IMG/VR virus record: IMGVR_UViG_3300046163_000002
Location: 1 to 30,516 of that record
Origin: a virus
DNA: 30,516 bases
Strand: one strand, 5' to 3'
Shown piece by piece: positions 1 through 30,516 of the stretch. The notes under the pieces were generated by a model. That model was not told where the DNA came from. It saw only the letters and a list, made by a program, of their open reading frames with translations, and ran no database searches. The translations under genes were made by a program, and so were the position numbers. The number at the start of each line of letters is the position of its first letter. Position 1 is the stretch's first letter.

Positions 1-207
1 ATCAGGACTAGCTGATGCTGATGCTGAACCAAAAGTTGGTGTACCACAAGATGTATAGCCATAAAACTCACTCATATTATCAGGTTCAGTAAAAGAGGCA
101 TCATTAGATAAAGTTCCTAGTGATACATTTGTGTCTGAATCATTACCATTTATCTCTTGATTAATATCTTCTCTTAATTTTAACTCTCCTGAACTAGGTA
201 CTGCCAT
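1..207 (-). CDS. N-terminal part of small tail/fibre protein, runs off the left edge
   Basis: The frame is open from ATG at 207 to the window edge (69 codons). The protein starts MAVPSSGELKLREDIN and later has PDNMSEFYGYTSCGTPTF followed by a Ser/Ala run. The combination of an AVPSSG start, an S-L-x-x-L-S stretch and a 'MSEFYGY' segment is common in small phage tail-fibre or tail-associated proteins; that is recollection of the family type, not a search. It begins 3 bases after the stop of the 140-residue protein upstream, so it belongs to the same late operon. If the molecule is circular, it would continue into the Cys/Thr-rich fragment at 30312-30516, though the two ends do not join in frame as given. 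Function beyond 'virion-associated' is inferred. Confidence 0.6.
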   Translation of the reverse strand, partial: MAVPSSGELKLREDINQEINGNDSDTNVSLGTLSNDASFTEPDNMSEFYGYTSCGTPTFGSASASASPD

Positions 208-209
208 TA

Positions 210-632
210 CTATATATCTGTTAAATTAGAAAATGTTTCATCACTTTTTAGATCATTATAACATTGCTGCCATAAATTAGCATCTTTATTCACATTGTGT
301 AATTCTCTTACATAATGAAAAAGAAAGTTTTCTTGATCTTCATTTCTTTCTTCTTTAGAGTTATATGCTGCTATGTGATAATGAATACCTTCATTTTTAT
401 TTTCACCATTATAATTATAAATAACATCTATTTGTTTTACCCATAGATAAACATCATCATAATCTTTTATTGTTATGATCTGTTTTTCAACTTGAACTGT
501 TTCTGATGTACCTGCTTTATCATAATTAAGATCATTTTCATTCATCTCATCAGGATATGTAATGACTTGATCTTCAAATTCTGTAGAACTATACTTAACA
601 GTAGTCCATGTTATATCACCTTGTAAAGCCAT
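210..632 (-). CDS. Hypothetical late protein, 140 aa
   Basis: ATG at 632 (MALQGDITWTTVKYSSTEF), stop at 210. I do not recognise a family. The protein is acidic, rich in Asn, Tyr and Asp, with no membrane segment or cysteine motif; a charged stretch near residues 88-105 holds many Glu, Asn and Lys. The N-terminal 'MALQGDITW' and beta-type sequence resemble small virion proteins encoded next to fibres. It lies between the S74 fibre and the small tail protein, three bases from the latter, which makes a tail or fibre accessory role likely but unproven. Confidence 0.6.
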   Translation of the reverse strand: MALQGDITWTTVKYSSTEFEDQVITYPDEMNENDLNYDKAGTSETVQVEKQIITIKDYDDVYLWVKQIDVIYNYNGENKNEGIHYHIAAYNSKEERNEDQENFLFHYVRELHNVNKDANLWQQCYNDLKSDETFSNLTDI

Positions 633-634
633 AT

Positions 635-767
635 TTATTTATTACAATTATTACATTTATCACTTAATTCTTTAACAGCTTCAATTAATAATCCAATTAA
701 GACCATTATAATCTACTGCTTTAAAGCCATCCTCAGTTTTTTAAGGCTATCAACTTCTCTTACAAGT
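635..767 (-). pseudogene. Frame-broken end of the S74 chaperone domain of the fibre
   Basis: The fibre frame stops at 768, but the bases below it still encode the expected rest of an S74-type chaperone in shifting frames. Removing one A from the run 779-782, adding one A to the run 737-742, and removing one base near 693-704 restores V-M-P-E-L-V-R-E-V-D, then D-G-F-K-A-V-D-Y-N-G-L, then I-G-L-L-I-E-A-V-K-E-L and a stop at 635-637. In S74 chaperones the helix with 'NGL..LLIEAVKEL' packs and cuts the fibre trimer. Three indels in about 100 bases, two of them in A-runs, suggest base-calling error near a contig end; real decay is the alternative. Confidence 0.75.
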
Positions 768-3485
768 TCAGGCATTACTTTTCTCTAGCTCTTGTGCTAT
801 AATACCACCTGATCTTTTATCATCTCTGTCAATCCAGTCAAATGTTACACCCCTTAACTGGTCTAACTTTTCTAATGGATTCTCAATTACTTTAACATTT
901 TCTTTTAATCTTTCATCAGAAGGTGTTGTTGTTGAGTATGCAATCACATCTCCATCAGCATGGAAATCTCCATCAGCTTCAAATCTAAATTTATGTACAT
1001 TATTAATAAACATGTCTACATGTGTATTGTCTACAAACTGTAGATAATCTGTAGAATCTAAACCAATATACTCTACTGCTCTAAGATCTGATGCAACTTT
1101 GTCTGCTGTAACTGAGTCATTAGCCAGTTTTGCAGTTGTAATGTTTGCATCAAGAATTTTTGCAGTTGTAATATTATCATCTAATATTTTAGCTGTTGTA
1201 ATATTGTTATCAGCTATTTTAGCAGTTGTTATATTTGCATCAAGTATCTTAGCTGTAGTTACTGCATCATTTGCAATGGTTAATGCAGTTGCACCAGTAA
1301 CATCACCAGTATGTGTTTGATTATAAAGATTAGTAGTTCCTTGTGAAAGGTCATCTGTATCAGCAGCTGCTAATTTAGTATCAAAGTTACTATTTGCTCT
1401 AGCTGTAGTAAAATAAAGATTGGAACTTCCTTCTGTTAAAACATCTGTTGTTGAGTTAGTCTCATCTATTAACTTAATCCAGTTACCTGCATGTGCAAAA
1501 TATCCTTTTCCTGTTCCATGTACATGAGAGAACATACCATGATAAGTTGATGCACTTGGCAAATCACCTTCTGTTGCAAACATGTTAGCATAATAAATCT
1601 TCCCAGTTGTTGTAATGTTATAAGACTGAGCATCTAAATTGCCTCCTAGTTGTGGTGTAGTATCTTCTACAACATTGTTAATACTTACTGCTTGTACTCT
1701 AGCATCAGTATAATAAAGATTTGTGTTCTCTGTTATTGCTGATGTGTTTAAAGTTATGTCTGCTGTACCATCAAATGCAACTCCTGATATATTTCTAGAT
1801 GTTGCAAGAGCTGTTGCAGTTGCAGCATTACCTGTAGTAGATCCTGATGAACCACTTACATTTCCTGTTACATTACCTGTTACATCTCCCACTAAATTAC
1901 CTGTAATATTTCCACTAGCTCCTATAGTACCTACTGAGATATTAGGTGTACCAGTTAAGTTTGCTGCTGTAGTTGCTGCAATACCTAATCCATCTACATA
2001 AGACTTAGTAATGTGTGCTTGTACTTCTGATTGGCTAGGACCTGTGTATGTAAAGGCTCCACTAGTATTATCATAACTAAATGAACCATCACCTCCTGCA
2101 TCAACAGCACTAAAATCTGCTAATCCAATACCACTTTGTGTAGATGCAATAGTCAATGTACCTGCTCCATCATTATAAGTAAGTCCTATACCTGCTCCTG
2201 CTGTTAATAGTGTATTAACTTGATCATCTGTTCTCTCTGCTGTCCAATAAACATTTGTAGATCCCTCAGGTAAATCATCTGTATTAACTTGATTTGCTCC
2301 TGTTCCAAAGTCTATTAGTGTATCATCTATAGAATCTGCTGCTAAACTTACAGCTCCACTAGCTACACTAAAATGTGATGATGAGAAACTAGCAACCCCT
2401 TTTGCACTTGTAGATGCATCTGTTCCTGCAATAACAAAGTTAGGATAAGTACCTGATGCACTTACTCCAGTAGCACTTGTTGCAGTAATAGCAACTGTTT
2501 GGTCAGGTGATGAGTTGGTAATTGTCAATGTATTAGCTACATCATCATAGGCTTTTGTTATGCCTGTCCCTGCAACTACTAAACTAGCAACTCTGTCATC
2601 TACTCTCTCATCTGTAAAATACTTGTTAGTACCTTCACTTAAATCTGATGTTGTTTTACTTGATAAATCTAAATTAGATCCTACTTGTAAAGCAATTCTT
2701 GCATCCACCCTTGCATTGGTTAGATATAAATTGGTTCCTTCAGAAAGATCAGATGTTGATTTAGCTGCTAAAGCTGCATCAAATCTTGCCTGTGTGTAAT
2801 ACAAGTTGGATCCCTCTGTAATATTTGCTGTAGTTAATGAAATATCTGCACTTCCATCAAAAGCTACACCTGCAATATTTCTACTTGTTGCCAATGTTGT
2901 GGCTGTAGTAGCATTACCAGTTAAAGCTCCAGTAAAAGTTGTTGCTGCAACAGAAGTTAATCCACTAATATTAGGATTTAATGCTATTGTTAAAGCATTT
3001 CCTGCTGATGTTGTTGTTATTTCATTACTTGTACCTGCTATTGTAAAGGTTTCTGTATCTAAATCTATAGATTGTGAACCTCCTGAATCACCTTGAAAGT
3101 CAAGATCACTTGCAGTTACCTGTGCATCTACATATGCTTTTATACTTTGCTGAGTTGCTAAAGCTGTAGAGCTATTAGATGCCATGTTATCTTCATCTTT
3201 GAAGTCTGTTATTGTAATTGAACCATCAGATAATGATCCAAAAGTTAAAGTACCACTTACTGTTGAGTTTCCTGAGATATTTCCACTCAGGTCTCCAACA
3301 AATGAATTACCTGTTATAGTACCTGTTGCTGTTAAATCTCCTGCATTATTAAGACTTACCCCTGATGATGTCCCTAAACCATCAGAAATCACCTTTAAAG
3401 ATGAAGTAAGCCCATCATTATCTCCTACTTTTATAAGAGAATCATAACTGGATGCAATAGATATTCCTGTTAAACTACTTGCCAT
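768..3485 (-). CDS. Long trimeric tail fibre with C-terminal S74-type chaperone (frame broken at its end)
   Basis: 905 codons from ATG 3485 (MASSLTGISIASSYDSLIKV). The body is Ser/Thr/Ala/Gly-rich, with repeated units of the form E-G-(S/T)-N-L-Y-Y-T-x-A-R-x-D-A (about seven copies) and a block of 10-residue I-T-T-A-K-I-x-D repeats (residues about 740-800). Such repeats are typical of beta-structured trimeric fibres in marine T4-like and other phages. The last 50 residues start the intramolecular chaperone (S-D-E-R-L-K-E-N-V, then G-G-I-I-A-Q-E-L-E), which normally folds and then cleaves itself off; the rest is out of frame below 768. The product is the likely receptor-binding fibre. A nearly repeated segment (L-A-T-S-R-N-I-(A/S)-G-V-A-F-D-G) occurs twice. 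Confidence 0.85.
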   Translation of the reverse strand: MASSLTGISIASSYDSLIKVGDNDGLTSSLKVISDGLGTSSGVSLNNAGDLTATGTITGNSFVGDLSGNISGNSTVSGTLTFGSLSDGSITITDFKDEDNMASNSSTALATQQSIKAYVDAQVTASDLDFQGDSGGSQSIDLDTETFTIAGTSNEITTTSAGNALTIALNPNISGLTSVAATTFTGALTGNATTATTLATSRNIAGVAFDGSADISLTTANITEGSNLYYTQARFDAALAAKSTSDLSEGTNLYLTNARVDARIALQVGSNLDLSSKTTSDLSEGTNKYFTDERVDDRVASLVVAGTGITKAYDDVANTLTITNSSPDQTVAITATSATGVSASGTYPNFVIAGTDASTSAKGVASFSSSHFSVASGAVSLAADSIDDTLIDFGTGANQVNTDDLPEGSTNVYWTAERTDDQVNTLLTAGAGIGLTYNDGAGTLTIASTQSGIGLADFSAVDAGGDGSFSYDNTSGAFTYTGPSQSEVQAHITKSYVDGLGIAATTAANLTGTPNISVGTIGASGNITGNLVGDVTGNVTGNVSGSSGSTTGNAATATALATSRNISGVAFDGTADITLNTSAITENTNLYYTDARVQAVSINNVVEDTTPQLGGNLDAQSYNITTTGKIYYANMFATEGDLPSASTYHGMFSHVHGTGKGYFAHAGNWIKLIDETNSTTDVLTEGSSNLYFTTARANSNFDTKLAAADTDDLSQGTTNLYNQTHTGDVTGATALTIANDAVTTAKILDANITTAKIADNNITTAKILDDNITTAKILDANITTAKLANDSVTADKVASDLRAVEYIGLDSTDYLQFVDNTHVDMFINNVHKFRFEADGDFHADGDVIAYSTTTPSDERLKENVKVIENPLEKLDQLRGVTFDWIDRDDKRSGGIIAQELEKSNA
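1092..1275 (-). repeat. Tandem 30-bp repeats encoding I-T-T-A-K-I-x-D-x-N
   Basis: Within the fibre gene five to six consecutive 30-bp units each encode a 10-residue motif (V/I-T-T-A-K-I-L-D-A-N and variants such as I-A-D-N-N and L-A-N-D-S). The units differ at synonymous positions, so they are an old protein-level repeat and not a fresh slippage tract. They probably form one stretch of regular beta structure near the chaperone. Copy number could vary between relatives. Confidence 0.8.
1305..2825 (-). repeat. Dispersed fibre repeats, E-G-T-N-L-Y-Y-T-x-A-R type
   Basis: About seven copies of the motif (S/T)-(D)-L-(S/T/P)-E-G-(S/T)-N-L-Y-(Y/F/L)-T-x-A-R-x-(D/N) are spread through the fibre, at roughly 1305-1360, 1385-1445, 1680-1740, 2215-2275, 2590-2645, 2690-2750 and 2770-2825. 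A longer unit, containing A-T-x-L-A-T-S-R-N-I plus the following E-x-(S/T)-N-L-Y-Y-T motif, is present twice (about 1690-1840 and 2780-2930). These make the fibre modular and a likely site of recombination between phages. Confidence 0.75.
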
Positions 3486-3564
3486 TTTTTATTGTTTTAA
3501 ATTTATTGTTTATATATCTCATTAACTTTATAATGTTTTTTTGCTTAGGTTTATATGTTTTCAT
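3475..3564 (-). CDS. Possible 29-aa basic mini-protein bridging head protein and fibre
   Basis: ATG at 3562-3564 overlaps the TGA stop of the upstream 168-residue protein (ATGA), and the frame runs for 29 codons (starting MKTYKPKQKNIIKL, many Lys/Asn) to a TAG inside the start of the fibre gene. It fills the only gap between the two genes. A similar coupled mini-frame occurs at 19017-19091. It may be a real small protein or simply carry ribosomes to the fibre start. No family recognised. Confidence 0.35.
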   Translation of the reverse strand: MKTYKPKQKNIIKLMRYINNKFKTIKNGK

Positions 3565-4067
3565 AGTACCCATCCTTGAAATGTTGGTTCATCTCTATCA
3601 GGATATATATCATCATTTGTGTTAGATGTATATTCAGGATAAGATGATTGATTAAAATCCATAAACTGTATAAACCTTCTTGTGTAATATTCAGCAAGAG
3701 TTCTTTCTTTTTCTACTAAATAGTCCACTTCATTCTTATCTACTGTCTCTGCATTTTCAGAAACATGCTTAAAAATTCCTCCTTGCTTAATCTGATAGGC
3801 AGCAAAAGGAAGAAAATCAACCATAGCAAAATGTATTACCATAGGCTGTACATGATTAACTAATAATGTTTCATAGACTGTACCACTTATGGTATCATTA
3901 GTAATCATTGTTTGTAACTTTGTGTATAGATCTGTTCCTAGATAGTTTTGCACATGTATTTCTTGTGCTATTTCTATAAAATGCATCAGCTTATCAGCTT
4001 GAACATTCCCATCTATTATAGTATTTTTTACTAAATCATTTCTATTTATAAATAATGCTGTTGCCAT
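3561..4067 (-). CDS. Probable head completion / head-tail connector protein, 168 aa
   Basis: The protein starts MATALFINRNDLVKNTIIDG, is largely helical, and contains I-A-Q-E-I-H-V-Q-N-Y-L-G-T-D-L-Y-T-K-L followed by a long helix and a C-terminal 'Y-Y-T-R-R-F-I-Q-F' segment. The 'I..AQ...I...LG..LY..L' pattern is like gp6-type head-tail adaptors and the DUF6712-type proteins of Bacteroidota phages (recollection). It lies directly after the portal gene, where adaptors normally sit, so I infer that it closes the head at the portal ring. The ATG lies 2 bases after the portal stop. Confidence 0.6.
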   Translation of the reverse strand: MATALFINRNDLVKNTIIDGNVQADKLMHFIEIAQEIHVQNYLGTDLYTKLQTMITNDTISGTVYETLLVNHVQPMVIHFAMVDFLPFAAYQIKQGGIFKHVSENAETVDKNEVDYLVEKERTLAEYYTRRFIQFMDFNQSSYPEYTSNTNDDIYPDRDEPTFQGWVL

Positions 4068-4069
4068 GT

Positions 4070-5881
4070 CTATCTAGGTGTTTTAAAATCTTTAGGTTTT
4101 AAGAAACCTCTGTTTTTCATATCTCTAGGTCTCTTTGCTACCTTTTCATTGTTAGTAGGTAGATCAACCCCTTTTTTTCTAGCTTCATTTACAGAAGTAG
4201 GTCTATCATTTTCTAGTCCTTGATTTGGTAAAAATCCACCTTGTGCATTTCTTTTTCTAAAGTATACCTTTCTCATCCAAAAATGCTGACATGATCCACC
4301 TCCTTTGTAGAACCAAACACTATATGTATCAGCTCCTCTAGGTCCCCATCCTGCATTTACTGCCTTTTTATCCATAGATAGTATATCTTCTTTCCTGTAA
4401 ATCTTACCTGCTGCTAACATTTTTCTGCAAAACTCTCTTGTATTTGCACTAACAATTTCAGGTGCATACTGATACCTAACTTTAAAAAGTCCAACATCTT
4501 GTGAACTTTTACTATTTGGTGTAGCTGTACCTGTAGATGCTAGTTTTAACATCTCATTTTGCTTATCATCTAAGTCATAATCAACTTCTTCTGAGCTAAT
4601 CATGTCCCATTCATCTAAATTTTCATCTTCACCTAATGCTATAAGATCATCTGCAACTAGATTACTAGGATGATTGTCAGTTCTATATACCTTTTTCTCT
4701 TTTTTAAGACTTAATTTTTGTCCTGTTTCTTCTTCTCTAGTCTCTTTATCTGCTACATTTGTTAAATCTGTAAACTCTAAAGGCTGTAAAGTAATAAAGT
4801 ATAGCTTTAATGAAATGTCATTGTATGCTAATATCTTATCAAATGCATCAATCATTAAATTTTGGAAAGGTCTAATTACCATATTATCCATAAGTATAGA
4901 TGCTTTCTCTAACTCATCTGCATTATTACCTAAACCAGTATTGTTTTTTACACCTAAAAGCATTGGACTTACAATTCTGTGAGCTACTAAAATCTTTTCT
5001 TGTGATTCTGTAGATAGGAATTGATACTGTTGATGTGCATCAGAGAGTTGAATAGGTTCTACTGTAGCAGCACTTTCTGAATTATCATTAAATGATAGTA
5101 TAAATTTACCTGCATTACTAGAACCACTAAACTTTTGTCCTATCTTTTTTTCTATTAAGGATCTTTCTTCTTCATTAGGAATACCATTTGAAAAATTTAT
5201 AATCATAGAAGGACTTAAACCATTTTTGATGTTATTCATATGAAAGTTACTTATCTCACCTTCTAGTTCTGCATACTGTAATCCACCAGTATATGCAGGA
5301 GGACTATAATAATAGTAACCTGCTTTATAAGGTTTTATAAATAATATCTCTCTAGCTTCTTTAGATGTGCCAAATGCAGGTATTCTAGTAAGGTTATCAG
5401 ACTGTTTGTAAGAGGACCAATCAGGACTATAGTAGTAACCCTCTATATCACCACTTTCTCCTGTTCTTTCTGCTCTTAAAGTCTCTACTGGTATGTGTTC
5501 TACCTGCACAATCTTCTTTCTGCCTTTACCATAGATAACTTGTAGTGCAGCTCCACCCATTAAGTAGTAGTCATATATAACTTTCTTAATTACATCCTTC
5601 TTCATTAAGCTAATCATCTGTGCATACTGGTCAGGTTTTGTATCACTATTCAATGCATCTAAACCTTTACCATATATCATTTCTGATATACCATTAATAC
5701 ATGCATGATTAGTTGGAGATCCATTAAATAAATCAATAAGGTATTGGTAATAGTTGTTATCCTCTCCATACATTACAAATTCTTTTCTTGGATCCTCTAT
5801 AATTTTAGGAGCTGTATAAGCATTTAGTTCTACTACTCTAATATCTCCTTCAAATTTTGGTTTCCTATGTTGTCTACTCAT
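4070..5881 (-). CDS. Portal protein with extra C-terminal domain, 603 aa
   Basis: The portal forms the dodecameric ring for DNA entry at the capsid vertex. Residues 1-400 look like a portal: N-terminal region with Y-G-E-D-N-N-Y-Y-Q-Y-L, then N-H-A-C-I-N-G-I, a P-V-E-T-L-R-A-E-R segment, and a stem/clip region with V-A-H-R-I-V-S-P-M-L-L-G followed by G-L-G-N-N-A-D-E-L. Residues about 465-550 form a separate domain with T-R-E-F-C-R-K-M-L, Y-R-K-E-D-I, N-A-G-W-G-P-R-G-A-D-T-Y and G-G-G-S-C-Q-H-F-W. I recall this module attached to other head proteins in flavobacterial phages; its job is unknown. A basic Lys/Arg tail closes the protein. Unusually the gene comes after the capsid gene rather than before it. 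Confidence 0.8.
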   Translation of the reverse strand: MSRQHRKPKFEGDIRVVELNAYTAPKIIEDPRKEFVMYGEDNNYYQYLIDLFNGSPTNHACINGISEMIYGKGLDALNSDTKPDQYAQMISLMKKDVIKKVIYDYYLMGGAALQVIYGKGRKKIVQVEHIPVETLRAERTGESGDIEGYYYSPDWSSYKQSDNLTRIPAFGTSKEAREILFIKPYKAGYYYYSPPAYTGGLQYAELEGEISNFHMNNIKNGLSPSMIINFSNGIPNEEERSLIEKKIGQKFSGSSNAGKFILSFNDNSESAATVEPIQLSDAHQQYQFLSTESQEKILVAHRIVSPMLLGVKNNTGLGNNADELEKASILMDNMVIRPFQNLMIDAFDKILAYNDISLKLYFITLQPLEFTDLTNVADKETREEETGQKLSLKKEKKVYRTDNHPSNLVADDLIALGEDENLDEWDMISSEEVDYDLDDKQNEMLKLASTGTATPNSKSSQDVGLFKVRYQYAPEIVSANTREFCRKMLAAGKIYRKEDILSMDKKAVNAGWGPRGADTYSVWFYKGGGSCQHFWMRKVYFRKRNAQGGFLPNQGLENDRPTSVNEARKKGVDLPTNNEKVAKRPRDMKNRGFLKPKDFKTPR

Positions 5882-5886
5882 AATTT

Positions 5887-6399
5887 TTATGTTACTGGTC
5901 TGTTATATACTTTGTATTTATTATTTCTAGCTGTACTAGTTTTATAAACATCTTTGTATAAATCATAATATTCATTCCCTCCTTGTGATAATGTCTGATT
6001 AGTACAGAAAATTCTGTCTTTATATATCACTAATTCTTTAGGTTCTCTAACAGCATTCCAATTACCTGTTGTTTCATTCCAAGAATTTGTTGCAAAATTC
6101 CATGCAGCTCCTGATCTTGTTATACCTTGTTCCCAATTTATTGTAAGCAGCTCCCATTTTTGTTGAATTGTTTCCCAGTTGGATCCTATAGAAACAACTT
6201 TTAGTTCATAAAATTTACCTTCTTGTAAACTTAATGCAACATTTATAGCAGCTAAATTACTTAATTGTGAAATTGGTACATTAGCTGTTTGTATATCTAG
6301 TGTTTCTTCATCCTTTACTTCTATTCTAGCATTTATTACAAATGATCTAGGTATAAAAGTAAAAGTTTGAGCAGAAGTTGCTGTACTTAAATATATCAT
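5887..6399 (-). CDS. Trp-rich structural protein, 170 aa
   Basis: ATG at 6399 with ATTATATAAGT directly upstream. The N-terminal half looks like a beta sandwich (F-I-P-R-S-F-V-I-N-A-R-I-E-V). The middle has five regularly spaced tryptophans (N-W-E-T, K-W-E-L, N-W-E-Q, A-W-N-F, S-W-N-E/N-W-N-A; residues about 75-120). Position between the probable tail tube and the portal argues for a virion protein, perhaps part of the neck or a capsid decoration. I do not recognise a named family. A terminator precedes it, so the upstream ATTATATAA element may restart expression here. Confidence 0.6.
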   Translation of the reverse strand: MIYLSTATSAQTFTFIPRSFVINARIEVKDEETLDIQTANVPISQLSNLAAINVALSLQEGKFYELKVVSIGSNWETIQQKWELLTINWEQGITRSGAAWNFATNSWNETTGNWNAVREPKELVIYKDRIFCTNQTLSQGGNEYYDLYKDVYKTSTARNNKYKVYNRPVT

Positions 6400-6410
6400 A
6401 CTTATATAAT
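6400..6410 (-). promoter_or_regulatory. ATTATATAAGT element directly before the start at 6399
   Basis: The 11-mer touches the ATG and is identical to the one before 19762, with near copies before 12030, 10177 and 8653. It could be a phage-specific promoter part or an AU-rich translation enhancer. Here it follows a terminator, which favours a promoter-linked role. Confidence 0.45.
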
Positions 6411-6455
6411 GCTATTTGTTTTGTTTTTTATAAAGTGTCAAGTTATTTTTTAAAC

Positions 6456-6486
6456 AAAAAAAAAGGAGACCTTATAGATCCCCTTT
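6456..6486 (-). terminator. Rho-independent terminator after the probable tail-tube gene
   Basis: On the minus strand AAAGGGGATC pairs with GGTCTCCTTT around a TATAA loop (10-bp stem including G-T pairs), followed by at least nine T. It lies 22 bases below the stop of the 177-residue gene and 57 bases above the next start. It should end or reduce transcription of the capsid/tail-tube unit. Confidence 0.85.
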
Positions 6487-6507
6487 AATTAGAAAAACAC
6501 TTAACTA

Positions 6508-7041
6508 TTATGATGTAGGAAAAGTACTTATTTGTGTAGCACTATCTAAGCCCTCTACAACAGAACCTGTTATAAAATCAGGTGGTCTTGTTTCTAGTGC
6601 TTCAAAGGTAAGATTAAATCCATTAAAATCTCCCATATTAGCTCCAACAGTAAAATTTCCTGTTGTGAGTTCTGCACCATTTACTCTACCAACTAATAAA
6701 TAATTATCATCTGCATCTACCACTACAATATGTGGTCTACCTACAGCTAATAACTTAATTTGTTCAGAAGTTGCTCTATCATAATATTGAAGTTGGAGTG
6801 TTAATGTCTGTGTGTAAAATGTAGTACCATTTTCTCTTGATGAAGTTACTACTGAATCTAAATTAGTAGTTCCTCTTACATCAAACTTGAAAAATACTGG
6901 AGTACCTGCAAGAGCAGAAATTAATCCTGCTGATTCAGTAACAGCTCCAAGTGTTCCAAAATCTGCAAAGAATACAGTTTTGATAGATCCACTTTTATTT
7001 TTACATGGTACAACTCTACCTGATGTTAAATTACAACTCAT
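6508..7041 (-). CDS. Probable major tail tube (structural) protein, 177 aa
   Basis: MSCNLTSGRVVPCKNKSG at the N-terminus, then beta-rich sequence with G-T-T-F-Y-T-Q-T-L-T-L-Q-L and G-R-P-H-I-V-V-V-D-A-D-D-N-Y-L-L-V-G, ending in a loop-rich tail. Length and beta pattern fit a tail tube monomer, and it is the first gene after the capsid gene with its own terminator, as expected for an abundant virion protein. I recall similar 'MSC.L..GR..PCK' proteins in marine flavobacterial phages annotated only as structural. The assignment to tail tube rather than a capsid decoration is inference. Confidence 0.55.
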   Translation of the reverse strand: MSCNLTSGRVVPCKNKSGSIKTVFFADFGTLGAVTESAGLISALAGTPVFFKFDVRGTTNLDSVVTSSRENGTTFYTQTLTLQLQYYDRATSEQIKLLAVGRPHIVVVDADDNYLLVGRVNGAELTTGNFTVGANMGDFNGFNLTFEALETRPPDFITGSVVEGLDSATQISTFPTS

Positions 7042-7068
7042 ATTATTATTATTTTTTGTTTTAGTATT

Positions 7069-7088
7069 AGGAGGCTTTTACACCTCCT
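7069..7088 (-). promoter_or_regulatory. Hairpin between capsid and tail-tube genes
   Basis: AGGAGG and CCTCCT form a perfect 6-bp GC-rich stem around an 8-base loop, with a possible outer GTAT/ATAC pairing. On the coding (minus) strand no T-run follows, so it is not a classical terminator. It may mark an RNA processing site or protect the capsid mRNA end. Confidence 0.5.
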
Positions 7089-7131
7089 TTTATACTTGAT
7101 TATTAACTCTAACTAACTGATTAACAGTTTA

Positions 7132-8040
7132 TTATGAATAGAAAACTATCTCAGCACCATAACCATACTGAATACCATATGCAAACCTAGAAACAAATCT
7201 AGCATTTTGGTCTCCCAAAGTTTCTGATGTGTCAATTACTCTAACTTCATTCATATCACTTACCAGATTTGTACCAAAGTAAAGATTTGACTTTTGAGTT
7301 AGTGCAGCTGTATTATCAGATAAACCATTAGCTAAAAATAATGGAATACCATCAAATGTTAATGGTGTATCAGGTGAGTACCACATGTTTACTTTGTTTT
7401 CATATCCACCACCTTGTGCAGCTAAAGCTCTAACATATGATTTCATCATGTTTCTTGAAACATATAATGTTAGATCTTCTTTACCATAAATTGTATTTGG
7501 TGCAGCATCTAAAATTTTACCTAATTCTGCAATTACATTTGAGCTAGTTACTGTTCCTGCTGTAACATCTACAACATCAGAATCTGCTGCCCATAATGTT
7601 TCAAATCCAGCCACTTGCCCAGCTGTAGCATTGGTTCCAGCCCATATTGAACTTTCAACTGATGCAGCAATTTGATCTGCAAAGTTTCCAATAACAAAAT
7701 CTCCAAATCTGCTTGGCATGTTTTTGAATGTTGATGCTCCCATTTCTGCTGATTCCCATGAATCTACAAATTGCTTTGTACAGAACTTAATATTTACTTG
7801 AAATTCTTCTAGTGTAATTACTCTCTCAGAAATTGCTACTGTTCCTGCATCTGTAAAATCACAAGTTGCATTAGCAATTAAGCCTGAGACATCCACTTTT
7901 TGTATAACACTTTTGTGTTTTACATTAGGCATAATAGTCATTCCACCATTTGCTAATGTAGTACCCTCTAACAGTTGAGCTGCAATGTATTTTTTTGCAC
8001 TTTCTCCTGCATAGCTTGTAGTTATTGTTGGTTTACTCAT
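7132..8040 (-). CDS. Major capsid protein, 302 aa
   Basis: Builds the icosahedral shell. The N-terminus MSKPTITTSYAGESAKKYIA is followed by A-Q-L-L-E-G-T-T-L-A-N-G-G-M, then I-T-L-E-E-F-Q-V-N-I-K-F-C, E-S-S-I-W-A-G-T-N, and a C-terminal I-D-T-S-E-T-L-G-D-Q-N-A-R-F-V-S-R-F-A-Y-G-I-Q-Y-G. The E-loop-like and A-domain-like layout and the length fit HK97-fold capsids of flavobacterial phages. Immediate neighbours are the scaffold upstream and the probable tail tube downstream. The start context is a run of A with no Shine-Dalgarno sequence, as is usual for strong Bacteroidota genes. Confidence 0.85.
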   Translation of the reverse strand: MSKPTITTSYAGESAKKYIAAQLLEGTTLANGGMTIMPNVKHKSVIQKVDVSGLIANATCDFTDAGTVAISERVITLEEFQVNIKFCTKQFVDSWESAEMGASTFKNMPSRFGDFVIGNFADQIAASVESSIWAGTNATAGQVAGFETLWAADSDVVDVTAGTVTSSNVIAELGKILDAAPNTIYGKEDLTLYVSRNMMKSYVRALAAQGGGYENKVNMWYSPDTPLTFDGIPLFLANGLSDNTAALTQKSNLYFGTNLVSDMNEVRVIDTSETLGDQNARFVSRFAYGIQYGYGAEIVFYS

Positions 8041-8065
8041 TTTTTTCTTATTTTAAAATTTATTA

Positions 8066-8653
8066 TTAACTTAATTTTCTCATGATTCTATCAAGTCTTG
8101 TCTCATTTCTTTGAGATGCAATATGATAAAAATCATCATTTGATTTAATTTCTGGAGAGTGCTTTAAAGGTGTAGCATCAGGTGTTTCTGATAACTCCTC
8201 TTTTACTTCACTTAATTCCACTTCTTTGCTTTTCAGCACTTCACTAAGGTTTACTGTTAATTCTTCAACCATAGACTTCAGTTCATCAAACTGTTCTTTA
8301 GTAGCAAACTCTGTAGTTAGTTCTTCAGGCATTTCTTCCTTAGCTTCTTCTTCAGCAACTGGTTCTTCAGCAGCTTCAGCAATACTAGCAATAATCCCTT
8401 CTTCTTCAACTACAACTGCTCTACCATCTTCTAGAGTATACTCTCCAATAGGCATAGGAACTTTATCTTCATCTGTTACAATAAAGACTTCCTTACCTGT
8501 AGAAAACTCCTCAGCTTCAATGACTGTTCCATTATCTAAATTCATAGTAGCTAAAACAACTTCTTCTGCTTTAACTTCTACCTCTTTAGTATCTTTTGAT
8601 AATTCCATACCTAAGATGTTTTTAATTTTACTTAATGTATCAGTTGCTTTCAT
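8066..8653 (-). CDS. Acidic scaffold-like protein, 195 aa
   Basis: The sequence directly before the capsid gene is very acidic: a Glu/Ala-rich centre (residues about 90-115), a predicted coiled coil at about 118-155 (K-E-Q-F-D-E-L-K-S-M-V-E-E-L), and a short basic C-terminal helix ending R-L-D-R-I-M-R-K-L-S. Scaffold proteins commonly show this arrangement, the basic C-terminal helix docking on the capsid shell. Residues 35-85 contain small beta repeats (G-K-E-V-F-I-V, G-E-Y-T-L-E-D-G-R-A-V-V-V). Its role as an internal assembly scaffold is inferred from position and composition. An ATTATATAAAC element touches the ATG. Confidence 0.7.
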   Translation of the reverse strand: MKATDTLSKIKNILGMELSKDTKEVEVKAEEVVLATMNLDNGTVIEAEEFSTGKEVFIVTDEDKVPMPIGEYTLEDGRAVVVEEEGIIASIAEAAEEPVAEEEAKEEMPEELTTEFATKEQFDELKSMVEELTVNLSEVLKSKEVELSEVKEELSETPDATPLKHSPEIKSNDDFYHIASQRNETRLDRIMRKLS

Positions 8654-8664
8654 GTTTATATAAT
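8654..8664 (-). promoter_or_regulatory. ATTATATAAAC element directly before the scaffold start
   Basis: One of five related AT elements touching start codons of structural genes. It precedes the scaffold/capsid pair, the most heavily needed products. Confidence 0.4.
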
Positions 8665-8694
8665 TATATTGAATTAAAAATTTATATTTTTGGT

Positions 8695-8844
8695 CTAACT
8701 TTCTGTTTTACCAACACCTTGTCCCCATAGTGTTCCATCACAACAATCAGGATGGTATGTGTTATCATCACAGAGACAACCTCTAGTAGACCTGATTGGA
8801 CTTGTGTATGATGGTGATGGATTTTTTCTTTTATTTTTACTCAT
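8695..8844 (-). CDS. Cys-rich 49-aa protein with G-C-L-C ... C-C-D-G motif
   Basis: ATG at 8844 overlaps the TGA of the preceding 46-residue gene (ATGA). The protein starts MSKNKRKNPSPSYTSPIRS and carries R-G-C-L-C-D-D-N-T-Y-H-P-D-C-C-D-G-T-L-W-G-Q-G-V-G. Four cysteines in two pairs suggest metal binding or disulfides. Short proteins with the same C-x-C...C-C-D-G...Q-G-(I/V)-G pattern recur in flavobacterial phage head regions (recollection). I do not know its function; location between protease and scaffold suggests a head component. Confidence 0.7.
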   Translation of the reverse strand: MSKNKRKNPSPSYTSPIRSTRGCLCDDNTYHPDCCDGTLWGQGVGKTES

Positions 8845-8981
8845 CTTCCTTGACCTTTATAGGCTTTTTTATAGTGTTTACTTGCTTTTAATTTGCTTGT
8901 CTTAGTCTTAGCATGTACTCCTTTTCTTCTAATCTTTTTTTTATCTAAAGCTGTAGAACTTATAAACTTATTTCTAGCCAT
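8841..8981 (-). CDS. Small basic protein, 46 aa, head region
   Basis: The ATG at 8981 shares its A with the TAA stop of the protease gene (TAATG), so it is probably translated by reinitiation. The product MARNKFISSTALDKKKIRRK... contains K-G-V-H-A-K-T-K-T-S-K and ends H-Y-K-K-A-Y-K-G-Q-G-R. It is about one third Lys/Arg and has no cysteine. The 'RRKGVHAKTKTS...YKK.Y.GQG' pattern is widespread in marine Bacteroidota phages (recollection), function unknown. It may bind DNA or act inside the prohead with the acidic scaffold. Confidence 0.75.
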   Translation of the reverse strand: MARNKFISSTALDKKKIRRKGVHAKTKTSKLKASKHYKKAYKGQGR

Positions 8982-10177
8982 TAACTTTTTATTGGTACAC
9001 AGTTAGGTACTCTTTTACCATTCTTTATTTTAAATCCATACATTTCATATCCTGCTTGACAAGGTTTCTTTAATGTATGTTGGAAACAAGGCATGTACCA
9101 CTCTTTACCATCTAGCTCATGCATATGGTAACCCTCACATCCTATGTTTTTAGCCATTTCTTCTGCTTTTTCAACAGAGGAGTATGCTAATCTATCATCA
9201 ATTATTGCAAAATCATCATCAACAACAATAGTTTCTAGCTCTAACTCTCCTAATTCTCTTAGTTTGTTTCTGCTCCAACCTAAAGCTGCTAACCCACCCC
9301 ACAATAAGTATGAAATGTTAGCACATGCCTCTGAATCATTTTCATTTTTTCTGTACTGATCCTCTGCTCTAGACAGATAACTGTACATTCTCTTTATTGT
9401 TTCAAGTGTTATATTCTTTTTTTGTGCAAGTTGTGTTGCTCTAATCTTACCAACATCTGTTGCACACTTATTGTTTATCTTTTCATTTAACTCAATGCCT
9501 TTTTTAGCATTATTTGCCACACCTTGTGGATAGTCATTAAAGCTCTCTAAAGATACTTCTTCTTCATTGATAACTGTTTCTATCTCTGACAATAGATACT
9601 CTGCCTCAGCAGCTTCTAAATTGCTTAGAAAGTCATTTATAGATTCTTTTGGTCTTTCTTGTTTGTCTGCAAAATAGCCTTCTATAGAAAAACCTTTAAC
9701 AACTCCTTCTTTTACATAATCTTTCCACACTTCATCAGAATCTACTCTTATTGCTCCCATCCATGTGCCTAATGGAACTTCTTTTGTGTTATCATACAAT
9801 CTACTCTTATCATGTACTTCATCTTGTACAATCCAAGATTCTACTAATGTTAATCCTTTTAAGTTATATTGATGTTCTAAAGTAGCTTGACTTTGATTAC
9901 CTTCTTTAAGATACATTTGACTAGCTTTCTCTACAGTTTCTTTAGAGAAGTATATGTAGTAATCTTCTTCTCCACCATTTCTTAAAATTGGTTTATTAGG
10001 AATTAGTATAGGTCCCAATAATAGTCTTTTTTCTTTTGATACTTCTGCTAACTTTATTTCCTGTTGATCTTTTAAAGCTACAAAGTTTGTTTGTATTGCA
10101 GGATTCTCTACTATAGAAATTGCATCTACTCCATTAAACTCTAAATTTTCATCTAATATTAACTCTACTATCTTCAT
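8981..10177 (-). CDS. XkdF-like prohead serine protease with accessory domains, 398 aa
   Basis: Residues 1-175 match the XkdF-type protease: L-E-F-N-G-V-D-A-I-S-I-V-E-N-P-A-I, I-L-I-P-N-K-P-I-L-R, T-L-E-H102, L-V-E-S-W-I-V-Q-D-E, and K-G-F-S164-I-E-G-Y-F. His102 and Ser164 are the likely catalytic pair. Residues about 214-318 hold a second domain (D-Y-P-Q-G-V-A-N-N-A-K-K-G-I-E-L-N, I-K-R-M-Y-S-Y-L-S-R-A-E, L-L-W-G-G-L-A-A-L). Residues 325-398 hold a third with G-Y-H-M-H-E-L and W-Y-M-P-C-F-Q-H. It would cut the scaffold and capsid during head maturation. The stop is coupled to the next gene (TAATG). Confidence 0.82.
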   Translation of the reverse strand: MKIVELILDENLEFNGVDAISIVENPAIQTNFVALKDQQEIKLAEVSKEKRLLLGPILIPNKPILRNGGEEDYYIYFSKETVEKASQMYLKEGNQSQATLEHQYNLKGLTLVESWIVQDEVHDKSRLYDNTKEVPLGTWMGAIRVDSDEVWKDYVKEGVVKGFSIEGYFADKQERPKESINDFLSNLEAAEAEYLLSEIETVINEEEVSLESFNDYPQGVANNAKKGIELNEKINNKCATDVGKIRATQLAQKKNITLETIKRMYSYLSRAEDQYRKNENDSEACANISYLLWGGLAALGWSRNKLRELGELELETIVVDDDFAIIDDRLAYSSVEKAEEMAKNIGCEGYHMHELDGKEWYMPCFQHTLKKPCQAGYEMYGFKIKNGKRVPNCVPIKS

Positions 10178-10188
10178 AACTATATAAT
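10178..10188 (-). promoter_or_regulatory. ATTATATAGTT element before the protease start
   Basis: Touches the ATG at 10177 and differs from the 19762 and 6399 copies only after ATTATATA. It lies at the tail-to-head boundary of the late region. Confidence 0.4.
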
Positions 10189-10207
10189 GTATTTATTTTG
10201 ATTTTTT

Positions 10208-11881
10208 TTAAAAGCCTGAATTTATAATACCTGTTCCTAATGCTGCATTTCTTATTCTGTTTCTCTCTAACTCTTGTGCAGATGTTACATCTCCTGCTAC
10301 TACAAATGCTTTGACAGGTTCTTGTGTTTGTCCTGCTATTGCCTCTGTTAATTGATTTATAGGTGATGATCCTACAACATTAAATGATGGTGCTTGTATA
10401 GATGGTGCAGGTGATGAGGATCCCCCTGCTGATACACCTCCTACACTTAGTACTGGTATTTGTGTTTGTTTTATGGCTCTAACTTGTTGGAAACCTGTAG
10501 CTAATACTGTAGCCACTCCTGCTATTTTTTGAAACAATGTAGCTTCTGATTTCAAAACATCTGCTGCACCAACATATGTAGATATAATAGCTTGTGCAAT
10601 ACCTAATGCTTTTGCTGCATTAGAACCTTCTGTAGCTATACCTATTCCTAAAGCTGTAAATTTAAGCAGTGTATCTGTTTTAAACTTCTCACCTTGTTCT
10701 GTTATTTCACCAGTATCATCTTCACTCTTTTTTGTAATCTCTGCAACAGCTGCAGCTTTAGCTTCTTCTAAACCTAATACATCACCATCATACTTTTTAG
10801 CTTGTTCTATTAAAGCATCATATCTCTCTATAGCTTTAGTAACTAGCAATTCAGTTTTTGCATCTTCATCTACAGCCAATGCTTCTCTTTGTGCTAAATT
10901 AAATGCAGCTTCATCATCAAGTTCTTTTTGTTTATCTGCAGCAGCTTTATCATCATCAGCTTTCTTTAATGCTTTCTCCTCATTATTCAGAGCTATAATC
11001 TGAGATGTTACTTCTTTTTGTTTTGTAAGTCTAGAAGTTTCTAACTGTATAAGTTCTGCTTTTAGTTGTGCCTCTAGTTCTAGATCTTCTTTAGTAGAAC
11101 CTGATAATTTGTTTTCTTCTTGTACTACATTTAACCTGATTCTAGCTAATGCTATTTCTTTATTTGTTATATCTTCTTCTAATGCACTAGCTTCTTGCAA
11201 AAAACCTATTCTTTCTTCTAATGTAAAGTTTGTTCTATCAACTGCTTTTTCTAAAAGGTCTGCTCTTTCTCTATCTGCACTTGCCCTATCCACAAGTAAT
11301 TGTCTTTGTAGTCTGTCAGCTTTTGCTGTAGCATCTGCAAGTTCACCTGCTATCTTTAGTTCTTTTCTAGTTTCTTCTCCAAAATTCTTAACAGCATCAG
11401 TAGCTTCTTTAAAGCTATCTTTAACACCATTTATTGCATCTTCTGCTCCTTTAGTATCACCTCTAAATTTAGCTCCTAAATATTTACCAACTCCTAAAAG
11501 TGCATTTCCAAAACTTGCAAGTATATCTGTAACATTTCCTACAACAACACCAATTTGTTTTGTAATTTTTATAAATTTATTTTGACCTTCTTCTGAACTT
11601 GTAAAGGCAGCAGCCAATGATGCTACACCTGCAACTAATAAACCTATTCCTAGAGCTTTAAATACAGCACCAAAAGTTCTAAGACTTTTTATAGCACCAA
11701 CTATTGCACCTTTTGCAGCTTTAAATCCTGAAACTAGTCCACCTGTAGCTTTATCTGCTGCATCATTAATCTCTGAAAGATCTGTATTGGTGTCCTTTAA
11801 CTTGTCATTAGTTTCTTGAATCTCATCATTAGCCTTTTGATTATCAACTTCAAACTTTATTATGTACTTACCTATTTTCAT
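10208..11881 (-). CDS. Tape measure protein, 557 aa
   Basis: Sets tail length and guides tail tube assembly. The N-terminal region is charged. Residues about 60-92 are hydrophobic (F-K-A-L-G-I-G-L-L-V-A-G-V-A-S-L-A-A-A-F). Residues about 150-405 are long charged helices rich in Ala, Glu, Lys and Asp, likely coiled coil. A second hydrophobic part (A-L-G-I-A-Q-A-I-I-S-T-Y-V-G-A-A) and a Gly/Ser/Pro-rich C-terminus follow. This layout is typical of tape measures. At about 0.15 nm per residue it would give a tail of roughly 80 nm, a short siphovirus-type tail. The ATG shares one base with the upstream stop (TAATG at 11881-11883). Confidence 0.85.
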   Translation of the reverse strand: MKIGKYIIKFEVDNQKANDEIQETNDKLKDTNTDLSEINDAADKATGGLVSGFKAAKGAIVGAIKSLRTFGAVFKALGIGLLVAGVASLAAAFTSSEEGQNKFIKITKQIGVVVGNVTDILASFGNALLGVGKYLGAKFRGDTKGAEDAINGVKDSFKEATDAVKNFGEETRKELKIAGELADATAKADRLQRQLLVDRASADRERADLLEKAVDRTNFTLEERIGFLQEASALEEDITNKEIALARIRLNVVQEENKLSGSTKEDLELEAQLKAELIQLETSRLTKQKEVTSQIIALNNEEKALKKADDDKAAADKQKELDDEAAFNLAQREALAVDEDAKTELLVTKAIERYDALIEQAKKYDGDVLGLEEAKAAAVAEITKKSEDDTGEITEQGEKFKTDTLLKFTALGIGIATEGSNAAKALGIAQAIISTYVGAADVLKSEATLFQKIAGVATVLATGFQQVRAIKQTQIPVLSVGGVSAGGSSSPAPSIQAPSFNVVGSSPINQLTEAIAGQTQEPVKAFVVAGDVTSAQELERNRIRNAALGTGIINSGF

Positions 11882-12030
11882 TAGTCTTGTTTATCAAATT
11901 TTGCTAGTTTCTTTGCTATTTTAAACCCATCTTTCCAATTATTAGGAAGATAATGACTGCCTTGTGCCATTCTAATTCTCTCAGTTTCACCATTAACTAC
12001 TTGTAAAAGCTCTATAATATTCTTTAGCAT
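11881..12030 (-). CDS. 49-aa protein upstream of tape measure
   Basis: ATG at 12030, TAA at 11881-11883 overlapping the tape measure start. The protein starts MLKNIIELLQVVNGETERIR and continues M-A-Q-G-S-H-Y-L-P-N-N-W-K-D-G-F-K-I-A-K-K-L. It is helical, mildly basic, with no Cys. Position before the tape measure is where tail assembly chaperones sit, but it is shorter than known ones, so that role is only a guess. An ATTATATAAATAGT element touches its start. Confidence 0.65.
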   Translation of the reverse strand: MLKNIIELLQVVNGETERIRMAQGSHYLPNNWKDGFKIAKKLAKFDKQD

Positions 12031-12044
12031 ACTATTTATATAAT
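12031..12044 (-). promoter_or_regulatory. ATTATATAAATAGT element before the 49-aa / tape measure pair
   Basis: Same core as the other four elements, with three extra bases between the core and ATG. It starts a new translation unit after the prolyl hydroxylase. Confidence 0.4.
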
Positions 12045-12650
12045 ACTTAATTGATTACTTTTTAACTTTTTTTGATATTCTTTATTATCACCTGTAGGAT
12101 CCCACACATTTTCTCTCCACCATGATGTTATAATGTATTTTGTGCCATTTGTTACATCTTCTCCACTATGTTGCATGTATTCATTTGGATAACCATGTTG
12201 CAAGTTGTTCCAAACTACACCTTTACATGCTTTTGGTTTTATTATCTTTTTAAGATGTGGAAAATTTGTAGTACCTCCTTCAAAATTGTCATTTAGATAC
12301 AACATAAATGTGTATGTTCTGTTACCTGATGATAGACAATTCTTATCATAATGCTCACCACTAAAATAATCTACATGTCCTCTAAAAAATTGACCAACTT
12401 CATACCTCTGTCCTTGTAGTGATTCTCCTTTTTTAAGATTTACTCCTAAATATTTAGCTATTTTCTTATGTAAAGATTCTACAGTAGGATCATTAGCAAT
12501 TAAATTTGATGTGCTAGATGTTCTTTGACTACTATATGTGTTCATTGTATTTCCTGATCCTACAACCATAGATTTAGTTGCACTATTATCAATCATCCTA
12601 ATAAGATACTTTGATTCTTCTATTGATATAAAGTTTTCTATTTCTTTCAT
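12036..12650 (-). CDS. Prolyl 4-hydroxylase family Fe(II)/2-oxoglutarate dioxygenase, 204 aa
   Basis: Family enzymes hydroxylate proline (or other) side chains using O2, Fe(II) and 2-oxoglutarate. The sequence shows the P4H core: R-Y-E-V-G-Q-F-F-R-G-H92-V-D94-Y-F, then T-F-M-L-Y-L-N-D-N-F-E-G-G-T-T-N-F-P, then M-Q-H161-S-G-E-D-V-T-N-G-T-K171-Y. H92, D94 and H161 are the iron ligands and K171 the likely 2-oxoglutarate anchor; all are present. I chose the ATG at 12650 because its A is shared with the TAA of the giant tail protein (TAATG); an ATG nine bases upstream would overlap further. The immediate neighbour has P6 and P10 tracts, so that protein is an obvious candidate substrate (inference). 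Confidence 0.9.
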   Translation of the reverse strand: MKEIENFISIEESKYLIRMIDNSATKSMVVGSGNTMNTYSSQRTSSTSNLIANDPTVESLHKKIAKYLGVNLKKGESLQGQRYEVGQFFRGHVDYFSGEHYDKNCLSSGNRTYTFMLYLNDNFEGGTTNFPHLKKIIKPKACKGVVWNNLQHGYPNEYMQHSGEDVTNGTKYIITSWWRENVWDPTGDNKEYQKKLKSNQLSII

Positions 12651-15600
12651 TATGGACATTGTGGTGTGTATGGACCTGCAAGTGTGCTACCATTCCAATA
12701 CCAGTAACTTGAACCTGCTACATCTGTAACATATTGTGGATTTGTTTGTAAAGATGAACAATCTGTGTTAATATATATTTTAGATGCTGCCTGTATAGTT
12801 GCTGCATCAAGATTCATTGTTCTTTGTTGTGTTTGATTACATAAATCAATAGCTGATATTGCACTTTTATATAATGGCACTTGAAAACAAGTCTGTGCAG
12901 GAGGTGGAGGAGGTGGAGGAGGAGGTGGTGCTTGGTTTTGACAGTCTAAACAGTTAGCTCCTGCTGTATTGTTTGTTGTAAAAAAGTTAAAGTTTTGACT
13001 ATTTAACTCTATTGGATTTGTTCCTTGTGTATTACTATCCCATCTGTAACACTCAAACTGACCTACTTCACTTATTACCCACCATGTGCTTATCTGAGAG
13101 CTACTATATACATCTAACAGTAATGTTTGATCAATACAAGATACAAATCTTGCATAACTTGTTGTAGCAGGTGGTGGTGGTGGAGGTATTACTGGTGTTA
13201 TACAATTTGTTGTATTTGTATCTGCTACTACACCTATCTGTATTCCTGTATTTATTCCTGATACTCCTGCCACTTGATACTTAGGACCACTTGTGCCTCC
13301 AAGACCAACTACAGCTCCAACTGCAAAGGTAACATCAGAAGTTTGTTGAAGTGATAAATATCCAGTTGTAGAATCACTACATCTTTGTAGGTTATAAAAT
13401 GTTGATGATCCTGTTATAGAAGGACATCCACTAGCACCTAGATCTGTTACTGTTCCCACATTTGCAAATCCTCCTCCTGAAACACCTACAGATGTAACTG
13501 TATAAGGCATACCATTAGGATCAGAAACTCTATCATTAACACTCAATGATATTTCTGTAATACTATTACCTGATCTGTAACCTGTTTGTAAAGTATAACA
13601 TTGTTTTAATTCATAAAAAGTAGGACATGCTGTTTCTGTACTTGTAACAACTGTACCTACTGATGTTCCACTAGTTGTTGTGCCTAACACTTTATACAGA
13701 GGTCCTGATGTACTACCACTATGTACAAAGTCCCCTGTGCTTAAACTAATCTGTGTTGTTGTTTGACCTGTTATATAACTAGTATTTCCTGTGCTACATT
13801 GTTCTAACTGATAATATAAAACAGTACCACAAGGTGTACTTGGACATCCTAATGATCCTAAACTTGTAACCTGACCTATTTGTGTTGTATATAAACTTGG
13901 ATCTGTTGTTGTAGCATTTACTGTATAACATTTACCACTACTATTGTCTTGTACTAATGATGCATTTGAAGGTGTACTGCTAATAGTCAGATTTGGTATG
14001 TCTGTAGTTGTAGTTGTTGTTACAACTATGGATGCTGTTTGACAATCTCTTAATAAGTAGTAAGTAGTTACTGGATTAGAACAAGTACAAGAACTAAGGC
14101 TGTCAAGATTAATTGATCCTGTTTGATTATTTGTAGTTTGTATTGAGTAACAAGTCCCACTATAAGTAAGCTGTGTATTGTTTAAATTAGAACAATTACT
14201 TGTACCATAATGTTGTATAGATCCATCTGTACAACTATTTAAAGAATAATAATATGTAGTACATGATCCAGTAGATAAACTGTCTATATCAATAGTTCCT
14301 GAAACTGATGAAGGTGATATAACATAAGTTTGATTGTTGTACACTCTTGTTCCTGATAATGAGTTGTTTGCACTAAAACCTATATATGTAGTTCCACTAC
14401 AACATGGATTAAGCTGATAATAAAAAGTAGTTGTTTGATTACCTGAACATGTTAGTTGAGCAGGACTAGGAGTTGATGCTATTGTAACACTAGGTACTGT
14501 ATCTGCTGTTGATGCATTTTCAACTATATATTTTACACTACTTGAATCAAACACTTGTTGTGTTATTGCATATGTTGGACTACCTACTGCTGTTGATGTT
14601 CTTAAATTAGTTGCATTATCACTACATCTTTTTAGACCATAATAGTTTGTTGGTGGTGGAGTTGTACTTGCAGGACAACCTGTTAAATTCATAGATGTTA
14701 CAGTTTTAGATGTGTGTGTGTTTGGCACATTGTTACCTGTAACTTTGTAAGTGTTTCCTGATGCATCTTGGACTCTTGTGTTAATTGCTAAATTCAAAGT
14801 TGCTAATGTACTAGAAGATTCAAATGTACTATTTGGACTATCACATTGATATAGTGTTAAAACATTTGTATCAGGTACTCCAGTCTGTCCCCCTGTACCC
14901 CCAGTATCACCTTGTGTAATTGTAGCATCATTTACTGTTTCATTTAATAATTCTATTCTACTACTGCCTGTTAATAAGTCTGTAGTTATGCTGTTTATTT
15001 TATATCTGTCTTGATTTATTATAACAGTATCAGCAAGTGTATAATTTATTACAAACTTTTTTGGAAGTCTTGCTGTTATAGTTGTAAGTCTTTTTGCTGA
15101 ATTAAATATTCCTGATATATAAAATCTATGATATTTGTCAAATAAAGTTTCTGTAAAAGCTGATGTTCTATCCCATTCTGATAGTTCCAAATCAAAATGA
15201 ATACTTTCCTTGCTTACTGTTGAATCTCTTTCTGCTGTATTAGATGGCATCCAATATTGTGTAATGTCTACTATTTCTCCTATTGTTGATGTTCCACTTA
15301 ATGTTCTAATAGAATTACCTGTTGGTAATGTAACAAAGTCCCCAATAAATACAACTGGATTTTTAAAAAATGGTTCATTTTTTTCATTTGCTAAGAATCC
15401 CCATTGAATATCTGTATTTGTACCATTGATTCTTTCATATTTCATGTGTGCAAAAGGCACTTCTATTTCAAACTTGTTATTATTACTATCAAGATCACCT
15501 GTTTCTACATACTTAGCTGCACCCCATTCTACTCCTTGTGATTCAAAATGCTGTTTTGCAAGTGTTGTTTCTGTTCCTTTATACCTAAATTCTATCTCTC

Positions 15601-17026
15601 TATATGGTAATGCTTTATTTATTTGTACAGATTGAGGATCAACATACTTAGTTATATCTCTTAATGTACCTGCATTATAAAAACTCTCTAATGTTTTTAC
15701 ATGTATAATCCCATCTTTAACAAAAGCTGTTAAATTAAACATTGAAAACAGCCCAGTTAAGAAATCTATTACTTTAATATTTGGCAAATGCTGTTGTACT
15801 ACAAACTCTTTTTCTACAGCTATAGCAACAGGACTTGTTGTCTGTGATGTTAATTGATTACCATTAGGTGTAGTACCTTCAAATGTAACAGCAACATCAA
15901 AAGCAGATGTAGTTTCTATTGTTAATGTATATCCTTGACTAGTGTTTGTAATTTGTTGTGAAACTACTGCTATTGTATTAGTACCTCCTGTGAATTCTTT
16001 TCTCAGTACTTCTTCATTCCCCTCTCTTAATACAGCTGTGAATGTTGGATATGCTTGTCCTGAATCTAATGTCCATCTTCCTGTTACTGATTGACTTGGA
16101 TTTAAATTAAATATTCTAACTGCTGATCCTGATACTGCTATATTTAAATTTGCAGCTGTTGCAAATCCATCTATTAGTTTTTCACCTACACCCATGTTTT
16201 CAAACACTCTACCTTCTTTCTTTTGACACAACATATACAACTTTTTATATGTATCAGGTCCATTTGTTAGATCTAAGAAATCATCACTAAATGTTAATTC
16301 AGAATATTGTTCTTGTATAGCTTTTACTATTAGATGCATTTTAATTGCATATGTTAAATCTTCATATAACACTCCATGTATATCATCAGTTGTTGGTGAG
16401 TTACCACCTGTAGGATTTAGATTACCACCTAATGCTGAGTTGATAGTACCATCTGCATTGTTATAAGGTATTCTGTTATTGTTGTAATAAAATCTTTGTG
16501 TGTTAGATATTAATGGAACAATAAGAGCTGCACTATATGGTACAGAATCTACTGTTTTAGAAAACCCTGTAGATGTTGTCATGACAGTATTTATTTCATT
16601 TGCAGAATATGTAGTGTTAAAATTAGATAGCCATGTTAATCCACTTATTTGATCATCTCCTAATACATCTTTTAAGTTTACTGTGTTACCATAAAAAGTA
16701 ACCTTGTATGCTTTAGGTTTACCATTTTCAGTTTCTACACCTTCTAGTGCAATCTTACCTTCTTTATATGGTATTGTGTTTAGCTCTATTTTTGCATCTA
16801 TCTTTTTTCTTGCATCAAATGTATAGCCTTGTACTAAATTAAATTTGTAGTAATGTTTAAAGATTTTATTGTTTGTATCACTAGCAGGAAGTGTAAAAGG
16901 TTTTGTAAAATCTGTGAATACTTTAGAGACATCTCTAACATCTTGGATGGTTTCTGTAAGGCTTACATTCTCATCTTTAAATAACTCTACTCTTTGATTG
17001 TTTATATATAACTGAAATTTGCTCAT
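12650..17026 (-). CDS. Giant tail / host-recognition protein with Cys repeats and polyproline, 1458 aa
   Basis: Residues 1-700 look like a tail-tip or baseplate-hub protein (MSKFQLYINNQRVELFKDEN, then F-T-D-F-T-K-P-F-T-L-P-A-S, as in many flavobacterial phages by recollection). Residues about 720-1300 hold eight to nine modules of 55-80 residues. Each opens with a Y-Y-x-L-x-x-C type motif (K-R-C, N-P-C, N-S-C, R-D-C, E-Q-C, K-Q-C, Q-R-C) and closes with a second Cys, often C-P. Six prolines at residues 1281-1286 and ten at 1367-1376 act as rigid spacers before the last two domains. The likely role is cell-surface contact. Both gene ends use TAATG overlaps, so it is co-translated with its neighbours. 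Confidence 0.75.
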   Translation of the reverse strand: MSKFQLYINNQRVELFKDENVSLTETIQDVRDVSKVFTDFTKPFTLPASDTNNKIFKHYYKFNLVQGYTFDARKKIDAKIELNTIPYKEGKIALEGVETENGKPKAYKVTFYGNTVNLKDVLGDDQISGLTWLSNFNTTYSANEINTVMTTSTGFSKTVDSVPYSAALIVPLISNTQRFYYNNNRIPYNNADGTINSALGGNLNPTGGNSPTTDDIHGVLYEDLTYAIKMHLIVKAIQEQYSELTFSDDFLDLTNGPDTYKKLYMLCQKKEGRVFENMGVGEKLIDGFATAANLNIAVSGSAVRIFNLNPSQSVTGRWTLDSGQAYPTFTAVLREGNEEVLRKEFTGGTNTIAVVSQQITNTSQGYTLTIETTSAFDVAVTFEGTTPNGNQLTSQTTSPVAIAVEKEFVVQQHLPNIKVIDFLTGLFSMFNLTAFVKDGIIHVKTLESFYNAGTLRDITKYVDPQSVQINKALPYREIEFRYKGTETTLAKQHFESQGVEWGAAKYVETGDLDSNNNKFEIEVPFAHMKYERINGTNTDIQWGFLANEKNEPFFKNPVVFIGDFVTLPTGNSIRTLSGTSTIGEIVDITQYWMPSNTAERDSTVSKESIHFDLELSEWDRTSAFTETLFDKYHRFYISGIFNSAKRLTTITARLPKKFVINYTLADTVIINQDRYKINSITTDLLTGSSRIELLNETVNDATITQGDTGGTGGQTGVPDTNVLTLYQCDSPNSTFESSSTLATLNLAINTRVQDASGNTYKVTGNNVPNTHTSKTVTSMNLTGCPASTTPPPTNYYGLKRCSDNATNLRTSTAVGSPTYAITQQVFDSSSVKYIVENASTADTVPSVTIASTPSPAQLTCSGNQTTTFYYQLNPCCSGTTYIGFSANNSLSGTRVYNNQTYVISPSSVSGTIDIDSLSTGSCTTYYYSLNSCTDGSIQHYGTSNCSNLNNTQLTYSGTCYSIQTTNNQTGSINLDSLSSCTCSNPVTTYYLLRDCQTASIVVTTTTTTDIPNLTISSTPSNASLVQDNSSGKCYTVNATTTDPSLYTTQIGQVTSLGSLGCPSTPCGTVLYYQLEQCSTGNTSYITGQTTTQISLSTGDFVHSGSTSGPLYKVLGTTTSGTSVGTVVTSTETACPTFYELKQCYTLQTGYRSGNSITEISLSVNDRVSDPNGMPYTVTSVGVSGGGFANVGTVTDLGASGCPSITGSSTFYNLQRCSDSTTGYLSLQQTSDVTFAVGAVVGLGGTSGPKYQVAGVSGINTGIQIGVVADTNTTNCITPVIPPPPPPATTSYARFVSCIDQTLLLDVYSSSQISTWWVISEVGQFECYRWDSNTQGTNPIELNSQNFNFFTTNNTAGANCLDCQNQAPPPPPPPPPPAQTCFQVPLYKSAISAIDLCNQTQQRTMNLDAATIQAASKIYINTDCSSLQTNPQYVTDVAGSSYWYWNGSTLAGPYTPQCP
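13135..14870 (-). repeat. Cys-containing modules of the giant tail protein
   Basis: Motif starts fall near 14840-14870, 14625-14650, 14395-14430, 14230-14260, 14040-14062, 13797-13822, 13600-13625, 13381-13405 and 13135-13155. Modules share aromatic-aromatic-x-L-x-x-C, then a Ser/Thr-rich beta stretch with (Y/K)-x-V-x-(G/S), then V-G-x-V and a closing Cys. DNA identity is low, so the repeats are ancient. Each probably forms a small domain fixed by a disulfide. Confidence 0.7.
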
Positions 17027-18039
17027 TATCTAACATTATTTACTACATCAAATGCAAACATAAACTCTAATTGATAATTGACTAACCTGTCATTTATTTT
17101 GGTTTTTTTAGTTAGTGAACTTGTATTGACATTTACAGGATATATTGTTGTTCCTATTTTTGCCCATACTTGTTCTGATAACATTATCTGTTTTATTGTT
17201 TCAAATTGCCCATCATCTACATAACCTGTATTTAAGACTAATGTTTCATTTCCTTGTTTATTATAAACATATTTTTGGTGTGGTAAATTGTTAGATAGAT
17301 AATTTAGTTGTGATCCCATTAACATAGATTCATAGTTTTCTTGTGTAGTTCCTAAAGTTAGCATGTGTTTTTTATTAAAATGAAACTCTTGTAAAGCTCC
17401 AAACTTATTCATAAACACAACTTTTACTATTTCAAATACAGGTTCACATATTCTTTTTATAAGTATACCAATACCACCTACTGTAACTTCTGTTCCATCT
17501 GCAACTGTGTCTGCAACTTCATGATAAGCTACTGCATTTGTATTAGCTGTTGAATTTTCATATGGTATATATGCACTCCCAGTTTCAGGTAAATACATAA
17601 TTGTAGCTGATTGCATTAACTGACCATTTGTTATTTGATGATTATGTCCTTCTAAAAATTCTGAGTAAGCATCAAACCCATGTAATGTGTGTGTAATAGT
17701 TTGACCTGATATTGGTGTATCAGTATTATTTGCTAATGAGTTAGCTGCTCTTGTTACTTTATTATTAGCATAGAACTCAACCTTTAATGTAGCTGTTACT
17801 GTTTGACTTGCTATAACTGCTGATGAATATGGTACTACACCATCCCATACAGGATCTAAATAGTCTCTAATTAACTCTGCTACTTCTAGTGTTACCTTTT
17901 TACTTACTGTATCTTTTGATATAATATATACATCTGATGATCCTATTGTAATTGTTAGGTCTGCTGATCCTACAGTTGTAGCTGTTGAAGTTTCTTCAAT
18001 AAAAAAAGGTGATCTAAGTCTTGCTAAATATATTGCCAT
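17026..18039 (-). CDS. Tail structural protein, 337 aa
   Basis: Starts M-A-I-Y-L-A-R-L-R-S-P-F-F-I-E-E-T and is Thr/Val/Ala-rich beta sequence throughout, with M-N-K-F-G-A-L-Q-E-F-H-F-N-K-K in the middle. No membrane segment. The 'RSPFF(I/V)' opening followed by beta strands recurs in flavobacterial phage tail proteins (recollection). Sandwiched between the tail completion protein and the giant tail protein with TAATG junctions on both sides, it is probably a distal-tail-like or tail-tip adaptor protein. Specific function is inferred only from position. Confidence 0.6.
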   Translation of the reverse strand: MAIYLARLRSPFFIEETSTATTVGSADLTITIGSSDVYIISKDTVSKKVTLEVAELIRDYLDPVWDGVVPYSSAVIASQTVTATLKVEFYANNKVTRAANSLANNTDTPISGQTITHTLHGFDAYSEFLEGHNHQITNGQLMQSATIMYLPETGSAYIPYENSTANTNAVAYHEVADTVADGTEVTVGGIGILIKRICEPVFEIVKVVFMNKFGALQEFHFNKKHMLTLGTTQENYESMLMGSQLNYLSNNLPHQKYVYNKQGNETLVLNTGYVDDGQFETIKQIMLSEQVWAKIGTTIYPVNVNTSSLTKKTKINDRLVNYQLEFMFAFDVVNNVR

Positions 18040-18554
18040 TATTTTGTTGTAAATTTTAAAAAGTTGTCTATGTCTAATTCATACTTGTCTATAAACTCTT
18101 TTGGTAGTTTTTTGTATGCTGCATCAAAAGCATTAGTAAAGAAGTATGTTGGTTCTAGACCTTTCATAAATATAGATCTAGCTATTATAAATGTTAATGC
18201 TTTCCTTCCAACAAATCTTCCTTTTGCATCTCTTGTGCCTTTTAGTCCTTTTCTTACAACCCATTTATCTAACTTTTTAGGAGGAGGCATTTTATCTTTG
18301 TAGCTAAATGTAGGAAGTCCTGATTTTCTTTTACCATATTTTTTCTTTTTACCATCTACACCTGCATCCTGATATTGTCCATATCCTTGCATTTCAAAAT
18401 CTAACTCAAATGATTTAGGATTTACTTTTACATTACTCTTAATAGATCTAGATAGACTGCCTGATGCCTTTCTTTTTTTTAAATTCTTTCTAGCACCTTT
18501 TACTACTTCTCTAGCAAAGTCCTCTAATACCTTAACTGTCTCTTTGTATTTCAT
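18039..18554 (-). CDS. HK97 gp10-like tail completion / neck protein, 171 aa
   Basis: N-terminal helix with many Lys, then A-S-G-S-L-S-R-S-I-K-S and F-E-L-D-F-E-M-Q-G-Y-G-Q-Y-Q-D-A-G-V-D-G-K-K. The 'G.L..SI' plus 'YG.Y.D.G' pattern is characteristic of gp10-like neck proteins that join head and tail. The rest is basic with a C-terminal helical part. Length fits the family. Starts with a TAATG overlap on the gene upstream. Moderate certainty on family, good certainty on being a neck or tail protein. Confidence 0.65.
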   Translation of the reverse strand: MKYKETVKVLEDFAREVVKGARKNLKKRKASGSLSRSIKSNVKVNPKSFELDFEMQGYGQYQDAGVDGKKKKYGKRKSGLPTFSYKDKMPPPKKLDKWVVRKGLKGTRDAKGRFVGRKALTFIIARSIFMKGLEPTYFFTNAFDAAYKKLPKEFIDKYELDIDNFLKFTTK

Positions 18555-19030
18555 TAGCAGTAATCTATATCATTAAATATTTCTAGAGTAAATGTTGTTG
18601 CCCATCCTGCTAGTATGTTTTCAAATCTATCATAAAAAGGTTCACATGTTGCATCACCTACTAATTGATAACCATCAGCATAAAGTTGTCCCTCTCTTAG
18701 TCTTGTAACTAACTTGTTAGAAACTGTAAGTTGTGTGTTTAAAATATCATGTGTATTATCATTACCTAAAAACAAATCATCTACATATGTCTTTGTGCTG
18801 TCTATCTGTTCCATTGTGAGTACTGTAAAAGAGAACTGCATAGTTTTGCCTATATGAGAAACACTATCTATTATAATATGACCTAATGGGAACATTGTTT
18901 GTTTTTGTAAATCTACATCTGTAATATCACCAAATGTAACTGTCTTAATATTAGGATTATTTATAAGCTCATCTTTAATAGTTTGTACTACTAAATAAAA
19001 TCCTCTTTGTACTTTACTACTTGTTGCCAT
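18554..19030 (-). CDS. Probable tail terminator / tail completion protein, 158 aa
   Basis: MATSSKVQRGFYLVVQTIKDEL opens a helix, then alternating strands (K-T-V-T-F-G-D-I, H-I-I-I-D-S-V-S-H) and T-M-Q-F-S-F-T-V-L-T-M-E, ending W-A-T-T-F-T-L-E-I-F-N-D-I. The helix-strand plan and size resemble tail terminator proteins (gpU-like fold), and its position beside a gp10-like protein agrees. I recognise it as a conserved flavobacterial phage type but not a named family. It is coupled downstream by TAATG. Confidence 0.5.
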   Translation of the reverse strand: MATSSKVQRGFYLVVQTIKDELINNPNIKTVTFGDITDVDLQKQTMFPLGHIIIDSVSHIGKTMQFSFTVLTMEQIDSTKTYVDDLFLGNDNTHDILNTQLTVSNKLVTRLREGQLYADGYQLVGDATCEPFYDRFENILAGWATTFTLEIFNDIDYC

Positions 19031-19091
19031 ACTTTCTTTTTATTCTTTGATTCTCTAATGTTGTTTTTTCTGTTTCATATTCTAAATACAT
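19017..19091 (-). CDS. Possible 24-aa coupled mini-protein
   Basis: ATG at 19091 shares its A with the TAA of the 223-residue gene (TAATG). The frame (MYLEYETEKTTLENQRIK...) closes with a TAG 14 bases inside the next gene. It is hydrophilic and unrecognised. As with 3475-3564, it fills an otherwise empty gap and may serve mainly to carry ribosomes to the next start. Confidence 0.35.
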   Translation of the reverse strand: MYLEYETEKTTLENQRIKRKYGNK

Positions 19092-19762
19092 TAAGACTTT
19101 GTGTAACCTAAGTTCTGAGATATGTTCAAATCTTGTAACATCTCCTTGAGCTGCTTTGTAAAATGATGAATACCAACCCCATTTTCTGCTAAACCCTGCT
19201 TCAGAAGTGTATGCTCCTTCAGAACTCCCCTCTGTAAATAGTCCATCATAATTGCTGACAACTCTTTCCCTAAACTTAATAAAAAAAAAACAGCACCTAA
19301 TGCATATTCTAATGGCATATCTTTCATGCTGTCATCTAGAACACCATCATATTGTTTTATATTATACTTACCTCTTACACTTATTTCAACAGGTCTGTAT
19401 AAGATCTGCATTGCTTTATGCATTTCTTGCCAATCTTGTAGGCATCCATCTAGATCAACAAACTCTCCAAAAGAGATCTCATCTAGATTAGGTATAAAAC
19501 CATAAGTTGTACTATTCATTGTAAACTGTTTCTTTAGATTTTGATCTGCTTCAAACATATTAGCTAGGTCTACTGTAATGTCTTGTACATCTTTCCATCT
19601 CATTTTCATTACATAATCTAGTCTTGTTTGACAAAAGATCTCTATCATTTTCTGAGCTATAAAGGTTTCATCTTTATTCTCCTTCTCCATCTTTAAGTAT
19701 TTCTGATATTGTCCAAGAGTTATTTCTCTCAGGTTCTCAGGTATTTTAATTGTGATTTCCAT
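19091..19762 (-). CDS. Conserved late-operon protein, 223 aa
   Basis: Starts M-E-I-T-I-K-I-P-E-N-L-R-E-I-T-L-G-Q-Y-Q-K-Y-L-K, then mixed helices, F-G-E-F-V-D-L-D-G-C-L, and near the C-terminus a short hydrophobic stretch (L-E-Y-A-L-G-A-V-F-F-L-L-S-L-G-K-E-L). The 'P..L.EITL..YQ.Y' opening is frequent in flavobacterial phage structural operons (recollection); a tail assembly role is possible but unproven. It is the first gene of the leftward late operon and has an ATTATATAAGT element against its ATG. Confidence 0.6.
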   Translation of the reverse strand: MEITIKIPENLREITLGQYQKYLKMEKENKDETFIAQKMIEIFCQTRLDYVMKMRWKDVQDITVDLANMFEADQNLKKQFTMNSTTYGFIPNLDEISFGEFVDLDGCLQDWQEMHKAMQILYRPVEISVRGKYNIKQYDGVLDDSMKDMPLEYALGAVFFLLSLGKELSAIMMDYLQRGVLKEHTLLKQGLAENGVGIHHFTKQLKEMLQDLNISQNLGYTKS

Positions 19763-19773
19763 ACTTATATAAT
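19763..19773 (-). promoter_or_regulatory. ATTATATAAGT element at the head of the late operon
   Basis: Identical to the copy before 6399 and adjacent to the first structural gene. The 92-base gap 19763-19854 must hold the start signals for both the leftward late operon and the rightward mini-operon. Confidence 0.45.
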
Positions 19774-19812
19774 ACTTTATAATAAAAGTTTTAAAAAAAA
19801 AGTTATTAATTG

Positions 19813-19844
19813 TTTGGTTATATTATAATAATGTATTATATTTA
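19813..19844 (+). promoter_or_regulatory. Bacteroidota-type promoter candidate for the rightward genes
   Basis: TTTG at 19813-19816, a 20-base spacer, then TATATTTA at 19837-19844. The Bacteroidota primary promoter is TTTG (-33) and TAnnTTTG (-7) with about 19-21 bases between; only the last base of the -7 differs. The ATG follows 10 bases later, so the leader would be very short. Confidence 0.45.
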
Positions 19845-19854
19845 TACTATAAAT

Positions 19855-20199
19855 ATGAAAAACATGGAAAACACAAAACAAATAACACAAGGAACAATCC
19901 TTTACTCATCAGGAGGATATGAGGAAACTAGAGTAAGATTTTATCAAGTAGTAAAATTAGTTGGTAAAACACAAGTAGAATTAGTTGGTATTGGTAAAAC
20001 AAAACAAACTAGAGATGGTGATGATCATTGGATTGATTGTACTCCTAATATTTTAGATAAAGGTACAGATACATTTAAGAGAAAAATCAAAACATCAAAA
20101 TTAAGTGAAACAACATATGTTTCTATTAATGACAGAGAATTTGCTTATGTATTAGGTAAAGATTCTGTTAGTGAAACACATCCTAAATACAGATACTAA
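19855..20199 (+). CDS. Conserved hypothetical protein, only rightward operon, 114 aa
   Basis: I chose the ATG at 19855 (MKNMENTKQITQGTILYSSG); an in-frame TTG at 19810 overlaps the promoter candidate. The sequence G-T-I-L-Y-S-S-G-G-Y-E-E-T-R-V-R-F-Y-Q-V-V-K-L-V-G-K-T-Q-V-E-L, later K-R-K-I and Y-V-S-I-N-D-R-E-F-A-Y, follows a pattern I have seen in many small phage and plasmid proteins ('WGYDQTNVDFY.VV...GKT' and '..I....YA'), for which no function is known. Opposite strand to all neighbours suggests separate, perhaps early, control. Confidence 0.7.
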   Translation: MKNMENTKQITQGTILYSSGGYEETRVRFYQVVKLVGKTQVELVGIGKTKQTRDGDDHWIDCTPNILDKGTDTFKRKIKTSKLSETTYVSINDREFAYVLGKDSVSETHPKYRY

Positions 20200-20200
20200 C

Positions 20201-20320
20201 ATGAAAGATTTAAAAGACTTAGAAAAATATTTTAACCTACCAGTTTGGTTAATTACCTTATTACTATGGATTGCAGTAGTTGGTTTGTTAATCCTTTCCA
20301 ACTTAGTTGATTCATTGTAA
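20201..20320 (+). CDS. 39-aa single-pass membrane protein
   Basis: ATG one base after the previous stop, TAA at 20318-20320. A charged N-terminus (MKDLKDLEKYFNLP) is followed by one hydrophobic helix (V-W-L-I-T-L-L-L-W-I-A-V-V-G-L-L-I-L) and a short tail. It is likely an inner-membrane mini-protein; membrane-targeting early functions (host takeover, superinfection exclusion, lysis control) are all possible and unproven. It is followed by a strong terminator. Confidence 0.65.
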   Translation: MKDLKDLEKYFNLPVWLITLLLWIAVVGLLILSNLVDSL

Positions 20321-20349
20321 TGTTTTTCATATTAATTGGTTTTATTACA

Positions 20350-20381
20350 GGAGAGGAGGCTTAGGTCTCCCTCCTTTTTTT
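20350..20381 (+). terminator. Rho-independent terminator of the rightward mini-operon
   Basis: GGAG, a bulged A, and GGAGGC pair with GTCTCC and CTCC around a TTAG loop, followed by seven T (20375-20381). The T-run overlaps the stop codon of the large terminase on the other strand, so the two transcription units meet exactly here. The opposite orientation lacks a T-run. Confidence 0.85.
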
Positions 20382-21534
20382 ATTTAATAGCATACCTACC
20401 ATAGTTAGGATATGATAGTTTATGAACTACAGAATATCTTAAGCTATCACAAAAGTGATTAAACTTATCAACTGGCTTATTAGTTGGATCTCCATTTCTA
20501 TCTTCTATGTATTTATAGTTCTCTAATTCTTTAATTGCATTACTACTGTCCTTTGTGATATGCAGCTTGTATCTTCTGATTAGGTCTATTCCATAATTGA
20601 TCTCATATTTCTTCTTCCCTTTTATGTTCCATCCCATTCTATGAATCTCCTCTATTGATTTTGGTTCTGAACTATCTGCAAAGATCTCATCCCTTCTATC
20701 TAAGCCTAGTTTAACAAACTCTAATGCTAGATCTTGATTAGTTAATCCTTTCTTATATAAAAGCTCTTTAGAATACATGTTATCACCATCTATGTAAGTA
20801 GCACACATTGAACTAGGATCACTAGCAAATCCAAAGTCTAATCCATAGGAAAGTAGTTTAGCTGTTTCAGGAATCTGATTACAAATATGAAACTTAAACA
20901 CCAATGATCTGCTTTGTCCTCTTTGTCCTAATCCATAGACTAACCAGTAATCATGATCTGTATCTTTTAGTCTTTGAATCTCAGTCTTTAAGTTTTCTGA
21001 TAAGAATGGATTGTCCATGAATGTTGAGATGTGTAGTGTTGCATCATCTCTCTCTAACACTTTATCATAGATCCAATGGAACTGATCATGAGGATTATAG
21101 TCAATGATAATTCTTCCATCTGTTCTAAACAGTAATTGATTCCATGCTTCATAGTCTATCTCATTAGCCTCATTAATAAATAGGAGATCTCTCTTTCTAC
21201 CTCTAACCCTAGATCCCATATCTAAGCTAAAGAACTCTATTAGATTTCCATTTAACCAATACTCATTAGATGTTTTGTTGTGATAGATCTCAGAATACAA
21301 ATCATTGTTTCTAAGTATCTCTAAAAAATCCCTAATTGTTGAACTTTTGAGACTGGGCATAGTCTTTCTACAGCAGCTAATAACTTTACCAGTATTCTTA
21401 TTACAGTATGAGAATATAATCCATAATAAAGTATTGTAAGTTTTACCTGATCTAGAACCTCCTTGTAAACATGTTATTTTAGATGTATTCTTTTCTAGTA
21501 GTTCAAATACAACATTAGTCTGTATCTGTTTCAT
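20380..21534 (-). CDS. terL: Terminase large subunit, 384 aa
   Basis: Packages DNA into the prohead. Walker A is G25-G-S-R-S-G-K-T32 near the N-terminus; Walker B is L-L-F-I-N-E-A-N-E. The nuclease part shows L-S-Y-G-L-D-F-G-F-A-S-D, F-A-D-S-S-E-P-K-S and N-H-F-C-D-S-L-R-Y, the three acidic sites of the RNase H-like fold. The length is somewhat short but fits phage terminases of the Bacteroidota type. The gene overlaps the small subunit by 20 bases. Fold-based prediction of packaging strategy (cos or pac) is not possible from this alone. Confidence 0.93.
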   Translation of the reverse strand: MKQIQTNVVFELLEKNTSKITCLQGGSRSGKTYNTLLWIIFSYCNKNTGKVISCCRKTMPSLKSSTIRDFLEILRNNDLYSEIYHNKTSNEYWLNGNLIEFFSLDMGSRVRGRKRDLLFINEANEIDYEAWNQLLFRTDGRIIIDYNPHDQFHWIYDKVLERDDATLHISTFMDNPFLSENLKTEIQRLKDTDHDYWLVYGLGQRGQSRSLVFKFHICNQIPETAKLLSYGLDFGFASDPSSMCATYIDGDNMYSKELLYKKGLTNQDLALEFVKLGLDRRDEIFADSSEPKSIEEIHRMGWNIKGKKKYEINYGIDLIRRYKLHITKDSSNAIKELENYKYIEDRNGDPTNKPVDKFNHFCDSLRYSVVHKLSYPNYGRYAIK

Positions 21535-21853
21535 TCTTCAGTATCTTAACCTCAAATAACTTATCACCTACTGTATCAAGTTCTTGTCTTTCTATATACC
21601 CTCTTTTCTTTCCTTTAGTTTTTAGGTAGAATAGGATCTCAGCTGTCTTGCCATCTTTTATGTTAGATAATAACTGGTGTTCTGCAAAGTCTAATAAACC
21701 TTCTCTTACTTCCTCTACCTTTCCTGAGAACTCTTTATCTTTCATCCAATCATAGTATGTCTGTCTACTGATCTGAGCAGCTTCACATGCCTTACTTACA
21801 TTACCTAATTTAGATGCAAACACTTCTAAGAATTTCCCTTTATCCTTTGCCAT
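21515..21853 (-). CDS. terS: Terminase small subunit, 112 aa
   Basis: Recognises phage DNA and loads the large subunit. It has an N-terminal helix-turn-helix (G-N-V-S-K-A-C-E-A-A-Q-I-S-R-Q-T-Y-Y-D-W-M) of the type found in many small terminases, then a helical middle and L-F-Y-L-K-T-K-G-K-K-R-G-Y, the usual oligomerisation end. It overlaps the large subunit start by 20 bases. Confidence 0.85.
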   Translation of the reverse strand: MAKDKGKFLEVFASKLGNVSKACEAAQISRQTYYDWMKDKEFSGKVEEVREGLLDFAEHQLLSNIKDGKTAEILFYLKTKGKKRGYIERQELDTVGDKLFEVKILKNETDTD

Positions 21854-21875
21854 TTCCTTTTTTGTCTATTTTATG

Positions 21876-22319
21876 TCAAGTTTGTAAACTTTCCTCTTTC
21901 ATTTGTATAATTGATTCTTCATACATTTCTTTTACAATTGTTGATAACTTTAACAGATCATCTTCTGATAAATATTTAAGTTTAGGTTTTATGAAGTCTA
22001 TTCTAGATGCTGCCACATCTTCTTCAAGATCAATAATAATTGCATGAAACCAATCCTCTAAGTTTTTATTGTATGTCTTATACACTTCAAAAGACTTTAA
22101 GCTATGTATTACACTTGCATGAGTTATGTAGTAACCATATTCCTCTCCAAACTCCTGTATCTCTCTTAGGTTAAACCTGTAGAATTTTCTTAATACTGTA
22201 TAGAATAGAGATCTTACCTCTACTGTTTCTCTCCTTCTAGTTTGCTCAAAGATCTTTAGTCCTGATAATGCTTCTATTTCATCTATCAGGTTTCTGATCC
22301 TACTCTTTGTTCTTATCAT
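21876..22319 (-). CDS. DnaA domain-IV-like HTH protein, 147 aa
   Basis: The central region R-R-R-E-T-V-E-V-R-S-L-F-Y-T-V-L-R-K-F followed by L-R-E-I-Q-E-F-G-E-E-Y-G-Y-Y-I-T-H-A-S-V-I-H-S-L-K matches the helix-turn-helix and signature loop of DnaA domain IV, where 'H(T/A)(T/S)V.H..K' reads DnaA boxes. The ATPase domain is absent. Such stand-alone domain proteins are common in Bacteroidota phages (recollection). It may mark the phage origin or compete with host DnaA. Overlaps the upstream gene by 20 bases. Confidence 0.7.
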   Translation of the reverse strand: MIRTKSRIRNLIDEIEALSGLKIFEQTRRRETVEVRSLFYTVLRKFYRFNLREIQEFGEEYGYYITHASVIHSLKSFEVYKTYNKNLEDWFHAIIIDLEEDVAASRIDFIKPKLKYLSEDDLLKLSTIVKEMYEESIIQMKEESLQT

Positions 22320-22587
22320 CTTTTTCTAATTTAGTTTGTAATGCTGCTAAAGCTCTCCATGCTACTTTAGCTAAATGTGATACTCCATCATCATCATCTT
22401 CCTTTGCTTGTATTAGATGTCTAGTTAAAGCATCTAGGTGATCCATACTCTTACTCTTATCCCAATGTAATGGTTTACCTTTGTGATGTTGGTCATTTCC
22501 AATCTTACTCACTCTTGATACTTCCATTAATGCATCAGGAAAGTAATTTATAACTCCAGTCCAAACTGGATAATCTTTTCTACTCAT
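22300..22587 (-). CDS. DUF5664-like (dATP/dGTP diphosphohydrolase type) protein, 95 aa
   Basis: Contains P-V-W-T-G-V-I-N-Y-F-P-D-A-L-M-E-V-S-R-V-S-K-I-G, W-D-K-S-K-S-M-D-H-L-D-A-L-T-R-H-L and H-L-A-K-V-A-W-R-A-L-A-A-L-Q. This resembles the small helical family called DUF5664, to which a dATP/dGTP diphosphohydrolase name has been given. The helical, acidic metal-binding style suggests nucleotide pool control (MazG-like). The substrate for this protein is not known. Confidence 0.6.
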   Translation of the reverse strand: MSRKDYPVWTGVINYFPDALMEVSRVSKIGNDQHHKGKPLHWDKSKSMDHLDALTRHLIQAKEDDDDGVSHLAKVAWRALAALQTKLEKDDKNKE

Positions 22588-23071
22588 AATTCCTCATTCT
22601 GTTTTTATTCTTTTCTAATGGTCTTAGATTAGTAAAGTGATTTATCAACTCAAAGTCCTGAACATCTTTAACTCTAAACAATTCAATCTCATGATCAAGC
22701 TCCCAGTATATTCCATAATTATCCCAATTCATATTATCATCAAACTTACTCTCTATATACTTTCCTAAATATTCTCTTGAACATCCTAGTATCTCCTTAT
22801 AGCTTTTACTTACTTCTAGACCTTTTCTTTTCTTAAATTTAGATGCTCTAGCCATTAGATTCTTGTACATTCTTTTTCTAGGATCCCTCCTTTGTTTTTG
22901 AACAAACTCTCTATTATATTTTCTGACATGATCTCTATTGCTTTCTGTCCATGTCTTATTGTAATTCCTTTTGCAATCTTTACATCTATTATCTAAACCA
23001 TCTTTGCTGCTTGTTTTATTGTGAAATTCTGATATTGGTTTCTCTATCTCACATCTGCAACAAATCTTCAT
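22580..23071 (-). CDS. HNH-like endonuclease with zinc knuckles, 163 aa
   Basis: N-terminal zinc ribbon: C4-C5-R-C7 and C30-K-D-C33, followed by a long basic helix region. The C-terminal half has W-E-L-D-H-E-I-E-L-F and F-T-N-L-R-P-L-E-K-N-K-N-R-M-R, the D-H and N of a beta-beta-alpha metal HNH core. Phage HNH proteins with this form are either homing nucleases or packaging helpers; here it is near the terminase genes, so the second is possible. It overlaps the next gene by 8 bases. Confidence 0.75.
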   Translation of the reverse strand: MKICCRCEIEKPISEFHNKTSSKDGLDNRCKDCKRNYNKTWTESNRDHVRKYNREFVQKQRRDPRKRMYKNLMARASKFKKRKGLEVSKSYKEILGCSREYLGKYIESKFDDNMNWDNYGIYWELDHEIELFRVKDVQDFELINHFTNLRPLEKNKNRMRNYE

Positions 23072-23074
23072 CTT

Positions 23075-23251
23075 CTATCCTGCCTTTCCAGTAAATATAA
23101 AAAATAAAAAGTTAATTATCAAGACAACCCAAACAGTACAAAATGGAACTCCATAACATAAATACCTGAGTATTCTTTGTTGGAACTCTTTGTCTTTTTT
23201 AGTAGTTCTTAAATAATATCTTAAATCTGCTTTTGGTATATAGTGTTTCAT
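23075..23251 (-). CDS. 58-aa membrane protein
   Basis: I chose the ATG at 23251 (MKHYIPKADLRYYLR) because it overlaps the upstream TGA (ATGA); an upstream ATG at 23302 would overlap the nuclease gene by 55 bases. A basic N-terminus precedes a hydrophobic helix (Y-G-V-P-F-C-T-V-W-V-V-L-I-I-N-F-L-F-F-I-F) and a short G-K-A-G tail. Single-pass membrane protein of unknown role in the early region. Confidence 0.6.
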   Translation of the reverse strand: MKHYIPKADLRYYLRTTKKDKEFQQRILRYLCYGVPFCTVWVVLIINFLFFIFTGKAG

Positions 23252-24036
23252 AATTCTATGTTTATATAATATTGATCTAAATCTACTTCCTGCATAAACC
23301 ATTCCTCATAAGTCTCTAAAGCTCTTTTTACTTTTGCTGCACCACTAAGATAAAACTCCTCATTTCCCTCTGCATATCCTATATCAAGTGATCCTTTATC
23401 TATAACAATAAATCCCATTCTATTAGGTAATATGTCAAAGAGTTGGCAGTATATAAAAAGCTGCACATCATAATTATATTTATTTGCTGAGTATTTCCAA
23501 CCCTGTAATGAGCTTGTTGTTTTCAGATCATACATACTTGAGTTGTTTCCTAAAATATCTGCTTTAGCTCTAAATGGAAACTTCATCCCATCATCAAATC
23601 CTATTTCACCTATTTCTGATACTTCAAAATCAGAGTTAGATAATTTCTCTAACACCATTTCATTTCTAAGTAAAGCATCAGCCAACCTCTCTGCATCATG
23701 TTTTTCTTTCATGGTAAACACTTTACCAAATTCTTTGACTGCATCTTTATACTTCTTTGTATTTTTTGATTGTACATCAACAAAGATTTGTTTCTCAAAG
23801 ACATGAGGTTCTAATACTGCAACATGAGCTAACCATCCATCCCTAAATGCTTGAGCATCTGCTTGACCATATTTTAATATGTGTTTATATGTTTTAGGAG
23901 AAGATAGTAAATGTCCTATAGTTGTGCTACTGAAAGCATACTTGCCTAAAAAATTGTAGTAAAAATCATTATCATAAGACTTCTTTACTAATTCTTCTTT
24001 GTCATATGTTTGACCATCTAATAGTGTTATTTTCAT
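23248..24036 (-). CDS. PD-(D/E)XK exonuclease, RecE/exonuclease VIII-like, 262 aa
   Basis: Family members degrade one strand of dsDNA for recombination. Core seen: A-F-R-D-G-W-L-A-H71, F-R-A-K-A-D160-I-L-G, Y-D170-L-K172-T-T, and Y-D-V-Q192-L-F-I-Y. H, D, DxK and QxxxY are the motifs of RecB-type nucleases. With the SSB-like protein and NinG-like nuclease nearby, it may form a recombination set, though no annealase was recognised. The stop overlaps the next ATG (ATGA). Confidence 0.8.
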   Translation of the reverse strand: MKITLLDGQTYDKEELVKKSYDNDFYYNFLGKYAFSSTTIGHLLSSPKTYKHILKYGQADAQAFRDGWLAHVAVLEPHVFEKQIFVDVQSKNTKKYKDAVKEFGKVFTMKEKHDAERLADALLRNEMVLEKLSNSDFEVSEIGEIGFDDGMKFPFRAKADILGNNSSMYDLKTTSSLQGWKYSANKYNYDVQLFIYCQLFDILPNRMGFIVIDKGSLDIGYAEGNEEFYLSGAAKVKRALETYEEWFMQEVDLDQYYINIEL

Positions 24037-24326
24037 TCTTGTAGTTTAAGTGTTACTGTTATATATAATCTATCTCCATGTACATGGTAGAACTTTCCTA
24101 TTATTCTAGCTAACAACTCCATGTTTTGAAATGTTATCAATACCTCCTCATACATGTTTGGTATAGCTTCATAGTCCATCCATACAGCATTAAGCTGATC
24201 TATTATCAGATTTTCTATATCTACCTCTGCACCAACATAGATTGTGTTAGGTTCAAATTCTACTTCTACTCCTAGTTCAATCTTTTTTGGTCTCCAATTT
24301 GGATTCAGCCTTTCTAGCTCTTTCAA
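24033..24326 (-). CDS. Hypothetical early protein, 97 aa
   Basis: Beta-rich, acidic protein (V-E-V-E-F-E-P-N-T-I-Y-V-G-A-E-V-D-I-E, later G-D-R-L-Y-I-T-V-T-L-K-L). No motif recognised. It overlaps upstream by 50 bases and its stop is coupled to the nuclease start (TGA inside ATGA). Confidence 0.55.
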   Translation of the reverse strand: MKELERLNPNWRPKKIELGVEVEFEPNTIYVGAEVDIENLIIDQLNAVWMDYEAIPNMYEEVLITFQNMELLARIIGKFYHVHGDRLYITVTLKLQE

Positions 24327-24609
24327 CTGCTCTTAATTTATCTGCTCTATATTCATCTATACTCAACATCAAAAGATGTCTATCATTCTGTAGCTCTGTT
24401 ACATAAAAATGTATTTGTACTACAGCATTTATTAATGTCTCTAACTTTTCATTAGTAGGATTCTTTTTTTGATACTCTAATAATATGTTGTTAGCTATCT
24501 CAGCATTTGTTATATACTGGAGGTCTTTTAAATTGTCTAGTTTTTTACTAATCAATTCTCTGTCCATATCCTTTGCAGGTATTCTAGTAGTGAAATCTAA
24601 ATCTCTCAT
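24277..24609 (-). CDS. Helical hypothetical protein, 110 aa
   Basis: Charged, all-helical sequence with a likely coiled coil at the C-terminus (D-E-Y-R-A-D-K-L-R-A-V-E-R-A-R-K-A-E-S-K-L-E). No known family recognised. It overlaps both neighbours (26 and 50 bases), typical of the compressed early operon. Confidence 0.55.
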   Translation of the reverse strand: MRDLDFTTRIPAKDMDRELISKKLDNLKDLQYITNAEIANNILLEYQKKNPTNEKLETLINAVVQIHFYVTELQNDRHLLMLSIDEYRADKLRAVERARKAESKLETKKD

Positions 24610-25060
24610 AATTTTTAATATCTGATTCTCTTACTTTTATTATTACATCTTTATTACCTTCTCTAGTATATAAACAATGATAGTCAGATTTGTTTTTGCA
24701 TATGCCTTTAAACTGTTTTATATACTCAACCAATTTAAGTCTATTGTAAAATACATAAGCACTAATGTCTAGATATTCTATTACAATAAATTTAGCTTTA
24801 CCTAATAATGATCCTTTGCCTCCAAACACATTTGTCTTTTCTAGCCATACTGCATCAGTATTCTTATCTCCTTTTAGATCTACTGGTGTATTATCTCCTA
24901 CAATAAAATCTATATGATCAAACCTGTCAATTTGCTCTGATGTTTTCTCTGCACCTATTCCTATTTTGTCCATATATTCTTTAAATCTTTTTTCAGATAA
25001 TTCACCCTTCTTCCAGTTTTCTTTATTCTGATAACTTTTTGGACTGAACACCATTATCAT
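24584..25060 (-). CDS. Small PD-(D/E)XK nuclease, possible resolvase, 158 aa
   Basis: Shows K-K-G-E-L-S-E-K-R-F, then D-R-F-D-H-I-D51-F-I-V-G-D and P-V-D61-L-K63-G. The spacing of an early Glu, D-x-n-D-x-K fits the PD-(D/E)XK fold. Size and charge are similar to Holliday junction resolvases and small restriction-like enzymes. I cannot choose between resolvase, repair and host-DNA nuclease. It lies in the middle of the replication operon. Confidence 0.6.
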   Translation of the reverse strand: MIMVFSPKSYQNKENWKKGELSEKRFKEYMDKIGIGAEKTSEQIDRFDHIDFIVGDNTPVDLKGDKNTDAVWLEKTNVFGGKGSLLGKAKFIVIEYLDISAYVFYNRLKLVEYIKQFKGICKNKSDYHCLYTREGNKDVIIKVRESDIKNYERFRFHY

Positions 25061-25295
25061 AAATTTTTTGTAGATCCTTTATCCACACATTAATTGTGTC
25101 CATCTTCCTAACTCCTCCACACCCACATGGAACAGTATACTTATGATCAAAATATTTTGCATGTAATGTGTATACAATTTTTAAATCATTATCACTAAAT
25201 CCTGTTTCCATAGTTTCTTTAAATCCTGTGAAACTCATGTAATCATCTTCTTCCATTTGTTGCCTAAGCAATACCTTATAACTTCTTAATGCCAT
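25023..25295 (-). CDS. Hypothetical protein with C-G-C-G motif, 90 aa
   Basis: Starts M-A-L-R-S-Y-K-V-L-L-R-Q-Q-M-E; later Y-F-D-H-K-Y-T-V-P-C-G-C-G-G-V-R-K and a helix W-I-K-D-L-Q-K-I-Y-D-N-G. Two cysteines only, so any metal site would need a partner. Seen in flavobacterial phages next to the sigma-like gene (recollection). Function unknown. Confidence 0.6.
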   Translation of the reverse strand: MALRSYKVLLRQQMEEDDYMSFTGFKETMETGFSDNDLKIVYTLHAKYFDHKYTVPCGCGGVRKMDTINVWIKDLQKIYDNGVQSKKLSE

Positions 25296-25449
25296 CTTTT
25301 GTAATTATATATTTATTTAACTTCTCTTGCCTCTTATCACATCCACAATCTTTATAACCAAATAACTTAGCAACTGCTTTTGCAAAACTTTTACCATAAC
25401 CTAATGTTATTTTTCTTATTACCAACTCTACTAAATCTCCTAGTTTCAT
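25276..25449 (-). CDS. 57-aa C-G-C protein, coupled to sigma-like gene
   Basis: ATG at 25449 overlaps the TGA of the sigma-like gene (ATGA), and the stop lies 20 bases inside the next gene. The sequence MKLGDLVELVIRKIT... contains G-Y-K-D-C-G-C-D-K-R-Q-E-K-L-N. Short proteins ending in C-G-C-(D)-x-R-x-x-x-L-N are widespread in Bacteroidota phages (recollection). Function unknown. Confidence 0.75.
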   Translation of the reverse strand: MKLGDLVELVIRKITLGYGKSFAKAVAKLFGYKDCGCDKRQEKLNKYIITKDGIKKL

Positions 25450-25928
25450 AATCCCATTTTTTTCTTTAACATCTTCTTTACATTTCTATAAGTATTGTAT
25501 AGACTTATATATGTAATTGTTGTCTTTCTACTAAGCACAGAAATTTTAGTTCCTGATGCAATTATTTCAAAGACTTTTTGATCATACCAATGCAGCTTGT
25601 CAAACTCATCATTAAACTTTTTTTCTAGTACAGCATATTCAACTTCCATAGGTCCTTCTATATGTTTTAATACATCTTCATCTACAAACCTAACTCTACT
25701 TTGTTTCTTTTTTAATTGCAAAAACATTGTGTAGAGTATTTTAAAAATATAATAATAATTAATATCATCTTTACCATATGTAATGTCAGTTCCTTTTTCT
25801 GTTATGTCATGTAATTTTAAATACATTTCTGATACTATGTCTTTAGCTGTCTCATTATCCAATCCAAATGATCTACAAATGTTTAGCCAAGTCTTATGTT
25901 TTTGGTATGCTTTCTCCAGTATGTTCAT
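25446..25928 (-). CDS. Sigma-70-like / ECF-type transcription factor, 160 aa
   Basis: Residues about 10-85 look like sigma region 2 (W-L-N-I-C-R-S-F-G-L-D-N-E-T-A-K-D-I-V-S-E-M-Y-L-K-L), and about 115-155 like region 4 with an HTH (Y-D-Q-K-V-F-E-I-I-A-S-G-T-K-I-S-V-L-S-R-K-T). Flavobacterial phages often carry such a gene in the replication operon. Known sigma factors steer RNA polymerase to other promoters, so this one could drive late genes. DNA target unknown; the ATTATATAA elements are one candidate. Overlaps the helicase end by 35 bases. Confidence 0.65.
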   Translation of the reverse strand: MNILEKAYQKHKTWLNICRSFGLDNETAKDIVSEMYLKLHDITEKGTDITYGKDDINYYYIFKILYTMFLQLKKKQSRVRFVDEDVLKHIEGPMEVEYAVLEKKFNDEFDKLHWYDQKVFEIIASGTKISVLSRKTTITYISLYNTYRNVKKMLKKKMGL

Positions 25929-26553
25929 CTATCATTCTTATCATGTCCTCTCCTTCTATACTATAACCAACATTATTTATTACTGATCTCATCTTGATTG
26001 GGCTTAAAAAACTGGTGGGCATACCCCCAGTACTAGTGTCTTTAATTTTTAAAACATGCATCTCTGTAATCATCCAGTCCAATGGATGTTGAACCATCCT
26101 ATGAATTGAGCAAAAAAAGTTAGGTCTATTTGAGAATTTGCCACCTCCTTCACAATCACTAAATTTTGGGCAAACTGGATAACCTGCATATTCATGATGA
26201 GCAGGGTGTACTTTTCTAAGTGCCTCTGTTACTGCATGAGTAGTAAGCCATAATGCTACTTTATGTTTATGGCAAAACAATCTGAACTCACTACAAACTG
26301 TGTAATCATATTCATGTCCACCTACACTTCTATACAACTCTCTGTCTTTAGCTAAGGAATTATATGGATCTATTAAAAAACCATTGTAATCCCATGACTT
26401 TTTTATCTCTGTTCCTAGATCAAGTAGAGTTTTATATGTCTGTATATCATCTATTGCTATAAATTTAAAATGTGAATCCACCCACTTACTTGCCTTCTCC
26501 AACTCCTCCTCATCAATTTTGTTAATGGGCAGACCACATTTAAACTCTATTAT
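25894..26553 (-). CDS. RecA-like helicase, C-terminal part (frame separated)
   Basis: Continues the helicase in the +1 frame: K-C-G-L-P-I-N-K-I-D-E-E-E-L, then F-I-A-I-D-D, Y-N-G-F-L-I-D-P-Y-N-S-L (Walker B-like), V-A-L-W-L-T-T-H-A-V-T-E-A (motif of RecA/DnaB sensors), C-E-G-G-G-K-F-S-N-R and I-H-R-M-V-Q-H-P. It has no credible start of its own (an internal TTG at 26502 is in the middle of a helix). The real gene spans 25894-26812. Confidence 0.8.
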   Translation of the reverse strand: MIEFKCGLPINKIDEEELEKASKWVDSHFKFIAIDDIQTYKTLLDLGTEIKKSWDYNGFLIDPYNSLAKDRELYRSVGGHEYDYTVCSEFRLFCHKHKVALWLTTHAVTEALRKVHPAHHEYAGYPVCPKFSDCEGGGKFSNRPNFFCSIHRMVQHPLDWMITEMHVLKIKDTSTGGMPTSFLSPIKMRSVINNVGYSIEGEDMIRMIDEHTGESIPKT

Positions 26554-26812
26554 TCTTTTTTATATTACTGTAAACTTCATTCTCACTACTATAACATAAC
26601 CATCTTAACCCATGTCTATATGAATATAAAAACATAAGATAAAAACAAAAGTGTGTTTTACCAACATTACTATGTCCTAAGAACACACCAAATTCTTCTT
26701 TAAATCTAAAATATGTATCAAATGATTTAATACCTAGAGCTAACCCCTCCTTGATTTCACCATTTCTGATTTTATGTATAAGATCAAGTTGGGATTTAAT
26801 GTCTAGTATCAT
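26540..26812 (-). CDS. RecA-like helicase, N-terminal part with Walker A
   Basis: ATG at 26812 (MILDIKSQLDLIHKIRNG), then G-L-A-L-G-I-K-S-F-D and Walker A G-H-S-N-V-G-K-T, then L-R-W-L-C-Y-S-S-E-N-E. Homologues continue directly into a K-P-I-N-K-I-D segment. Here the frame ends after six A (26556-26561); with one A fewer the sequence reads N-I-K-R-I-I-E-F-K-C-G-L and joins the 25894-26553 part. Combined length is about 305 residues, normal for this flavobacterial phage helicase. It should act as replicative helicase or ATP-driven loader. Confidence 0.82.
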   Translation of the reverse strand: MILDIKSQLDLIHKIRNGEIKEGLALGIKSFDTYFRFKEEFGVFLGHSNVGKTHFCFYLMFLYSYRHGLRWLCYSSENEVYSNIKKNNRV

Positions 26813-26815
26813 GTT

Positions 26816-27118
26816 CTAATCTTCAAATGGATTATCATTTTTAGCATATCCTGAATCTAAATTTCTATCAGGATTGTGTTCAACTGTAGTTACCTTTTTC
26901 TCAGGCACAAATTCACTATGTGGAATATACAACTTTCCATTCTTACTTTTTAAAACATCCATTGTTAAATATCCATTATTTTTTTTATAGAAATCTTTAA
27001 CATATGGATCTTCAAGAAATTGTGTAAATCTTTCTACACTCAATCTCATTTTTGTTATTACAAAGTCTTTAGGAGATTCCTCTACATAAACACCTGCAAC
27101 AAAATCAGGTTTTGCCAT
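26816..27118 (-). CDS. Hypothetical replication-module protein with acidic C-tail, 100 aa
   Basis: MAKPDFVAGVYVEESPKDFV opens a small protein with K-M-R-L-S-V-E-R-F-T-Q-F-L and L-K-S-K-N-G-K-L-Y, ending K-N-D-N-P-F-E-D. The acidic end with a Pro-Phe pair recalls the protein-interaction tails of single-strand DNA-binding proteins, but an OB fold is not obvious. Placed directly between the SSB-like gene and the helicase, it may link them. Inference only. Confidence 0.6.
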   Translation of the reverse strand: MAKPDFVAGVYVEESPKDFVITKMRLSVERFTQFLEDPYVKDFYKKNNGYLTMDVLKSKNGKLYIPHSEFVPEKKVTTVEHNPDRNLDSGYAKNDNPFED

Positions 27119-27120
27119 AA

Positions 27121-27447
27121 TTAGTTAGGTTTAGTTAATAATTCTTTATATATAATATTAGCAGCACTAGCAGCCTGATTAATCATCTTCTGTTGTCTAA
27201 CTGAAAAGATTAACTGTTTGCCATTATCATCTGTATTATTATCATCATATTTCTGAAAATCCTCAGAGAATATAAACTGACTAACATTATTCCATGCAAC
27301 ACTTCTAGAAATAGATTCTTGTTGTGTCATTCCTCCTCCTACTGATGCATTTTGTACTGGTGTATTCTGAACTGGTGCATCTTGAGGTGTCTGTTGTAAT
27401 TTAGCATAATTCTTTTTCACATCTAAAGGTATAGTAGATGACATCAC
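27121..27447 (-). CDS. C-terminal part of SSB-like protein (frame separated)
   Basis: Encodes K-N-Y-A-K-L-Q-Q-T-P-Q-D-A-P-V-Q-N-T-P-V, a Gln/Pro/Asn linker, then a helical C-terminus (S-R-S-V-A-W-N-N-V, later F-S-V-R-Q-Q-K-M-I-N-Q-A-A-S-A-A-N-I-I). Similar helical 'RQ......AA' tails follow OB-like domains in phage ssDNA-binding proteins (recollection). Its apparent GTG start lies inside the end of the preceding frame; dropping one A from the run 27413-27417 fuses both frames. Confidence 0.65.
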   Translation of the reverse strand: MMSSTIPLDVKKNYAKLQQTPQDAPVQNTPVQNASVGGGMTQQESISRSVAWNNVSQFIFSEDFQKYDDNNTDDNGKQLIFSVRQQKMINQAASAANIIYKELLTKPN

Positions 27448-27589
27448 CTACTGATCTTTTAAAATCTCCTATAGCTGAAAAGTTTGGAATATCTCCATTA
27501 GCTAATTCTACTGTATATTTATTGAAAGTTTGATTGCCATTTGACCAACTTCCATTTGGTGTAATTGATTTAATTGTACTATTTTTCAT
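27401..27589 (-). CDS. N-terminal OB-like part of SSB-like protein
   Basis: ATG at 27589 (MKNSTIKSITPNGSWSNG), overlapping the end of the coiled-coil gene. Beta strands follow (T-F-N-K-Y-T-V-E-L-A-N-G-D, later S-V-G-D-V-I-Y-Y-T-F). The 'I.SI.PNG.W......F.K......G......I..F..GD...Y' pattern resembles small OB-like ssDNA-binding or RPA-type modules in flavobacterial phages. It terminates in E-L-C in frame, but a single-A deletion gives C-E-K-N-Y-A-K-L and continues into 27121-27447. Confidence 0.6.
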   Translation of the reverse strand: MKNSTIKSITPNGSWSNGNQTFNKYTVELANGDIPNFSAIGDFKRSVGDVIYYTFRCEKELC

Positions 27590-27863
27590 ATTCTTGAATA
27601 CCACTAAAGGTATGATTTAATTTATTTAAATTTAATTTATCAGTTGATTGTTTCCATTGTTGGAACACATTATCTAGAGCTTCAACTTTACCTTCTAGTT
27701 CAGAAATCTTGAATTTATGGTTAGTATTTTCTCTTAATAATTCTCTATATTCAGATGTTAAATCTCTATAGAGTTGTAGCAGTTGATCAAACCTTAATTT
27801 TTGGTCTTGTATCATACTGTCTTTTGCAGTAGGTTCTTCACCCTTATTTTTATATATACTCAA
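27579..27863 (-). CDS. Coiled-coil early protein, about 94 aa (start uncertain)
   Basis: Long charged helix (L-R-F-D-Q-L-L-Q-L-Y-R-D-L-T-S-E-Y-R-E-L-L, then I-S-E-L-E-G-K-V-E-A-L). The longest frame starts with TTG at 27863; the first ATG in frame is at 27815 (M-I-Q-D-Q-K-L). A TAACTTTG (-7-like) at 27862-27869 would place transcription start below the TTG, which favours the ATG. Role unknown, probably a DNA-replication accessory or scaffold. Confidence 0.55.
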   Translation of the reverse strand: MSIYKNKGEEPTAKDSMIQDQKLRFDQLLQLYRDLTSEYRELLRENTNHKFKISELEGKVEALDNVFQQWKQSTDKLNLNKLNHTFSGIQEYEK

Positions 27864-27869
27864 AGTTAA
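27862..27869 (-). promoter_or_regulatory. TAACTTTG, Bacteroidota -7 element candidate
   Basis: Perfect match to TAnnTTTG, 50 bases below the NinG-like stop. No clear TTTG about 20 bases upstream is seen, so only half of a promoter is supported. Confidence 0.3.
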
Positions 27870-27913
27870 ATATTTTTTTCTTACAGCTAATATAGTAATA
27901 ATATTATAAACTA

Positions 27914-28306
27914 TTATAGTTTTTCTAATAAAGTTTTATAATGTTCTATCATTTCTTGCAATTCATCAGTAGAAAATTTACATGTTTCCCTTGATTTCAG
28001 TAGCAGTTCACTAGCTTTATCTGCATGATATTTTTTATTAATAAATAATGCATACTCATATTGCCTACCTCCTAAAAATGTGTTATCATAAGGTGATTGG
28101 AGATGAACATTCTCAGCATCCCATCTTGTACACATAAACCTCCTGCTAATAAAATGACCTGCATGACCTTTACTTTTGTGAATAGTTTTACCTGAGGTAC
28201 AACATTTACCATATCCTCTATTATCAGTATCTCTTTCTCTTATGTATTCTGAGAAGATCCTATCTAACTTTCTTACTAATGTTTTTCTTTTTGGTTTCTT
28301 TGCCAT
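27914..28306 (-). CDS. NinG / Rap-like recombination nuclease, 130 aa
   Basis: I chose the ATG at 28306 (M-A-K-K-P-K-R-K-T-L-V-R-K-L-D); an upstream TTG lies inside a terminator. Key parts: Y-G-K-C-C-T-S-G-K-T-I, then H-A-G-H-F-I-S-R-R, then E-N-V-H-L-Q-S-P-Y-D-N. NinG-family proteins cleave recombination intermediates. Usual family members have two C-x-x-C knuckles; here the first is reduced to C-C and the second is replaced by S-P-Y-D-N. The H-A-G-H-F-I-S-R and N-V-H core remains. Confidence 0.78.
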   Translation of the reverse strand: MAKKPKRKTLVRKLDRIFSEYIRERDTDNRGYGKCCTSGKTIHKSKGHAGHFISRRFMCTRWDAENVHLQSPYDNTFLGGRQYEYALFINKKYHADKASELLLKSRETCKFSTDELQEMIEHYKTLLEKL

Positions 28307-28319
28307 TTGAATAAGGTAC

Positions 28320-28354
28320 AAAAAAAAGGAGAGAGCTAAAGACAACCCCCTCCT
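28320..28354 (-). terminator. Rho-independent terminator ending the orphan gene, before NinG
   Basis: On the minus strand AGGAGGGGG pairs with CTCTCTCCT (9 bp, two G-T pairs) around a 10-base loop, followed by eight T (28320-28327). It separates the 28387-28890 gene from the replication operon and excludes the alternative TTG start of the NinG gene. Confidence 0.85.
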
Positions 28355-28386
28355 CTATCTAGAAATCACCTAGAAACAAAACATAA

Positions 28387-28890
28387 TTATATTAATCCTG
28401 CCAACTTTTTTAAAGCATCAACTTTACTTGTTGCTTCATCATAGATCCTATCCACCTTAGGCTGCATATCATTTGTGTACAGATCAAGATACATATGATC
28501 ATAACTGTCTAACATAACTCTAAAAATTATATTACCATAAAAAGCATCTATTTCATTTTCTTTCAAAAAGTTTGAAAATGTAGCTTTCATGTATGCAGTA
28601 AAGTATGTATTTACTTTTGCTGTTTTCTCAACTCCTAATCTGTTAAAGATTTGGTTAATTAAAACACCATCAGCATCACAACTTACTGATCTAAGTTCTA
28701 AACTTGTAGTTTTTAACTGCTCACCTATATATTGATGCTCATCATCTATGTCATACTCACTAAAAGTTTCTAGATAACCTTCATTATCTTTTAATGCTAT
28801 TACTTTATTATCTAATGTAAACTTATAGTAGACATAAACAACTGGGATATATTTATTTTTATTATTGAAAATTGAAAAATTTAAGTTAAA
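28387..28890 (-). CDS. Orphan early protein, about 160 aa, without ordinary start codon
   Basis: The first ATG in this frame (28590) would give only 67 residues, but the same frame is open upstream to a stop at 28894-28896 and reads as convincing protein: P-V-V-Y-V-Y-Y-K-F-T-L-D-N-K-V-I-A-L, E-Y-D-I-D-D-E-H-Q-Y-I, V-S-C-D-A-D-G-V-L-I-N-Q-I-F-N-R-L-G. No ATG, GTG or TTG lies in that extension, so a rare start (ATT or ATA near 28870) or a missed indel is needed. The upper limit 28890 is approximate. The acidic C-terminal helix ends K-L-A-G-L-I. No family recognised. A terminator follows directly. Confidence 0.55.
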   Translation of the reverse strand, partial: FNLNFSIFNNKNKYIPVVYVYYKFTLDNKVIALKDNEGYLETFSEYDIDDEHQYIGEQLKTTSLELRSVSCDADGVLINQIFNRLGVEKTAKVNTYFTAYMKATFSNFLKENEIDAFYGNIIFRVMLDSYDHMYLDLYTNDMQPKVDRIYDEATSKVDALKKLAGLI

Positions 28891-28926
28891 TATTTAGTTT
28901 GTTAAATTAATAACATGACAATATTA

Positions 28927-28934
28927 CAAACTTA
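28927..28934 (-). promoter_or_regulatory. TAAGTTTG, Bacteroidota -7 element candidate for the early region
   Basis: Perfect TAnnTTTG at the inner edge of the AT island. TTTG sequences lie 12 and 25 bases upstream instead of the usual about 20, so the -33 element is poor. Would direct transcription into 28890-28387. Confidence 0.35.
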
Positions 28935-28956
28935 TTTACAAACTACCAAATGTTTT

Positions 28957-29060
28957 TAACAAAAATATTATTATATACTATAATTAGTGTATAATATATA
29001 TGATAATTATAATAGTAAGTTTATTATAATACTAAGTATATATTAATTATATATATATTA
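28957..29060. other. AT-only intergenic island, candidate origin or control region
   Basis: About 100 bases with only a handful of G or C, between lysis genes and early genes. It contains the 15-mer attataatagtaagt at 29006-29020 and attataatactaagt at 29023-29037 (14 of 15 identical, 17-base period). It is the largest gene-free stretch besides 28891-28956 next to it. It could be a melting region, protein-binding repeats or a promoter cluster. Confidence 0.5.
29006..29037. repeat. Two 15-bp direct repeats, 17-bp period
   Basis: Copies attataatagtaagt and attataatactaagt differ at a single base, two bases apart. Spacing of 17 bases is not a full double turn, so adjacent dimer binding is possible but not obvious. 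Confidence 0.6.
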
Positions 29061-29189
29061 GAGAAAAGGAAATGGTAAGTTATTCATGTCAAATAAATGT
29101 TTCTTTTTCTGATGAGATCCATCACAATATCCATCTTTATCTTCAGAATTTCCACATTGACATTTTACTTTCTTAGTTTCTTCTTTCAT
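29058..29189 (-). CDS. CDGSH-type iron-sulfur mini-protein, 43 aa
   Basis: ATG at 29189 shares its A with the holin TAA (TAATG), TAA at 29058-29060. The protein reads M-K-E-E-T-K-K-V-K-C10-Q-C12-G-N-S15, then E-D-K-D-G-Y-C22-D-G-S-H26-Q-K-K. This is the CDGSH signature C-x-C-x2-(S/T)-...-C-D-G-(S/A/T)-H, in which three Cys and one His hold a 2Fe-2S cluster. Compared with the usual x3-P-x between S and the third Cys there is one more residue and no Pro. The family works in redox or cluster transfer in host cells; a phage role is unknown. It may be too short to dimerise like mitoNEET and could use another partner. Confidence 0.82.
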   Translation of the reverse strand: MKEETKKVKCQCGNSEDKDGYCDGSHQKKKHLFDMNNLPFPFL

Positions 29190-29614
29190 TACAGTTTATT
29201 TATTTTCTCAAAAGATCTACCTCCAAAATAAGCACCATATAATAACAACATTAATTGATTTATAATATCTAAATTATATTCTAAGAAGAATCCTATAGCA
29301 TATACTAATGTAAAGAACACTAAAGTCATAGGTCTTACATTTTTAGAAAGCCAACTATCTGATAAATTATCTGATTCCCACCTTCTAGTTACAGCATCCA
29401 TTTCAGCCATATCAAATCTAAGCATCTCTAAGGCTATATCTTTATCTTTTTGAGCTAGTGTATCATCTTTAACAATTAACTGCTTGAGTACACCCAAAAA
29501 CCCCTTATTTGGTATGCTTTCTGCTACTGTCTGAAACACTCCTGACTTTCCCAGTAGAAACTGACCTAGTTTTGTTTCCTTGAACTTCTTTTTGTTTTTC
29601 TTTTCTTGGCTCAT
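29189..29614 (-). CDS. Holin of the 3TM type, 141 aa
   Basis: The N-terminal half is soluble and charged (K-L-G-Q-F-L-L-G-K-S-G-V, A-L-E-M-L-R-F-D-M-A-E-M). The sequence N-V-R-P-M-T-L-V-F-F-T-L-V-Y-A-I-G-F-F-L-E, then I-N-Q-L-M-L-L-L-Y-G-A-Y-F-G-G-R-S-F-E-K gives two clear membrane helices. 'W...NVRP...' followed by two helices and 'GR..EK' matches the 3TM-holin superfamily of many phages. It forms membrane lesions for the M15 endolysin. The ATG lies 110 bases inside the endolysin gene. Confidence 0.75.
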   Translation of the reverse strand: MSQEKKNKKKFKETKLGQFLLGKSGVFQTVAESIPNKGFLGVLKQLIVKDDTLAQKDKDIALEMLRFDMAEMDAVTRRWESDNLSDSWLSKNVRPMTLVFFTLVYAIGFFLEYNLDIINQLMLLLYGAYFGGRSFEKINKL

Positions 29615-30071
29615 AATGCTTATACTTTACAAGTCCAGTAACATCATCTTTATATGCCTCTAAAACTTGTTTTCTATTCTTACCTTCTCTGTAAGATACA
29701 TGCACCCAACTAGGAGAATCTTCACCATGCTCCCAAAGTAATGTATCAAAGTCTAATTCATCTTTAATAAAGTCAAAGATTTGCTTATTAGAAATAGATG
29801 TATGATCCATATCTATGTCTATTGCCTGACCAGTCATATGTAAACTGGTTCTACTAGAGTTTTTTAAGGCATTATTAAGGCTTTCTGATCTATACATGCT
29901 AGAAACATATACTGGCTTATCAAAGTGATCTCTAATAGGCTGAAATACCTTCTCTGCTGTTACCTTTAAATTCTCTATATGTTCTTTTGTAGGTTTGTTA
30001 TCTATTCCTACTCTCTTTGCAGTTTCTGATCTTACTGCCTCAGCTAGTGTTAAGTTCTTACTTAATTTCAT
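29505..30071 (-). CDS. M15 peptidase endolysin (D-Ala-D-Ala carboxypeptidase-like), 188 aa
   Basis: Cuts host peptidoglycan cross-links. ATG at 30071 chosen (M-K-L-S-K-N-L-T-L-A-E-A-V) because an ATG at 30083 overlaps the preceding stop. Motifs: V-S-S-M-Y-R-S-E, S-L-H78-M-T-G-Q-A-I-D85-I-D, W-V-H124-V-S-Y; H78, D85 and H124 are the zinc ligands of M15 enzymes. No signal peptide, so holin release is needed. The last 37 residues form a basic tail (K-E-K-Q-K-E-V-Q, later S-S-R-K-H-T-K) that is coded over the holin start. Confidence 0.85.
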   Translation of the reverse strand: MKLSKNLTLAEAVRSETAKRVGIDNKPTKEHIENLKVTAEKVFQPIRDHFDKPVYVSSMYRSESLNNALKNSSRTSLHMTGQAIDIDMDHTSISNKQIFDFIKDELDFDTLLWEHGEDSPSWVHVSYREGKNRKQVLEAYKDDVTGLVKYKHYEPRKEKQKEVQGNKTRSVSTGKVRSVSDSSRKHTK

Positions 30072-30076
30072 AATAT

Positions 30077-30340
30077 TTACCATTTATTCAAAGGACATGC
30101 TGCATCTTCTACTAAAACTTTTGCATATAAAACACAACCACATCCATTCTTTTCTTCTTGTGTTTTAACATCTATACCTTTTTTAGATTTAGCACATATG
30201 TTATTTACTCTTATCTCACAATTTAAACAAATATTAAATCTATCTTCACCTTTTTTTTGTATATCTTTTGACAATAAATTAGCATGATGCAGTAAATAAT
30301 TACTCCAACCATTAATTATATGTTTTAATTGCACAATCAT
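30077..30340 (-). CDS. Cys-rich zinc-ribbon mini-protein, 87 aa
   Basis: ATG at 30340 shares its A with a TAA of the preceding frame (TAATG). After an N-terminal helix the protein shows F-N-I-C-L-N-C, N-N-I-C-A-K-S, N-G-C-G-C-V-L-Y-A-K and A-A-C-P-L-N-K-W. Proteins with 'IC..C......C.......CGC.L.AK.......CP...W' precede lysis genes in countless phages (recollection) and are expected to bind zinc. Exact role is unknown. Confidence 0.75.
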   Translation of the reverse strand: MIVQLKHIINGWSNYLLHHANLLSKDIQKKGEDRFNICLNCEIRVNNICAKSKKGIDVKTQEEKNGCGCVLYAKVLVEDAACPLNKW

Positions 30341-30516
30341 TAATCAGTACATGTAATGGTACAAGCACTATAAACCCTAGATGTGTAACCTGATTAGCAT
30401 AAGTTACTGTTGTGTTAAATGTTGGACCTCCAGTACCAGGTAATACACATTGATAAGCTAAAGAATGCATTGCTCCAGTATTAGACTGGTTATAATTTGT
30501 TAGAGTTGTTGGACAT
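30312..30516 (-). CDS. C-terminal part of a Cys/Thr-rich tail protein, runs in from the right edge (frame doubtful)
   Basis: Frame open from the window edge (first full codon TGT at 30513-30515): C-P-T-T-L-T-N-Y-N-Q, later A-M-H-S-L-A-Y-Q-C-V-L-P-G-T-G-G and T-Y-A-N-Q-V-T. In the frame as given it ends at 30312, overlapping the next gene by 29 bases. A shift near 30380-30388 gives S-R-V-Y-S-A-C-T-I-T-C-T-D and a TAA at 30340-30342 in TAATG form, as at other junctions here. Likely the C-terminal half of the protein whose start is at 207. Confidence 0.5.
   Translation of the reverse strand, partial: CPTTLTNYNQSNTGAMHSLAYQCVLPGTGGPTFNTTVTYANQVTHLGFIVLVPLHVLINDCAIKTYN

Follow-up and report, generated by a model that had tools for sequence, protein, structure and literature searches.

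Does a bacteriophage hydroxylate prolines of its own tail? The question is raised by a locus in which the gene of a prolyl 4-hydroxylase (P4H) begins where the gene of a long protein with proline runs ends. The window, that is, the whole stretch of DNA analysed, is a single virus record of 30,516 bases, and the features of the locus are collected in Table 1. What was observed directly comprises the genes with their overlapping start, the catalytic residues, the fold predicted for the enzyme, and the fact that P4H and Pro linkers are present or missing together. The reading preferred here, with a probability of about 0.78, is that of a phage-encoded peptidyl P4H with coupled translation, whose main substrate would be the Pro linkers of the upstream tail protein; the hydroxylation itself is inferred.

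Table 1. Features of the P4H locus; all positions refer to the window.
Feature	Position	Strand	Basis
Prolyl 4-hydroxylase (P4H)	12036..12650	-	204 aa counted from conserved ATG
TAATG overlap, tail-gene stop and P4H start	12648..12652	-	sequence
1458-aa tail-region protein, proposed substrate	12650..17026	-	phrog_38559 E=4e-67, residues 5-726
N-terminal backbone, residues 1-700	14927..17026	-	common to P4H-less relatives
Cys-containing repeat array (YYxLxxC type), about residues 723-1276	13200..14860	-	protein sequence; kept in L204
P6 linker, residues 1281-1286, proposed hydroxylation target	13169..13186	-	protein sequence
P10 linker, residues 1367-1376, CxxC to next Cys, proposed hydroxylation target	12899..12928	-	sequence
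Next gene downstream, tape-measure-like, 557 aa	10208..11881	-	phrog_32985
Fe(II) ligand His, H92 (H95 from 12659)	12375..12377	-	invariant in 21-row alignment; matches P4H HxD
Fe(II) ligand Asp, D94 (D97 from 12659)	12369..12371	-	21-row alignment, P4H structures
Fe(II) ligand His, H161 (H164 from 12659)	12168..12170	-	21-row alignment, P4H structures
2-oxoglutarate-binding Lys, K171 (K174 from 12659)	12138..12140	-	21-row alignment, P4H structures

The hydroxylase and the tail gene upstream

On the minus strand, the longest P4H ORF runs from an ATG at 12659, upstream of the start given in Table 1, to 12036. Relatives retain the ATG at 12650 within CCATAATG and in many of them the upstream ATG is replaced by TTG or CTG, so the start at 12650 is the better choice. 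Base 12650 is common to the stop TAA of the tail gene (12650-12652) and to the P4H ATG (12648-12650), and the TAATG overlap is retained in close relatives with P0002-like tail genes. The sequence-only reading had described a complete P4H sharing one base with the stop of the tail protein, and it was right on both points.

The match of the enzyme to PF13640 has an E-value of 5.5e-13. A profile of 21 relatives searched against the PDB identified the P4H of Bacillus anthracis (BaP4H, E=5e-33), P4H-1 of Chlamydomonas (Cr-P4H-1, 4e-22), the P4H of PBCV-1 (5e-20) and also human C-P4H-II. The AF2 model of the window enzyme (pLDDT 83.7) presents the double-stranded beta-helix fold of the P4H kind and was matched by Foldseek to BaP4H (E 8e-15) and Cr-P4H-1 (4e-14), the best 31 matches being all P4H. 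The 21-row alignment of relatives shows no variation at H95, D97, H164 and K174 (numbered from 12659) or in an RTS segment, and in the HMMER alignments the four residues coincide with the conserved HxD, H and K of solved P4Hs, which bears out the active site H92/D94/H161/K171 proposed earlier. By every feature that can be computed from sequence and model the enzyme is a P4H; its activity on C4 of peptidyl proline is inferred.

The upstream protein is called a tail protein because its gene adjoins the tape-measure-like gene, a label that is itself a reading of the sequence. Apart from the position of the gene, the inference is based on an uncharacterised homologous gene in Nonlabens phage P12024, without virion data, and phrog_38559, which covers residues 5-726, is a family without known function. 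The homologue of this region, gp46 of P12024 (27% identity), stops at 750 aa without a Pro-rich stretch, and no P4H was identified beside it in the flank examined. Compared with gp46, the window protein has an extra Cys-containing repeat array and two Pro linkers. By analogy with P12024, the host of the window phage is probably a member of Flavobacteriia.

The two linkers P6 (1281-1286) and P10 (1367-1376) of the 1458-residue protein are present as had been described, and a P3 is found at residue 790. Pro runs of at least 6 appeared in 0 of 20,000 shuffles of the protein. In relatives, too, the stretch from CxxC to the next Cys is a Pro-rich linker of similar length, with scrambled CCA/CCT codons, which speaks for selection on the protein; in close relatives the length is constant and the Pro content goes from 5 to 11. 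Some close relatives have modest Pro linkers (L012, L015; PVQPPVRPP). A slippage artefact frozen in one contig was considered for P10 and ruled out, since the linker is kept in relatives with scrambled codons. A collagen-modifying P4H was also discarded: no Gly-X-Y repeat array was seen in the sequence of the window tail protein, whose linkers are poly-Pro, and the criterion of a Gly-X-Y substrate failed.

Elsewhere in the window, positions 640-3485 (minus strand) encode an S74-chaperone tail fibre of 905 aa that stops inside its C-terminal domain. The gene looks frameshifted, perhaps by a sequencing error near the contig end, and the missing part of the domain seems to lie in other frames. 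Positions 25894-26812 (minus strand) contain two ORFs of 202 and 90 aa which together seem to make up a single Walker-type ATPase, probably split by another frameshift; a similar start belongs to a single ORF of 299 aa in L206.

Distribution of the hydroxylase and of proline linkers

Viral contigs, many of them fragments, were scanned with P4H queries, and 170 usable P4H loci were grouped in 71 clusters at 90% identity. A Pro-rich neighbour was defined as a protein with at least 7 Pro in 20 aa located within three genes of the P4H, a threshold picked after the first loci had been inspected. L042-L048 (about 22-35% identity, without a Pro-rich neighbour) were excluded from the clusters as another subfamily. 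A Pro-rich neighbour was identified in 64 of the 71 clusters, against a background of 12 of 413 among ORFs located more than three genes from the P4H (Fisher p=5e-59, uncorrected for shared ancestry, which inflates such values). This survey, proposed in the sequence-only reading as a check of co-occurrence that P4H genes consistently without a proline-rich neighbour would refute, came out for the pairing. In the marine phage of the window and dozens of relatives the P4H is almost always beside a tail protein with Pro-rich linkers.

Most of the seven exceptions present weaker Pro linkers, Pro-containing repeats or a more distant Pro-rich protein. Linkers are present but shorter in L005 and L015, in L107 the protein near the P4H is an unrelated one that contains some 20 GGLxPS repeats, the Pro-rich protein of L144, L156 and L179 is further along or at the contig edge, and the contig of L145 is cut. 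When the Pro-rich neighbours were grouped by single-linkage, shared modules joined 80 of the 96; the comparison was therefore made on N-terminal backbones, and the pairing with P4H persists across tail proteins with dissimilar N-termini.

The more general idea that polyproline brings a P4H with it was rejected, as only one of 14 viral ORFs with P8 (eight prolines in the longest frame of the ORF) had an oxygenase, a distant one, in the fetched stretch that was checked. The scan of genome contigs gave no bacterial or prophage member of this P4H family. More distant phage oxygenases sit in other gene contexts, and the claim is therefore limited to this family and does not cover all phage 2OG oxygenases.

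For the family of the tail protein, 80 homologues of the backbone were collected, and complete ORFs with enough downstream sequence were counted. P4H and Pro linkers were identified together in 15 and neither in 48, Pro-rich stretches alone in 2 and P4H alone in 0; the 15 co-occurrences represent few events and not 15 independent ones. Both the clusters (64/71) and the tail family (15/0/2/48) support the suggested pairing of the enzyme with a polyproline substrate.

The tape-measure-like gene was used as synteny marker for the comparison with L204 (48% identity), which keeps the Cys repeats and has a similar tape-measure-like gene directly after the tail gene. L204 has CIDCQTTTGIGGPEPETPVQSSC at the place of the window CLDCQNQAPPPPPPPPPPAQTC; its P4H is absent at the syntenic site, and PF13640 is absent from the record, an incomplete contig. 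The two other combinations with the same backbone are L206 and L103. The former contains long (PT)n linkers without P4H, its next gene being a stand-alone second 2OG oxygenase domain (45-61% identity to the fused second domains described below, HxD and H conserved), followed by an HPAT-like glycosyltransferase gene. The latter has PTPP linkers, and its P4H, truncated where the contig stops, belongs to the fusion clade. These two cases suggest more than one origin of the pairing, the events being uncounted on a tree. L261 presents a Pro-rich tail protein without P4H.

Fusion-type relatives and their glycosyltransferases

In P4Hs that are more distant (about 48-57% identity), a second 2OG-oxygenase-like domain is fused to the first. 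The first domain of the fusion matches Cr-P4H-1 solved with (Ser-Pro)5 (Z 23.9, 1.9 A, 181 residues). No convincing sequence relative of the second, C-terminal domain was identified in the PDB; by fold it resembles the 2OG oxygenase 6n1f (Z 15.4, 3.2 A over 168 residues), the hits of that search belonging mostly to the first domain.

A glycosyltransferase homologue was identified close by in 41 of 42 fusion-type clusters and in none of the 28 clusters of the P4H-only type to which the window belongs. These counts were made by BLAST against a few representatives, and the P4H-only class was set by length, one of its 28 members (L103) being the cut fusion-clade gene. No Pfam glycosyltransferase was found among the window ORFs scanned, which were not all of them. 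The sequence-only reading had suggested that the tail may be decorated: glycosyltransferases do stand next to fusion-type P4Hs, but there are none near the window's own type, and decoration by a phage enzyme is consequently not shown for the window phage.

The families near fusion P4Hs comprise HPAT-like PF23452, PF11397 GlcNAc transferases, O-FucT and Gly_transf_sug (GT32-like), and NAD-dependent epimerase and carbamoyltransferase genes are also found in these clusters. PF23452 (HPAT) was matched by 5 of 13 HPAT-like members (best E 2.7e-7), the match of L102 being above the cut-off; the HPAT-like proteins have no PDB sequence relative at E 0.1 and no relative in INPHARED phages. PF11397 was identified in many fusion-type relatives with E down to 5.6e-75, the sugar and acceptor being uncharacterised for both families; that the phage PF11397 enzymes act on hydroxyproline (Hyp) is an inference. 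The cassette of P4H, oxygenase and glycosyltransferase was not found in cultured phages.

The linkers of the two types also differ. In P4H-only clusters, 147 of the 303 prolines of Pro-rich segments are in runs of four or more; the corresponding figure in fusion clusters is 37 of 2749, most prolines being single after T, A, V or S. Contiguous and alternating Hyp are distinguished in plant glycoproteins. The split in phage linker style resembles that distinction by analogy, as a correlation only.

Some further genes were observed in these loci. A radical SAM/SPASM gene is located directly after the fusion-type P4H at L170:9146-10054, a hint of further modification. In L113 and L163 the gene at +3 after the P4H is a GNAT-like acetyltransferase ORF of 136-138 aa (by eye only), which comes after GT32-like and Pro-rich genes. 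L145:10682-11335 has a weak match to sulfotransferase PF13469 (0.0036, below the cut-off), in a cluster that also contains O-FucT, PF11397 and carbamoyltransferase-like genes. The fusion P4Hs of L028, L033 and L037 match PHROG 2954 and 3531, annotated as 'ferrochelatase', through their second oxygenase domain, so that this annotation is probably wrong. The GGLxPS-repeat protein of L107 (710 aa, about 20 repeats) is encoded at L107:5411-7543, two genes ahead of the P4H, and possibly represents a different type of substrate.

Proposed substrate and comparison with known systems

In the proposed mechanism the P4H would be translated by coupling to the tail gene just upstream and, using Fe(II), O2 and 2-oxoglutarate, would hydroxylate prolines of the P6 and P10 linkers. 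These could then adopt a polyproline-II helix and give rigid spacing to the C-terminal Cys-rich tail modules, Hyp alone being the presumed end product in the window phage. The hydroxylation, the residues targeted, the stiffening, the receptor-binding role and any effect on the virion are all inferred. In more distant relatives, which have the fused second oxygenase and glycosyltransferases nearby, the Hyp residues would probably serve for sugar attachment, as in the Hyp-rich cell-wall glycoproteins of plants and algae; glycosylation of tails in fusion-type relatives is only somewhat more probable than not. A similar, somewhat better than even confidence is given to a wider reading, in which Hyp-rich glycosylated tails, an extensin- or mucin-like receptor-binding structure, would be widespread among uncultivated, mostly marine phages. 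The dedicated cassette would comprise the P4H, the fused second 2OG oxygenase, whose specificity is unassigned, Hyp-type glycosyltransferases and nucleotide-sugar epimerase or carbamoyltransferase genes, and the window phage would present a stripped-down, hydroxylation-only form with contiguous polyproline.

Other explanations share part of this evidence. The P4H might hydroxylate a host protein such as EF-Tu and be a moron merely placed in the tail operon, which is unlikely. As far as the titles of PDB entries 5v7y and 4iw3 indicate, EF-Tu is a binding partner and target of bacterial P4Hs in the nearest solved family, and other phage 2OG oxygenases are found among replication genes, for example in Erwinia, Salmonella and some cyanophages. 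However, an enzyme acting on the host should not track the Pro linkers of its neighbour, as observed in the 64 of 71 clusters, in L204 and in the tail family, and neither the conservation of the TAATG overlap nor the HPAT-like and PF11397 glycosyltransferases alongside would be expected of it.

Quite improbable is the explanation by inheritance alone, with receptor-binding C-termini, Pro linkers and P4H recombining together without being enzyme and substrate. L204 retains the Cys modules and yet lacks both the polyPro and the P4H, the pairing is seen with different N-terminal backbones and with different oxygenases (L206, L103), and in L107 the P4H is near an unrelated protein; nevertheless, the C-terminal modules are homologous among many Pro-rich neighbours and the P4H could travel with them as a cassette. 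That the oxygenase has a small molecule as substrate, or acts on some residue that is not a linker proline, is hardly to be expected, given that the closest relatives by profile and fold are peptide prolyl hydroxylases and that the first domain of the fusions matches the (Ser-Pro)5 complex of Cr-P4H-1 (Z 23.9), even though the 2OG oxygenase superfamily is diverse in its substrates and sequence alone does not reveal the product. Hydroxylation of the tail linkers remains the preferred reading.

In a survey of Baltic Sea viruses (PMC9301287), P4H ranks with the abundant auxiliary genes found in the water column, and the authors state that its viral use 'remains cryptic'. The present results give a concrete substrate candidate for one large P4H family, tied to tail proteins and not to metabolism, and name gene clusters where the idea of tail hydroxylation can be tested. 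If it is true, some 'auxiliary metabolic' phage 2OG oxygenases would be better read as virion-modification enzymes.

The suggestion that this is a new system stands in part. No phage report was found in the literature on phage tail hydroxyproline, on prolyl hydroxylase with tail fibre or on viral HPAT, subscription journals being mostly outside coverage, but the kind of system has a precedent outside phages. Eriksson 1999, cited in PMC9301287, is reported to have described that Chlorella virus PBCV-1 encodes a P4H and Pro-rich repeat proteins as candidate substrates, and a viral P4H with its own Pro-rich substrate is thus precedented. The PBCV-1 P4H is not known to be translationally coupled to one tail protein. 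The PBCV-1 enzyme (vCPH; PDB 5C5T/5C5U) is virus-encoded like the window enzyme and agrees with it in fold and profile, whereas PBCV-1 is a eukaryotic algal virus and the window phage has a bacterial host and a phage tail gene product as substrate candidate. The closest solved relative by sequence, BaP4H (PDB 5HV0, 5IAX, 3ITQ; profile E 5e-33), is a bacterial chromosomal enzyme, an EF-Tu modifier according to the title of 5V7Y.

Among cyanophages, S-CAM7 contains a 2OG-Fe(II) oxygenase in its tail region near two collagen-like GPP proteins, a hint that collagen-like tail proteins may be the substrates of some cyanophage enzymes; these candidates are unlike the poly-Pro linkers of the window. 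The cultured Synechococcus phage S-SCSM1 (L265, 5262-18564) presents oxygenases, O-FucT, a carbamoyltransferase, epimerases, glycosyltransferases and a so-called ferrochelatase. This cluster resembles the cassette but has no clear tail linkage, not being next to long tail genes, and a GPPGP-coding run was looked for in S-SCSM1 and not found. Cyanophage oxygenases such as those of S-CAM7 and S-SCSM1 show low identity (33-38% in the matched part).

The extensin or Hyp-rich glycoprotein (HRGP) pathway of plants and algae, with P4H and HPAT, is likened to the phage loci by the fold match of the phage enzymes to Chlamydomonas P4H-1 with (Ser-Pro)5, by the HPAT-like gene after the P4H in phage relatives and by linkers of the PPPP, PTP and PSP type. 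That pathway is secretory, whereas the site of the phage version would be the bacterial cytoplasm and its substrates tail proteins, and, unlike it, the window phage has no recognised glycosyltransferase near its P4H. The Skp1 pathway of Dictyostelium, a P4H followed by a Hyp-GlcNAc transferase (GT60), resembles the order of P4H and then PF11397, a family that includes the Skp1 enzyme, in many fusion-type relatives; there a single proline of a ubiquitin ligase subunit is modified, and the phage candidates are long Pro-rich tail linkers. If the proposal is true, the use of hydroxyproline, and probably also of Hyp-linked glycans, would extend from plants, algae and Dictyostelium to bacteriophages.
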